Shown here one piece after another: positions 1 through 64,000 of a stretch of 64,000 nt of DNA. Within the stretch, counting starts at the first letter, position 1; each line of letters starts with the position of its first letter. The position numbers and the translations under genes were made by a program. The notes under the pieces are model-generated. The model saw only the letters and a program-made list of their open reading frames with translations. It made no database searches and was not told the origin of the DNA. The DNA is taken from the NCBI GenBank assembly GCA_004570425.1, contig SPQJ01000023.1, positions 1-64,000 of the forward strand. The letters are read 5' to 3'. Source of the stretch: Bacillus sp. AZ43 (GTDB lineage: Bacteria > Actinomycetota > Actinomycetes > Mycobacteriales > Geodermatophilaceae).

Positions 1-1
1 G

Positions 2-4522
<4,521 letters not shown>

Positions 4523-4630
4523 GGTTCCTCCGGGTCGTCGGCGCGCGGGCTGGCCGATCACCGTCGATCGCGTTCGGGTGCAGCCTCTCACGCCGGATTC
4601 CGGGCCGGGAGCCGCCGGACCGGCCCCACG

Positions 4631-4636
4631 TAGAGT
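4631..4636 (+). promoter_or_regulatory. -10 box (TAGAGT) of the gatCAB operon
   Basis: TAGAGT lies about 70 bases before the gatC ATG, so this transcript should have a roughly 60-base 5' UTR, unlike the leaderless genes nearby. It is in the intergenic region divergent from the ACT gene. Confidence 0.45.
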
Positions 4637-4702
4637 GGCGGGGTCACGAACGCGGCCGATCCCCGTGCCGCCGAGTACTGCGAAGTGGAGTTCCACCCCA
4701 GC

Positions 4703-5020
4703 ATGAGCACCGCCCCCGACACCGACCGTCTCGGTCGCGACGACGTGGCGCACCTCGCGCGCCTGGCCCGGCTGGCGGTGACCGACGAGGAGCTCGACCT
4801 CTTCGCCGGTCAGCTGGCCGCCGTCCTCGACGCCGTGGCGCAGGTCGGCAAGGCCGCCGTCGAGGACGTGCCGCCCACCACGCACGCGGTGCCCATGACC
4901 AACGTGATGCGCGAGGACGTCGCCCGGCCCAGCCTCCCCCGCGAGGCGGTGCTGGCCGGCGCTCCCGCCGCCGAGGACGGCCGCTTCCGCGTGCCGCGCA
5001 TCCTGGGGGAGGAGGCGTGA
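4703..5020 (+). CDS. gatC: Asp/Glu-tRNA amidotransferase subunit GatC
   Basis: Small subunit of the GatCAB amidotransferase, which converts Glu-tRNA(Gln) and Asp-tRNA(Asn) to the amidated forms; it wraps around and stabilises GatA. The 105-residue product has the family hallmark [16 protein letters not shown] near the N-terminus. ATG 4703 has GTGGAG about 12 bases upstream; a GTG at 4685 would add six residues. Its last 4 bases overlap gatA (GTGA), indicating translational coupling. Confidence 0.96.
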
Positions 5021-6561
5021 GCGCGCCCGACGTCACTTCGATGACCGTCGTCGACCTGCAGGCCGCCCTGCAGGACGGCGCCACCGCCGCCGGGATCGCC
5101 GGGGCCTACCTGGACCGCATCGCGGCCGAGGACGGCGAGCTCGGCTCCTACCTGCACGTCGACCCCGAGGCCGTGCTCGAGAGCGCCGCCGCGATCGACG
5201 CCGCGGGCACCGCGGGCACCGGGCTGGCCGGCATCCCGGTCGCCCTCAAGGACGTCGTCGTCACCGAGGGCATCCCGACCACCAGCGGCTCGCGCATCCT
5301 CGAGGGCTGGAAGCCGCCCTACGACGCCACCGTCACCGCCCGGCTCAAGGCCGCGGGCACGGTGATGCTCGGCAAGACCAACATGGACGAGTTCGCGATG
5401 GGCTCCTCCACGGAGAACTCGGCGTACCGCGTCGCCCGCAACCCGTGGGACCCCGAGCGCATCCCGGGCGGTTCGTCCGGCGGCTCGTCCGCGGCGGTCG
5501 CCGGCGGCCTGGCCCCCTGGGCGATCGGCACCGACACCGGGGGCTCGATCCGCCAGCCGGCCGCGCTCACCGGCCTCGTCGGCCACAAGCCGACCTACGG
5601 CTCGGTCTCCCGCTACGGCCTCATCGCCTTCTCCTCCAGCCTCGACCAGGCCGGCCCCATGGCCCGCACGGTCCTCGACGCCGCCCTGCTGCACGAGGCG
5701 ATCGGCGGACACGACCCGCTGGACTCCACGAGCATCGACACCCCGCGGCCGGTGCTCGCGGAGTGCGCCCGTCGCGGCGCCGAGGGCGACCTGTCCGGCA
5801 TGACGGTCGGCGTCGTCCGGGAGCTCGGCGGCGAGGGGCACACCGACGGCTACGAGGAGGGCGTGCTCGCCCGCGTGGCCGAGGCGGTCGCCCTGCTCGA
5901 GGGGATGGGCGCCGAGGTCCGCGTGATCTCCTGCCCGGCCTTCGACCTGGCGCTGCCGGCCTACTACCTGATCGCCCCCAGCGAGGCGTCGTCCAACCTG
6001 TCCCGGTTCGACGGCGTCCGGCACGGCCTCCGGGTCGGCGACGACGGCAGTCGCGACCTCGACGAGGTCATGGCGCTCACCCGCGAGCAGGGCTTCGGTC
6101 CCGAGGTGAAGCGCCGGATCATCCTGGGCACGTACGCGCTGTCGGCCGGCTACTACGAGGCCTACTACGGCCAGGCGCAGAAGGTCCGCACGCTGATCAG
6201 CCGCGACTTCTCCGCCGCGTTCACGGGCGCCGACGGCCATGCCGTCGACGTCCTGGTCAGCCCCACCAGCCCGACGGTCGCGTGGCCCGTCGGCGCCCGG
6301 GTGGACGACCCCCTGGCGATGTACGCCGCCGACCTGTGCACCCTGCCGGCGAGCCTGGCGGGCGTACCGGCCATCTCGGTGCCGTGCGGGCTGTCGGACG
6401 GGCTCCCGGTGGGCTTCCAGATCATGGCTCCCGCGCTCGCCGACGACCGCTGCTACCAGGTCGCCGCCGCGCTCGAGGCCGCCCAGGACGACGCCCGCGG
6501 CTCCCGGTTCCTCGACCAGCTGCCCCGCCGCGCGGCCCAGCCCGCCGGGGGCGCCGCGTGA
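5017..6561 (+). CDS. gatA: Asp/Glu-tRNA amidotransferase subunit GatA
   Basis: Glutaminase/amidase subunit of GatCAB, supplying ammonia for tRNA transamidation. The 514-residue protein carries the amidase signature: Lys about residue 78 (ALKDVV), [10 protein letters not shown] from about 151 with the cis-Ser about 153, and nucleophile Ser about 177 in [10 protein letters not shown], a complete Ser-cisSer-Lys triad. It starts in a GTGA overlap with gatC and ends in a GTGA overlap with the next small gene. gltX and a tRNA-Gln are also in this window, consistent with Gln-tRNA being made indirectly, although absence of GlnRS cannot be judged here. Confidence 0.98.
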
Positions 6562-6752
6562 ACGGCGCGCTCAAGGCCGCCTGGGCCCTCACGGCCTTCG
6601 TCATCGTGGCCGGGATCCTCGGCTGGATCATCACCGGCCGCGCCGTCTTCGCCGTGTTCCTCGTCCTCGGCGTGCTGACCGCCGTCGGTGCCGTGGTCAC
6701 CGGCCGCCAGTCGCAGGCCCCGGGCGCCCCCAAGGAGAACGACCCCTCATGA
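6558..6752 (+). CDS. Small two-helix membrane protein between gatA and gatB
   Basis: A 64-residue protein (begins MNGALKAAW) with two hydrophobic segments, about residues 7-26 and 30-46, and a charged C-terminal tail [15 protein letters not shown] 6558 overlaps the gatA stop by 4 bases and its TGA overlaps the gatB ATG by 4 bases, so it sits translationally coupled inside the amidotransferase operon. I do not recognise a named family. The coupling supports real expression; whether it has anything to do with GatCAB is unknown. In M. tuberculosis this position is occupied by pfkA. Confidence 0.8.
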
Positions 6753-8251
6753 GCACCGACACCCTGGTCGACTTCGACGAGCTCCTCACCCGCTACGAGC
6801 CGGTCATCGGCCTGGAGACGCACGTCGAGCTGGGCACCGCCTCCAAGATGTTCTGCGGCTGCTCGACCACCTTCGGCGCCGAGCCGAACACCCAGACCTG
6901 CCCGGTCTGCCTCGGCCTGCCCGGCGCGCTGCCGGTGGTCAACGCCGCCGCCATCGAGTCCACGATCCGCATCGGCCTGGCGCTGGGCTGCCGGATCGCC
7001 ACCTGGTCGCGGTTCGCGCGGAAGAACTACTTCTACCCGGACATCCCCAAGGGCTTCCAGACCAGCCAGTACGACGAACCGCTGTGCACTGCCGGCCACC
7101 TCGACGTCGAGGTCGACGGCGAGACCTACCGCGTCGAGATCGAGCGGGTGCACATCGAGGAGGACACCGGCAAGAACCTGCACGTCGGTGGCTCCACCGG
7201 GCGCATCCACGGCGCCGACCACTCGCTGGTCGACTACAACCGGGCCGGCATCCCGCTGGTCGAGATCGTCACCCGGCCGATCCCGGGCACCGGCGCGAAG
7301 GCACCCGAGGTGGCCCGCGCCTACGTCACCGAGCTGCGCGAGATCCTGCTCGCCCTCGGCGTCTCCGAGGTGCGGATGGAGCAGGGCAACCTGCGCAGCG
7401 ACGTCAACACGTCCCTCGCCCCGATCGGCAGCCTGGAGTGGGGAACCCGCACCGAGACCAAGAACGTCAACTCGCTGCGCTCGGTCGAGCGCGCCGTCCG
7501 GTTCGAGATGCGCCGCCAGGCCGCCGTCCTCGACGCCGGCGGGCGGATCGTGCAGGAGACCCGCCACTTCCACGAGGACACCGGCAGCACCTCGGAGGGC
7601 CGCAGCAAGGAGGAGGCCACCGACTACCGGTACTTCCCCGAGCCCGACCTCGTGCCGCTCGCGCCCGACGAGGAATGGGTGGAGAAGCTGAAGGCGGCCC
7701 TGCCGGAGCTGCCGGCCGCCCGCCGCGCCCGGCTGCAGGAGGAGTGGGGCCTCACGCCCACCGAGATGGCGTGGCTGGTCAACGCCGGTGCCGTCGAGCT
7801 GGTCGGCGACACCGTCGCCGCCGGTGCCTCGCCCGCCGACGCACGCAAGTGGTGGCTCGGCGAGCTGGCCCGCCGCGCCAACGACGCCGGGGTCGAGCTC
7901 ACCGAGCTGCCGGTGACCCCGGCCCAGGTCGCGGAGCTGGTGGGCCTGGTGGCCGCCGGCACGGTCAACGACCAGCTGGCCCGTCAGGCGCTCGACGGGG
8001 TCCTCGCCGGCGAGGGCGACCCGGCCGCCGTGGTCGAGTCCCGCGGGCTCGCCGTCATGGGCGAGTCCGACGAGCTGGTGAGTGCCGTCGAGGCCGCGAT
8101 CGAGGGCAACCCCGACGTCGCGGACAAGGTGCGCGGCGGCAAGGTGCAGGCCATCGGCGCGCTCGTGGGCGCGGTCATGAAGACCACCCGGGGCAAGGCC
8201 GACGCCGCCACCGTCAAGCGCATGCTCGAGGAGCGGTTGGTCAACGGCTGA
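6749..8251 (+). CDS. gatB: Asp/Glu-tRNA amidotransferase subunit GatB
   Basis: tRNA-binding and kinase subunit of GatCAB; it phosphorylates the misacylated Glu or Asp and receives ammonia from GatA. The 500-residue product has the cradle motif GLETHVEL, zinc-type cysteines C36, C38, C51 and C54 (CGC...CPVC), [13 protein letters not shown] and the helical plus YqeY tail. ATG 6749 overlaps the preceding stop (ATGA). This is the last gene of the operon; a weak hairpin follows. Confidence 0.98.
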
Positions 8252-8338
8252 TCTGTCATGGCGAGTGGGCCCCGGAGGGGTCCGCGCAGGCGTGACCGAG
8301 CGGCTCAGCTCAGCAGGGGGACGGCAGCGGGCCGCGGT

Positions 8339-8355
8339 GCGGTCCGGAGGACCGC
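8339..8355. other. Hairpin in the gatB / sugar dehydrogenase convergent gap
   Basis: The 108-base gap 8252-8359 between two convergent genes contains GCGGTCC-GGA-GGACCGC, a perfect 7-bp stem with a 3-base loop and no T tract. It could act as a weak bidirectional terminator; nothing else is recognisable in the gap. Confidence 0.35.
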
Positions 8356-8359
8356 GATG

Positions 8360-9511
8360 TCAGAGCGGTGAGCTGCCGGCCGAGGACGGCGGCTGGATCC
8401 GCAGCACGCGGTCGTCGTCCTCGGCGGGGGTGCCGACGCCGTCGCGGTTGGACGTCGTGATCCACAGCGCTCCCTCGGCGTCGAGGACGACGGTGCGCAG
8501 CCGGCCGTACTCGCCGACGAGGAACTCCTCCGGGTCGCCCACGACCGAGCCGGTCTCGTCGAGCGCGAAGGCGTGCACGCGCTGGCCGTCGAGCGAGCCG
8601 AGGAAGATCCCGCTCCCGGCGGCCGCGCAGCCACCGAGACCGGCCTCCTCGGCCGGCACCTCGAGCAGCGGCGCCGCGGCCGCCACGTCGGCGCCGGCGG
8701 TGACCACGTCGAGCGAGTCGGGGCCGTCCGCGGCGCCGTCGGTCGCGTAGACCGTCGACGACACGTCGCCCTCCTCGCCCAGCACGGCCGACTGGCACAA
8801 GGCGGTGACGTCGCGGTGCCCGCGGCTGTGCACCGGGGTCGCGCCCACCGGACGGCCGAAGACGTCGATCCGCAGCACCTTGCCGGCCAGCGAGGCGGGG
8901 TCCTGCGCGAGCGCGGGGTTCCCCGTGTCGCCGGTGCCGACGAGCAGGTGCCCGTCCGGGTCGAACAGCAGGCCGCCGCCGTTGTGCCGCTCGCCGCGGG
9001 GGATGCCGGTGAGCACCGGGTTCGGCGTCCCGCCCAGCGGGAAGCGCACCACCCGGTTGTCGGTCGCGGTCGAGACGTAGGCGTAGAGGAGCCCGTCCTC
9101 CAGGTAGGTGGGGGAGACGGCCAGGCCCAGCAGCCCGCCGTCGCCGGCCGTGTCGATGCCCGGCACGGTCATGAGTTCGTGGGCCGGTGACCGGTCGGGG
9201 AACACCTGGAGCAGCCGACCGGTGTCCCGCTCGCCGACGATCGCGCTGCCGTCGGGCATCAGGACCAGCCCCGTCGGGACGGCCAGCCCCGAGGCGACGA
9301 CGTTCGGGTCGCCGCCCTCCTCGCCGGCCCCGGGTTGGGCGGGGTCGCCGGGCACGGGCGCCCCGGACGACGGCGGGCCGACCTCGGGCGGCGGCCCCTC
9401 GGGCAGCGGGCGGAACGGGCCGCGGGCCTCGTAGCCGTCGCTGCCGCACCCCGTGAGCACGGCCGTGGCGAGCAGGACGGCGGCCAGCCGCTGTCCCGTC
9501 CTCCACCCCAC
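8360..9511 (-). CDS. PQQ-type glucose/sorbosone dehydrogenase family lipoprotein
   Basis: Secreted beta-propeller protein of the soluble glucose/sorbosone dehydrogenase (GSDH) family. The 383-residue product starts with a lipoprotein signal (basic WRTGQR, hydrophobic run, lipobox VLTGC), then a Pro/Gly-rich linker (about 30-65) and propeller motifs PTGLVLMPDGS, GDGGLLGLA, RHNGGGLLFDPDG and GTGDTGNP. The family oxidises sugars or aldoses with PQQ; substrate and cofactor are not certain here. GTG 9511 is chosen because the lipoprotein signal begins there and TACTGT lies 6 bases upstream; the longer upstream frame is low-complexity. It is divergent from the D-2-hydroxyacid dehydrogenase. Confidence 0.85.
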   Translation of the reverse strand: MGWRTGQRLAAVLLATAVLTGCGSDGYEARGPFRPLPEGPPPEVGPPSSGAPVPGDPAQPGAGEEGGDPNVVASGLAVPTGLVLMPDGSAIVGERDTGRLLQVFPDRSPAHELMTVPGIDTAGDGGLLGLAVSPTYLEDGLLYAYVSTATDNRVVRFPLGGTPNPVLTGIPRGERHNGGGLLFDPDGHLLVGTGDTGNPALAQDPASLAGKVLRIDVFGRPVGATPVHSRGHRDVTALCQSAVLGEEGDVSSTVYATDGAADGPDSLDVVTAGADVAAAAPLLEVPAEEAGLGGCAAAGSGIFLGSLDGQRVHAFALDETGSVVGDPEEFLVGEYGRLRTVVLDAEGALWITTSNRDGVGTPAEDDDRVLRIQPPSSAGSSPL

Positions 9512-9517
9512 CGCTCC

Positions 9518-9523
9518 ACAGTA
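9518..9523 (-). promoter_or_regulatory. -10 box (TACTGT, minus strand), leaderless sugar dehydrogenase
   Basis: TACTGT on the minus strand ends 6 bases before the GTG start at 9511. It is back-to-back with the plus-strand TAGAGT at 9551, giving a compact divergent leaderless promoter pair. Confidence 0.5.
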
Positions 9524-9550
9524 CGTGCGCGGCACGCCTCCCGACCGGCC

Positions 9551-9556
9551 TAGAGT
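9551..9556 (+). promoter_or_regulatory. -10 box (TAGAGT), leaderless D-2-hydroxyacid dehydrogenase
   Basis: TAGAGT ends 8 bases before GTG 9565, with no Shine-Dalgarno sequence between, so the transcript probably starts at the GTG. Confidence 0.55.
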
Positions 9557-9564
9557 CGCCGACC

Positions 9565-10512
9565 GTGACGCAGCAGATCCTCGAACCCGGCGAGACCCTG
9601 CACGTGCTCGTCCCCTCGCGGGCGATCGCGGCGGCCGTCGAGGAGATCTCGCCGCGGGTCCGGGCACACCGCGTCGACGCGGCCGACGGCCCGCCCACCG
9701 GGGACGCCGCGCTCGCCCAGGTGTGGGTGCCGCGCTCGGGGGGCGCCACGCTGCCCGGCCCGGAGTTCTTCGAGGCCCTCCCGAGGCTTCGTCTCGTGCA
9801 GCTGCTCAGCGCCGGTGCCGAGGCCTTCGCCGGCCGGCTGCCCGACGGGGTGGTGCTGTGCAACGCCCGCGGCGCGCACACCCCGTCGACCGCCGAGTGG
9901 GCCGTGACCGCCACCCTGGCCGCCCAGCGGGGCATCCCGTCGTTCGTCCGCGAGCAGGACGCCGGCCGCTGGTCGCCCGCGACGCACCGCTCGCTGGTCG
10001 GCGCCCGGGTGCTCGTGGTCGGCGCCGGCGACATCGGCCGGGCGATCGGCCGGATGCTCGCCGGTTTCGACGTTGAGCTGACCTACGTCGCCCGGACCGC
10101 CCGCGACGGGGTGCGCTCCACCGACGAGCTGCCGGACCTGCTGCCGCACGCCGACGTGGTCATCCTCATCGTCCCGGTGACCGCCGAGACCCGCGGCATG
10201 GTCGACGCCCGTTTCCTCGCCGCCATGCAGGACGGCGCGCTGCTGGTCAACGCCGCGCGGGGCGTCGTGGTCGACACCGACGCGCTGCTCGCCGAGCTCT
10301 CCTCCGGGCGTCTGCGGGCGGCCCTCGACGTCACCGATCCCGAGCCCCTGCCGGCCGGCCACCCGCTGTGGTCGGCTCCCGGCCTGCTGCTGACCCCGCA
10401 CGTGGGCGGGGCGGTGCCCGAGACCAACGCCCGCGCCGCCGCGGCGGTGACCGAGCAGCTCGCGCGGTTGCTCGCCGGGGAACCGCCGGTGAACGTCGTC
10501 GGCGACTACTGA
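9565..10512 (+). CDS. D-2-hydroxyacid dehydrogenase (NAD-binding)
   Basis: A 315-residue enzyme of the D-isomer-specific 2-hydroxyacid dehydrogenase family, which interconverts 2-keto acids and D-2-hydroxy acids with NAD(P)H. Visible motifs are the Rossmann VLVVGAGDIGRAIG (about 151-164), the substrate Arg in NAARGVVVDTDALL, and the catalytic His in LTPHVGGAVPE near the C-terminus. The substrate is unknown. GTG start with a TAnnnT box 8 bases upstream. The 3' end overlaps the convergent PH-domain gene by 7 bases. Confidence 0.9.
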   Translation: MTQQILEPGETLHVLVPSRAIAAAVEEISPRVRAHRVDAADGPPTGDAALAQVWVPRSGGATLPGPEFFEALPRLRLVQLLSAGAEAFAGRLPDGVVLCNARGAHTPSTAEWAVTATLAAQRGIPSFVREQDAGRWSPATHRSLVGARVLVVGAGDIGRAIGRMLAGFDVELTYVARTARDGVRSTDELPDLLPHADVVILIVPVTAETRGMVDARFLAAMQDGALLVNAARGVVVDTDALLAELSSGRLRAALDVTDPEPLPAGHPLWSAPGLLLTPHVGGAVPETNARAAAAVTEQLARLLAGEPPVNVVGDY

Positions 10513-10886
10513 GCCGGGGGCTCGGGCACCTCGATCCGCCCGCCGGACAGGGCGGCGACCCGCGGCAGGTCCCGCGCCCGCATCACCGGGAGCCGCACCT
10601 CGGTGCCGCCCGTCGTGACCAGCCACAGGTCACCGCGCGGCGCGACGCGGATGCCGGCGACCTCGGTCCACGGGACCCGGCGCTGCCCGGCCAGGGATCG
10701 CACGGTCACGGCGTCCGGACCGATGTCCACGCCGGCCCGCAGCACCCAGACCGCGACGGCGAGCGGGATCAGCAGCAGCACCGGGGTCCAGGGCGCGGAG
10801 AAGGCCAGCGGGACGACGCACAGCGCGAGCAGCCCGACGGGGAACAGTGCCGTCCGGTTCATCCGCAGACGGGCGGGGGAGTCCAC
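10506..10886 (-). CDS. PH domain membrane protein (CFP-6/Rv3004-like)
   Basis: A 126-residue protein with two adjacent membrane segments (about residues 14-31 and 34-50) followed by a bacterial PH-like domain (VTVRSLAGQRRVPWTEVAGIRV...). It resembles the low-molecular-weight antigen 6 family found next to ilv genes in mycobacteria (Rv3004); function unknown. GTG 10886 is preferred because GGGAGG lies about 10 bases upstream; ATG 10862 is the alternative and removes eight residues. It converges on the dehydrogenase gene. Confidence 0.75.
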   Translation of the reverse strand: MDSPARLRMNRTALFPVGLLALCVVPLAFSAPWTPVLLLIPLAVAVWVLRAGVDIGPDAVTVRSLAGQRRVPWTEVAGIRVAPRGDLWLVTTGGTEVRLPVMRARDLPRVAALSGGRIEVPEPPAQ

Positions 10887-10909
10887 GGAGGCCGATCCTC
10901 CCAGACTGC

Positions 10910-11731
10910 TCAGCCCGCGAGCCGCGCCAGTCGCGCGGCGCTGTCCGTCCCGGATGCGGCGGTGTAGACGATCAGCTGGAGCCCGGGTGCGTCCGCGGGC
11001 GTCAGCTGGTGGTGCTCCAGCACGAGGCTGCCGACGACGGGGTGCTCGAAGCGGCGTTCGGTCGAGGTGAACCTGTCGACGTCGTGGCTGGCCCACCCCT
11101 CGCGGAAGGCGGGGCTGACCTCCTGGAGCCGGGTCACCAGGTCGACGACCTCGGGATCGGCCAGGCGGGGCCCGACCTCGGCGCGGAACTGGGTGAGGAA
11201 CCTCCGGCTGTCGCCCGCCCAGTCGCCGAGCAGGTCGCGGACGGCGGGATCGGTGAACACCACCCGCAGCAGGTTGCGGTCGGCGGCGGGCAGCGCCGCG
11301 ACACCGGGGTAGAAGCGCTCGTAGGCCCGGTTCCACCCGACGATCGACCAGCTGGAGGTGATCGCGTAGGCGGGGGAGGAGCCCAGGGCGTCCATCAGGC
11401 GCTGGAGGTGCTCGGGCATGGCGTCGTGGGCAGTCTCCGGCGGGGCGCCCCCGTTGCCCGACAGCCGCAGCACGTACTCGTGCTCGGCCGTGGACAGCCG
11501 CAGCGTCCGGGCGAGCGCGTCGACCACCTGCCGGGACGGCCGGATGTCCCGCCCCTGCTCCAGCCACGTGTACCAGGTGTGGCTCACCCCGGCGAGCAGC
11601 GCGACCTCCTCGCGGCGCAGGCCCGGCGTCCGGCGGTTCGTGCCCGCCGGCAGGCCGACCGTGCTGGGGGCCACCTGACGCCGCCGCGAGGCCAGGAAGT
11701 CGGCCAGCTCGCGGCGGGCGGTGGCGGTCAC
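10910..11731 (-). CDS. XRE-family transcriptional regulator with MmyB-like ligand domain
   Basis: A 273-residue regulator with an N-terminal helix-turn-helix ([24 protein letters not shown], about residues 30-55, written here only as a region) and a C-terminal MmyB-like ligand-binding domain (about 100-265; [22 protein letters not shown]). Such proteins are common in actinobacteria and often control an adjacent oxidoreductase gene, but none sits next to it here; its divergent neighbour is ilvD. GTG 11731 has GAGGAG 6 bases upstream. The intergenic region holds overlapping palindromes that may be its operator. Confidence 0.88.
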
Positions 11732-11752
11732 GGCGGCTCCTCGGTCGGTGGT

Positions 11753-11770
11753 GGTACCGGTACTAGTATC
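11753..11770. promoter_or_regulatory. Candidate operator: overlapping palindromes between regulator and ilvD
   Basis: GGTACCGGTACTAGTATC holds two overlapping perfect palindromes, GTACCGGTAC (11754-11763) and TACTAGTA (11761-11768). On the minus strand it includes GATACT, a possible -10 box for the regulator gene, so the regulator could repress itself. It is 33 bases upstream of the ilvD -10 box. Confidence 0.45.
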
Positions 11771-11802
11771 GCTGCCGTCTTCGCGGCTCCCGCGGAGCGG
11801 CC

Positions 11803-11808
11803 TAGCAT
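11803..11808 (+). promoter_or_regulatory. -10 box (TAGCAT), leaderless ilvD
   Basis: TAGCAT ends 8 bases before GTG 11817, with no ribosome-binding site between. Confidence 0.55.
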
Positions 11809-11816
11809 CGCCGTTC

Positions 11817-13526
11817 GTGACGACCGTGGACGACCGCCCCGCAGGCACCGAGACCGCCAACCTCAAGCCGCGCAGCTTCGAGGTGACCGACGGGGACGCC
11901 AAGGCGCCCGCCCGCGCGATGCTCCGCGCCGTCGGCATGGAGGACGAGGACTTCAGCAAGCCGCAGATCGGCGTCGCGTCCTCGTGGAACGAGATCACCC
12001 CCTGCAACCTCTCGCTCGACCGGCTGGCCAAGCGGGCCAAGGAGGGCGTCCGCGCGGCCGGTGGCTTCCCGCTCGAGTTCGGCACCATCTCGGTGTCCGA
12101 CGGCATCTCGATGGGTCACGAGGGCATGCGCGCCTCGCTGGTCTCCCGCGAGGTCATCGCCGACTCCGTGGAGACCGTGATGTTCGCCGAGCGGCTCGAC
12201 GGCTCGGTGCTCCTGGCCGGCTGCGACAAGTCGCTGCCCGGGATGCTCATGGCCGCCGCCCGCCTCGACCTCGCCAGCGTCTTCCTGTACTCGGGCTCGA
12301 CGCTCCCCGGCAAGCTCGGCGACCGCGACCTGACGATCATCGACGTCTTCGAGGCCGTCGGCGCCTGCGCCCGCGGCCTGATCAGCCGCGACGAGCTGAC
12401 CGCCATCGAGAAGGCCGCGTGCCCCGGCATGGGGTCCTGCGGCGGCATGTACACCGCCAACACGATGGCCAGCGTCGCCGAGGCCCTCGGCATGGCGCTG
12501 CCCGGCAGTGCCGCCCCGCCTGCCCCCGACAGCCGCCGCGACGCGTTCGCCGTCGCCTCGGGCGAGGCCGTGGTCAACCTGCTCCGCAAGGGCATCACCG
12601 CCCGCCAGATCATGACCCGCGAGGCGTTCGAGAACGCGATCACCGTCGTCATGGCGCTGGGCGGCTCCACCAACGCCGTCCTGCACCTCATGGCCATCGC
12701 CCACGAGGCCCAGGTGGAGCTCACGCTCGAGGACTTCAACCGGATCGGCGACCGCACGCCGCACCTGGCCGACGTCAAGCCGTTCGGCCGCTACGTGATG
12801 ACCGACGTCGACCGCATCGGCGGCGTCCCCGTCGTCCTGCGGGCGCTGCTGGACGCCGGACTGCTCCACGGCGACGTCCTCACCGTCACCGGGAAGACCA
12901 TGGCCGAGAACCTGGCCGAGATCGCCCCGCCGGACCCCGACGGCGCGATCATCCACGCGATGAGCGAGCCGATCCACAGGACCGGCGGGCTCACCATCCT
13001 CCGCGGGTCGCTCTCCCCGGACGGCGCGGTCGTGAAGTCGGCCGGCTTCGACACCGAGGTCTTCGAGGGCACGGCCCGCGTGTTCGACGGCGAGCAGGGC
13101 GCGATGGACGCCGTCACCGAGGGCACGCTCAAGGCCGGCGACGTCGTCGTCATCCGGTACGAGGGCCCCAAGGGCGGTCCGGGGATGCGCGAGATGCTCG
13201 CCGTCACCGGCGCGATCAAGGGCGCGGGACTCGGCAAGGACGTGCTGCTGCTCACCGACGGCCGGTTCTCCGGCGGGACCACCGGTCTGTGCATCGGCCA
13301 CGTGGCGCCCGAGGCCACCGACGGCGGACCGATCGCGTTCGTCCGGGACGGCGACCCGATCCGCCTCGACCTCGCCAACCGGACCCTCGACCTGCTGGTG
13401 GACGAGGACGAGCTGGCCCGCCGCCGGGAGGGCTGGAGCCCCCTGCCGCCCCGGTACACCACCGGGGTGCTCGGCAAGTACGCCAAGCTCGTCGGCTCCG
13501 CGGCCGGGGGCGCGATCTGCGGCTGA
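11817..13526 (+). CDS. ilvD: Dihydroxy-acid dehydratase IlvD
   Basis: Dehydrates 2,3-dihydroxy-isovalerate and -methylvalerate to the keto acids preceding valine/leucine and isoleucine; an Fe-S enzyme. The 569-residue product has the IlvD/Edd signatures [13 protein letters not shown] (Cys about 136) and [16 protein letters not shown] (Cys about 208), and the C-terminal GRFSGGTTG motif. GTG 11817 is chosen from the leaderless promoter and because family homology starts soon after; the longer upstream frame runs into the intergenic operator. It is transcribed separately from ilvBNC, about 5.5 kb downstream. Confidence 0.98.
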
Positions 13527-13631
13527 GCGCGTGACCGCGCGTCACCGAACGGCACCGGACGGGTTCACCCCGACGGGTGAGGCGTCCACCGGACGGCTCG
13601 TTCCCCCCGGCGGGGGTGCCGAGGTAAGGGT

Positions 13632-16250
13632 GTGGACTCCCGTCGATGGTGGCTGCTCGCCGCCGCGGTCCCGGTCGCGCTCGGGTGCGCGCTCGCCGCG
13701 CTGCAGCCCGGGCTGCGCGTGGTCGGCGAGGTCGCCGTCTCGACCGCGGGGATCCTCGCTTCCGCGGTGCTCTGGAGCGTCGCCGCACGGACTCCCCGCC
13801 CGGTCGCCTGGCGCCTGCTGGCGGTGGCGCCGCTGTTCACCGTGGCGGGGCCGCTGGTGGCCGCGGTCGTCCGTCCCGTCGACCCGGTCCAGCTGGCGGT
13901 GGTCCGCTGGGTGCCGACGGTGCCCGGCTACCTCCTCGCGATCGCCGGCATCCTCGCCCTCGTCCACCGACGCCGGATCCGGGGTGGTGCGCGCCTCGCC
14001 GTCGAGGTGGCGCTGTTCCTCGTCGCCTGCCTGATCGTCGTCAGCCTGCTCGTCGTCGGCTCGGCCGACCGGTGGGCGGAGCTCGCCCTCGACGAGCGGC
14101 TGGTCCTCGGTGCCGCCGTCGTCGCCACCTCGGCGACGATGGCCGCCGCGCTCACGCTCCTCGTCGTCATCGAGGACCGCCGCCGCCCCATGGCGCTGGT
14201 CCTGCTCGCCGGCAGCGTCCTGCTGACCGCCGGGCGTGGGATCAGCACGTCGGGGGTGCTGTCCGGCGCCGGCACCCCCGTCGGCGCCGCTCGCATCCTG
14301 GTCGCCGCCGGACTGCTGCTCCTCGCCCTGGCGGGCCTCCTCGACTCGCAGCGGGCGGGAGCCGGTGGTGCGCGGCGGGGCATCCGCTGCCCCGAGCTGT
14401 GCCACATGCTCCCGTACGTCGCCCTGCTCGTGGCCGTCGGCACGGTCGGCACCGCGGCCCTCGCCGGTGCCCGGCCCACCGGCGGCATGATCTCGGGACT
14501 GACCTTCTGCGTGGCCCTCACGGCCGTGCACCGGTGGCTGACCGCGCGCGAGGAACGCCGCCTCGCCACAGCGCTGCGGCGCAGCGAGGCGTACTTCCGC
14601 TCCGTCGTGAACTCCGCGGGCGACGCGGTCGTCGTCCTCGACGACGCGCTGCGCGTCCGCTGGGCCTCCCCGGCGCTCGACCGCTCCCTGGGCGAGGGCG
14701 CCGGTGCGCTGCTGGGCGCACCGCTGCTGGACTCGGTGCACCCGGACGACGCCGCCGCGCTCACGGTGGCGCTCGGCACGCCGGCCCAGCCGGGCGGGTT
14801 GCTGACGCTCCGGCTCCCGGACGCGACGGGGGAGTGGCGCTACCTCGAGGCCGGCGTCTCCGACCTCCGCGACGAGCCGGACGTCGGCGCCGTCGTCCTG
14901 CACTGCCGCGACATGACCGAGCGGCGAGCCCGCGAGCAGGCGCTCCAGGCCGTCGCCTACACCGACCCGCTGAGCGGTCTGCCCAACCGGGCCGGCCTCC
15001 TGCAGACCCTGCAGGCGGCCACCGAGCCCGGGGCCGCGCCCGCCTCGCTGCTCATGATCGAGCTGACCGGGCTGACCGTGACCCGCGCCAACGCCGGCCG
15101 GGAGACCGTCACCCAGGCCGTGGCCGAGGTCGGCCGCCGGCTGCGCGCGACCGTCCGGGCCGAGGACACCGTCGCCCGCATGGGCGGCGGCGCCTTCGCC
15201 GTCGTCGCCCACGGCGACGCCGCCGACATCGACCGGCTCACCTACCGCTGCCTCGCGGTCGTCGAGCAGCCCGTCGTCACCCCCGCGGGCGTGGTCGACC
15301 TCTCCGCCGCCGTCGGCGTCGTGGGGATCGCCCCGGGCGTGGGGGTGGAGACGCTGCTCCAGCACGCCGACCTCGCCGTGTGCGCGGCGCACGAGGCGGG
15401 GCCGGGCGCGTCCCGCCGCTACGACGACGCCCTCGGCGAGGGGGCCGCGCGCAGCGCCCGGCTGCGCCACGACCTCCAGGGTGCCTGCGACCGCGGCGAG
15501 CTCTTCCTGCTCTTCCAGCCGATCGTGTCGCTCGAGCAGCGGCGCATCACCGGCGTCGAGGCCGAGCTGCGCTGGCGGCACGGCGAGCTGGGCGAGATCC
15601 CGCCGTCGGAGTTCGTCCCGGTCGCCGAGCGGGCGGGTCTGATCGGCGACCTCGTGCGCTGGGCGCTCACCGAGGCCGCCGCCGCCGCCGCCGGCATGCC
15701 GGCCGACGGCGAGCCGGTGCGCATCGGCGTGAAGGTTCCCTCCCGCTACCTGGCCGGTGGCACCGTCGTCGGTGACGTCGAGGCCGCGCTCCGGTCCTCC
15801 GGGCTGGCCCCGCAGCGCCTGGTGCTGCAGATCGGCGCCCCGGCCCTCGACTCCTCCGACGACCGGCTCGACCTCGACGTCGCCAGCCTGCGGCTCATGG
15901 GCGTGCACGTGGCCCTCCACGGCTTCGGCAGCGGTTCGTCCGCGCTGGCCCACCTCACCCGGCTGCCCATCGACATCGTCCACCTCGACAGGTCGCTGAT
16001 CACCCGCATCGACCGCGACGCCCAGAGCCTGGCCCTGTGCCGGTCGGTGATCGGCATCGGCCGCGCGCTCGGCCTCGACGTCGTCGCCGAGGGCGTCGAG
16101 ACCCCGGCGCAGCTGGCGGCGCTCGCCGGCTCGGGCTGCGACTTCGCGCAGGGATTCGTGATCGCCCGCCCCGTGCGGCTGTCCCGGTTCGTCCAGCTGC
16201 TCCGCGACGGCGCCGGGGTGCTGCTGCCCGGCATGGTCGGTACCCGATGA
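13632..16250 (+). CDS. Degenerate GGDEF-EAL membrane protein with PAS domain
   Basis: An 872-residue protein with about seven to eight membrane helices (roughly residues 5-300), a PAS domain (about 315-430), a GGDEF-like domain (about 440-600) and an EAL-like domain (about 610-865). The diguanylate cyclase active site reads GGGAF (518-522) instead of GGDEF, but the product-binding I-site RxxD is kept (RAED, 509-512). In the EAL half, EAL reads EAE (643-645), the DDFG motif is HGFG (763-766), and the usual Asn, Glu and Lys ligand positions are changed (VKVPS, LQIGAP, VHLDRS). It is therefore probably a non-catalytic c-di-GMP receptor or regulator. GTG 13632 has GAGG 7 bases upstream. Its stop overlaps the next gene. 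Confidence 0.9.
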   Translation: MDSRRWWLLAAAVPVALGCALAALQPGLRVVGEVAVSTAGILASAVLWSVAARTPRPVAWRLLAVAPLFTVAGPLVAAVVRPVDPVQLAVVRWVPTVPGYLLAIAGILALVHRRRIRGGARLAVEVALFLVACLIVVSLLVVGSADRWAELALDERLVLGAAVVATSATMAAALTLLVVIEDRRRPMALVLLAGSVLLTAGRGISTSGVLSGAGTPVGAARILVAAGLLLLALAGLLDSQRAGAGGARRGIRCPELCHMLPYVALLVAVGTVGTAALAGARPTGGMISGLTFCVALTAVHRWLTAREERRLATALRRSEAYFRSVVNSAGDAVVVLDDALRVRWASPALDRSLGEGAGALLGAPLLDSVHPDDAAALTVALGTPAQPGGLLTLRLPDATGEWRYLEAGVSDLRDEPDVGAVVLHCRDMTERRAREQALQAVAYTDPLSGLPNRAGLLQTLQAATEPGAAPASLLMIELTGLTVTRANAGRETVTQAVAEVGRRLRATVRAEDTVARMGGGAFAVVAHGDAADIDRLTYRCLAVVEQPVVTPAGVVDLSAAVGVVGIAPGVGVETLLQHADLAVCAAHEAGPGASRRYDDALGEGAARSARLRHDLQGACDRGELFLLFQPIVSLEQRRITGVEAELRWRHGELGEIPPSEFVPVAERAGLIGDLVRWALTEAAAAAAGMPADGEPVRIGVKVPSRYLAGGTVVGDVEAALRSSGLAPQRLVLQIGAPALDSSDDRLDLDVASLRLMGVHVALHGFGSGSSALAHLTRLPIDIVHLDRSLITRIDRDAQSLALCRSVIGIGRALGLDVVAEGVETPAQLAALAGSGCDFAQGFVIARPVRLSRFVQLLRDGAGVLLPGMVGTR

Positions 16251-18949
16251 CGCCGCCTCCGGTGCGGCGGTGGCCGCGGACCGCCGTGACCGCGGGGCTG
16301 GGCGGCGCCGCAGTGGCGGTCGTGGTGCAGGCGCTCGCCCATCCCGCGTGGAATCCGTGGAGCGTGCCCGCCGTCCTCGCCGGGGCGACCTTCGCGGTGG
16401 CCGGCGCGGTACTGCGGCACGGCCGCCGGATCGACCCGGTGTCCGCCGCCACCTGGCAGGCGTTCGGGGTGATCGCGCTGCTCCTGGGCGTCGGCCACCT
16501 GGTCCGCGCCCTCACCGGCGTGGGCGTGAACCCGACGGCGGCCGGCGCATCTGACCTGTTCCTCGCCGCCACCGGCCCGATCGCGCTCCTGCTCTGCCGC
16601 CGGCTGGCCCGCTCGTCCGGCGGCCGGATCCGGGTGCAGGTGGTCCTCGACGGGGCCGTCGCCCTCGTCGCCCTCGGCCTGCTCCTCGAGCTGCTCGTGC
16701 CGCTGACCGTCGGTCCGGGCGGCGAGCGCGGCGACCTGCTGCTCACGCTGGGCTACCCGGCGATCAGCGCCGTCCTCGTCGCGGTCGGCCTGGTGACGTT
16801 CGCCGGCGTGACACCGGCGCGCCGCCGGGCCGCGGGCTGGCTGCTGGGTGGCTTCGGCCTGCTGGCGCTCACCATGGCCGCGGGCGCCGTGGCGGCCAAC
16901 CACCCGGCGCCGTGGCTCGACGCGGTGGCCGCCACGACCTACCTCGGCGTCCTCGCCGCGGCGACGCTGGCGCTGGCGGCCGACCCCGGTCCGCGGGCGC
17001 CCGCCGACCGGCCCGCGGCGGCCGTGCCCCTCATCGGCGTCGTCATCAGCTACTGCCTGGGCTCCGGCGTGCTCGTGCTGCTGCTGGTCGGCGTCGCCAC
17101 CGGCCGGCCGATCGGGCCGGTCCAGGCCGCCACCGTCGCCGTCCTCACGGCGCTCACCCTGGCGCGCACCCTCGTCTGGGCGGCCGACGGCGCCCGGCTC
17201 ACCCGGCAGGTGCTGCGGACCGAGGCCTACTTCCGCAGCCTGGTGCACCGGTCGGCCGACATGACGTTCGTCCTCGACGCCGAGGGTCGCATCACCTGGG
17301 TGTCCGAGGTCGAGCCCGGGCCGTCGGTGTGGCCCCCGCGCGATCTGTACGGCGAGCCGCTCCGCGACTTCGTCCACCCCGACGACCGCTACGAGCTGCA
17401 CCGGGCGCTCAGCCCCTCCGGTGACGACCGCGACGGCCACGCCGCCTTCCGGCTGCGTACGCGGGACGGCGGCTGGCACGAGTACGAGACCCTGCGCGCC
17501 GCGTCGTCGGGCCGTGACGGGCTGGTGCTGCACCTGCGCGACGTGGCCGGCCGGCGCAGCAGCGAGCGGGAGCTCGAGCGGCTGGCCTACACCGACTACC
17601 TGACCGGGCTGCCCAACCGGGCCCGGCTGATGGCCGAGCTCACCGCCGCCCGCGCCCGGGTGGCCGCCGGGGCCCCGGCCAGCCTGCTGCTGCTCGACCT
17701 CGACGGCTTCAAGCCGGTCAACGACATCGCCGGCCACGAGGCGGGCGACCGCGTGCTCGTCCAGGTCGCCGCCCGCCTGCGGGCGACGGTCCGGGACGGC
17801 GACCTGGTCGGCCGCCTGGGCGGCGACGAGTTCGCCGTCCTCGTGCCGGACGGGATCGAGGAGGCGACGGCCCTGGCCGAGCGGATCGTCGCCGACCTGC
17901 GCACGGTGCGGCCCGCCCGGGAGACGGTCGGCGGCGCGGTCGCGGCCGGCGTGGTCTTCGACATCTCCGGCAGCGTCGGGGTGACCACGCTCGACCCGGC
18001 CGACGACGTCTCGACGACGATCCGCCGCGCCGACCTCGCCCTGCGCGCGGCCAAGACGGCGGGCAAGAGCTGCGTCCGCACCGCGGGCCACGCCATCGAC
18101 AACGCGATGGGCCGCCGGGCCCGCCTCGCCCGCGACCTGCCCACCGCGCTGGAGCAGGAGCAGTTCCGCGTCGTCTACCAGCCCGTCGCCGGCACCGAGG
18201 ACCGCCGGATCCTGGGCCTGGAGGCCCTGGTCCGGTGGGACCACCCGGTGCTCGGCACGGTGTCGCCCGACGAGTTCATCCCGCTGGCCGAGGACGACGG
18301 CCTCATCGTGCCGCTGCAGCGCTACGTGCTGGGCCGCGCCCTGGCCGACCACGCGGCGCTGCTGGCCGAGGGCTGGGACCTGCAGATGGGGGTCAACGTC
18401 TCGGTGCGCCACATCCAGGCCGGGTGCCTGGCGCCCGACGTCGCCGAGGCGCTGGCCGACACCGGGGTCCCGCCGGGCAGGTTCGTCCTCGAGATCACCG
18501 AGTCGGTCATGCTCGACACCCAGGACCGCCTGGAGAGCGACCTGACGATCCTGCGGGACATGGGCTGCGTCGTGGCCCTGGACGACTTCGGCCGCGGGTA
18601 CTCCTCGCTGGCCTACCTCGCCCGACTGCCCGTCCAGATCCTGAAGATGGACCGGGAGTTCGTCGCCGACATCGAACGCGACCCCCGCGGCGCCGCGCTG
18701 GTGTCCAGCGTCGTCGACCTGGGACGCTCCCTGGGCATGGACGTCGTCGCCGAGGGCGTGGAGTCGGCCGGGCAGGTCGCCCTCCTGCGCGAGATGGGCT
18801 GCCGCTTCCTGCAGGGCTGGATCGTGGGCCGTCCCGCGGCGGCCGGGGAGCTGCGGGCGCTCCTCACGCAGTTCGACCCGGCGGTGCTCGACGGCCGCGG
18901 TACGCCGAAAATGGACGCGGGTGTCCACATCGTGGGACAGGCTGGTTGA
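16247..18949 (+). CDS. GGDEF-EAL membrane protein (predicted active c-di-GMP enzyme)
   Basis: A 900-residue protein with an N-terminal membrane module of about eight to ten helices (to about residue 320), a PAS-like sensor (about 325-440), a GGDEF domain and an EAL domain. Catalytic motifs look intact: DLDGFKPVND, RLGGDEFAVL with upstream I-site RDGD, then EALVRW, NVSVRH, EITES, LDDFGRGYSSL, LKMDREF and AEGVES. It could both make and degrade c-di-GMP; the net activity cannot be read from sequence. ATG 16247 overlaps the previous stop (ATGA), so the two c-di-GMP proteins are coupled. A TTGACG promoter element for the ilvB leader overlaps its stop codon. Confidence 0.93.
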   Translation: MTPPPVRRWPRTAVTAGLGGAAVAVVVQALAHPAWNPWSVPAVLAGATFAVAGAVLRHGRRIDPVSAATWQAFGVIALLLGVGHLVRALTGVGVNPTAAGASDLFLAATGPIALLLCRRLARSSGGRIRVQVVLDGAVALVALGLLLELLVPLTVGPGGERGDLLLTLGYPAISAVLVAVGLVTFAGVTPARRRAAGWLLGGFGLLALTMAAGAVAANHPAPWLDAVAATTYLGVLAAATLALAADPGPRAPADRPAAAVPLIGVVISYCLGSGVLVLLLVGVATGRPIGPVQAATVAVLTALTLARTLVWAADGARLTRQVLRTEAYFRSLVHRSADMTFVLDAEGRITWVSEVEPGPSVWPPRDLYGEPLRDFVHPDDRYELHRALSPSGDDRDGHAAFRLRTRDGGWHEYETLRAASSGRDGLVLHLRDVAGRRSSERELERLAYTDYLTGLPNRARLMAELTAARARVAAGAPASLLLLDLDGFKPVNDIAGHEAGDRVLVQVAARLRATVRDGDLVGRLGGDEFAVLVPDGIEEATALAERIVADLRTVRPARETVGGAVAAGVVFDISGSVGVTTLDPADDVSTTIRRADLALRAAKTAGKSCVRTAGHAIDNAMGRRARLARDLPTALEQEQFRVVYQPVAGTEDRRILGLEALVRWDHPVLGTVSPDEFIPLAEDDGLIVPLQRYVLGRALADHAALLAEGWDLQMGVNVSVRHIQAGCLAPDVAEALADTGVPPGRFVLEITESVMLDTQDRLESDLTILRDMGCVVALDDFGRGYSSLAYLARLPVQILKMDREFVADIERDPRGAALVSSVVDLGRSLGMDVVAEGVESAGQVALLREMGCRFLQGWIVGRPAAAGELRALLTQFDPAVLDGRGTPKMDAGVHIVGQAG

Positions 18950-18975
18950 CGACTCCGGTCCGCGAGGCGCACAGT
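18946..18975 (+). promoter_or_regulatory. Promoter of the ilvB attenuator transcript
   Basis: TTGACG (18946-18951) as -35, an 18-base spacer, then CACAGT (18970-18975) as a weak -10. The -35 overlaps the preceding TGA stop. The predicted start is near the leader-peptide GTG at 18982. A nearby GTG at 18976 is in the same frame. Confidence 0.5.
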
Positions 18976-18981
18976 GTGCAG

Positions 18982-19038
18982 GTGCCTCGCGCCTGCCTGC
19001 TTCTCGACGGTTGCCCGGTCAACCTCGTAGTCGCCTAG
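18982..19038 (+). CDS. ilvB leader peptide (Leu/Val-rich, attenuator)
   Basis: An 18-residue reading frame, VPRACLLLDGCPVNLVVA, ends at TAG 19036-19038, where the first hairpin begins. It contains three consecutive Leu codons, a further Leu and several Val codons, as expected for a peptide that senses charged Leu and Val tRNAs upstream of acetolactate synthase. GTG 18982 is 6 bases after the putative -10, so the leader may itself be leaderless; starting at GTG 18976 would add two residues. Ribosome-mediated attenuation before actinobacterial ilvB is established in principle; the assignment here is by eye. Confidence 0.8.
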   Translation: MPRACLLLDGCPVNLVVA

Positions 19039-19096
19039 CGCGTCGGTCACGACCGACGCGCTGACCCCTCCGTGCCTGTGGCACGAGGGGTTTTTT
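19037..19096 (+). promoter_or_regulatory. Transcription attenuator upstream of ilvB
   Basis: Two hairpins follow the leader peptide. The first is AGCGCGTCGGTC (19037-19048) pairing perfectly with 19051-19062, and it begins inside the leader stop codon. The second is CCCCTCCGTGCC (19065-19076) pairing with GGCACGAGGGG (19080-19090) with one bulged C, followed by six T (19091-19096): a classic intrinsic terminator. No convincing antiterminator pairing is obvious by eye. ilvB starts 64 bases after the T run. Confidence 0.8.
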
Positions 19097-19160
19097 GTTG
19101 CCCGGAGCCACCCCGCACGACCCGCCCCACCCGCGACCTGCACGGCCCAGGAGAACCCAG

Positions 19161-21017
19161 ATGACCACCACCCCGAGCGACGCCGCCACCCGTGACGCCG
19201 CCGCGGCGCTGACCGGCGTCGAGACGACGGCCCGGTCGATCGCCGAGGCCGCAGCGGAGCCGGCGACCGGCATCACCGGAGCGCAGAGCCTCGTCCGATC
19301 GCTCGAGGCAGTCGGCGTCGAGGTCATCTTCGGCATCCCCGGGGGCGCGATCCTGCCCGCCTACGACCCGCTGTTCGACTCGAAGGTCCGCCACGTGCTG
19401 GTCCGGCACGAGCAGGGCGCCGGGCACGCGGCCACCGGCTACGCCCAGGCGACCGGCAAGGTCGGCGTCTGCATGGCCACCTCCGGCCCGGGCGCCACGA
19501 ACCTGGTCACCCCGCTGGCCGACGCCCACATGGACTCCGTGCCGATCGTCGCCATCACCGGGCAGGTGCCCAGCGGCGCCATCGGCACCGACGCCTTCCA
19601 GGAAGCCGACATCCGCGGCATCACGATGCCGGTGACCAAGCACAACTTCCTGGTCACCGACGCCGCCGAGATCCCACAGCGGATCGCGGAGGCGTTCCAT
19701 CTGGCCTCGACCGGCCGGCCCGGCCCGGTGCTGGTCGACATCCCCAAGGACGTCCTGCAGGCGACCACCGACTTCTCCTGGCCGCCGCGGCTGGACCTGC
19801 CCGGCTACAAGCCGACGACCCGCCCGCACGGCAAGCAGGTGCGCGAGGCGGCGACCCTGATCGCCGCGGCCCGGCAGCCGGTCCTCTACGTCGGCGGCGG
19901 CGTCCTCAAGGCGCACGCCACCGAGGAGCTGGCCGAGCTCGCCGAGCTGACCGGCGCACCGGTCGTCACCACGCTGATGGCGCGCGGGGCCTTCCCCGAC
20001 AGCCACCCGCAGAACCTGGGCATGCCCGGCATGCACGGGACGGTGGCCGCGGTCACCGCCCTGCAGAAGAGCGACCTCATCGTGGCCCTGGGCGCCCGCT
20101 TCGACGACCGCGTCACCGGCGCGCTGTCGAGCTTCGCCCCCGACGCGCGGGTCATCCACGCCGACATCGACCCTGCGGAGATCGGCAAGAACCGCAAGGC
20201 CGACGTCCCGATCGTCGGCGACGCCAAGGAGACCATCGCCCAGCTCGTCGAGGCGCTGCGTGGCGAGCCGGTCCCCGACCTGTCGGCCTGGTGGGCGCAG
20301 CTCGACGACTGGCGCACCCGGTACCCGCTCGGCTACGACTGGCCGGACGACGGCTCGCTGTCGCCGCAGTACGTGATCGAGCGCCTCGGCGCCATCGCCG
20401 GTCCCGACGCGATCTACGCCGCGGGCGTGGGCCAGCACCAGATGTGGGCCGCGCAGTTCGTGAAGTACGAGAAGCCGGGCACCTGGCTCAACAGCGGCGG
20501 GCTCGGGACGATGGGCTACGCCGTCCCGGCGGCCATGGGCGCCAAGTACGGCCGCCCCGACACCACCGTGTGGGCCATCGACGGCGACGGCTGCTTCCAG
20601 ATGACCAACCAGGAGCTCGCCACCTGCGCGATGGAGGGCATCCCGGTCAAGGTCGCCGTCATCAACAACGGCAACCTCGGCATGGTCCGGCAGTGGCAGA
20701 CCCTGTTCTACGAGGGCCGCTACTCCAACACCCGGCTGCACGCCCGCAACGAGGACGGCACCCCCAAGGCGGTGCGCATCCCCGACTTCGTCCTGCTGGC
20801 CGAGGCGCTCGGCTGCGTGGGGCTGCGCTGCGAGAGCAAGGACGACGTGGACGCCGTCATCGAGAAGGCCATGGCGATCACCGACGCCCCCGTGGTCATC
20901 GACTTCGTCGTCGGCCACGACGCCCAGGTGTGGCCCATGGTCGCCGCCGGCGCCAGCAACGACGACATCCTGGCCGCGCGCGACGTGCGGCCCGTGTTCG
21001 GAGAGGGACAGGTGTAG
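19161..21017 (+). CDS. ilvB: Acetolactate synthase large subunit IlvB
   Basis: ThDP-dependent acetohydroxyacid synthase catalytic subunit; condenses pyruvate with pyruvate or 2-oxobutyrate in the first common step of Val/Leu/Ile synthesis. The 618-residue product has a roughly 40-residue Ala-rich N-terminal extension, catalytic Glu about residue 84 ([10 protein letters not shown]), the central FAD-binding domain and a ThDP motif ([14 protein letters not shown] ... INN). ATG 19161 has AGGAG 8 bases upstream. It heads ilvB-ilvN-ilvC and is controlled by the attenuator immediately upstream. Confidence 0.98.
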
Positions 21018-21100
21018 GACCCCGTGCCCCCCACCACTCGCTCGCTCGCGGCGGGCCCCTGCACGGGGGCCGGACCGCTCGATCGGAAGAGGTCCTTCTG

Positions 21101-22718
<1,618 letters not shown>

Positions 22719-22731
22719 CCCCGCACGACGG

Positions 22732-22766
22732 AACGGCCCCCGCTGCCTCGGGCAGCGGGGGCCGTT
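22732..22766. terminator. Bidirectional terminator hairpin after ilvC
   Basis: AACGGCCCCCGCTGCC (22732-22747) pairs perfectly over 16 bp with 22751-22766 around a TCG loop. It separates ilvC from the convergent membrane-protein gene; the flanking T/A tracts are very short. Confidence 0.75.
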
Positions 22767-22774
22767 CGGCGTCG

Positions 22775-23317
22775 TCAGTAGCTGATGCCGCGCGCGGCGT
22801 AGTGCTGCTTGGCCTCCGGCCGGAGCAGGAACACTACGATCAGGATCGGCAGGACGAACGAGAGCAGCCCGGAGAACCAGGGCTCCCCGTAGGACATCGC
22901 GAAGATCGTGTAGAGCAGCTGGACGCCGATCGACGCGTAGCTGCCGAGCAGGAGCAGCCGTGGCGACTTGCCCTGGAGCGCCTGGATGCCGCCCACGAGC
23001 AGCACGACCGCGGTCGCCACGGACAGCACGAACAGCAGACCCAGGATCACGCTGATCTCGAACACCAGACCGAGGGCGAACAGGCCGATCAGGCCGGCCA
23101 GCGTGCCGATCCCGCCGATGACGATGCCGATGACCGCCGCCGCGGTGACCAGCCCCGGTCGGCGGTCGGCGCCGCTGCCGGCCGGCGGGCCGTAGCCGCT
23201 GGGCGCGGGGGCGTAGCCCTGCGGGGGCGGGGGAGGGGGCGCGCTCCAGCCGGACGGACCCTGGGGAGCACCCCCCTGGGGGTAGTTCTGGTCCGGACCG
23301 GGGGTCGGGCTTGCCAT
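22775..23317 (-). CDS. Pro-rich four-helix membrane protein (paralogue of the next gene)
   Basis: A 180-residue protein with a disordered Pro/Gly/Tyr-rich N-terminus (about 1-55, including a PPPPPP run and GYAPAPSGYGPP) followed by about four membrane helices and the C-terminal tail LRPEAKQHYAARGISY. ATG 23317 is preceded by AGGAGG. I do not recognise a named function. The LRPxA...AA C-terminus and overall plan match the adjacent gene upstream on the same strand, so the two look like tandem paralogues. Confidence 0.8.
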   Translation of the reverse strand: MASPTPGPDQNYPQGGAPQGPSGWSAPPPPPPQGYAPAPSGYGPPAGSGADRRPGLVTAAAVIGIVIGGIGTLAGLIGLFALGLVFEISVILGLLFVLSVATAVVLLVGGIQALQGKSPRLLLLGSYASIGVQLLYTIFAMSYGEPWFSGLLSFVLPILIVVFLLRPEAKQHYAARGISY

Positions 23318-23423
23318 GGGGCGCTCCTCCTGGGCGTCGTTCCGCCGGGCCGGCGGACGGTGGCGGAGTGTAAGGCCCGCCACACCCTCGTGGGAGGTTC
23401 CGCCGCCCCGGCCGGATACGGCG

Positions 23424-24152
23424 TCAGCGGCCCCGGTTGGCCCGGTGCGCGGCGAAGAAGCTCGCCGACGGCCGCAGGGACAGCAGGACGACGATCGCCA
23501 GCGCCGCCAGGAAGAGCAGCAGGCTGAACACGATCCCGCCGCCGGACGAGGAGTCGTCGCCCAGGCTGCCCAGGAAGCCGAACAGCGTGAACGCCAGCGC
23601 GATGGAACCGCCGACGATCAGCATGACGCGGCTGCGACCGATCAGGGCCCACACCGAGCCCCAGATCATGACCACGGTCCAGGCCAGCGCGAGCACGCCG
23701 AAGACGATCAGCGCCCCGCCGACCGCGCCGGCGACCGCCCCCAGGCCCGGGATCTCCTCGTCGGCCTCGCCCGCCGCCCCCGAGGCCACGGCCCCGCCGA
23801 TGATCCCGGCCAGCGACATGAGGACGCCGAACGCGCCGAAGACGAAGCCGAGGACCGCCGCGGCGATCACCCCGCCGGGCTTGGCCGGCTGAGCGGTCCC
23901 GTACTGCCCGTAGGCGGGCGCCTGCCCGTACTGCTGGGGGTAGCCCTGCTGCCCGTACGCCGGCTGCCCGTACGCCGGCTGGCCGTACCCCTGCTGGGCG
24001 TACTGCTCGGTCTGGCCGTACTGCTGGGTCTGGCCGTACTGCTGGCCGTAGTCGGGCTGCTGGCCGTAGCCCTCGTAACCCTGCTGCGGAGGCGGGGGCT
24101 GCTGCCCGTAGGGCGGGTTCTGGGCGCGGCCCTGCTCGTCGGACTGGCTCAT
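23424..24152 (-). CDS. YGQ-repeat membrane protein (low-complexity N-terminus)
   Basis: A 242-residue protein. The first 100 or so residues are an imperfect Tyr-Gly-Gln repeat tract (units such as YGQQ, QQYGQTE, YGQPA, QGYPQ) of very low complexity, followed by about four membrane helices and a tail [22 protein letters not shown] 24152 has GGAGGA upstream. The N-terminus resembles other Gly/Tyr/Gln-rich disordered tails of actinobacterial membrane proteins; function is unknown. It is divergent from serA and in tandem with its paralogue. Confidence 0.8.
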
Positions 24153-24270
24153 GGTCTCCTCCGTCGGCGCCGGGCAGTCCCGACTCTCGTCGCCAGGATG
24201 TCCGGGTCGCCGGACCGGCACAAGGAGGCCCCTCACGCCGGTGCGGTGTCGTCCCACCTGGTGGGCTCCC

Positions 24271-24276
24271 TAGGCT
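24271..24276 (+). promoter_or_regulatory. -10 box (TAGGCT), leaderless serA
   Basis: TAGGCT ends exactly 8 bases before GTG 24285 with no ribosome-binding site between. Confidence 0.55.
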
Positions 24277-24284
24277 GTCGCCCT

Positions 24285-25898
24285 GTGACTGCCTCTGTGC
24301 CAGGAACCCGGCCCGTCGTCCTGATCGCCGAAGAGCTCGCCCCCAGCGTGCTGGAGGTGCTCGGCAGCGACGTGGAGATCCGCCACGTCGACGGCGTGGA
24401 CCGCGGCGCGCTGCTGCCGGCGCTGGCCGACGCCGCCGCCGTGATGATCCGCAGCGCCACGCAGATCGACGCCGAGGCGCTCGCCGCCGCGCCCAGCCTG
24501 AAGGTCGTCGCGCGCGCCGGCATCGGCCTGGACAACGTCGACGTCGCCGCCGCCACCGAGCGGGGCGTGATGGTCGTCAACGCGCCGACGTCGAACATCG
24601 TCAGCGCCGCCGAGCACGCGGTCGCGCTGCTCCTCGCCGCCGCCCGGCAGATCCCCGCCGCCGACGCGTCCCTGCGCGAGGGCGCGTGGAAGCGCTCGAA
24701 GTTCATGGGCGTCGAGGTCACCGACAAGACCGTCGGTGTCGTGGGGCTGGGCCGCATCGGCATCCTCGTCGCCCAGCGGCTGGCCGCCTTCGGCGTCACG
24801 CTCATCGCCTACGACCCCTACATCCAGCCGGGCCGCGCCGCCCAGCTCGGCGTCCGGCTGGTCTCGCTGGAGGAGCTGCTCCGCGAGTCGGACTTCATCA
24901 CCATCCACCTGCCCAAGACGCCGGAGACGGTGGGCCTGATCGGCGCCGCGGAGCTGGCCACCACCAAGCGCGGCGTGATCATCGTCAACGCCGCCCGCGG
25001 CGGCCTGGTCGACGAGGCGGCGCTGGCCGAGGCGCTCTCCAGCGGGCAGGTGGGCGCGGCCGGGCTCGACGTCTACGCCAAGGAGCCGTGCACCGACAGC
25101 CCGCTGTTCGCCCTGCCGAACACCGTCGTGACCCCCCACCTGGGCGCCTCGACGACGGAGGCCCAGGACAAGGCCGGCACGGCGGTGGCCCGGTCGGTCC
25201 GGCTGGCGCTGCAGGGCGAGTTCGTGCCGGACGCCGTCAACGTCCAGGCCGGCGGGGTCGTCGCCGAGGACGTCCGGCCGGGGCTCCCGCTGGCCGAGAA
25301 GCTCGGCCGGGTGTTCACCGCCGTCGCCGGCGGCCTCGCCCAGTCGGTGAACGTCGAGGTCCGCGGCAAGATCGCCGAGTTCGACGTCTCGGTCGTCCAG
25401 CTGGCCGTGCTCAAGGGCGTCTTCTCCGACGTCGTCGAGGAGCAGGTCACCTACGTCAACGCCCCGCTGCTGGCCGAGCAGCGCGGCCTCGAGGTGTCCC
25501 TCGCCAGCGACGTCGAGAGCCCCGACTACCGGAACCTGATCACCGTGCGCGGCGCGATGGCCGACGGCCGGGCGCTCACGGTCTCGGGCACCCTCTTCGG
25601 CAAGAACCAGGTGCCGAAGCTGACCGAGGTCGACGGGTTCGACGTCGACCTCGACCTGTCGGGCTACCTGCTGTTCTTCGTGTACACCGACCGCCCCGGC
25701 GTCGTCGGCACGGTCGGTGCCGCGCTCGGTGAGGCCGGCGTGAACATCGCCGGCGCGCAGGTCAGCCGGACGACGCGGGGCGGCGAGGCCCTCATGGCCG
25801 TCACCGTCGACAGCCGCGTGCCCGCCGAGCTGCTGGGCGACATCGCCGGGCGCATCGGCGCCCGCGAGGCCCGCGCCGCCGACCTCAACCCCCTCTGA
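24285..25898 (+). CDS. serA: D-3-phosphoglycerate dehydrogenase SerA
   Basis: First step of serine synthesis: 3-phosphoglycerate to 3-phosphohydroxypyruvate with NAD+. The 537-residue product is the long form: catalytic domain with [12 protein letters not shown], Rossmann [10 protein letters not shown] (about 150), [13 protein letters not shown] and the catalytic His in VTPHLGAST, then the intervening allosteric domain and a C-terminal ACT domain (about 460-537; [14 protein letters not shown]) for serine feedback. GTG 24285 follows the leaderless promoter; the longer upstream frame is a shadow of the membrane-protein gene. leuB follows after 17 bases. Confidence 0.97.
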
Positions 25899-25915
25899 GA
25901 CCAGGAGTCGAACCC

Positions 25916-26938
25916 ATGCGCTTGGCAGTGATCGCCGGAGACGGCATCGGCCCGGAGGTCGTCGCCGAGGGCCTCAAGGTCCTGGGGGCGGTCGCGCCCG
26001 ACATCGAGCCCACCCACTACGACCTGGGCGCCATGCGCTGGCAGCGCACCGGCGAGCTGCTCCCCGACACCGTCGTCGAGGAGCTCCGCGGGCACGACGC
26101 GATCCTGCTCGGCGCCATCGGCGACCCGAGCGTGCCGCCGGGCATCCTGGAGCGCGGGCTGCTGCTCCGGCTGCGCTTCGAGCTCGACCACCACGTCAAC
26201 CTCCGCCCGGCGCGGCTGTACGACGGCGTGACCAGCCCGCTGGCCGACCCCGGCCCCATCGACATGCTCTGCGTGCGCGAGGGGACCGAGGGTCCGTACG
26301 TGGGCAACGGCGGCGTGCTCCGCAAGGACACCCCGCAGGAGGTCGCCACCGAGGTCAGCCTCAACACGGCGTTCGGTGTCGAGCGCGTGGTGCGCTACGC
26401 CTTCGAGCGGGCCGTCGCCCGGCCGCGCAAGCACCTCACGCTGATCCACAAGACCAACGTGCTCAGCCACGCCGGCGGGCTCTGGTCGCGCACGGTGGAG
26501 GAGGTGTCCGCGGAGTTCCCCGAGGTCACCGTCGCCTACCAGCACGTCGACGCCGCCTCGATGTTCTTCATCACCGACCCCGGCCGCTACGACGTGATCG
26601 TCACCGACAACCTCTTCGGCGACATCGTCACCGACATCGCCGCCGCGGTCACCGGCGGCATCGGGCTGGCGGCCAGCGGCAACCTCGACGCGTCCGGCAC
26701 CAACCCGAGCATGTTCGAGCCCGTGCACGGCTCGGCGCCGGACATCGCCGGCCAGGGGATCGCCGACCCGACCGCGACCGTCCTGTCGGTGGGTCTGCTG
26801 CTGGAGCACCTGGGCCGGACCGAGCAGGCGAAGAAGGTCAACGCCGCGGTGGCCTTCGACCTGTCCACCCGGACCCCGCAGGGGCCGGTCCGCACGGCCG
26901 ACGTCGGCGACCGGCTGGCCGCGCTCGCCGGGGGCTAG
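25916..26938 (+). CDS. leuB: 3-isopropylmalate dehydrogenase LeuB
   Basis: NAD-dependent oxidative decarboxylase of the leucine pathway; homologues also act on 3-methylmalate in the citramalate route to isoleucine. The 340-residue product begins [15 protein letters not shown] and contains RRL-type substrate residues ([19 protein letters not shown]), [11 protein letters not shown], and the Mg-binding [16 protein letters not shown] 25916 has CAGGAG upstream. It directly precedes the attenuated cimA gene. Confidence 0.97.
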
Positions 26939-26993
26939 GCCCGCGGGAGGCCGGCGGGCGGGGCAGCACGGTCCCGTTCGCCGGCCCCCGTGG

Positions 26994-26999
26994 TTTACT
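26994..26999 (+). promoter_or_regulatory. -10 box (TTTACT) of the cimA leader transcript
   Basis: TTTACT ends 8 bases before the leader-peptide ATG at 27008, the same spacing as the leaderless genes, so the attenuator transcript probably begins at that ATG. Confidence 0.5.
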
Positions 27000-27007
27000 C
27001 CTCGGTG

Positions 27008-27037
27008 ATGTCCGCCACCAGCAGCATTATCGCCTAG
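27008..27037 (+). CDS. cimA leader peptide (tandem Ile codons, attenuator)
   Basis: A 9-residue reading frame, MSATSSIIA, whose ATT ATC codons (27026-27031) are adjacent isoleucines; ATT is a rare codon in this genome. It stops at TAG 27035-27037, inside the first base of the following hairpin. It precedes citramalate synthase, the committed enzyme of a threonine-independent isoleucine route, so Ile-tRNA sensing makes biological sense. The end of this leader (GCCTAGCGCG) is identical to that of the ilvB leader. Too short for normal gene callers; expression is inferred. Confidence 0.75.
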   Translation: MSATSSIIA

Positions 27038-27094
27038 CGCGCAGTCCCTCCCGACTGCGCGCAGACCTCCCGTTCCCGGGGGGTCTTTTTGTTT
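27037..27094 (+). promoter_or_regulatory. Transcription attenuator upstream of cimA
   Basis: First hairpin GCGCGCAGTC (27037-27046) pairs perfectly with 27053-27062. A second hairpin pairs AGACCTCCC (27063-27071) with 27078-27086 (one T-G wobble) and ends in TTTTT then GTTT (27086-27094), an intrinsic terminator. The geometry mirrors the ilvB attenuator: leader stop in hairpin 1, then the terminator directly after. An antiterminator pairing is not evident by eye. Confidence 0.75.
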
Positions 27095-27129
27095 GCCGGG
27101 ACCCTCCCGAACCCCACCAGGAGACCGTC

Positions 27130-28746
27130 GTGACCGCCACCGACTTCCACGTCTTCGACACCACCCTGCGCGACGGCGCCCAGCGGGAGGGCGTGAGCTA
27201 CTCCGTCGCGGACAAGCTGGCCGTCGCCCGCCTCCTCGACGAGATCGGGGTGGGGTTCATCGAGGGCGGCTGGCCGGGCGCGCTGCCCAAGGACACCGAG
27301 TTCTTCTCCCGCGCCCGCACCGAGCTCAAGCTCCGGCACGCGCAGCTCGTGGCCTTCGGGGCGACGCGCAAGGCCGGGGTGCGGGTCGAGGACGACCTGC
27401 AGGTGCGCGCGCTGCTCGACGCCGAGACGCCGGTCGTCTGCCTGGTGGCGAAGTCCGACGTCCGCCACGTCCGGGAGGCGCTGCGGACGACGCTGGAGGA
27501 GAACCTCGCGATGGTCGCCGACACGGTGGCCTTCCTCGTCGGCCACGGCCGGCGGGTCTTCGTCGACTGCGAGCACTTCTTCGACGGCTACGCCGCCGAC
27601 CCCGACTACGGCGTGCGGGTCCTCGAGGCGGCGTTCGCCGCCGGCGCGGAGGTCGGCGTCCTGTGCGACACCAACGGCGGGATGCTGCCGATGGGCGTCG
27701 GCCGGGTGGTGGCCGACGTCCGGGCCCACACCACGGGGAAGCTCGGCATCCACTGCCAGGACGACACCGGCTGCGCGGTCGCCAACACGCTCGCGGCCGT
27801 CGAGGCAGGGGTCACGCACGTGCAGGGGACGGCGAACGGCTACGGCGAGCGGGCGGGCAACGCCGACACGTTCGTCCTGATCGCCAACCTGGTGACCAAG
27901 ATGGGGCTGCCGGTCGTCCCGGCCGAGTGCCTGCCCGAGCTGCAGCGGGTGAGCCACGCGATCGCGGAGCTGGCCAACATCGCCCCGGACGACCACCAGC
28001 CGTTCGTGGGCGCCTCGGCCTTCGCACACAAGGCGGGCCTGCACGCCAGCGCGATCAAGGTCAGCCCCGAGCTCTACAACCACCTCGACCCGGCGGTCGT
28101 GGGCAACGACATGCGCATCCTGGTCACCGAGATGGCCGGCCGCGCGTCGGTGGAGCTCAAGGGCCGCGAGCTCGGCGTGGACCTGGCCGGTCACGCCGAC
28201 GCGATCGGCCGGGTGGTCGACCGGGTCAAGGTCCTCGAGGCCGACGGCTGGTCGTTCGAGGCCGCCGACGCCTCCTTCGAGCTGCTGCTGCGCTCCCAGC
28301 TGCCCGACGCCCCGGCCCCGCTGTTCGAGCTGGAGAGCTACCGGACGTCGGTGGAGCACTGGGGGAACGGGGTCGTGGTCAGCGAGGCCACGGTGAAGGT
28401 GCACGTCGACGGGGAGCGGATCATCAGCACCGCCGAGGGCAACGGCCCGGTCAACGCCCTGGACAACGCCCTGCGGCAGGCGCTGGTGGGCCGCTACCCC
28501 CAGCTCGCCGACGTCTCGCTGGCCGACTACAAGGTGCGCATCCTCGGCTGGCGGGGCGGGACGAGCGCCACCACGCGGGTGCTGATCGACACCACCGACG
28601 GGGTCCGCGAGTGGACGACCGTGGGTGTCCACGACAACGTGGTCGAGGCGTCCTGGCACGCGTTGGTCGACGCCCTGACGTACGCCGTGGTGCGCGGTCG
28701 TCCGTCGTCGCCCGAGGCGGGTCACGGAGCCGTCACGGTCGTTTGA
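27130..28746 (+). CDS. cimA: (R)-citramalate synthase CimA
   Basis: Condenses pyruvate and acetyl-CoA to citramalate, feeding 2-oxobutyrate and isoleucine without threonine deaminase. The 538-residue product has the DRE-TIM start FDTTLRDGAQREG, HCQDDTGCAVANT metal-binding His region, GYGERAGNAD, and a C-terminal LeuA-type regulatory domain (about 400-530), where isoleucine would bind. The DGAQREG and GERAGN motifs and the 'FVGASAFAHKAGLHASA' region match the CimA branch rather than LeuA. GTG 27130 has AGGAG 8 bases upstream. Expression is probably controlled by the Ile-codon attenuator. Alternative: homocitrate or isopropylmalate synthase paralogue, less likely. Confidence 0.93.
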   Translation: MTATDFHVFDTTLRDGAQREGVSYSVADKLAVARLLDEIGVGFIEGGWPGALPKDTEFFSRARTELKLRHAQLVAFGATRKAGVRVEDDLQVRALLDAETPVVCLVAKSDVRHVREALRTTLEENLAMVADTVAFLVGHGRRVFVDCEHFFDGYAADPDYGVRVLEAAFAAGAEVGVLCDTNGGMLPMGVGRVVADVRAHTTGKLGIHCQDDTGCAVANTLAAVEAGVTHVQGTANGYGERAGNADTFVLIANLVTKMGLPVVPAECLPELQRVSHAIAELANIAPDDHQPFVGASAFAHKAGLHASAIKVSPELYNHLDPAVVGNDMRILVTEMAGRASVELKGRELGVDLAGHADAIGRVVDRVKVLEADGWSFEAADASFELLLRSQLPDAPAPLFELESYRTSVEHWGNGVVVSEATVKVHVDGERIISTAEGNGPVNALDNALRQALVGRYPQLADVSLADYKVRILGWRGGTSATTRVLIDTTDGVREWTTVGVHDNVVEASWHALVDALTYAVVRGRPSSPEAGHGAVTVV

Positions 28747-28765
28747 CGTGACCTGGCGCACGCCA

Positions 28766-28771
28766 TAGGTT
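28766..28771 (+). promoter_or_regulatory. -10 box (TAGGTT) of the substrate-binding-protein operon
   Basis: TAGGTT lies 15 bases before the 19-bp palindrome and about 60 bases before the ATG of the lipoprotein gene, so transcription would begin just upstream of the palindrome. Confidence 0.45.
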
Positions 28772-28786
28772 TCAAGGAGAGAACAA

Positions 28787-28805
28787 GTGTTCGCTATGCG
28801 AACAC
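28787..28805. promoter_or_regulatory. Perfect 19-bp palindrome, candidate operator
   Basis: GTGTTCGCTATGCGAACAC is an 8-3-8 perfect inverted repeat lying directly downstream of the putative -10 box and upstream of the ribosome-binding site AAGGAG. Position and symmetry suggest a repressor site (GntR/FadR- or TetR-like spacing). No regulator gene is adjacent. It could alternatively form an RNA hairpin in the 5' UTR. Confidence 0.6.
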
Positions 28806-28831
28806 GGCCGTCGTCCGGCAAAGGAGCCCCC

Positions 28832-29812
28832 ATGCGCCGCCTGCTCACCTCGATCGCTGCCCTGGCACTGCTCGCCCCGCTCGCCGCCTGCGGTGGAGAC
28901 GACTCCTCGGCCGAGGGGGGAGGTGGCTCGGGCGGCGAGCAGGAGATGCGGTCGATCCGGGTGGGCACCATCCCGATCGTCGACACCGCCGCCATCTACC
29001 TCGGTGTCGAGCAGGGCTTCTTCGAGGACCGCAACATCGACGTCGAGCTGGTCCCCGGCTCCGGTGGCGCCGCCGCCGTCCCGGGCGTCGTGTCCGGCGA
29101 CTTCGACTTCTCGTTCGGCAACGTGACCTCGATCCTGCTGGCCCAGTCGCAGGGCCTGCCGCTGGGGATCGTGGCCAACGGGGTGGCGACCACCGGCGAC
29201 GCCGAGGGCGACTTCTCCCAGGTGATGGTCCCGGCCGACAGCCCGATCCAGGACGTCGCCGCCCTCCAGGGGAAGACCATCTCGGTCAACAACCTCAAGA
29301 ACATCGGTGAGGTGACCATCCGCAAGGCGATCGAGGACGCAGGCGGCGACCCGCAGGACGTCACCTTCGTCGAGATGCCCTTCCCGGACATGCCGGCCGC
29401 CCTGGCCGGAGGCCAGATCGACGCCGCGTGGCTGGTCGAGCCGTTCGTCACCGTGGCCGGTGGCCAGGGGGCCCGCTCGGTCCTGGCGCCGTTCGCCGAG
29501 CCGGTCCCGGACCTGACGGTCGCCGTCTACTTCACCACCCAGCAGATGATCCAGGAGGACCCCGAGCTGGTGGAGGACTTCCGGGCCGCCATGCAGGAGT
29601 CGCTCGCCTACGCCAACGAGAACCCCGACGAGATCCGGCGGATCATCCTCACCTACACCCAGGTGCCGGCCGAGGCCGCCGAGGCCATCGCCCTGCCGTC
29701 CTTCCCGGAGGAGGTCAACTGGGACTCGGTGGAGACCGTCGCCGAGCTGATGCAGGAGTTCGGCATCACCGAGGAGGCGGCCGACGTCGACGCGCTGAAG
29801 GCGACCGACTGA
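28832..29812 (+). CDS. ABC transporter substrate-binding lipoprotein (NMT1/SsuA-like)
   Basis: A 326-residue periplasmic-type binding protein anchored by a lipobox (LAPLAAC about residues 13-19) after a basic MRRLL start. The mature part begins after a Ser/Gly/Glu linker and shows the NMT1/ThiY/SsuA fold: IRVGTIPIVDTAAIYLGVEQGFF, AAAVPGVVSGDFDFSFGN, KTISVNNLKNIGEVTIRKA, ALAGGQIDAAWLVEPF. Family members bind nitrate/sulfonate/taurine or hydroxymethylpyrimidine. No permease or ATPase is adjacent, so its partners are elsewhere. ATG 28832 is chosen from AAGGAG and the signal peptide; a GTG at 28787 would start within the palindrome. Linked to the decarboxylase downstream. Confidence 0.9.
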   Translation: MRRLLTSIAALALLAPLAACGGDDSSAEGGGGSGGEQEMRSIRVGTIPIVDTAAIYLGVEQGFFEDRNIDVELVPGSGGAAAVPGVVSGDFDFSFGNVTSILLAQSQGLPLGIVANGVATTGDAEGDFSQVMVPADSPIQDVAALQGKTISVNNLKNIGEVTIRKAIEDAGGDPQDVTFVEMPFPDMPAALAGGQIDAAWLVEPFVTVAGGQGARSVLAPFAEPVPDLTVAVYFTTQQMIQEDPELVEDFRAAMQESLAYANENPDEIRRIILTYTQVPAEAAEAIALPSFPEEVNWDSVETVAELMQEFGITEEAADVDALKATD

Positions 29813-29815
29813 CCC

Positions 29816-31450
29816 GTGGGCGAGCCGACCACCCCCTCCGCCGCGCCCGTGCCGACGGTCCGTGAGGCCACGCTGGACGTGTTCCGGCGCCTGGGCCTGA
29901 CGACGATCTTCGCCAACCCGGGCTCGACCGAGGTGCCCTTCCTCACCGGGCTCCCCGACGACATCCGGTTCGTCCTGGCCCTGCACGAGGGATCGGTGGT
30001 CGGTGTCGCCACCGGCTGGGCGATCGCCAACGAGCGACCCGCCCTGGTGAACCTGCACACCACCGCGGGCCTGGGCAACGCCGTCGGCGCCCTGGCCACC
30101 GCCCGGGTCAACCGGGCCCCCCTGGTCGTGCTGGTCGGCCAGCAGGACCGCCGGCACCTGGCCCTCGAGCCGTTCCTCACGGGACGGCTCGAGGGCCTGG
30201 CCGGCGACTACCCGGTCTGGGTCAACACCCCGGCCACCGCCCAGGACGTGCCCGGCGCCATCGCCCGGGCCTACCACGAGGCGGTCACCGCCCGCGGGCC
30301 GGCGATCGTCATCGTCCCGATGGACGACTGGGCCCAGCCGGTGACCGGGACCGGGCCGGCGGCCGCGCCGGCGCAGGTGCGGCGCCCCGCCGGGGTCGAC
30401 GAGCAGACGCTCACCGAGGTCACCGCGCTGCTCGACGGCGCCCGCGCGCCGCTGCTCGTCGTCGGCGCCGGGGCCGACACCGCGGGCACCCGGGCCGCCC
30501 TGGTCGAGCTCTCGGAGAAGCTCGACGCCCCGGTCCGCCAGGAGGCGTTCGGCGCCCGCGCCGGCTTCCCGCAGGACCACCCGAACTACCAGGGGCTGCT
30601 GCCCGCCGCCCGCGGACGGCTGCGCGGCGCGCTCGAGGGTCACGACGTGGTGCTCGTCGTCGGCGCCCCGGTGTTCCGCCAGTACCCGTTCGAGCCCGGC
30701 CCGTTCGTCGCCGACGGCGTCCGGATCGTCGAGGTCAGCCAGGATCCGGCCGAGGTGCACCGGAGCCCCGCCGACCTCGCCGTCCTCACCGATCCCCACG
30801 TGTTCTGCGCCGCGCTGGCCGAGCGGGTCTCGCCCCGCCGGCCGTCGGGCCGGCCGCCCCGGGTCGTGCCGACGGTCCCGCCGCCCGGCCCGGGGGAGCC
30901 GATGCGCGCACCGCACGTGTTCGCCCTGCTGGCCGAGCGCACCGACCGCGACACCGTGGTGGTGGAGGAGACGCCCTCCACCCGCCAGGTGCTCGAGGAG
31001 ATGCTCCCGTCGCGCGAGCCGCTGGGCTACCTCGGCGTCGCCATGGGCGGGCTCGGGTTCGGGATGCCGGCCGCGATCGGCGTGCGGATGGCCCGTCCGG
31101 ACCGGCCGGTCATCGCCATCCTCGGCGACGGCTCCTCGATGTACGCCGTCCAGTCGCTGTGGACGGCGGCCAACTACGGCGTGGGCGCGCTGTTCATCGT
31201 CTTCGCCAACGGCGGCTACGCGATCATGGACAAGCTCGCCGAGCGGGCCGGCGGCAAGGCGCCCTGGCCGGGCTTCCCCGGGATCCGGCTCTCCGCGCTG
31301 GCCACCGCCCTCGGCTGCCCCGCGCAGCGGATCAGCAGCTACGAGCAGCTGCTGGAGGTCCTCGACGACGTCCTGCCGCGGCTGCGCGACATGGACGCCC
31401 CCCTGCTGCTCGACATCGACGTCGCCCCCGAACGGGAGTTCAACCCCTGA
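29816..31450 (+). CDS. mdlC: Benzoylformate-decarboxylase-like ThDP enzyme
   Basis: A 544-residue ThDP-dependent decarboxylase. N-terminal ANPGSTEVPFL keeps the Ser (BFD Ser26 equivalent), ALHEGSVVG has the cofactor-activating Glu, and NLHTTAGLGN has the His70 equivalent; the ThDP motif is GDGSSMYAVQSLWTAANYG ... FANGGYAIMD. From memory of the Pseudomonas putida enzyme, the second catalytic His (His281) aligns with Tyr in VFRQYPFEPG, so true benzoylformate activity is uncertain. GTG 29816 follows the lipoprotein stop by 3 bases, indicating coupling. The pair suggests uptake and decarboxylation of an aromatic or keto acid. Gene symbol is by family similarity. Confidence 0.78.
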   Translation: MGEPTTPSAAPVPTVREATLDVFRRLGLTTIFANPGSTEVPFLTGLPDDIRFVLALHEGSVVGVATGWAIANERPALVNLHTTAGLGNAVGALATARVNRAPLVVLVGQQDRRHLALEPFLTGRLEGLAGDYPVWVNTPATAQDVPGAIARAYHEAVTARGPAIVIVPMDDWAQPVTGTGPAAAPAQVRRPAGVDEQTLTEVTALLDGARAPLLVVGAGADTAGTRAALVELSEKLDAPVRQEAFGARAGFPQDHPNYQGLLPAARGRLRGALEGHDVVLVVGAPVFRQYPFEPGPFVADGVRIVEVSQDPAEVHRSPADLAVLTDPHVFCAALAERVSPRRPSGRPPRVVPTVPPPGPGEPMRAPHVFALLAERTDRDTVVVEETPSTRQVLEEMLPSREPLGYLGVAMGGLGFGMPAAIGVRMARPDRPVIAILGDGSSMYAVQSLWTAANYGVGALFIVFANGGYAIMDKLAERAGGKAPWPGFPGIRLSALATALGCPAQRISSYEQLLEVLDDVLPRLRDMDAPLLLDIDVAPEREFNP

Positions 31451-31453
31451 CGG

Positions 31454-31783
31454 TCAGCCGCGCGGCTGGATCTCGCCCATCGGCCCGAAGCCCGGGACCT
31501 CGGGCGCGTCGACGTAGATGATCTGCGGCTGCGCGGCCACGAGGTCGGGGGCCTTCTCGACGAAGTCCCTGAACGCCTGGGTGCGGACGTGCGCCGCGCC
31601 GGCGTCGGCGTCGCGGAACCCCTCGATGCACACCCAGGTGCCCGGTTCCTCGACGCTGCGCGACCACTCGAAGAACAGGCTGCCCTCCTCGGCGTTCACC
31701 GCGCGGGCGTAGTCGGCGGCCAGCGCCGCCCACTCGTCCTCGCGCTCGGGACGGACGGGCATCTTCACGACGATGAGGATCAT
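31454..31783 (-). CDS. ABM-domain (quinol monooxygenase-like) protein
   Basis: A 109-residue antibiotic-biosynthesis-monooxygenase (ABM/YgiN-like) ferredoxin-like protein: MILIVVKMPVRPEREDEW, then GSLFFEWSRS and the typical HVRTQAFRDFV repeat region. Such proteins act as small cofactor-free monooxygenases or dimeric enzymes on quinones. ATG 31783 has AAGGAG 5 bases upstream. It follows the VOC gene after 10 bases on the same strand, forming a two-gene operon, and ends 4 bases from the decarboxylase gene (convergent). Confidence 0.85.
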   Translation of the reverse strand: MILIVVKMPVRPEREDEWAALAADYARAVNAEEGSLFFEWSRSVEEPGTWVCIEGFRDADAGAAHVRTQAFRDFVEKAPDLVAAQPQIIYVDAPEVPGFGPMGEIQPRG

Positions 31784-31793
31784 CGGAGCTCCT

Positions 31794-32174
31794 TCACAGC
31801 GGGTCGAGCCTGCGGCGCAGCAGGCAGAACTGGTTGCCCTCGGGATCGGCCAGCACGTGCCACCCCTCGTCGCCGGTCTGGCCGACGTCCGCCGGCGTCG
31901 CGCCGAGCGCCAGCAGCCGCTCCAGCTCGGCGTCCTGGTCGCGGTCGGTGGGGTTGACGTCGATGTGCAGGCGCCGCTTGCCGGGGGTCGGGTCCGCGAC
32001 CGGGCCGAAGACCAGCGTCGGCGCCGGGCCGCCGAAACCGGCCTCGGGGCCGATCTCCACCGAGCCGTCGTCCTCCCTGCCCAGGACGCGGTAGTCCAGG
32101 ACGGCGGCCCAGAAGGCGGCGAGCGCCTCGGGGTCGCGGCTGTCGATCACGAGCTCGGAGAAGCGGCAGGCCAT
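31794..32174 (-). CDS. VOC-family (glyoxalase-like) protein
   Basis: A 126-residue VOC fold protein with paired beta-alpha-beta modules: [18 protein letters not shown] at the start and [16 protein letters not shown] at the end, typical of glyoxalase/bleomycin-resistance-like proteins with GDEGWHVL metal-site region. Catalytic role unknown. ATG 32174 has TATCGT 6 bases upstream (leaderless). It is divergent from the FAH hydrolase across a 42-base gap. Confidence 0.85.
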
Positions 32175-32180
32175 GCGCGG

Positions 32181-32186
32181 ACGATA
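32181..32186 (-). promoter_or_regulatory. -10 box (TATCGT, minus strand), leaderless VOC gene
   Basis: TATCGT on the minus strand ends 6 bases before ATG 32174. It pairs with the divergent plus-strand TAACCT at 32205 in a 42-base intergenic region. Confidence 0.5.
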
Positions 32187-32204
32187 GGCACGGACGGGCC
32201 CGTC

Positions 32205-32210
32205 TAACCT
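32205..32210 (+). promoter_or_regulatory. -10 box (TAACCT), leaderless FAH gene
   Basis: TAACCT ends 6 bases before GTG 32217. It probably drives the FAH-gltX-CPBP operon, as these genes overlap. Confidence 0.5.
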
Positions 32211-32216
32211 CGGGGC

Positions 32217-33029
32217 GTGCGCATCGTCCGTTTCGCCTCGCCCCAGGGCATGTCCTTCGGCGTCCTCGACGGGGACGGCCAGGTCGCCCAGATCGAGGGC
32301 CACCCCTTCGGCCGGATCTCCTTCACCGGCCAGCGGTTCCCGCAGGCCGACGTCCGGCTGCTCTCGCCGATCCTGCCCAGCAAGGTGGTCTGCGTCGGCA
32401 AGAACTACGCCGCCCACGTCGCGGAGATGAAGACGGGGGACGCCCCGAAGGAGCCGCTGCTCTTCCTCAAGCCGTCGACCTCGGTCATCGGCCCCGGCGA
32501 CGCCATCCGGATCCCGCCGGGCAGCACCAACGTGCACCACGAGGCGGAGCTGGCCGTCGTCATCGGCGCCCGCGGGGCACGCAACGTCACCCCGGAGCAG
32601 GCCGGCGCGAGCATCTTCGGCTACACGATCGGCAACGACGTGACCGAGCGGGACATGCAGCGGAACGACGGGCAGTGGACCCGCGCCAAGGGCTTCGACT
32701 CGTTCTGCCCGATCGGTCCCTGGATCGAGACCGATCTCGGCGCGCTCGGCCTCGACCCGGCCGACCTCGAGGTCACCTGCACCGTCGACGGCGAGCTGCG
32801 CCAGCAGGGGCGCACCAGCCAGCTGCTCTTCGACGTGCCGACCCTGATCTCCTACATCTCGCAGGTGATGACGCTCCTGCCCGGAGACGTCGTCCTCACC
32901 GGCACCCCGTCCGGCGTGGGCCCGATCCGCCCCGGCCAGAAGGTCGACGTGACGATCGAGGGGCTCGGCACGCTCACCAACGGCGTCGCCGCGGCCGAGG
33001 CCGTCTCCACCGCGGGCGGCGCCCGATGA
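32217..33029 (+). CDS. Fumarylacetoacetate hydrolase family protein
   Basis: A 270-residue FAH-superfamily enzyme (acylpyruvase / 2-hydroxyhepta-2,4-diene-1,7-dioate isomerase-like). The core runs [16 protein letters not shown], then [11 protein letters not shown] (metal-binding Glu) and [14 protein letters not shown], with [17 protein letters not shown]. Acts on C-C bonds of keto-enol acids or acylpyruvates; substrate unknown. GTG 32217 follows the TAACCT box. It overlaps gltX by 4 bases; the M. tuberculosis homologue (Rv2993c) is also next to gltX. Confidence 0.93.
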
Positions 33030-34504
33030 CCGTGCGCACCCGCTTCTGCCCGTCGCCCACCGGGATGGTGCACGTCGGGCTCATGCGGACGGCGCTGTTC
33101 AACTGGGCGCACGCCCGCCACCACGGCGGCCAGATGGTGTTCCGGATCGAGGACACCGACGCCTCGCGCGACTCCGAGGAGTCCTACCGGCACCTGCTCG
33201 ACTGCCTGCGCTGGCTCGGGCTCGACTGGGACGAGGGCCCCGAGGTCGGCGGGCCGAACGGCCCCTATCGGCAGTCGGAGCGGCACGAGATCTACCGCGA
33301 GGTGGCGGCGAAGCTGCTCGCGGCCGGCCACGCCTACGAGTCCTTCTCGACGAACGAGGAGGTCGACGCCCGCCGCCGGGCCGCCGGCCAGGACCCGAAG
33401 CTCGGGTACGACAACCACGACCGGTTCCTCACCGACGCCCAGAAGCAGGCCTTCCGCGACGAGGGCCGCCAGCCGGTGCTGCGGCTGCGCATGCCCGACG
33501 AGGACATCGCCTGGACCGACCTGGTGCGCGGCGAGGTCCGCTTCGCGGCCGGGGCCGTGCCCGACTACGTGCTCGTGCGCGGCAACGGCGTGCCGCTGTA
33601 CCCGTTCGTCAACCCCGTGGACGACGCGCTGATGGGCATCACCGACGTCCTCCGCGGCGAGGACCTGCTCCCCAGCACCCCCCGGCAGCTCGCCCTCTAC
33701 GCGGCGCTGGAGGACATCGGGGTCGCCTCGGGCACGCCCCGCTTCGGCCACCTGCCCCTCGTCACCGGCGAGGGCACGAAGAAGCTCTCCAAGCGCGACC
33801 CCCAGTCGAACTTCGACGTCTACATCGAGCGCGGCTTCCTGCCCGAGGGCTTCGCCAACTACCTGGCGCTGCTGGGCTGGTCGATCGCCGAGGACCGCGA
33901 CATCTTCTCGATGGCCGAGCTGGTCGAGGCGTTCGACGTCACCCGGGTGAGCGCCAACCCGGCCCGGTTCGACCTGAAGAAGGCCGAGGCGATCAACGCC
34001 ACCCACCTGCGCGCGCTGCCGATCGAGGAGTTCACCGCGCGGGTGACGCCGTACCTCGCCGGCGCCGGGCTCGTCTCCGAGCCCCCGACGGCGGAGCAGC
34101 AGCGGGTGCTGGAGGCCATCGCCCCCATGGCCCAGGAACGCATGATCGTGCTGTCGGAGGCCGTGGGGCTCCTGCGCTTCCTCTTCGTCGAGGACGTCGA
34201 GATCGACGAGGCCGCGGCGGCCAAGAACCTGCGCGCGGAGGACGCCGAGGTCCTCGACGCCGCCTCGGCGGCCCTGCGCGAGCTCGCCGACTGGTCGACC
34301 CCGGCCATCGAGCAGGCGCTCAAGGACGCGCTGGTCGAGGGCCTGGGCCGCAAGCCGCGCCAGGCGTTCGGCCCGGTCCGCGTGGCCGTCAGCGGCCGCA
34401 CGGTGTCCCCGCCGCTGTACGAGTCGATCGAGCTGCTGGGGCGGGAGCGCACCCTCTCCCGGCTGGCCGCCGCGCGCGCCGTGACCGGTACCGCCGCGGG
34501 ATGA
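33026..34504 (+). CDS. gltX: Glutamyl-tRNA synthetase GltX
   Basis: Charges tRNA-Glu, and in organisms with GatCAB usually also misacylates tRNA-Gln. The 492-residue product has class I motifs: [13 protein letters not shown] (HIGH equivalent HVGL), [15 protein letters not shown], and the KMSKS equivalent KLSKRD. ATG 33026 overlaps the FAH stop (ATGA) and its own stop overlaps the CPBP gene. tRNA-Gln and two tRNA-Glu genes lie 1.3 kb downstream, and gatCAB is at the left of the window. Confidence 0.98.
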
Positions 34505-35685
34505 CCTCTCCCGGGGGCGAGCCGACGACGGAGGCGTACCAGGGGCCGCCCCCGACGCGCCGCCCCGAGCCCTGGCAGCAGGTGCCCTGGGCGCCACCGC
34601 CGGCGTGGGGCCCGCCGCCCTGGGGCGCGCCTCCCGGGGGGCCGCCGGTTCCGTGGGGCCCGCCGCCCCCATGGGGCTGGGCGCCGCCGCCTCCGCCCCC
34701 GGTCCGGTGGGCGCCGCCGAAGGGCACGCCGCCGCACGACGAGCCACGGTCCTTCCTGACCGTGATGCGGATGCGGGACTGGGCGTGGTGGCGGCCGTTG
34801 CTCGGGCTGTTCCTGGTCGCCGTGGTCTACGGCGTCCTCCTCCTGGCGACCGGCTTCCTCGGCATCCTCGGCCTGCTCGCCTCCGGGACCGACCCGGGCG
34901 CTCTCCCGGACCTCCTCGTGGAGGACATGACCGACCCCTGGGTCCTGCTCTTCCTCAACGTGTCGCTGATCGTGGCCATCCCGTGCGTCTGGCTGGCCTG
35001 GGCGGCGGCGCACGGCACGCGCCCGGGCTGGTCGTCGTCGGTGCTGGGGCGCCTCCGGCGCCGGCTGCTCGCGCCCTACGCCCTGCTCGCCCTCGGCACG
35101 GTCGGCGTGGGGATCGCGCTCGCCGTGCTGCTCCAGCTGACCGTGGGCGGCGAGGAGATCACCGGGCCCGTGCCGGACTTCGGCTGGCTGCTGGTGGTGG
35201 TCCTGCTCACCACCCCGCTCCAGTCGGCCGCCGAGGAGTACCTCTTCCGCGGCTACCTGAGCCAGGCGGTCGCCGGCTGGATCCGGGCGCCGGGGGGCGG
35301 TGCCGTGGTCGCTGCGGTGCTCAGCGCCCTGCTGTTCGCGGCGGCCCACGGCGCGCAGGACCCGCTCACGTTCCTCGACCGGTTCGCCTTCGGGCTGACC
35401 GCCTCCGCCGTCGTCTGGCTCACCGGTGGGCTCGAGGCGGCGATCGCGGTGCACGCGGTGAACAACGTCGTGGTGTTCGTGCTCGCCGGCGGGCTGGGCG
35501 GGGGAGTGGCGACCGAGGAGGTCCCGGCCGGGACGGGCGTGGCGTTCGGCCTGGTCAGCCTGCTGTCGATGGCCGCCTTCGTCGCCGTCGTCGCCCGTAC
35601 CCGGGGTCGCCTGCGTCCGGAGACGCGGACCGCGGCGGTCGACCTCCGGCTGCCGGCCCCGCCGGTGCCCGTTCCCGCCCGCTGA
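34501..35685 (+). CDS. CPBP-family intramembrane metalloprotease with Pro/Trp-rich N-terminus
   Basis: A 394-residue membrane protein. Residues about 10-80 are a low-complexity Pro/Trp/Gly tract (repeats such as PPPWGAPPG and WGPPPPWGW), then about eight membrane helices. The CPBP (Rce1-like) catalytic motifs are present: EEYLFRG with E245-E246, FAAAHGAQ (H283) and HAVNN (H318, N322). Such proteases cleave or process membrane-associated peptides and prenylated tails; the substrate here is unknown. ATG 34501 overlaps the gltX stop by 4 bases. The gene ends about 80 bases before the tRNA-Gln. Confidence 0.9.
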
Positions 35686-35729
35686 CCCGCCGGTGCGGGG
35701 GTGGTGCCACCCCGGCCGGATGCGTCGGG

Positions 35730-35735
35730 TATCGT
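35730..35735 (+). promoter_or_regulatory. -10 box (TATCGT) of the tRNA-Gln/tRNA-Glu cluster
   Basis: TATCGT lies 28 bases before the mature tRNA-Gln 5' end, giving a short leader consistent with RNase P processing. Confidence 0.45.
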
Positions 35736-35763
35736 CTTCTCCGGCGCCGCGAGGTGCCACCCA

Positions 35764-35835
35764 TGGGGTATGGGGTAATTGGCAGCCCGACGGTTTCTGG
35801 TTCCGTTAGTCTAGGTTCGAGTCCTGGTACCCCAG
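35764..35835 (+). tRNA. tRNA-Gln (anticodon CTG)
   Basis: Acceptor TGGGGTA (35764-35770) pairs perfectly with TACCCCA (35828-35834), discriminator G at 35835; the D-arm, anticodon loop TTCTGGT (CTG) and T-arm CTAGG-TTCGAGT-CCTGG are canonical. The 31-39 pair at the base of the anticodon stem looks like a T-T mismatch. CCA is not encoded. It is the substrate expected for misacylation by GltX and transamidation by GatCAB. Confidence 0.93.
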
Positions 35836-35848
35836 CGCAGTACCGCAC

Positions 35849-35921
35849 GGCCCCGTCGTCTAGCGGCCCAGGACGCCGCCCTCTCACGGCGGTAGCGAGG
35901 GTTCGAATCCCTTCGGGGCTA
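35849..35921 (+). tRNA. tRNA-Glu (anticodon CTC), copy 1
   Basis: Acceptor GGCCCCG (35849-35855) pairs with CGGGGCT (35914-35920) with a G1-T72 wobble like Streptomyces tRNA-Glu; discriminator A at 35921. Anticodon arm CCGCC-CTCTCAC-GGCGG gives CTC; T-arm is canonical. CCA is not encoded. Confidence 0.94.
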
Positions 35922-35930
35922 CGCCGCGCC

Positions 35931-35960
35931 AGAGCCCCCGACCTCACGGTCGGGGGCTCT
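35931..35960 (+). terminator. Terminator after tRNA-Glu copy 1
   Basis: AGAGCCCCCGACC (35931-35943) pairs perfectly over 13 bp with 35948-35960 around loop TCAC, without a T tract. It probably ends tRNA-Gln/Glu transcription or allows partial read-through to copy 2. Confidence 0.7.
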
Positions 35961-36019
35961 CGCCGTTCCGGGGGGGCCTGCGCACCCGCGCACGGCGCCA
36001 TGGCAGAATGGCTCCGCAC

Positions 36020-36092
36020 GGCCCCGTCGTCTAGCGGCCTAGGACGCCGCCCTCTCACGGCGGTAGCGAGGGTTCGAATCCCTTCGGGGCTA
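36020..36092 (+). tRNA. tRNA-Glu (anticodon CTC), copy 2
   Basis: Same sequence as copy 1 except GGCCT instead of GGCCC in the D-loop region. CAGAAT at 36004-36009 could be its own -10 box. Same acceptor wobble and discriminator A (36092). Confidence 0.94.
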
Positions 36093-36101
36093 CACCGTGC
36101 G

Positions 36102-36131
36102 AGAGCCCCCGACCTCACCGTCGGGGGCTCT
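36102..36131 (+). terminator. Terminator after tRNA-Glu copy 2
   Basis: AGAGCCCCCGAC (36102-36113) pairs with 36120-36131; a G-to-C change relative to copy 1 shortens the stem to 12 bp and widens the loop. Precedes the galT promoter. Confidence 0.65.
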
Positions 36132-36173
36132 CGCCGTTCCGGGACCGGATGGCCCCGGGAAAGGGCGGAGCGA

Positions 36174-36179
36174 TAGCGT
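36174..36179 (+). promoter_or_regulatory. -10 box (TAGCGT), leaderless galT
   Basis: TAGCGT ends 7 bases before ATG 36187 with no ribosome-binding site between. Confidence 0.5.
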
Positions 36180-36186
36180 CGGGCCC

Positions 36187-37272
36187 ATGATCCGGACGAG
36201 TCGTCGCCTGGCCGACGGCCGGGAGATCCTCTACTTCGACCACGAGCCGACCGCCCGGGACGCCGTCGACACCCGGGACCTGCCGGCGGTCTCGAACCGG
36301 TCGCAGCTGCGCTACGACGCGCTCCTGGGCGAGTGGGTCGCGATCGCCTCGCACCGGCAGACGCGCACCTTCCTGCCACCGGCGGACGAGTGCCCGCTCG
36401 ACCCCTCCCGCCCCGGACGCCCGACGGAGATCCCGGAGAGCGCCTACCAGGTCGTCGTCTTCGAGAACCGCTTCCCCTCCCTGGCCACCGGGGTGGAGCG
36501 CGACGTCCCGCCCACCGCCCCGGGCGCCCCGCTGGCCGAGCTGCGGCCGGGCTACGGGCGCGCCGAGGTCGTGTGCTTCACCGACGACCACGACCGGGTC
36601 TTCGCCGACCTCGGTCCCGACCGCGCGCGCCTGGTGGTCGACGTCTGGGCCGACCGCACGGAGACGCTGAGCGCGCTCGAGGGCATCGAGTACGTCTTCC
36701 CGTTCGAGAACCACGGCGAGGAGATCGGGGTGACGCTGTCGCACCCGCACGGGCAGATCTACGCCTACCCGTACCTCCCGCCGCGGATCGAGAGGATCCG
36801 GGCCTCCGTCCGGCGCCACCGCGAGGCCACCGGCGGTGACCTGTTCGCCGAGGTCGAGGCCGCCGAGCGGTCCGGTCCTCGGGTGGTCACCGCCAACGAG
36901 CACTGGACGGCGTTCGTCCCGGCCGCCACCCGGTGGCCGTACGAGGTGCAGCTCTTCCCGACCCGGAGGGTCCCCGACATCCCGGCGCTCACCGACGAGG
37001 AGCGCGACGCCTTCGTCGACGTCTACCTCGACGTGCTGGGCCGCTTCGCCCACCGCATGGACACCCCGATGCCCTACATCGCGTCCTGGAACCAGGCCCC
37101 GGTGCGGGCCGGGCGCGAGGACTGGTGGCTGCACCTGCAGGTGTTCTCCTTCCGGCGGGCGCCGGGAAAGCTGAAGTACCTGGCCGGTTCGGAGTCGGGC
37201 ATGGGCGCGTTCATCACCGACACCGACCCGGAGGACGTCGCCGAGCAGCTGCGGGCCGTGGTGCTCCCGTGA
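36187..37272 (+). CDS. galT: Galactose-1-phosphate uridylyltransferase GalT
   Basis: Leloir pathway enzyme: transfers UMP from UDP-glucose to galactose-1-phosphate. The 361-residue product has the active-site LSHPHGQIYAY (catalytic His in HPH), VVVFENRFPS near residue 97 and the C-terminal LHLQVFSFRRAPGKLKYLAGSE. ATG 36187 follows the TAGCGT box. It overlaps galK by 4 bases (GTGA). Neither galE nor galM is in the window. Confidence 0.96.
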   Translation: MIRTSRRLADGREILYFDHEPTARDAVDTRDLPAVSNRSQLRYDALLGEWVAIASHRQTRTFLPPADECPLDPSRPGRPTEIPESAYQVVVFENRFPSLATGVERDVPPTAPGAPLAELRPGYGRAEVVCFTDDHDRVFADLGPDRARLVVDVWADRTETLSALEGIEYVFPFENHGEEIGVTLSHPHGQIYAYPYLPPRIERIRASVRRHREATGGDLFAEVEAAERSGPRVVTANEHWTAFVPAATRWPYEVQLFPTRRVPDIPALTDEERDAFVDVYLDVLGRFAHRMDTPMPYIASWNQAPVRAGREDWWLHLQVFSFRRAPGKLKYLAGSESGMGAFITDTDPEDVAEQLRAVVLP

Positions 37273-38420
37273 ACGACCAGGACGCCGTCCGGCGCGCCCG
37301 GGAGGCCTTCGCCGGGACCTTCGGCGGGGAGCCGGAGGGGATCTGGGCCGCCCCGGGCCGGGTGAACGTCATCGGTGAGCACACCGACTACAACGACGGC
37401 TACGTGCTGCCGGTGGCCCTGCCGCACACCACCCGCGCCGCCGTGGCGCGGCGGACCGACGGGCGGGTGGCGCTGGCCTCGCTGCAGGGCGACGGCGAGG
37501 TCGTCGAGCTCGCGGTGGACGACCTGGCCCCCGGGCGGCCGGACGGCTGGGCGGGCTACCCCGCGGGCGTCGTCGACGGGCTGCGCGACCGGCTGGCCGG
37601 GGGCGTGAGCGTCCTGGTGGACAGCGAGGTGCCGGTGGGTGCCGGGCTGTCGTCGTCGGCGGCGCTGACCTGCTCGGTGGCCCTGGCGCTGAGCGACCTG
37701 GTCGCCCCCGAGCTGACCCGCTCCGACCTCGTCGAGCTGGCCCGCCGGTCGGAGAACGAGTTCGTGGGCGCGCCCACCGGGATCCTCGACCAGTCGGCGT
37801 CGCTGCTCTGCACCGCCGGCCACGCGCTCTTCCTCGACACCCGCGACCGCCGCACCGAGCAGGTGCCGCTGGACCTCGCGGCGGCCGGGCTGGAGCTGCT
37901 CGTCGTCGACACCGGCACCGCGCACACGCACGCCGACGGCGGCTACGGCGACCGGCGGCGCGAGTGCGAGGCCGCCGCCGCGGCGCTCGGGGTGCCGGCC
38001 CTGCGGGACGTGCCCGACGTCGCCGCGCTCGCCGCCCTCGACGACGACGTGCTGCTGCGGCGGGCGCGGCACATCGTGACGGAGAACGCGCGGGTGCTCG
38101 AGGTGCTCGGCATCGTGCGGGGCGGCGGCGACGCGCGGGACGTCGGGCCGGTGCTCACCGCCGGTCACGAGTCGCTGCGGGACGACTTCCAGATCTCCAC
38201 CGACCTCCTCGACGCCGTCGTGGAGTCCGCCCTGGCCGCCGGCGCCCACGGGGCCCGGATGGTCGGCGGCGGGTTCGGCGGGAGCGCCATCGCGCTGGTC
38301 GACACCGACCGGGTGGACGCGGTCGCCGCGGCGGTCACCGAGCGGTTCGGGCGGGAGGGTGCGGCCCCGCCCCGCACCTTCGTCGCCGTCCCGTCGGCGG
38401 GCGCCCGCCGCCTGGCCTGA
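37269..38420 (+). CDS. galK: Galactokinase GalK
   Basis: ATP-dependent phosphorylation of galactose to galactose-1-phosphate. The 383-residue GHMP kinase has the galactokinase signature GRVNVIGEHTDYNDGYVLP (about 29-47), the Gly-rich PVGAGLSSSAAL ATP loop and the C-terminal GGGFGGSAIAL. GTG 37269 overlaps the galT stop. The sodium symporter begins 67 bases downstream and is probably co-transcribed. Confidence 0.97.
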   Translation: MNDQDAVRRAREAFAGTFGGEPEGIWAAPGRVNVIGEHTDYNDGYVLPVALPHTTRAAVARRTDGRVALASLQGDGEVVELAVDDLAPGRPDGWAGYPAGVVDGLRDRLAGGVSVLVDSEVPVGAGLSSSAALTCSVALALSDLVAPELTRSDLVELARRSENEFVGAPTGILDQSASLLCTAGHALFLDTRDRRTEQVPLDLAAAGLELLVVDTGTAHTHADGGYGDRRRECEAAAAALGVPALRDVPDVAALAALDDDVLLRRARHIVTENARVLEVLGIVRGGGDARDVGPVLTAGHESLRDDFQISTDLLDAVVESALAAGAHGARMVGGGFGGSAIALVDTDRVDAVAAAVTERFGREGAAPPRTFVAVPSAGARRLA

Positions 38421-38487
38421 GCCACGATCGGGCGAAGCCCGCCCGGTCGCGAATGACCTGGTCACCGAGCGGGCAGGACGCTCCTCC

Positions 38488-40170
38488 GTGGACACCTTGA
38501 GGCTCGACGCGAACGCCGTCGACTACGCGCTCGTCGCCGCCTACTTCGCCGTCGTCCTGGGGATCGGCTTCGCCGCCCGCCGGCGGGTCTCCGACAGCCT
38601 CGACTTCTTCCTCTCGGGACGGTCGCTGCCCGCCTGGGTGACCGGCCTGGCCTTCATCTCCGCGAATCTGGGCGCGGTCGAGATCGTCGGCATGTCGGCC
38701 AACGGGGCCCAGTTCGGCATGGCGACCATGCACTACTTCTGGATCGGCGCCGTGCCCGCGATGCTGTTCCTGGGCGTGGTGATGATGCCCTTCTACTACG
38801 GGTCGAAGGTCCGCAGCGTCCCCGAGTTCATGCGCCGGCGGTTCGGCACCGGGGCGCACCTGGTCAACGCGATCAGCTTCGCCGTCGCCCAGGTGCTCAT
38901 CGCCGGCATCAACCTCTACCTGCTCGCCCACATCGTGGAGCTGCTGCTCGGCTGGCCGCTGTGGGTCTCGCTGATCGTCGCCGCGGTCATCGTGCTCAGT
39001 TACATCACCCTGGGCGGGCTGTCGGCGGCCATCTACAACGAGGTGCTGCAGTTCTTCGTGATCGTCGCGGCGCTGGTCCCGCTGACGCTGATCGGGCTGC
39101 ACCGGGTGGGCGGCGTCGGCGGCCTGATCGACAAGGTGAACGAGGCCGGCGACGAGGGCGATCTCAGCTCGTGGCCGGCGACCAACCTGACCGGCTTCGA
39201 GAGCCCGTTCTGGTCCGTCGTGGGCATCGTGCTGGGCCTCGGCTTCGTCCTGTCCTTCGGCTACTGGACGACGAACTTCGTCGAGGTGCAGCGGGCGATG
39301 GCCACCCACTCGATCTCCGCCGCGCGGGCCACGCCGATCATCGGCTCGTTCCCGAAGATGTTCGTCCCGTTCGTCGTGGTCGTCCCCGGCATCATCGCCA
39401 CGGTCCTCGTGCCGGAGGTCGTGGAGGCCAAGGCGTCCGGCGACCCGGACTTCGACTACAACAACTCGATCCTGTACCTGATCAGCGACGTGCTGCCCAA
39501 CGGCCTGCTCGGCGTCGCGCTCGCGGGCCTGCTGGCCGCGTTCATGGCCGGCATGGCGGCCAACGTCTCGGCGTTCAACACCGTCTTCAGCTACGACCTG
39601 TGGCAGACCTACGTGAAGAAGGACCGGCCCGACGCCTACTACCTGGCCGTCGGCCGGTGGGCCACGGTCGGCGCGACCGTGGTCGCCATCGGCACGGCGC
39701 TGATCGCGTCGGGCTACACGAACCTGATGGACTACCTGCAGACCCTCTTCGGGTTCTTCAACGCGCCGCTGTTCGCCACGTTCATCCTGGGCATGTTCTG
39801 GAAGCGGATGACACCGGCGGCCGGCTGGACCGGCCTGGTCTCGGGCACCCTCGCCGCCGTCGTCGTGGCCCTGCTCAGCGAGGACTCCCTCGGGGCCGCG
39901 TCGCTGGGTCTCATCCCGCTCAGCGGCCAGGGCGCGAGCTTCGTGGCCGCCGGCGCCGCGTTCGTCGTCGACCTCGTGGTGAGCGTGGTGGTCACGCAGG
40001 TGACGCAGCCCAAGCCGGTCGCCGAGCTGGCCGGGCTGGTCTACTCCGAGACGCCGCGGGAGGTGCGGACCGACCCGGAGGCGCACCGGCTGCCCTGGTA
40101 CCGGTCGCCCGTCCCGCTCGCCGGGATCGCGCTGGCCCTCGTCGTCGTCCTCAACCTCGTCTTCCGCTGA
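38488..40170 (+). CDS. Sodium:solute symporter (SSS family), probable galactose transporter
   Basis: A 560-residue protein with about 13-14 membrane helices of the SSS (SGLT/PutP) family; LDFFLSGRSLPAWVTGLAFISANLGA near the N-terminus and GFVLSFGYWTTNFVEVQRAM mid-protein are typical of the sugar branch. Position after galT-galK suggests galactose or galactoside uptake with sodium; specificity is inferred. GTG 38488 is weakly supported (AGGA 9 bases upstream); no other start lies within the hydrophobic N-terminus. A 15-codon frame overlaps this region and is not annotated. Confidence 0.92.
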   Translation: MDTLRLDANAVDYALVAAYFAVVLGIGFAARRRVSDSLDFFLSGRSLPAWVTGLAFISANLGAVEIVGMSANGAQFGMATMHYFWIGAVPAMLFLGVVMMPFYYGSKVRSVPEFMRRRFGTGAHLVNAISFAVAQVLIAGINLYLLAHIVELLLGWPLWVSLIVAAVIVLSYITLGGLSAAIYNEVLQFFVIVAALVPLTLIGLHRVGGVGGLIDKVNEAGDEGDLSSWPATNLTGFESPFWSVVGIVLGLGFVLSFGYWTTNFVEVQRAMATHSISAARATPIIGSFPKMFVPFVVVVPGIIATVLVPEVVEAKASGDPDFDYNNSILYLISDVLPNGLLGVALAGLLAAFMAGMAANVSAFNTVFSYDLWQTYVKKDRPDAYYLAVGRWATVGATVVAIGTALIASGYTNLMDYLQTLFGFFNAPLFATFILGMFWKRMTPAAGWTGLVSGTLAAVVVALLSEDSLGAASLGLIPLSGQGASFVAAGAAFVVDLVVSVVVTQVTQPKPVAELAGLVYSETPREVRTDPEAHRLPWYRSPVPLAGIALALVVVLNLVFR

Positions 40171-40184
40171 ACCAGGAGCACCTG

Positions 40185-40445
40185 ATGAGCACCGAGCAGC
40201 ATTCGGCGGGCGCCTTCGACGTCCGCAACGTCATCGCGGGCCTGATCGGCTTCTACGGGGTCGTGCTGGTGATCGTGGGCCTGGTGGACGGTGACGAGGC
40301 GCTGGAGAAGACCGACGGGTTCGACGCCAACCTGTGGGTCGGCGTCGGCATGATCGTGTTCGCGCTGGCGTTCGCGCTCTGGTCGCGGGTGCGGCCGATC
40401 GTGGTGTCCTCGCCCGAGACCGGGGACGACGAGGCGGGGGACTAG
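40185..40445 (+). CDS. Small membrane protein accompanying the symporter
   Basis: An 86-residue protein with two hydrophobic segments (about 15-37 and 51-68) and charged ends. ATG 40185 follows the symporter stop by 14 bases with AGGAG. Small two-helix proteins of this type often accompany SSS transporters in actinobacteria; the function is unknown. Its TAG overlaps the stop of the convergent IclR gene. Confidence 0.85.
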
Positions 40446-41143
40446 CGGGCCGCGCGGGAGATCGCGGCCGCGGCGTCGAGCACCGCGCCGACGACCTCGG
40501 GGCTGGGCCGGCGGCCCAGCCGCTCCACGGGCCCGGAGATCGAGACCGCCCCGAGGACGGCGCCCGATCCGTCGCGCACCGGAGCCGACAGGGACGCCAC
40601 GCCCGGCTCGCGCTCGGCGACGCTGTGCGCCCAGCCGCGCCGGCGGACGTCGAGCAGCGTGCGGGCGGTGAAGCTCGCGTTGGGCAGCAGCCGGTTGACC
40701 TCGTCGGCCGGGGTGAACGCCAGCAGTGCGTGGGCCGCGGAGCCGGCGGTCATCGGCAGGCGGGCGCCGACCGGCACGGTGTCGCGCAGGCCGCTGGCGC
40801 GCTCGGCGGCCGCGATGCAGACGCGCGTGGCGCCGTCGCGCACGTAGAACTGCGCGCTCTCGCCGCTGGCGTCGCGCAGCGCGACCAGGTGCCGGCCGGC
40901 CAGGTCGGCGAGGTCGGCGCCGCCCCGGCCCAGCTCGGCCAGCGCGGGCCCTGGCGCCCACGCGCCCTCGGGGGTGCGCCGGACGAGCCGGTGGCCCTCC
41001 AGCGCGACGGCCAGCCGGTGGGCCGTCGCCCGGGGCAGGCCGGTGCGGTTCACCAGCTCGGCGAGCGTGGCCGGCTCGTCGGCGACGGCGCGGAGGATGG
41101 TGACCGCTTTGTCCAAGACGGCGACGGGGTTAGGCTGTCCCAC
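40442..41143 (-). CDS. IclR-family regulator (NdgR/LtbR-like) divergent from leuCD
   Basis: A 233-residue IclR regulator: N-terminal winged helix ([21 protein letters not shown], about 19-40) and C-terminal effector domain ([39 protein letters not shown]). Its position facing leuC-leuD is that of NdgR/AreB/LtbR, known regulators of leuCD in Streptomyces and Corynebacterium, so control of leucine genes is likely. GTG 41143 is chosen from the homology start; the upstream frame runs into leuC on the other strand. The divergent gap of 63 bases holds a candidate operator. Confidence 0.92.
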
Positions 41144-41146
41144 ACA

Positions 41147-41157
41147 GCAATACTTGC
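41147..41157. promoter_or_regulatory. Candidate IclR operator between regulator and leuC
   Basis: GCAATACTTGC is a short inverted repeat (GCAA-TAC-TTGC) immediately upstream of the IclR GTG, in the AT-richest part of the gap, where an NdgR/LtbR site would be expected. Confidence 0.4.
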
Positions 41158-41206
41158 ATCCCACATGGTGAGAACGCCAGTGAGATGCCCCGGGAGAGGA
41201 AGTGCC

Positions 41207-42619
<1,413 letters not shown>

Positions 42620-42637
42620 GCTCTGGAGTTCCTGGAC

Positions 42638-43249
42638 ATGGACGCCTTCACCACGCACACCGGCACCGCCGCGCCCCTGCGCCGCTCCGCGGTCGACACC
42701 GACCAGATCATCCCGGCCGAGTACCTCAAGCGGATCACCCGCACCGGGTTCGAGGACGGCCTGTTCATCGCCTGGCGCACCAACGAGCCCGACTTCGTGC
42801 TCAACCGGCCCGAGTACGCCGACGCCTCGATCCTGGTCGCCGGTCCGGACTTCGGCACCGGCTCGTCCCGCGAGCACGCCAACTGGGCGCTGCTCGACGG
42901 CGGGTTCCGGGTGGTCATCAGCTCGCGGTTCGCCGACATCTTCCGCAACAACTCGACGAAGTCCGGGCTGCTCACCGTCGTCCTCCCGCAGGACCGGGTG
43001 GAGGCGCTCTGGACGGCGATCGAGGCCGACCCGGCGACCCGGGTGACGGTCGACCTGCAGGCGAAGACGGTGTCCTACGGCGACGTCGTGGTGCCGTTCG
43101 AGATCGACGACTACGTCCGCTGGCGGCTGCTGGAGGGGCTCGACGACGTCGGCCTGACCGAGCGGCACCTGCCCGACATCGAGGCGTTCGAGGCCCGCCG
43201 CCCCTCCTGGCTGCCCTCGGCTCAGCCCTCGGGGTCGAACGCTCTGTAG
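42638..43249 (+). CDS. leuD: 3-isopropylmalate dehydratase small subunit LeuD
   Basis: Swivelling small subunit of isopropylmalate isomerase. The 203-residue product has [13 protein letters not shown] near the start and [34 protein letters not shown] (active-site region 68-100), then the usual C-terminal helix. ATG 42638 has GGAG upstream, 18 bases after leuC. Its last 28 bases overlap the convergent mutT1 gene on the opposite strand. hupB, which follows leuD in M. tuberculosis, is absent here. Confidence 0.97.
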
Positions 43250-44133
43250 TAGTCGGCGGAGAGCGCGCCCGGCCGGCCGCCCAGCACCCAGGTGCTGCCC
43301 TTGGCGGCCGGCGCGGGCAGCCCGGGGACGCCGTGGCCGTGCACGCCGAGGGCACCGAGCACGGCGGGGATCGTCCCGCCCTGGCTGCAGACGACGGTGA
43401 CGTCGCCGCCCTCGAGCACCCGCAGGGCGGTCCGCGCGGCCTCGTGCGGGTCGCCGCCGAACTCCGGCTCCCCGAACTCGGGGGCGTCGGCGACCGGCAG
43501 CCCGAGCCGCTCCGCCAACGGCGTCACCGTCTGCCGGCAGCGCAGCGGGGTCGCGGTGCGCACCGCCGTCGGCGCGAACAGCGGCAGCACCTCCGCCAGC
43601 CGCCGGGCCTGCTCCTCGCCGCCGCCCGTGAGCGGCCGCACGTCGTCGGGGCCGTCCCACCGGTCGCTGCTGCCGGCCTTGCCGTGCCGCACCAGCAGCA
43701 GCCGCACCTCGCGCGGGAGGTCGGTGCGCGCGGCGTCCGCGACCACCTCGCGGTCGTGCTCGTAGCTGCACAGCGCGGCGGCCTCGCCGGGCGGCAGCCA
43801 GCGCAGCTCGTCGACCTCGTCGTTGGCGGTGAACGTGCCGCCCGTGCAGCGCATCAGCCAGTAGTCGACCCGCTTGGGGGCGCCGTCGACCGCGTACCGG
43901 GTGGTGGGACCCCGCCGGCCGGCCACCACGGTCAGCCCGGTCTCCTCGATCACCTCGCGGCAGGCCGCGGTCAGGGGGTGCTCACCGGCGTCGAGCTTGC
44001 CCTTGGGCAGCGACCAGTCGTCGTACCGGGGGCGGTGCGCGACGGCGATCTCGATCCTCCCGTCCTCCCGGCCCCCGGCCGGACGCCACAGCACGCCACC
44101 GGCCGCGGCGATCGTGCGCGGCTCAGCCGGCAT
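43222..44133 (-). CDS. mutT1: MutT1-like Nudix hydrolase fused to a histidine phosphatase
   Basis: A 303-residue two-domain protein: N-terminal Nudix hydrolase (Nudix box [22 protein letters not shown], about 45-66, a perfect GX5EX7REUXEE fit) and C-terminal histidine phosphatase with [10 protein letters not shown] (about 145) and the second-His region. In mycobacteria this architecture (MutT1, Rv2985) sanitises 8-oxo-dGTP and diadenosine polyphosphates. ATG 44133 overlaps the ppk stop by 11 bases, so ppk and mutT1 are translationally coupled. It overlaps leuD tail-to-tail. Confidence 0.95.
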
Positions 44134-46195
44134 GCTCGTGCAGCTCGGCGAGCCGCTGCGCCTGGTAGTCCACCTCGCCGGTCCGCGTCCAGCGCCCGTC
44201 CGCGCCGAGCTGCCAGCTGCGGACGTCGGACGCCATCGCCGCGTCGAACATCCCGGCCAGCTGCCGCCGTGCGGTCTCGTCGCAGACCCGCAGCAGGACC
44301 TCGACCCGCCGGTCGAGGTTGCGGTGCATCAGGTCGCTGCTGCCGATCCACCACTCCCGGTCGCCGTCGTTCTCGAACGCCATCACCCGGGAGTGCTCGA
44401 GGAAGCGGCCGACGATCGAGCGCACCCTGATGCTCTCGGACAGCCCCGGGACGCCGGGCCGCAGCGCGCAGATGCCCCGGATGAACAGCTCGACCGGCAC
44501 GCCCGCTGCCGAGGCCTCGTACAGCGCGTCGATGATCCGCTCGTCGACCAGCGAGTTCAGCTTGAACCGGATCCCCGACCGACGGCCCTCGGCGGCGTGC
44601 CGCGCCTCGCGTCGGATCTTCTCCAGCAGCCCGCTGCGGATCCCCTGGGGAGCGACCATCAGCATCCGGTAGTTGGTCTGGCGCGAGTAGCCGGTCAGCG
44701 TGTTGAACAGGTCGGTGAGGTCGGCGCCCACCCGCGGGTCGGCGGTCAGGATGCCGAGGTCCTCGTAGATCCGCGCGGTCTTCGGGTTGTAGTTGCCCGT
44801 CCCGATGTGGCAGTACCGGCGCAGCACGCCGTGCTCCCTCCGCACCACCAGCGCGGTCTTGCAGTGCGTCTTGAGACCGACCAGGCCGTAGACGACGTGG
44901 CAGCCGGCCTGCTCCAGCCGGCGGGCCCAGCTGATGTTGGCCTCCTCGTCGAACCGGGCCTTGATCTCCACGAGGACGACGACCTGCTTGCCGGCCTCGG
45001 CGGCGTCGATGAGCGCGTTGACGATCGGGGAGTCGCCCGAGGTGCGGTAGAGCGTCTGCTTGATCGCCAGCACGTTCGGGTCGGCCGCCGCCTGCTCGAT
45101 GAAGCGCTGCACGCTCGTGGCGAACGAGTGGTACGGGTGGTGGACCAGGACGTCGCCCTCGCGCAGCGTGGCGAACACGCTCTTGGGCGTCTCGCCCTCC
45201 GACAGCCGCGGGTGGGTGGCCGGCACGAACGGCTCGTCCTTGAGCTCGGGCCGGTCGAGGTCGTAGAGCGCCATGAGCGCCGCCAGGTCCAGCGGGCCGG
45301 GCACGGTCACGACGTCGTCCGGGCCGATCTCCAGCTCGGAGACCAGCACCTCGAGGATCTGCGGGTCCATGGAGTCGGTGACCTCGAGCCGCACGGCCGG
45401 GCCGAACCGCCGGCGGGCCAGCTCGCGCTCGAGGGCCTGCAGCAGGTCCTCGTCCCGGTCCTCCTCGACCTCCAGGTCGGCGTTGCGGGTGACCCGGAAC
45501 AGGTGGTGGTCGAGGACGTCGAGGCCCGGGAAGAGCTGCGGCAGGTGCGCGGAGATGAGGTCCTCGAGCAGCAGGAACGTCGCGGTCTGGCCGGTCGGGC
45601 CGACCGGGATGAACCGCGGCACGTTGTTGGGCACCTTCAGCCGGGCGAACCGGGGGGCGCCGGTGTCGGGGTCGCGCACCGAGACGGCGAGGTTGAGCGA
45701 GAGCCCGCTGATGTAGGGGAACGGGTGCGCGGGATCGACGGCCAGCGGCGTGAGCACCGGGAAGACCTGGTCGCGGAAGTACTCGCGCAGCCGCCGGGCG
45801 TCGTCGTCGGCCAGGTCCGACCAGTGGACGATCCGGATGCCGGCGTCCTCGAGGAGGGGCGCGACGTCCTTGTTGAACACCTCGGCGTGCCGCGCGACCA
45901 GGGCCTGGGTCCGCTCGGTGATCCGGTCCAGCTGCTCGCGGATGGTGAGCCCGTCGGCCGAGCGGACGGACAGACCGGTGGTCTGCCGGCGCTTGAGCCC
46001 GGCGATCCGCACCATGAAGAACTCGTCGAGGTTGCTCGCGAAGATCGCCAGGAACTTCACCCGCTCCAGCAGGGGCAGCTCCGCGTCCTCGGCCAGTTCG
46101 AGGACGCGGGCGTTGAAGTCCAGCCAGGACAGCTCCCGGTTCAGGTAGCGGTCGGCGGGCAGCGACGGGGTCCGGGACGGGCTCTCGGAGGGCAC
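44123..46195 (-). CDS. ppk: Polyphosphate kinase 1 Ppk
   Basis: Polymerises the gamma-phosphate of ATP into inorganic polyphosphate (reversible). The 690-residue product is typical: [15 protein letters not shown] near the start, N-terminal domain, [16 protein letters not shown], and the autophosphorylated His region [10 protein letters not shown] with [14 protein letters not shown] 46195 begins family homology; a weak CACGAT lies 6 bases upstream. It lies 50 bases after cofC and overlaps mutT1, forming a cofC-ppk-mutT1 operon like M. tuberculosis Rv2983-Rv2985. Confidence 0.97.
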
Positions 46196-46245
46196 GAGAC
46201 CATCGTGCCGCACCCGGGTGAACGGCGAGTGGACGACGGCCCCGC

Positions 46246-46854
46246 TCAGCCCAGCAGGGCCGCGGTGCGCGGCCCCACGCCGAGCCCGAGCGCCACCCGC
46301 ATGTCGGCCTCGGTGTCCACGTCCCGGACCAGCCCGGGCCACTCGCCGGTGAGCGCGACAGCGCCGTCGGCGAGGTGGGCCTCCGCCGAGGCCGGCCCGA
46401 AGCGGGGCCGCAGCGCGGTGCCGACCGCCGTCAGCAGCGTGGTCCCGGTGCCCTGGGCGTCGGCGACGAAGGCGCGTGGCACCTCCACGGCCGCCGCCAG
46501 CGCGGCGGCGAGCTCGGCGGGGCGGAGCGCCGGGAGGTCCGAGGACAGTGCCGCGACGGCGCCCGCGGCGGCCGTGCGGGCGCCGTGCTCCAGGGCGGGG
46601 TTCAGGCCGGCTCCGGGGGCGTCGGCCACGGTCCGGGCGCCCAGTGCGCGCGCCACCGCCCCGGCCGCCGGCTCGTCGGTGACCACGACGACGTCGGCCA
46701 CCGCCGGGCAGGAGACCGCCGCCGCGACCGTGTCGGCGAGCAGGGCCAGGACGAGCTCGGCGTGGGCGGTGCCGAGCGCGTCGGTCAGCGGCCGGAGGCG
46801 TGACTTGGCGGCGTCGAGCCGCTTCGCCGGCACGACGACCGACCAGCTGGGCAT
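46246..46854 (-). CDS. cofC: Phosphoenolpyruvate/2-phospholactate guanylyltransferase CofC/FbiD
   Basis: A 202-residue nucleotidyltransferase of the F420 biosynthesis family, forming the GDP-linked enolpyruvate (or lactate) intermediate. The start [20 protein letters not shown] has the NTP-binding loop, then [25 protein letters not shown] and [12 protein letters not shown] 46854 has GGGGGA just upstream. F420 cofactor is an actinobacterial hallmark; other cof/fbi genes are not in the window. Divergent from plsC across about 120 bases. Confidence 0.93.
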
Positions 46855-46973
46855 TCCCCCATGTCAGCACACCGGGTGCCCGGCACCGCACGCGCGGGGG
46901 ACCCGGTGCTCGCTCCGCAGGTGCCCGGGGTCGATCATGGGCAGGATCACAGGGGACGAGGAGGGGTGGGCCG

Positions 46974-47744
46974 ATGGCGAGGCAGGCGAGGTGGCGGACC
47001 CGCGGGCGGCTGAGCTACGGGATGGTCGCGGCGATCGTCGTCATCTACCCGGTGGCCTCGGTGATGTTCCGCCTGCGCTACCGGCACGGTGAGCGGATGC
47101 CGGCCACCGGCCCGGTCCTCGTGGTGGCCAACCACATCTCGGTCCTCGACCCGCTGGCCTGCGCGCGCATGGTGTTCGACCTCGGCCGGCTGCCGCACTT
47201 CCTGGCCAAGCAGTCGGTCTTCAAGGGGTTCGCCGGCACGCTGCTGCGCAGCGCCGGTCAGATCCCGGTCGCCCGCTTCTCGGCCGACGCCCACGAGGCC
47301 CTCGCCGCGGCGAAGGCCGACCTCGACGCCGGCAACGTCGTCGTCATCTACCCGGAGGGCTCGGTGACCCGTGATCCGCAGTGGTGGCCGATGCAGGCCC
47401 GCACCGGTGTCGCCCGGCTGGCGCTGACGACCGACGCCGTGGTCCTGCCCGTCGCCCAGTGGGGGCCGCACACCGTGCACGACTACCACCGCAAGAAGCT
47501 GACGCTGCGCTTCCGCGCCCCCGCCGACTACCTGCTGGGGGAGCCCGTCGACCTCTCCGCCCAGCGCGCGGCGGTGCGCGCGGGCGCGCCCCTGAGCGCC
47601 GAGCTGCTGCGGGAGACGACCGACCTGATCATGGGCCGGGTCCGCGACGGCCTGGCCGAGCTGCGCGGCGAGCCCGCGCCGCTGACCTTCCACCCGCGCC
47701 CGCGGCGGGAGCTGCCCGGCGACCTGTCCGGGAGCGCGGCATGA
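46974..47744 (+). CDS. plsC: 1-acyl-sn-glycerol-3-phosphate acyltransferase PlsC
   Basis: Membrane acyltransferase making phosphatidic acid from lysophosphatidic acid. The 256-residue protein has an N-terminal membrane segment (about 14-30), the NHISVLDPL motif (catalytic HxxxxD, about 52-60), PEGSVTRD and a cytoplasmic tail. ATG 46974 has GGAGGGG upstream. Its stop overlaps gpsA (ATGA); supplying phosphatidate precursors next to gpsA is coherent. Confidence 0.95.
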
Positions 47745-48736
47745 CCCGCGCCGCGGTCCTCGGGGCCGGCTCCTGGGGCACGACGTTCGCGAAGGTGCTC
47801 GCCGACGCCGGCAGCGACGTGACCCTGCACGCCCGCCGGCCGGAGCTGGCCAAGGCCATCACCGAGGACGGCGAGAACCGCGACTACCTGCCCGGCGTTC
47901 GGCTGCCGGCCCGCGTGCGGGCGACCGCGGAGGCCGCCGAGGCGCTCCTGGACGCCGACGTCGTCGTCCTGGCCGTGCCGTCGCAGTCGCTGCGCGACAA
48001 CCTCACCGCCTGGACGCCGCTCCTGCCCGCCGACGCCACCCTGCTCTCGCTCATGAAGGGCATCGAGCTGGGGACGACCAAGCGGATGAGCGAGGTCATC
48101 TGCGAGGTGACCGGGGCCGGCCGCGACCGGGTGGCCGCGCTGTCCGGGCCGAACCTGGCCCGGGAGATCGCCGAGGAGCAGCCGGCCGCCACGGTCATCG
48201 CCTGCCCCGACACCGACCGCGCCGAGGCGCTGCAGGCCGCCTGCCACACGCCGTACTTCCGGCCCTACACCAACCCGGACATGGTCGGCTGCGAGCTGGG
48301 CGGGGCGGTCAAGAACGTCATCGCGCTGGCCTGCGGCATCGCCGAGGGGCTCGGCTTCGGCGACAACACGCGGGCGTCGCTGATCACCCGCGGGCTGGCC
48401 GAGACCGCCCGGCTCGGGCTCGCCCTCGGCGCCGAGCTGACCACCTTCGCGGGGCTGGCCGGCCTGGGTGACCTCGTGGCCACCTGCAGCTCGCCGCTGT
48501 CGCGGAACCGCACCTTCGGGGAGAAGCTCGGCCGCGGGATGTCGGTCGCCGAGGTGCAGGAGAGCACCCGCCAGACCGCCGAGGGCGTGAAGAGCTGCCG
48601 GTCGGTGCTCGACCTCGCGCGCGCCCACGGCATCGACGTGCCGATCACCGAGGCCGTCGTCCGGGTCTGCCACGAGGGCGAGGCGCCCGGGCGGATGGTG
48701 CGGGAGATCATGTCGCGGGAGGCGAAGCCCGAGTGA
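47741..48736 (+). CDS. gpsA: Glycerol-3-phosphate dehydrogenase (NAD(P)+) GpsA
   Basis: Reduces DHAP to sn-glycerol-3-phosphate for phospholipid synthesis. The 331-residue product has the Rossmann [21 protein letters not shown] (start), [16 protein letters not shown], and the [16 protein letters not shown] catalytic Lys region. ATG 47741 overlaps plsC (ATGA); its stop overlaps the next gene (GTGA), so three genes are chained. Confidence 0.97.
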
Positions 48737-49872
48737 GCCCGACCTGGGGCGACGGCACCCGCTCGGTCCGGGCGGGGGAAGGGCCGGCCGTCCCCGGCGC
48801 GCCGCTGCGGCCGTCGCCGGTGTTCGCCGCGCCGTACCACCTCGGCGACCTGCCGCCCCGGACCAACGGCGCCGACGGCTACGCCCGCACCGAGCACCCG
48901 ACGCTGCGCGAGTTCGAGGCGGCCGTGGGGGAGCTGGACGGCGGGCGCTGCGTCTCCTTCGCCACCGGCATGGCGGCGCTCACCGCCGCCGTCCTCGCCT
49001 GCGCCGGGTCCGGTGACCGAGTGGTGCTGCCCTCGGACGGCTACTACACGACCCGCCTGCTGGCCGCCGAGGAGCTGGCCCGGTTCGGCATCGACGTGCA
49101 GTACGTGTCCACCCCGGACATCGGGGCGTTCGCGGCCGGCGGCGGACTCGACGGCGTCCGGATGGTCCTGCTCGAGACGCCCAGCAACCCGCAGCTCGAC
49201 GTCTGCGACATCGCCGCGGTGGCCCGGGCCGCCACGGCGGCCGGCGCGCTCGTGGCCGTCGACAACACCACGGCCACGCCGCTCGGCCAGCGGCCCCTGG
49301 AGCTCGGCGCGGACCTGACCGTCGGGAGCGACACCAAGGCGCTGACCGGCCACAGCGACGTGCTGCTCGGTCACGTGAGCGTCACCGACGACGACCTGTT
49401 CGACCGGGTGAAGGGCTTCCGCGACCGCACCGGCAGCACCCCCGGCCCGTTCGAGGCGTGGCTCGGGCACCGCTCGATGTCCACGCTCGACCTGCGGCTC
49501 GCCCGGCAGGCGCAGAACGCGGCGGCCGTGGCGGAGCTGCTGGCGTCGTCGCCGGCGGTGTCCGGTGTCCGGTGGCCCTGGCGGCCGGAGGACCCGTCCT
49601 ACGCGCTGGCGTCCCGGCAGATGCTGCGCGCGGGCGGCGTCGTGTCGGCCGAGCTGGCCGACGAGGAGGCGGTGCGCCGCCTGCTGGCCGCGAGCCGGCT
49701 CTGGATCGCGGCCACGAGCTTCGGCGGGGTGCACAGCACGATCGACCGCCGGGCCCAGTGGGGCGGCGACGCCGTCGCCCCCGGGTTCGTCCGGCTGTCC
49801 TGCGGCATCGAGGACACCGCGGACCTCGTGGCCGACCTGTCAGTCGCCCTGGCTGCCCTCGACGGCGCGTGA
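48733..49872 (+). CDS. PLP-dependent trans-sulfuration enzyme (cystathionine gamma-lyase-like)
   Basis: A 379-residue Cys/Met metabolism PLP enzyme. Key motifs: [44 protein letters not shown] and the PLP Lys in [12 protein letters not shown] (Lys about 202). Could act as cystathionine gamma-lyase or related synthase; the specific reaction is not certain. GTG 48733 overlaps the gpsA stop. Its 3' end overlaps the convergent Pcs-like gene by 33 bases. Confidence 0.88.
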
Positions 49873-50625
49873 CTGCCGCCGCGCGTGCGCGCCGCGGGCG
49901 GTCATCCAGAAGCTGAGGCCCCAGTAGTAGGCGACGTAGGCCAGCGAGAGCGCGACGACGGCGGGGGACGGGTCGGGCAGCTGCACCACGAGGACGGCGT
50001 ACGTCGCCAGCCACACCAGCGTGAGAGCCAGCGTCAGCCCCTGGAGCGCCCGCGTCCGCGACGGGTAGAGGTACCGGATCGGCACGAAGACGAGGATCGC
50101 GAAGACGACGATGGTCACGCCCGTGACGACGGGCCCGACGTCGAGCACGATCACGTAGAACGCGACCACGTTCCAGTAGCTCGGGAACCCGAGGAAGAAG
50201 TGGTCGGACGTCTTCGCGTCGACCCGGCAGAACTGGTAGCACGACGCCAGCAGCGGCAGCGCCGCGAGCGTCCAGCCGACCGGGCCCTCGGGCAGGTGGC
50301 CGGTGGTCCAGAGCAGCACCACCGGCGCGAAGACGTAGGTCAGGTAGTCGACGATGTCGTCCATCCGGGCGCCGTCGAACCAGGGGATCGTCTCCTTGAC
50401 CCGGAAGTGCCGGGCGAGCATCCCGTCGGTGCCGTCGATGAACAGCGTGGCCAGCCCGAGCCACAGGGCCGCCTCGACGTCGCCCTCGAAGGCGGCGAGC
50501 ACGATGAGCAGCCCGAGCACCGACCCGGTGGCCGTGTAGAGGTGCACGGCCGCGCCCGCGAGCCGCAGGCCCAGCGGGAACACCGGGGGCGCGCCGGCCT
50601 CCGTCGGGGCGGTGTTCTGCTGCAC
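49840..50625 (-). CDS. pcs: CDP-alcohol phosphatidyltransferase, phosphatidylcholine synthase-like (Pcs)
   Basis: A 261-residue membrane protein with about seven to eight helices and the CDP-alcohol motif DGTDGMLAR...[16 protein letters not shown]. The spacing and the DYLTYVF tail resemble Pcs, which condenses CDP-diacylglycerol with choline to form phosphatidylcholine. Phosphatidylcholine is uncommon among actinobacteria, so this is noteworthy if confirmed. GTG 50625 is the start; CAACCT lies 6 bases upstream as a weak leaderless -10. It overlaps the PLP gene tail-to-tail and is divergent from ddl. Confidence 0.75.
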
Positions 50626-50652
50626 GCGAAGAGGTTGTCACACCGCCTCGAC

Positions 50653-50658
50653 TAGGGT
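50653..50658 (+). promoter_or_regulatory. -10 box (TAGGGT), leaderless ddl
   Basis: TAGGGT ends 7 bases before ATG 50666. GTG 50663 directly precedes the ATG in the same frame and would fit only a 4-base spacing. Confidence 0.5.
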
Positions 50659-50665
50659 CGCGGTG

Positions 50666-51817
50666 ATGAGCGGGAGTGCGCGCGGCGCGGCGTCGGGCAG
50701 GGTTCGGGTCGCTGTGGTGTTCGGGGGGCGCAGCGCCGAGCACTCGATCTCGTGCGTCTCCGCCGGCAGCGTCATCGCCGCCCTCGACCCCGATCGCTAC
50801 GAGGTCGTGCGGGTCGGCATCACCCGCGACGGCCGCTGGGTACTGGCCGACCCCGACCAGTCGCTGGCCATCGTGGACGGCACGCTGCCCGAGGTCTCCG
50901 GCGGTACCCCGGTGGCCCTGGTCGGCGACCCCGCCGGGCGCGGTCTGGCCGCCCTCGAGCCCGGCGGGGCGATCGGGCCGGCGCTCACCGGCGTCGACGT
51001 CGTCTTCCCCGTGCTGCACGGCGCCTACGGCGAGGACGGCACGATCCAGGGGCTGCTCGAGATGGCCGGGCTGCCCTACGTCGGGTCCGGCGTCTTCTCC
51101 AGCGCCGCGTCCATGGACAAGGAGTTCACCAAGAAGCTCCTGGCCGCCGCCGGGCTGCCGCAGGGCGACCACGTCGTCCTCCGCGACGCCTCCGGCGCGA
51201 TCAGCCCGGACCCCGACCTGCTCGACGAGGCGGCCCGCGAACGCCTCGGCCTGCCGGTGTTCGTGAAGCCGTCGCGCGCGGGCTCCAGCATCGGCATCAC
51301 CCGGGTCACCGACTGGGCGCAGTTCCCCGAGGCCGTCGCCACCGCCGCCGCCGTGGACCGGAAGGTGGTCGTCGAGGCATCCGTGCCCGGCCGCGAGATC
51401 GAGTGCGGCGTGCTCGCGGGGGCCGCCGGAACTCCGCCGGAGGCCAGCCTGCCGGCCGAGATCCGGCTGCGTCCCGGTGTCGACTGGTACGACTTCGCCG
51501 CGAAGTACCTCGACGACTCGGTGGACTTCGACGTCCCGGCCGACCTCACGCCGGAGCAGACCGCCGCCGTGCAGGAGGCCTCCCGGCGGGCGTACCAGGC
51601 CATGGACTGCCGAGGGCTCGCGCGCGTGGACTTCTTCCTCGGCGCCGGGCCCGACGGCCGGGACCGGCTGGTCATCAACGAGGTGAACACCATGCCCGGG
51701 TTCACGCCGATCTCGATGTTCCCGCGCATGTGGGCCGCCAGCGGCGTCGACTACCCGACGCTGGTCGACCGGCTCGTGACCGCCGCCCTGGAGGGCGGCG
51801 CCCGGATCGCTCGGTGA
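50666..51817 (+). CDS. ddl: D-alanine-D-alanine ligase Ddl
   Basis: ATP-grasp ligase making D-Ala-D-Ala for peptidoglycan. The 383-residue product has [46 protein letters not shown] and [16 protein letters not shown], all canonical. ATG 50666 fits the leaderless spacing. Its stop overlaps the next lipoprotein gene (GTGA). Similar to M. tuberculosis ddlA beside gpdA2. Confidence 0.97.
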
Positions 51818-52467
51818 TCCGCGGGCGGCGGCCCGGGTGCGCCCGGGGAGCCGTCCTGCTCGCCGCCCTGCTCGGCGCCACGGGGTGCACGATGGCCGTG
51901 GACGGCGTGCCGACCGCCGAGGCGCCCGCCGCCCTGCCCGGGTCCGCCGAGGAGCTGGAGGGGCTGCTCGTCACCGACGTCCCCTCCGGCCTGCCCCGGG
52001 TCCCCGACGAGGAGCTGCAGCCGCTCGCCGGTCCCAAGCACGCCGAGGACCTCGCCGCCTACGCCCAGGACCCGGAGCGCGAGCGGGAGGTGCTCGAGGA
52101 GCACGGCTACCGCTTCGGCTGGGAGCGGTTCTGGGCGGCGGGCCCGGGGCACGTGACCGGCGTCTTCGTCTACCGGTTCGAGAACCGCGCCGGGGCCGGC
52201 GCCTACGCCGAGGACCTCGCGCGCAACGAGGCCGAGCACTACGCCGCCGACGTCGACGACCAGCCGCCCGGTCTGCCCGGCGGGTGCCGGCTGCTCGAGG
52301 TCGACGCCCCCCGGGACGGCACGCTCACCGGGCCCGCGGCGTTCGCCTGGTGCGGGCACGGCGTCTTCAGCCTGGGGGTCACCGCCGTCGCCCCGTCGGC
52401 CGACGCGGCCGAGGACGAGGTGCGCGCCGTGCTGGCCGAGCAGCTCGACCGGCTGCCGCCCGGGTGA
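51814..52467 (+). CDS. Hypothetical lipoprotein coupled to ddl
   Basis: A 217-residue predicted lipoprotein with the lipobox LLGATGC (about 18-24) after an Arg-rich start. The mature part has no recognised family; it contains regions such as [17 protein letters not shown] and a Cys pair ([16 protein letters not shown]) that could form a disulfide. GTG 51814 overlaps the ddl stop by 4 bases, which supports expression and cell-envelope context. Confidence 0.8.
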
Positions 52468-52472
52468 GCCCG

Positions 52473-53081
52473 TCAGCCCCCGGGCGTCGGCTCGACGGCG
52501 GGGAGCGTCGCGGCGATCCGGCCGGTGAGGGCGGTGACCGGGGCGCTGTCCACGTCGGCGGGCAGGGTGACCTCGACGTGGACCGGCCGGTCGACGGTCG
52601 TCCAGACGGTGGTGTCGGGGTCGGAGGTGTCGACGTACCACTGCACGCCGTTGATCTGGATGGCCGAGACGCCCACCACCCAGCCCGCCGGCCGGTCCAC
52701 ACCGCAGACCAGCACGATCGGCGGGTCGCCCCACGCGTAGGCGTAGGGCGTGTCCGACTGCACCCGCCGCGAGGGCTCGCCCGCGAGTTCCAGCGGCAGC
52801 TCGGTCATGAACGCCGGGCAGGAGGCGTCCGCCTCCGGGGTGACCGGCGGCACCTCCACGGGGAGGACCGGGAGGTCCTCGGGCCGGGGGGCGGTGCTGC
52901 CCTCGACCACCGCGGGACCGTCGCCGGAGGGCTCCTCGGTCCCGCCGAGCACGTTGGCGAGGACCGCGACGACGACCACGACCGGCACCAGGACGGCGGC
53001 CGCGATCAGCGCGACGCGCCGGAGCGGGTCGTCCGGCCGGGGCGCGGTGGGAGGGGTGTCCTCGGTCAGGGCGGCGCTCAG
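52473..53081 (-). CDS. DUF3515 membrane-anchored protein, CTG start likely
   Basis: A 202-residue DUF3515 protein (homologue of mycobacterial Rv2980, which lies between ddl and thiL): N-terminal membrane anchor (about 20-40, VVVVVAVL), then a Pro-rich linker and the conserved CPAFMTELPLEL, YAWGDPPIVLVCGV and INGVQWYVD segments. No ATG/GTG lies at the expected N-terminus: the nearest GTG (52988) is inside the membrane segment. A CTG at 53081 overlaps the preceding TGA as CTGA, and a second CTG at 53069 is in frame; either could initiate. Follows the RAM-domain gene. Confidence 0.75.
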   Translation of the reverse strand: MSAALTEDTPPTAPRPDDPLRRVALIAAAVLVPVVVVVAVLANVLGGTEEPSGDGPAVVEGSTAPRPEDLPVLPVEVPPVTPEADASCPAFMTELPLELAGEPSRRVQSDTPYAYAWGDPPIVLVCGVDRPAGWVVGVSAIQINGVQWYVDTSDPDTTVWTTVDRPVHVEVTLPADVDSAPVTALTGRIAATLPAVEPTPGG

Positions 53082-53311
53082 ATGTTGACGACGGGGCAGG
53101 TCAGCGTGCGGGTGATGCCGTCGACCGACTGCACGCGCGCGACGACCAGGCGGCCGAGCTCGTCGACCGAGTCGGCCTCGGCCCGGACGATGACGTCGTA
53201 GGGACCGGTGACATCCTCTGCCTTGGTCACCCCGTCGATCTCGCTGATGGTCGCTGCGACCTGGGCGGCCTTGCCGACTTCGGTCTGGATGAGGATGTAG
53301 GCGTGGACCAC
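53078..53311 (-). CDS. Stand-alone RAM (Lrp/AsnC ligand-binding) domain protein
   Basis: A 77-residue protein consisting only of an Lrp/AsnC effector (RAM) domain: VVHAYILIQTEVGKA start, EIDGVTKAEDVTGPYDVIV and TRTLTCPVV end. No helix-turn-helix is present, so it probably oligomerises and binds amino acids or partner Lrp proteins. GTG 53311 has AAAGG upstream and family homology begins there. It is divergent from thiL. Confidence 0.9.
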   Translation of the reverse strand: MVHAYILIQTEVGKAAQVAATISEIDGVTKAEDVTGPYDVIVRAEADSVDELGRLVVARVQSVDGITRTLTCPVVNI

Positions 53312-53404
53312 GGGAGACCTTTCTCGGGCGACACGGCCGGTCCGTCGTCGCCAGCCGGCTGGCGGACAGTTCGCCGAACCTACCTCAGCACCGGAAGGTG
53401 ACGG

Positions 53405-54442
53405 ATGACTCGCCCCCGCCCCCTGGTCCCGCGCGGTGATCCCGCCGACACCGTGAAGGTCGTCGGCGAGTTCGGCGTCATCGACCGTGTCCTCGCACAG
53501 GCCGGCACCGCCCGGGTGGCCCAGGTCGGCCCCGGTGACGACGCCGCGGTCCTGCGCACCCCGGACCGGCGCGTGGTCGCGACCACCGACGTCCTCGTGG
53601 AAGGCCGGCACTTCCGGCGCGACTGGTCGTCGGCTGAGGACATCGGGCACAAGGCCGCGGCGGCCAACCTGGCCGACGTCGCCGCCATGGGCGGGGTGGC
53701 GACCTCCCTGCTCGTCGGCCTGGCGTGCCCGCCGGACACCCAGACCGCGTGGCTGGAGGGCGTGGCGGCGGGGCTGGCGGCCGAGTGCGCACCGCTGGGC
53801 GCGGCGGTGGTGGGTGGCGACCTGGTCGCGTCCGCGGCCGACAGCGCCGCCGTCGTCCTCTCGGTGACGGCGCTGGGCGACCTGGGCGGACGGGCGCCCG
53901 TCCTGCGCTCGGGGGCCCGCCCGGGCGACGTGGTGGCGCTGGCCGGCCGGCTGGGCTGGTCGGCGTGCGGCCTGGCCGTGCTGCGCCGGGGGTTCAGCAG
54001 CCCGATCGCCGTGGTGGCCGCCCACCGGCGTCCCACCCCGCCGTACGCGGCCGGGCCGGGAGCCGCCGACGCGGGCGCGACGGCCATGTGCGACGTGAGC
54101 GACGGGCTGCTGGCCGACCTGGGGCACATCGCCACCGACAGCGGCGTGCTGGTCGACCTCGACCGCGGCGCGCTGGAGCGCGCGTGCCTCGAGCCGGCCG
54201 GCCCGTTGCAGCAGGTGGGGTCGGCCCTCGGCACCGATCCGATGGCGTGGGTGCTCACCGGCGGGGAGGACCACGCCCTGGTGGCCACCTTCCCGGCCCG
54301 CGCCGCCCTTCCGGTGGGATGGACGCCGATCGGCACGGTCCGCCGGGGACGGCGGCCCGGTGTGCTGGTGGACGGAGAGGCGGCCGCCGACGTGGTGCGG
54401 GCGGTCGGTGCGGAAGGGGCGGGACATGTGCACTTCGGCTGA
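53405..54442 (+). CDS. thiL: Thiamine-monophosphate kinase ThiL
   Basis: Phosphorylates thiamine monophosphate to the active cofactor TPP. The 345-residue protein has the ThiL/PurM fold: GPGDDAAVL (Asp-rich N-terminus), TTDVLVEGRHF, NLADVAAMGG, and MCDVSDGLLADLGHI. ATG 53405 has AAGGTGACGG upstream. Its 3' end overlaps the GNAT gene by 17 bases. Confidence 0.96.
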   Translation: MTRPRPLVPRGDPADTVKVVGEFGVIDRVLAQAGTARVAQVGPGDDAAVLRTPDRRVVATTDVLVEGRHFRRDWSSAEDIGHKAAAANLADVAAMGGVATSLLVGLACPPDTQTAWLEGVAAGLAAECAPLGAAVVGGDLVASAADSAAVVLSVTALGDLGGRAPVLRSGARPGDVVALAGRLGWSACGLAVLRRGFSSPIAVVAAHRRPTPPYAAGPGAADAGATAMCDVSDGLLADLGHIATDSGVLVDLDRGALERACLEPAGPLQQVGSALGTDPMAWVLTGGEDHALVATFPARAALPVGWTPIGTVRRGRRPGVLVDGEAAADVVRAVGAEGAGHVHFG

Positions 54443-54959
54443 GCGGACGGGCGCGCTGCGGGACGGCAGGGTGGTCACCCTGCGCGCGCTGCCCTACGAC
54501 GACCCGCTCGCGCAGTACCTGATCGAGGCGGTCCAGCAGGAGTACGTGCAGCGCTACGGCGGCCGGGACGCCGCGGTGGTCGAGCCCGGCGAGTTCCTTC
54601 CGCCGCGCGGGCTGTTCCTCGTCGCCGAGGTGGACGGGGTGCCGGCCGGGTGCGGCGCCTGGCGCCTGCTCCCGACGGGCGCCGCGGAGATCAAGCGGGT
54701 GTACGTCGAGCCGGCCTTCCGGCGACAGGGCGTGGCCCGGCTGGTCGTCGCCGCCCTCGAGGAGTCGGCCGCGGCGGCGGGACGCACCGAGGTGGTGCTG
54801 AACTCCGGCCGGGAGCAGCCGGAGGCGCTGGCCCTCTACGCCGACCTGGGCTACGGCCCCGTGCCCGGCTACGGCGTCTACGCCTGCGCGCCCGGCGCGG
54901 TGTTCCTGGGCAAGGCGCTGACCCCGCGCGCGGACGAGGAGTCGTCGTGGGCGTCGTGA
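54426..54959 (+). CDS. GNAT-family N-acetyltransferase
   Basis: A 177-residue acetyltransferase with the acetyl-CoA loop RRQGVARLVV (Q/RxxGxG/A variant; about 105-114) preceded by IKRVYVEPAF and followed by the C-terminal strand YADLGYGPVPGYG. Substrate unknown. ATG 54426 (AAGGGG upstream) overlaps thiL by 17 bases and its stop overlaps the kinase-like gene, so it is chained in the thiL operon. Confidence 0.88.
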   Translation: MCTSAERTGALRDGRVVTLRALPYDDPLAQYLIEAVQQEYVQRYGGRDAAVVEPGEFLPPRGLFLVAEVDGVPAGCGAWRLLPTGAAEIKRVYVEPAFRRQGVARLVVAALEESAAAAGRTEVVLNSGREQPEALALYADLGYGPVPGYGVYACAPGAVFLGKALTPRADEESSWAS

Positions 54960-55570
54960 CCGTGTCGGCGTCGTACGGCGCCGCGGGGGCCGAGGTCGCC
55001 CCCGCCGTCGCCGAGCGGCTGGGGCTGCCGTTCCACGACCGGGCCATCCCCGCGCAGGTCGCCGGGCGCCTCGGCGTCCCCGTGGAGGAGGCCGAGGCCA
55101 ACGACGAGACGGTCGTGCGCGGGCTGTGGCGGCTGGTGGCGTCCCTGGGCACCATGCCCGACCCGGTCGGCGCGGTCGTGCCCACGGCGGCGCTGCCCGA
55201 CGCGCGGGCCTACCGCGAGCAGACCGAGCGGGTGCTCGCCGAGATCGCCGCGGGCGACGGGGGAGTGGTGCTCGGGCGGGCCGCCGCGATCGTGCTCGGC
55301 GAGCGGCCCGACGTCCTGCACGTGCGGCTCGGCGGGTCCCGGGAGCGGCGGCTGGACGCGGCGGTGCGGCGTTCCGGACGGCCGGTCGACGAGATCCGGC
55401 GCGAGATGGCGGCCGCCGACCGGGCGCGGGAGGCCTACGTGCGGCACTTCTACCGCTGCGACCCGGCGTCCCCGCAGCACTACCACCTGGTGGTCGACGC
55501 GACCGCGCTCCCGGTGGGGGCGGTGGTCGACCTCGTGGTCACGGCCGCGCGGGCGCGGGGCATCGGCTGA
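54947..55570 (+). CDS. Cytidylate kinase-like family protein
   Basis: A 207-residue protein of the cytidylate kinase-like family found in actinobacteria. The start VTVSASYGAAGAEVAPAVAERL replaces a canonical Walker A, then FHDRAI, VVLGRAAAIVLGE and YHLVVDATALPV. Catalytic identity is unknown. GTG 54947 has GAGGAG 6 bases upstream; GTG 54956 would give a tighter GTGA overlap. Followed by a strong terminator hairpin. Confidence 0.85.
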   Translation: MGVVTVSASYGAAGAEVAPAVAERLGLPFHDRAIPAQVAGRLGVPVEEAEANDETVVRGLWRLVASLGTMPDPVGAVVPTAALPDARAYREQTERVLAEIAAGDGGVVLGRAAAIVLGERPDVLHVRLGGSRERRLDAAVRRSGRPVDEIRREMAAADRAREAYVRHFYRCDPASPQHYHLVVDATALPVGAVVDLVVTAARARGIG

Positions 55571-55577
55571 ACGCGAA

Positions 55578-55608
55578 GAACCCCGGAGGCCGACGGCCTC
55601 CGGGGTTC
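55578..55608. terminator. Bidirectional terminator between kinase-like gene and rpmB
   Basis: GAACCCCGGAGGCC (55578-55591) pairs perfectly over 14 bp with 55595-55608 around loop GAC. It lies between two convergent genes. Confidence 0.8.
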
Positions 55609-55624
55609 CTCGGGATGCTCGCTC

Positions 55625-55816
55625 CTAGGCGCGCACGACCTTGCCGGCGCGGATGCACGAGGTGCACGCGTTGATCCGGCGACGGTTGCCGGGGGCGATC
55701 AGCGCCCGCACGGACTGGATGTTCGGGTTCCAACGGCGCGGCGTGCGGCGGTGCGAGTGCGACACCGACATACCGAAACCGGGCCCCTTGCCACACACAT
55801 CGCACACGGCAGCCAC
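55625..55816 (-). CDS. rpmB: 50S ribosomal protein L28
   Basis: A 63-residue large-subunit ribosomal protein with both zinc-type CxxC motifs (CDVCGKG and CTSCIRAGK), the C+ form. Conserved HRRTPRRWNPNIQ is present. GTG 55816 has GGGAG upstream. In M. tuberculosis it lies near thiL and the FakA-like gene, as here. Confidence 0.96.
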   Translation of the reverse strand: MAAVCDVCGKGPGFGMSVSHSHRRTPRRWNPNIQSVRALIAPGNRRRINACTSCIRAGKVVRA

Positions 55817-55888
55817 GGTGGATCACTCCCAGAGAATCGTTCACAGAACGGCGGGGCACGGACAGCACCCGCAGTAAGACCGTCGGCA

Positions 55889-55894
55889 AGTCTA
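55889..55894 (-). promoter_or_regulatory. -10 box (TAGACT, minus strand) of rpmB
   Basis: TAGACT on the minus strand lies about 73 bases before the GTG, giving a 5' UTR of about 65 bases with a ribosome-binding site, unlike the leaderless DAK gene on the other side of this 174-base divergent region. Confidence 0.45.
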
Positions 55895-55978
55895 ACCGTT
55901 CCCCGCCGGCGATGTCGCCAGGCCCCTCGGACGGGGGTCGGGGCCGCCGCGTCGGCCGGACGTGTCGGCCCCCACGGG

Positions 55979-55984
55979 TACCCT
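55979..55984 (+). promoter_or_regulatory. -10 box (TACCCT), leaderless fakA-like gene
   Basis: TACCCT ends 6 bases before GTG 55991. Confidence 0.5.
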
Positions 55985-55990
55985 CCGCCC

Positions 55991-57610
55991 GTGGCTCAGG
56001 CGCTGGACGACGCCGCGGTCGGGCAGTGGTACCGGACCGCGGTCGAGGTCCTGTCCGCCTCCTGCAGCAGCCTCGACGACCTCAACGTCTTCCCCGTGCC
56101 CGACGGCGACACCGGCACCAACCTGCTGCTGACCGCCCGGGCCGCCGTGGCCGCCCTCGACGCCGAGGGGCCGCGCACCACGGAGTCCGCCTGGTCGGTG
56201 CTGGCCCGGGGCGCGGTGCTCGGTGCGCGGGGCAACTCCGGCACCATCCTCGCCCAGCTGGTGCGCGGGCTGGCCGACCAGCTCGCCGGCCAGCCGCCCG
56301 CCGACGGCCCGGCGTTCGCCGCCGCGCTGCGCAAGGCGGCCGAGACCGCCTACGGGGCCGTGGCCGACCCGGAGGAGGGCACCTTCCTCACCGTGGCGCG
56401 GGCCGCGGGCGAGGCCGCGACCGCCGCCGTGGACGAGGGGCGGAACGGCCTGGCCGACGTCGTCCGGGCGGCCGCGGACGGCGCCCGGGTCGCGCTCGAG
56501 GCCACCCCCGGGCAGCTCGCGGCCCTGCGCGAGGCCGGTGTCGTCGACGCCGGCGGAGCGGGGCTCTGCCTCGTCCTCGACGCCCTGGTGACGACGGTGA
56601 CCGGCGTGGAGCCGGCGCGGCCGCCGCTGGCCCGCCGCGACCACGGCCACCGGCACGGCCACCGGCACGCCGCCGAGCACCTGCCGCACCAGCCGCCGGC
56701 CGGGCCGGGCAGCGAGGTGCAGTTCCTCCTCGCCGACGCCGACGAGGACTCCGTCGCCCGCCTGCACGAGCGCCTGGCCGGCCTCGGCGACAGCCTGGTC
56801 GTCGTCGGCGTCGACACGCCCACCGGCCGGGAGTGGAACGTGCACGTGCACGTCGCCGACGTCGGCGCGGCGATCGAGGCCGGCATCGAGGCCGGCCGCC
56901 CCTACCGCATCTCGGTCACCCCGCTGGCCCCGCTCCCGCCGACCGCCCCCGTGCCCGGCACCCGCGCGGTGGTGGCGGTGGTGTCGAGCGACGGCCTCGC
57001 CGAGCTCTTCGGCGGCGAGGGCGTCCGCGTGGTCACCTGCGGGCCCGACGGCGTCACGGAGGACGACGTGCTGGACGAGGTGCTCGCCTCCAGCGCCTCG
57101 GAGGTCGTCGTGCTGCCCAACGACGGCGACCTCGTCCCGGTGGCGGCGCGCGCCGCCGCCCGGGCGCGCGAAGCCGGGCGCGAGGTCGGCGTCGTCCCCA
57201 CCCGGGCGCCGGTGCAGGGCCTGGCCGCCATCGCCGTGGCCGACCCGGCCCGCCGTTTCGGCGACGACGTGATCGCCATGGCCGAGGCCGCGGCGGCCAC
57301 CCGCTGGGCGGAGGTGACCGTCGCCGACCAGGAGGCGCTGACCAGCGCGGGCACCTGCCAGCCCGGCGACGCGCTGGGCGCGGCCGAGGGCGACGTGGTG
57401 GTCATCGGCCAGGACCTCGCCGCGGTGGCCTGCGAGCTGCTCGACCGGATGCTCTCGGCCGGCGGGGAGATGGCCACGCTGCTCGTGGGCCCGGACGACG
57501 AGCTCGGCGACACCGTGTGCCGGCACCTCGCGACCGTCCACCCGACCATCGAGGTCAGCCGGTACGGCGGCGGCCCCAGCGGCATCCCGCTGCAGGTCGG
57601 GGTCGAGTGA
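55991..57610 (+). CDS. FakA-like DAK-domain protein (fatty acid kinase-type)
   Basis: A 539-residue protein with an N-terminal DhaL/DAK2 domain (NVFPVPDGDTGTNL with the Mg-binding Asp cluster, GARGNSGTILAQL) and a C-terminal FakA-type domain (STAGTCQPGDALG, HPTIEVSRYGGG). FakA phosphorylates acyl groups with a FakB (DegV) partner; no degV gene is near. The linker carries an unusual His-rich stretch with seven His between residues 218 and 233. GTG 55991 follows TACCCT. recG follows after 4 bases. Confidence 0.88.
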   Translation: MAQALDDAAVGQWYRTAVEVLSASCSSLDDLNVFPVPDGDTGTNLLLTARAAVAALDAEGPRTTESAWSVLARGAVLGARGNSGTILAQLVRGLADQLAGQPPADGPAFAAALRKAAETAYGAVADPEEGTFLTVARAAGEAATAAVDEGRNGLADVVRAAADGARVALEATPGQLAALREAGVVDAGGAGLCLVLDALVTTVTGVEPARPPLARRDHGHRHGHRHAAEHLPHQPPAGPGSEVQFLLADADEDSVARLHERLAGLGDSLVVVGVDTPTGREWNVHVHVADVGAAIEAGIEAGRPYRISVTPLAPLPPTAPVPGTRAVVAVVSSDGLAELFGGEGVRVVTCGPDGVTEDDVLDEVLASSASEVVVLPNDGDLVPVAARAAARAREAGREVGVVPTRAPVQGLAAIAVADPARRFGDDVIAMAEAAAATRWAEVTVADQEALTSAGTCQPGDALGAAEGDVVVIGQDLAAVACELLDRMLSAGGEMATLLVGPDDELGDTVCRHLATVHPTIEVSRYGGGPSGIPLQVGVE

Positions 57611-57614
57611 TCGC

Positions 57615-59804
57615 ATGGCGGTGACCCTCGAGACGCCGCTGGCCCGCGTGCTGGGCCCCAAGACGGCGACGAGCATGGCCGAGCAGCTGTCCCTGCACAC
57701 CGTGCGCGACCTGCTGCGCCACTACCCGCGGCGCTACGCGAGCCGCGGGGAGATGGCCCGGCTCGACGACCTGCAGAAGGGTGACCGCGTCACCATCCTC
57801 GCCCAGGTGAAGAGCGTGAGCACCCGCCGCATGCGGCAGCGCCACGGCACCATCACCGAGGTCACCGTCGGCGACGGCGCCGGCTCGATGACGCTGGTCT
57901 TCTTCAACCACCGGCACGCCCGCCTCCAGCAGGGCGCCTGGGGCCTGTTCGCCGGCACGGTCGGCAGCTACCAGGGGAAGCTGCAGTTCACCCACCCCGA
58001 CTGCCACCTGCTCGACGGGGACGACGGCGACGACGACTGGGCCCGCGCCCTGGTGCCCATCTACCCGGCCAGCAAGGACGTCTCGAGCTGGGTGATCCAG
58101 AAGTCGCTGAAGCTGCTGCTCGGGCCGCACGGCAGCCTCGCCGGCCTGGTCGACGACCCGCTGCCCGAGGAGATGCGGACCCGGCACGGGATCCTCCCGC
58201 TGGCCGCCGCGCTCCTCGACATCCACCGGCCGACCACGATGGACGACGTCGAGCGTGCTGCGCACCGGCTGAAGTGGGACGAGGCGCTGATCCTCCAGCT
58301 GACCCTGGCCGCGCGCCGCCGGGCCGCCGCCCTCGAGCCGGGCACCGCCCGGCCGCGCCGCCCCGGCGGGCTGCTCGACGCGGTCGACGCGGCCCTGCCC
58401 TTCGCGCTGACCGAGGGCCAGCGCGCCGTCGGGGAGGAGCTGGCCGCCGAGCTCGAGCGCGACCAGCCGATGCACCGGCTGCTGCAGGGCGAGGTCGGCT
58501 CCGGCAAGACCGTCGTGGCCCTGCGCGCCATGGCGCAGGTCGTCGACGCCGGTGGCCAGGCCGCGCTGCTGGCGCCCACCGAGGTGCTCGCCGCCCAGCA
58601 CGCCCGCGGCATCCGGGCGCTGCTCGGGCCGCTGGGCCGGGCCGGCGAGCTCGACGGCGACCCCGCCGGCACCCGAATCACGCTGCTCACCGGCTCGCTC
58701 AAGGCGGCGGCCAAGCGCGAGGCGCGGGCCGACGTCGCCGAGGGCCGGGCCGGGATCGTCGTCGGGACCCACGCGCTGCTGCAGGAGGGCGTCGACTTCG
58801 CCGACCTCGGCCTGGTCGTCGTCGACGAGCAGCACCGGTTCGGCGTCGAGCAGCGCGACGCCCTGCGGGCCAAGGGCAACCGGCCGCCGCACGTGCTCGT
58901 GATGACCGCGACCCCGATCCCGCGCACGGTCGCCATGACCGTCTACGGCGACCTCGAGGTCTCCACGCTGCGGCAGCTGCCCAGCGGCCGGGGCGGGGTG
59001 TCGAGCTCCGTCGTCCCGGTGACGGAGAAGCGCGCCTGGCTCGACCGGGCCTGGGAGCGGTTGCGCGAGGAGGTCGCCGCCGGCCGCCAGGCCTACGTCG
59101 TCTGCCCGCGGATCGGCGACGAGGCGGGCGCCGACGACGAGCCCGAGGACGCCGACGGCGCCCCGGACGACGGCCCCACCACCGACCGCCGCCCCCCGCT
59201 GGCGGTCCTCGACGTCGCCGAGCTGCTGCGCAGCGGGCCCCTGGCCGGGCTGCGCCTCGACGTCCTGCACGGGCGGCTCACGCCCGAGGAGAAGGACGCC
59301 CGGATGCGGGCCTTCGCCGAGCGCGAGATCGACGTGCTCGTCGCGACCACCGTCGTGGAGGTGGGGGTCGACGTGCCCAACGCCACGGTCATGGTCGTGA
59401 TGGACGCCGACCGGTTCGGCGTCAGCCAGCTGCACCAGCTGCGGGGCCGCGTCGCCCGTGGCAAGCACCCGGGCCTGTGCCTGCTGGTCACCGAGGCGCC
59501 GTCGTCCTCGCCCACCGGCCAGCGGCTGGCCGCGGTGGCCGGCACCTCCGACGGGTTCGAGCTGGCCCGGCTCGACCTCGAGACCCGGCGCGAGGGCGAC
59601 ATCCTCGGGGCGGCGCAGTCGGGCAAGCGGTCGGGGGTGCGGATGCTCTCGCTGCTGGAGGACGAGGAGCTCATCGCCACGGCCCGGGCCGAGGCCACGG
59701 CACTGCTGGAGACCGAGCGCGGGCTGGCCGACCACCCCGGCCTGGCCGCCGAGGTCGCCCGGCTGGCCACCGACGAGCGCGCCGAGTGGCTGGAGAAGGC
59801 GTGA
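57615..59804 (+). CDS. recG: ATP-dependent DNA helicase RecG
   Basis: Branch-migrating helicase for stalled forks and Holliday junctions. The 729-residue product has an N-terminal wedge/OB domain, Walker A QGEVGSGKTV (about 291-300), the DEQH-type VVVDEQHRFG (about 404) and the C-terminal helicase motif RGRVARGKHPG. A Asp/Pro-rich acidic insert (about 500-520, DDEPEDADGAPDD) interrupts the C-terminal helicase lobe. ATG 57615 lies 4 bases after the FakA-like stop. Confidence 0.96.
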   Translation: MAVTLETPLARVLGPKTATSMAEQLSLHTVRDLLRHYPRRYASRGEMARLDDLQKGDRVTILAQVKSVSTRRMRQRHGTITEVTVGDGAGSMTLVFFNHRHARLQQGAWGLFAGTVGSYQGKLQFTHPDCHLLDGDDGDDDWARALVPIYPASKDVSSWVIQKSLKLLLGPHGSLAGLVDDPLPEEMRTRHGILPLAAALLDIHRPTTMDDVERAAHRLKWDEALILQLTLAARRRAAALEPGTARPRRPGGLLDAVDAALPFALTEGQRAVGEELAAELERDQPMHRLLQGEVGSGKTVVALRAMAQVVDAGGQAALLAPTEVLAAQHARGIRALLGPLGRAGELDGDPAGTRITLLTGSLKAAAKREARADVAEGRAGIVVGTHALLQEGVDFADLGLVVVDEQHRFGVEQRDALRAKGNRPPHVLVMTATPIPRTVAMTVYGDLEVSTLRQLPSGRGGVSSSVVPVTEKRAWLDRAWERLREEVAAGRQAYVVCPRIGDEAGADDEPEDADGAPDDGPTTDRRPPLAVLDVAELLRSGPLAGLRLDVLHGRLTPEEKDARMRAFAEREIDVLVATTVVEVGVDVPNATVMVVMDADRFGVSQLHQLRGRVARGKHPGLCLLVTEAPSSSPTGQRLAAVAGTSDGFELARLDLETRREGDILGAAQSGKRSGVRMLSLLEDEELIATARAEATALLETERGLADHPGLAAEVARLATDERAEWLEKA

Positions 59805-59811
59805 GAAAGGA

Positions 59812-59860
59812 CCCCGTCCTCCTCATCCCTCGCAGGCTCGGGACGAGCCTCTGGACGGGG
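59812..59860 (+). promoter_or_regulatory. Nested hairpin covering the rsmD ribosome-binding site
   Basis: CCCCGTCC (59812-59819) pairs with GGACGGGG (59853-59860), enclosing AGGCTCG (59834-59840) paired with 59844-59850. The 3' arm of the outer stem is the only plausible ribosome-binding site of rsmD, which begins 2 bases later, so folding would occlude it. A weak recG terminator is the alternative. Confidence 0.45.
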
Positions 59861-59862
59861 CC

Positions 59863-60417
59863 GTGACCAGACTCATCTCGGGGGTCGCGCGCGGCCGCCG
59901 GCTCAAGGTGCCCCGCACGGGCGTGCGACCCACCGGCGACAAGGCCCGCGAGGCACTGTTCAACTCGCTCGGCAGCCTCACCGAGCTGCGGGGCGCGGCG
60001 GTCCTCGACCTGTACGCCGGGTCCGGCGCACTCGGGCTGGAGGCGCTGTCGCGCGGCGCGGGGACCGTCGTCTTCGTGGAGTCCGCGCCCGCCGTGCTCC
60101 CCGTGCTCAAGGAGAACCTGGCGGCGGTGGGCCTGCCCGGGGGGCGGGTCGTCAGGGGCTCGGTCCCCACGGTGGTCGGCGGCGCCCCGCCGGCGCCGTT
60201 CGACGTCGTCCTCGCCGACCCGCCCTACGCGACGCCCGTCGAGGAGGTCCTCGGCGTGCTCGGCTCCCTGGTGAGCGGCGGGTGGCTGGCGCCCGGCGCG
60301 GTTGTCGTCGTCGAGCGGCCGAGCCGGGAGCCGGCGTGGGAGTGGCCGACACCCCTGACCGGCCTGCGCGACCGCCGCTACGGAGAGGCCCAGCTCCGGT
60401 ACGGTCGCTTCCCGTGA
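59863..60417 (+). CDS. rsmD: 16S rRNA (guanine966-N2)-methyltransferase RsmD
   Basis: SAM-dependent methyltransferase acting on 16S G966. The 184-residue product has VRPTGDKAREALFNSLG, the SAM-binding VLDLYAGSGALGLEALSRGA (about 47-66), and the catalytic ADPPYATP. GTG 59863 is chosen from family length; its RBS GGACGGGG lies in the upstream hairpin. It overlaps coaD by 4 bases (GTGA). Confidence 0.95.
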   Translation: MTRLISGVARGRRLKVPRTGVRPTGDKAREALFNSLGSLTELRGAAVLDLYAGSGALGLEALSRGAGTVVFVESAPAVLPVLKENLAAVGLPGGRVVRGSVPTVVGGAPPAPFDVVLADPPYATPVEEVLGVLGSLVSGGWLAPGAVVVVERPSREPAWEWPTPLTGLRDRRYGEAQLRYGRFP

Positions 60418-60899
60418 GACGCGCCGTCTGCCCGGGATCCTTCGACCCGGTGACCAACGGGCACGTCGACGTCATCACCCGGGCCGCCGGGCTGTACGAC
60501 GAGCTGGTCGTCGCGGTGCTCGTGAACCCGGGCAAGGCCGGGTTGTTCCCCGTCTCCGAGCGCATGGAGCTCCTGCGCGAGGCGGTCGCCGACCTGCCCA
60601 ACGTCCGGGTCGACAGCTTCCAGGGCCTGCTGGTGGACTACTGCCGCGCCCACGGCATCCCGGTGATCGTCAAGGGCCTGCGCGCGGTGAGCGACTTCGA
60701 GTACGAGCTGCAGATGGCCCAGATGAACCGCGAGCTCGCCGCCGTCGAGACGCTGTTCGTGCCCACCGCCCCCCAGGTCGGCCACCTGTCCTCGAGCCTG
60801 GTCAAGCAGATCGCGACCTTCGGCGGGGACGTGTCCCGGCTGGTCCCGAAGGCGGTCGACGACCGGCTGCGCGAGCGCACCCGCCGGGCCGAGCCGTGA
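60414..60899 (+). CDS. coaD: Phosphopantetheine adenylyltransferase CoaD
   Basis: Penultimate step of CoA synthesis: dephospho-CoA from 4'-phosphopantetheine and ATP. The 161-residue product has the nucleotidyltransferase start CPGSFDPVTNGHVDVI (TxGH motif), ELQMAQMNREL and SSSLVKQIATFGGDV. GTG 60414 overlaps rsmD; its stop overlaps the next gene. Confidence 0.97.
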   Translation: MRRAVCPGSFDPVTNGHVDVITRAAGLYDELVVAVLVNPGKAGLFPVSERMELLREAVADLPNVRVDSFQGLLVDYCRAHGIPVIVKGLRAVSDFEYELQMAQMNRELAAVETLFVPTAPQVGHLSSSLVKQIATFGGDVSRLVPKAVDDRLRERTRRAEP

Positions 60900-61606
60900 C
60901 CCGCCCGCCGCGGACGCAGACGACGGAGGTCGTCTACCGGCTCTACGAGACCGTCGACGAGCTCACGACCGTCATCGAGAACGCCCGCAGCGTCCCGATG
61001 TCGGCCTCCTGCATGGTGCCCCGCGACCACCTGCTCGACCTGCTCGACGACCTCCGCGAGTCCCTCCCCGAGGACGTGCAGGCCGCCGGCGCGATCGTCG
61101 AGCAGCGGACCGAGATCCTGCAGCAGGCGCAGGCCGAGGCCGAGCGGCTCACCGGCCGCACCCGCGGCGAGAGCGAGCAGCTGCTGGCCGTCGCCCGCCG
61201 GCAGCGCGAGGAGCTCCTCGGCACCGCCCGGCGCCAGCGGGACGAGACGCTCGCCCAGGCCCAGGCCGACGCGGAGGACATCCTCGCCGAGGCCGAGGCC
61301 GAGGCGGAACGGCTGGTCGCCGAGGCGGTGGCCCACCGCGAGGCCGTGCTCGCCGACGCGCAGGCCCGGCACGCCGAGATCCTCGAGGCGGCGCAGGCCG
61401 AGCACGAGCGGCTGATCACCGAGACCGAGGTCTACCGCGGCGCCGTCGACCGGGCCGACCAGCTCGGCGCGCAGGCGCACGCCGAGGCCGCGCGTGCCCG
61501 CGCCGAGGCCGACCAGTACGTCGACAACCGGCTGGCCGACTTCGAGACCACGCTCGCCGACATGCTGAACGCGGTCGAGGCGGCCCGGACGGCTCTCCGG
61601 GAGTAG
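60896..61606 (+). CDS. sepIVA: SepIVA-like DivIVA-family coiled-coil protein
   Basis: A 236-residue protein with a short N-terminal DivIVA-like segment and a long coiled coil (about 75-200; EAEAERLVAEAVAHREAV repeat region) ending in a helical tail. Matches the position and plan of mycobacterial Rv2927c (SepIVA), a septum/envelope regulator. Not a canonical Wag31. GTG 60896 overlaps the coaD stop (GTGA). Confidence 0.88.
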   Translation: MTRPPRTQTTEVVYRLYETVDELTTVIENARSVPMSASCMVPRDHLLDLLDDLRESLPEDVQAAGAIVEQRTEILQQAQAEAERLTGRTRGESEQLLAVARRQREELLGTARRQRDETLAQAQADAEDILAEAEAEAERLVAEAVAHREAVLADAQARHAEILEAAQAEHERLITETEVYRGAVDRADQLGAQAHAEAARARAEADQYVDNRLADFETTLADMLNAVEAARTALRE

Positions 61607-61610
61607 CCGG

Positions 61611-61636
61611 GCGGGGCCGCCCCGGGGCGGCCCCGC
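61611..61636. terminator. Perfect 26-bp GC inverted repeat after sepIVA
   Basis: GCGGGGCCGCCCC (61611-61623) is directly followed by its exact reverse complement (61624-61636). Any hairpin must open a few central bases for the loop. No T tract. It separates the coaD operon from the promoter of the DUF177 operon. Confidence 0.5.
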
Positions 61637-61654
61637 CGGTCCGTCACCGTCGGG

Positions 61655-61660
61655 TAGTCT
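61655..61660 (+). promoter_or_regulatory. -10 box (TAGTCT) of the DUF177-rpmF-rnc-mutM operon
   Basis: TAGTCT lies about 70 bases before ATG 61732; the transcript would carry a roughly 65-base 5' UTR. No clear -35 element is visible. Confidence 0.45.
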
Positions 61661-61731
61661 TGTCGTCTGGTCCGACTGCCGGTGGTCCGTCCCCGGCCGG
61701 CCCCCTCCCACTGCCTACCGCGAGTACTGAC

Positions 61732-62367
61732 ATGTCTGCCGCCTCCCCGCCCCGCTCCGGCGCCGCGTCCTCGGACGCCCGGCGTCCCTCCGCCAACCCC
61801 TGGCGCGTGGACCTGCGGGAGCTCGGCCGCCGCGCGGGATCCATGCAGGAGCTCGAGCGCACCGCGCCCGCGCCGGACGACTGGCGCGTGGAGCTGATCG
61901 GCGTCCCCGCCGGCGCCGAGGTGCACCTGCGGCTGCGGCTGGAGTCGGTCATGGAGGGCGTCCTGGTCAGCGGCGAGATCGAGGCGCCGCTCAGCGGGTC
62001 GTGCGCCCGCTGCCTCGAGCCGATCGAGGACACGCTCTCCCTCGACGTGCAGGAGCTCTACGCCTACGAGGGCAGCACCACCGAGGCGACCAGCGAGGAG
62101 GACGAGGTCCGCCGGATCGAGGGCGACCACCTCGACCTCGAGCCGCTGGCCCGGGACACCGTCGTCCTGGCGCTGCCGCTCGCCCCCGTCTGCACCGAGG
62201 ACTGCGCCGGCCTGTGCGTCGACTGCGGCCAGCGCCTCGACGACCTGCCCGCCGACCACGCCCACGAGGTGGTCGACGCCCGCTGGGCCGGGCTGGCCGC
62301 CAAGTTCGGCACCCCTTCTTCCTCGCCGGGCGCCCCCGGCGAGAGCCCCACCACTGAGGAGAACTGA
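61732..62367 (+). CDS. DUF177 (YceD-like) rRNA-processing-associated protein
   Basis: A 211-residue DUF177/YceD protein, usually encoded just upstream of rpmF and linked to 23S rRNA accumulation. Conserved CARCLEPI and [13 protein letters not shown] cysteines could bind zinc. ATG 61732 is chosen over an upstream TTG at 61660 that coincides with the promoter. rpmF begins 2 bases after its stop. Confidence 0.93.
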
Positions 62368-62369
62368 CC

Positions 62370-62549
62370 GTGGCTGTCCCGAAGCGGAAGATGTCCCGCT
62401 CCAACACCCGTTCGCGCCGCTCGATGTGGAAGGCCACGGCGCCGACCCTGTCGCCGTGCCCGAACCGCGCCTGCGGCGAGCTCAAGCCCCCGCACCAGGC
62501 GTGCCCGAACTGCGGCCAGTACGACGGCCGCCAGGTTCTCTCCGTCTGA
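62370..62549 (+). CDS. rpmF: 50S ribosomal protein L32
   Basis: A 59-residue ribosomal protein: [17 protein letters not shown] start, then [13 protein letters not shown] and [12 protein letters not shown] (four zinc-type cysteines). GTG 62370 directly follows the DUF177 stop by 2 bases with AGGAG upstream. Followed after 14 bases by rnc. Confidence 0.97.
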
Positions 62550-62563
62550 TCCCCGGAGCGACG

Positions 62564-63286
62564 GTGGGGACGCCGGGGGGTCCTGCGCACGCGGAGCGGT
62601 CGGCCGCCTGGCTGCGGGACGCCCTCGGTGTGGAGCTGCCCGACGGGCTGCTCGGCCTCGCGCTGACCCACCGGTCCTTCGCGTACGAGAACGGCGGCCT
62701 GCCGACCAACGAGCGCCTGGAGTTCCTGGGCGACTCGGTGCTCGGCCTGGTCGTCACCGACGAGCTGTACCGCAGCCAGCCGACCCTCCCCGAGGGCCAG
62801 CTGGCCAAGCTGCGTGCCTCGGTGGTGAACATGACCTCGCTGGCCGGGGTCGCCCGCCGGCTCGGCGACGGCGGCATCGGCCCGCACCTGCTGCTGGGCC
62901 GCGGTGAGGAGACCACGGGGGGCCGGGACAAGGACTCGATCCTCGCCGATGCCCTGGAGGCGCTGATCGGGGCGATCCACCTCGGCTGCGGCCTGGACAC
63001 CGCGTCGGCGATCGTGCACCGGCTGTTCGACCCGATGCTGGTCGAGGCCGCCACGCGCGGCGCCGGCCTGGACTGGAAGACCAGCCTGCAGGAGCTGGGT
63101 GCCGCCCGCGGCCTGGGCGCCCCCACCTACCGGGTCGAGGACGAGGGTCCCGACCACGCCAAGACGTTCGCCGCCGCGGTGGTCCTCGCCGGGACCGTCT
63201 ACGGGCGGGGCAGCGGCCGGACCAAGAAGGCCGCCGAGCAGGAGGCCGCCGCCGTGGCCTGGCGGGCGCTCTCCCAGGAGGCCTGA
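62564..63286 (+). CDS. rnc: Ribonuclease III
   Basis: Double-strand-specific endonuclease for rRNA and mRNA processing. The 240-residue product has the catalytic signature [30 protein letters not shown] and a C-terminal dsRNA-binding domain (about 165-235, [16 protein letters not shown] ... KKAAEQEAA). GTG 62564 is chosen from family length. mutM starts 3 bases after its stop. Confidence 0.96.
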
Positions 63287-63289
63287 ACC

Positions 63290-64000
63290 GTGCCCGAGCT
63301 CCCCGAGGTCGAGGTCGTCCGTCGCGGGCTGGAGCAGTGGGTCGCCGGGCGCACGGTCGCCGGGGTCGAGGTCCACCACCCCCGCGCCGTCCGCCGGCAC
63401 CTCGAGGGCACCGAGCACTTCGTGCATGCCCTCACCGGGCGCACCCTGGCCGCCGCCCACCGGCGCGGCAAGTACCTGTGGCTGCCGCTGGCCGAGCCCG
63501 ATGGCACCGCGTCGGGACGGGCGCTGGTCGCCCACCTCGGCATGAGCGGCCAGCTGCTGGTCGAGAAGCCGTCGGCGCCCGACGAGACGCACCTGCGCGC
63601 CCGGTTCACCTTCGCCGACGGCGGCCGCGAGCTGCGCTTCGTCGACCAGCGCACGTTCGGTGGCCTCGCCGTCGAGGAGAGTGCGGGGGACGACATCCCC
63701 GCCCGGCTCGCGCACATCGCCATCGACCCGCTGGACCCCTCCTTCGACGTCGACGGCTTCTCCGCGGCGCTGCGTCGGCGGCGCACCGAGGTCAAGCGGG
63801 CGCTGCTCGACCAGACCCTCATCGGCGGCGTCGGCAACATCTACGCCGACGAGGCGCTGTGGCGGGCGCGGCTGCACGGCGCCCGGCCCACCGACAAGCT
63901 CACCCGCGCCCAGGTCGCCGACCTGCTCGACGGCGTCCGGGACGTGCTGGGGGAGGCGCTCGCCCAGGGCGGCACCTCGTTCGACTCTCTCTACGTCGAC
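63290..64000 (+). CDS. mutM: Formamidopyrimidine-DNA glycosylase MutM/Fpg, 3' truncated
   Basis: Excises oxidised purines. The N-terminus [13 protein letters not shown] gives the catalytic Pro after Met removal; [13 protein letters not shown] and [17 protein letters not shown] are present. The C-terminal zinc finger lies beyond the window end, so only about 237 codons are visible. GTG 63290 starts 3 bases after rnc. Same order as M. tuberculosis Rv2925c-Rv2924c. Confidence 0.95.

Follow-up and report, generated by a model that had tools for sequence, protein, structure and literature searches.

Sequence comparison points to a putative isoleucine-codon attenuator in front of the citramalate synthase gene cimA in Actinobacteria

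The intergenic stretch between leuB and cimA of Bacillus sp. AZ43 very probably carries an attenuator in which the ribosome senses Ile-tRNA and thereby controls cimA, a reading that is meant in general and includes the versions with an antiterminator as well as those with a polymerase pause. Attenuation of this kind had been proposed in a first-pass annotation of the window (the whole analysed stretch of 64,000 nucleotides) and is supported by sequence comparison, given that the isoleucine codons follow the downstream gene, the frame appears leaderless, and the arrangement is conserved. The comparison brings together a short frame with isoleucine codons, the choice of a rare codon among these, the promoter spacing in relatives, two hairpins with zero spacing between them, and the match between codons and gene.

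In the window, leuB (3-isopropylmalate dehydrogenase; 25916-26938), which is itself preceded by serA (phosphoglycerate dehydrogenase), is followed by the leader and then by cimA. The elements read from this locus are listed below.

26991-26999, forward strand: putative extended -10 promoter element TGG-TTTACT, 8 nt 5' of the uORF ATG (from sequence)
27008-27037, forward strand: leader-peptide frame (uORF) MSATSSIIA with stop TAG (from sequence; similar frames in relatives)
27037-27062, forward strand: hairpin P1, 10 bp with a 6-nt loop (from sequence and folding; covariation at 7 of 10 pairs)
27063-27086, forward strand: 10-bp stem of an intrinsic terminator, with a T-run at 27086-27090 (terminator scan; covariation at 8 of 10 pairs)
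27130-28746, forward strand: cimA, citramalate synthase, the presumed regulated gene (TIGR00977, 621.3 bits, cut-off 450)

The frame reads ATG TCC GCC ACC AGC AGC ATT ATC GCC TAG, with the control codons ATT ATC as codons seven and eight (27026-27031), so that the nine-codon frame with adjacent isoleucine codons of the first-pass annotation is borne out, as is its 10-bp hairpin followed by an intrinsic terminator. The arms of P1 are GCGCGCAGTC (27037-27046) and GACTGCGCGC (27053-27062), those of the terminator are AGACCTCCCG (27063-27072) and CGGGGGGTCT (27077-27086), and the two hairpins are separated by 0 nt. The stop codon had been placed inside the first hairpin, which is correct for the G of TAG, the first paired base of P1, but not for the TA, which lies outside. 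Between the T-run and the GTG start of cimA (27130) there are 39 nt. A terminator scan of 26500-27500 returned three overlapping versions of a single hairpin, with 0.2 expected, and folding of the leader RNA, which the annotation had suggested as a check, gave a fold of -64.4 kcal/mol (z -4.71; 0 of 200 shuffles equally good). The cimA protein is 91.7-94.1% identical to those of four Blastococcus matches (L179, L194, L206, L222), and since this genus belongs to Geodermatophilaceae, the window probably comes from that family.

Comparison of the region upstream of cimA indicates that the frame, P1 and the terminator recur in the order, in the class and in other classes of the phylum. Among 61 relatives, 55 match the query 26990-27200, some of them only in its 71 cimA bases. 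In the 30 best-match loci, which were chosen for similarity and include the window itself, there is invariably a short frame with at least two isoleucine codons and a TAG on P1; the isoleucine codons are adjacent in 27 (the exceptions are L007, L014 and L020), and the N-terminal codons vary while the isoleucine end and the hairpins are constant. Two covariance models were used for wider searches, R1, built from P1 and the terminator with the isoleucine columns included, and a broader one, R2. Matches to R1 were obtained in 186 of 298 genomes of the order and in 131 of 296 genomes of the class, and matches to R2 in 69 of 246 genomes of the phylum, some of these matches lying before ilvB; the counts are lower bounds, because some model-negative genomes carry the element. 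In the class sample, cimA scores above the family cut-off in 230 of the 296 genomes. When 20 cimA upstream regions were picked from model-negative genomes, seven contained the element according to R1 in the smaller search, two more did by eye, and 11 had no leader, the last figure being one that counts against isoleucine attenuation. These 11 include small genomes in which cimA lies directly behind another gene; in the small genomes of L273-L276 and L282, which have no leader, this is, by eye, a branched-chain-aminotransferase-like gene.

The genes behind the element were assigned in 80 model-derived loci chosen across families of the order and class: 73 lie before cimA and five before ilvB, and two are undecided (L139, L142). 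Of 20 model matches from other classes of the phylum, three are before cimA and have isoleucine runs (L294, L298, L302), 11 have ilvB downstream (further away in L297 and L299), and five show neither a cimA nor an ilvB match (L289, L291, L292, L301 and L304, the last without a leader). The remaining locus, L290, has a weak cimA-family match downstream and the leucine codon run CTG CTT CTC on the same chassis; we take its downstream gene to resemble 2-isopropylmalate synthase. A small protein is encoded right behind the leader in L289 (start MKFEIYNGEHVGTAEWQGPG), L291, L292, L297, L299 and L301. On the evidence of these comparisons the element is widespread in the phylum, an extent about which the first-pass annotation had been modest.

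Because R1 contains the isoleucine columns, isoleucine counts were taken from another set, for which named genomes were searched for the terminator sequence only, without these columns. This search gave at least 118 stretches, and the 80 listed titles are all of actinobacteria judging by their names. Among the matches listed, 112 of 118 are located directly before a same-strand cimA, and in the other six the fetched DNA ends 17-164 nt past the terminator. A start-to-stop frame with tandem isoleucine codons is present in 110 of the 117 listed matches that have enough upstream DNA, compared with 1.9 expected from dinucleotide shuffles; many of these sequences are akin, and the counts are not counts of independent events. 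The seven listed leaders that have no tandem pair, four of them with ATG ATT ATG or ATG ATT AGC, also count against the isoleucine reading. One or the other of these two motifs, combined with a long P1, occurs in L174 (Kitasatospora), L213 (Streptomyces), L228, L245, L280 and L281, and other Streptomyces (L153, L158) retain the isoleucine pair. Given that the frame is defined by its isoleucine pair, an in-frame stop is there by construction and only the position of the stop relative to P1 is informative. Among the matches listed, the stop coincides with the base at which P1 begins in 56 of 110; the remaining 54 stops lie 10, 13 or 16 nt into the P1 5' arm (34, 3 and 14 leaders, respectively) or elsewhere (3). 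As far as sequence comparison goes, therefore, the leader holds a short frame whose consecutive control codons specify the amino acid of the pathway.

The codon used for isoleucine in the frame is itself unusual. The first-pass annotation had called ATT rare in this genome, and indeed all 96 isoleucine codons of ilvB, ilvC, serA, leuB and cimA in the window are ATC, with ATT at 0 of 96. Among the matches listed, the uORFs have 143 ATT and 107 ATC (ATT 143 of 250), as against 22 ATT in 1425 isoleucine codons of the 86 cimA bodies from the same loci, again among the matches listed. Taken together, these numbers suggest selection for the rare codon at the control position.

The beginning of the frame seems to coincide with that of the transcript. 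Among the matches listed, an extended -10 box, TGNNANNNT, ends 4-10 nt 5' of the uORF start in 99 of 110 leaders, where 4.6 are expected, and in 80 of these 99 the distance is 6-7 nt. With a -10 box so close, the transcription start should coincide with the start codon or adjoin it, which supports the view that the uORF is leaderless. In the window, TTTACT was indeed found at the position claimed for it, 8 bases before the ATG; it has no A at position 2 of the -10 box and thus departs from the TGNNANNNT pattern at one position, and a scan of the window leader for sigma-70 consensus promoters found none, so that the putative promoter of the window rests on comparison with relatives. An ordinary arrangement, in which the leuB transcript stops at the terminator, cimA is expressed from a promoter of its own and the small frame is due to chance, is extremely improbable: leuB does end at 26938, only 69 nt before the frame, but just 39 nt are available between the T-run and cimA, and neither the excess of tandem-isoleucine frames nor the promoter-like box kept before them would be expected.

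The control codons can be compared with those of a second leader, given that R1 and R2 both detect a sister element in the window.

19024-19098, forward strand: sister element before ilvB, on the same chassis (R1 E 2.2e-6, R2 E 4.3e-10)

Here, CTC GTA GTC GCC precedes a TAG (19036-19038), the stop lies on P1, the terminator follows, and ilvB starts at 19161. The third model match in the genome has E-values of 0.15 (R1) and 0.29 (R2). After removal of duplicates and of rows that failed a hairpin or T-run filter, 108 cimA and eight ilvB leaders with a stop adjoining P1 were kept from 249 loci examined. The last six codons of the cimA leaders contain on average 2.32 Ile, 0.40 Leu and 0.44 Val, compared with 0.62 Ile, 1.5 Leu and 2.38 Val in the ilvB leaders, and at least two isoleucine codons are found in this stretch in 101 of 108 cimA leaders and in 0 of 8 ilvB leaders. 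As a point against the isoleucine reading, Leu or Val is present among the last four codons of 42 of the 108 cimA leaders. The identity of the control codons thus follows the downstream gene, which supports isoleucine specificity, and the cimA element, despite the same chassis, differs from the ilvB type of leader, which is located before ilvB and has mixed Ile/Leu/Val codons. Another point against the attenuation reading comes from the ilvB leader of Streptomyces coelicolor, in which, according to the accessible part of an earlier study, codon changes were reported to have no effect (PMC1262725).

The two hairpins are supported by covariation. In an alignment of 83 diverse sequences, 96.6% of the cells pair, both sides have changed at 15 of 20 pairs, and 184 cells are double-changed, where shuffles give 37.5 (none of 500 reaches the observed value), although the alignment was fitted to the structure and leans towards it, and kinship of the sequences inflates the counts. 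Slid structures score 0.02-0.08 vs 0.385 for the unshifted structure. A covariation test on 30 close relatives was uninformative, the hairpin arms being too conserved. Prediction and covariation together place an intrinsic terminator between the leader frame and the gene. The spacing between P1 and the terminator is zero in 79 of the 83 diverse sequences, a figure we use in preference to the 115 of 117 among the matches listed in the terminator search, because the latter is partly built into the search pattern. In 71 of the 83, P1 follows 5-8 nt after the end of the last tandem isoleucine pair, and nine have no tandem pair there.

In the window (27037-27072) and in relatives, the lower part of P1 (GCGCG/CGCGC) and the base of the terminator (AGACCTC) are conserved in sequence beyond the needs of pairing. 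Such conservation could indicate a protein or another factor that binds the lower P1 and the terminator base, with the uORF being secondary, as has been suggested for the LEU element of leuA in the portion of that report available to us (PMC1262725). The near invariance of lower P1 pairs that would be free to covary fits this proposal, as does the precedent, but we consider it very improbable, since factor binding leaves the tandem isoleucine codons, the rare ATT, the position of the stop and the codon switch at ilvB unexplained.

Returning to ribosome-mediated attenuation, the zero spacing (79 of 83) and the placement of the isoleucine pair 5-8 nt before P1 (71 of 83) imply that the position of the ribosome would first of all set the state of P1. 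This was modelled with a ribosome that covers 12 nt beyond the A-site codon, after the 26-nt footprint given for Mycobacterium tuberculosis ilvB1 in the accessible text of PMC13236596. Across 111 simulated leaders, the mean pairing of the lower P1 is 0.96 in naked RNA, 0.52 with the ribosome on the first isoleucine codon, 0.08 on the last and 0.00 on the stop codon; in simulation, that is, a ribosome at the control codons masks the 5' arm of P1. Terminator pairing, in contrast, averages 0.96-0.97 whatever the ribosome state, and no leader among the 111 has a value below 0.5. The weakest step of the model is therefore how the opening of P1 would lower termination: in the simulations the stalled ribosome opens P1, not the terminator.

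The following scheme would be compatible with these features. Transcription would start at or next to the ATG, and a ribosome would load at the leader's 5' end and translate the nine codons. With plentiful Ile-tRNA, it would pass ATT ATC and leave at the stop, P1 and the terminator would form end to end, and transcription would terminate before cimA. When Ile-tRNA is scarce, the ribosome would park on the isoleucine codons before P1, its footprint would keep the lower P1 open, and more read-through would result. Translation and stalling are inferred here, and the direction of control, with low isoleucine turning cimA on, is taken from pathway logic and precedent. A ribosome that has reached the stop codon opens P1 as well, so the scheme requires that it leave quickly. 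For the last step we tentatively prefer, as a possibility that has somewhat less than even support, the version in which P1, stacked directly on the terminator, aids termination, and its loss would weaken the terminator without a strong competing helix.

A truly mutually exclusive antiterminator, formed either by the P1 loop and the right shoulder of the terminator or by a small hairpin of the P1 3' arm and the left shoulder, would provide another explanation, which we consider unlikely. Pairing of the loop with the right shoulder has been proposed for Corynebacterium ilvB-II in the accessible part of PMC10272879, the window loop CCTCCC could pair with GGGGGG, and loops of the family are mostly C-rich. 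As a general antiterminator this pairing was rejected: it fits the window but fails across the order, where the P1 loop is not conserved (L066, L071, L074). Duplexes were assessed between P1 without its first eight bases and, separately, the left shoulder plus loop and the right shoulder, each against the mean of 30 shuffles; among the matches listed, those with the right shoulder were better than the shuffled mean in just 38 of 118 leaders and those with the left in 13 of 118. Mutual information over pairs of alignment columns recovered only P1 and terminator pairs, neighbours and gap patterns, and no other helix.

The second candidate depends on lineage. In terminators with ACCTCTCGC, folding often joins the left shoulder to the P1 3' arm, once this is free, in a small hairpin, GCG.AG/CU.CGC, worth about -3.9 kcal/mol. 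At the stage at which the right shoulder has yet to be transcribed, the left one is paired (mean above 0.5) in 7 of 111 naked leaders, in 50 of 111 with the ribosome on the last isoleucine codon and in 32 of 111 with the ribosome on the stop. According to these simulations, some lineages, in which pairing of the left shoulder rises with the ribosome, may have a weak antiterminator. Against a general role, this hairpin is far weaker than the terminator (median energy -18.3 kcal/mol), its formation extends to leaders with the ribosome on the stop, and folding of the window does not predict it: left-shoulder pairing there is 0.22 in the stalled and 0.20 in the naked state. The small hairpin is predicted, once P1 is open, in L146, L149, L153 and others with ACCTCTCGC.

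Thus, no strong antiterminator was found by duplex energies, by pairing in four ribosome states or by mutual information, and in the window no antiterminator helix exclusive with the terminator emerged; the absence of an evident antiterminator pairing reported in the first-pass annotation withstood all three analyses of the window, and because none is evident there, the textbook mechanism of attenuation is not established. A role of P1 itself as a steric antiterminator was also considered and dropped, given that the terminator-facing end of P1 is what a ribosome on the isoleucine codons would unfold.

P1 might instead be mainly a pause hairpin at which RNA polymerase awaits the ribosome, in which case the decision would be taken by polymerase-ribosome contact and not by RNA pairing. 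P1 is placed like the pause hairpin of classical attenuators, and the strong conservation of AGACCTC just 3' of P1 is what might be expected of the hybrid sequence at a pause; no clear consensus pause element was recognized by eye, however, and we rate this version as decidedly unlikely. A broader proposal would make these leaders a class of attenuator of their own that lacks a strong antiterminator. In such a coaxial tandem terminator, a ribosome-controlled hairpin would abut the terminator with zero spacing, the ribosome would tune termination by opening this neighbouring helix or letting it form, and a phylum-wide chassis would have its codons swapped, with Ile for cimA, Val/Leu for ilvB and perhaps Leu for leuA, for which L290 is the one weak case. 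We regard this proposal as doubtful.

Classical attenuators of the trp/his type combine control codons, a stop at the first hairpin, a terminator, coupling of transcription and translation, and a 2:3 antiterminator. The cimA leader shares the control codons, the stop at the first hairpin, the terminator and, presumably, the coupling, but differs in having no strong 2:3 antiterminator, in hairpins that adjoin without overlap and in an apparently leaderless frame.

The closest known systems are the attenuators of ilvB and ilvBNC (Corynebacterium ilvB-II, M. tuberculosis ilvB1, Streptomyces ilvL), which, as described in the available text of the respective reports, likewise have a short, often leaderless frame with branched-chain codons near a hairpin, a terminator and a branched-chain gene (PMC10272879, PMC11857589, PMC13236596, PMC8079986, PMC1262725). 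The ilvB leader of the window even has the same P1-terminator chassis. Apart from the target gene and the low isoleucine content of the ilvB leaders noted above (0.62 vs 2.32 per last six codons), the difference is that the attenuators of Corynebacterium and M. tuberculosis ilvB, which have experimental support, are explained in the accessible portions of those papers by alternative or overlapping antiterminator pairing (PMC10272879, PMC11857589, PMC13236596), for which cimA has no strong counterpart. A study of 2005 had already predicted leader peptides and terminators for ilvB in Actinobacteria, although some components of an attenuator were absent; its accessible part reports no conserved structures for pathways beyond those it names (PMC1262725). 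For Streptomyces lividans, eight leaders are reported, none of them at cimA in the available portion of the paper (PMC8079986). In the open-access literature searched, we found no description of a cimA attenuator.

Two other actinobacterial elements are similar in part, as far as the accessible text of PMC1262725 describes them. The LEU element before leuA resembles the cimA leader in having a leader peptide rich in the end product of the pathway and a gene for a related enzyme, but it is a pseudoknot that pairs with the ribosome site of leuA, whereas the cimA leader has an intrinsic terminator (PMC1262725). The T-box before ileS also senses isoleucine supply on RNA (PMC1262725). It is, however, a tRNA-binding riboswitch, and the cimA leader matches no Rfam family at the gathering score: a scan of 26000-28000 of the window gave six matches of 16-20 bits, all below that score, and a scan of ten diverse loci gave 0 families.

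If the attenuation reading is correct, isoleucine would exert direct control on cimA, the entry of pyruvate into isoleucine synthesis, in a large bacterial group that includes the antibiotic producers Streptomyces, Micromonospora and Pseudonocardia. Since a single amino acid predominates among the control codons and a single gene is the target, the cimA leader would allow a long-standing question to be tested more cleanly than ilvB does, namely whether the branched-chain leaders of actinobacteria, whose attenuator parts often seem to be missing according to the accessible part of PMC1262725, work by ribosome stalling, and how read-through would then be achieved. Furthermore, the swapping of codons on one RNA chassis would make the specificity of such leaders predictable from sequence.
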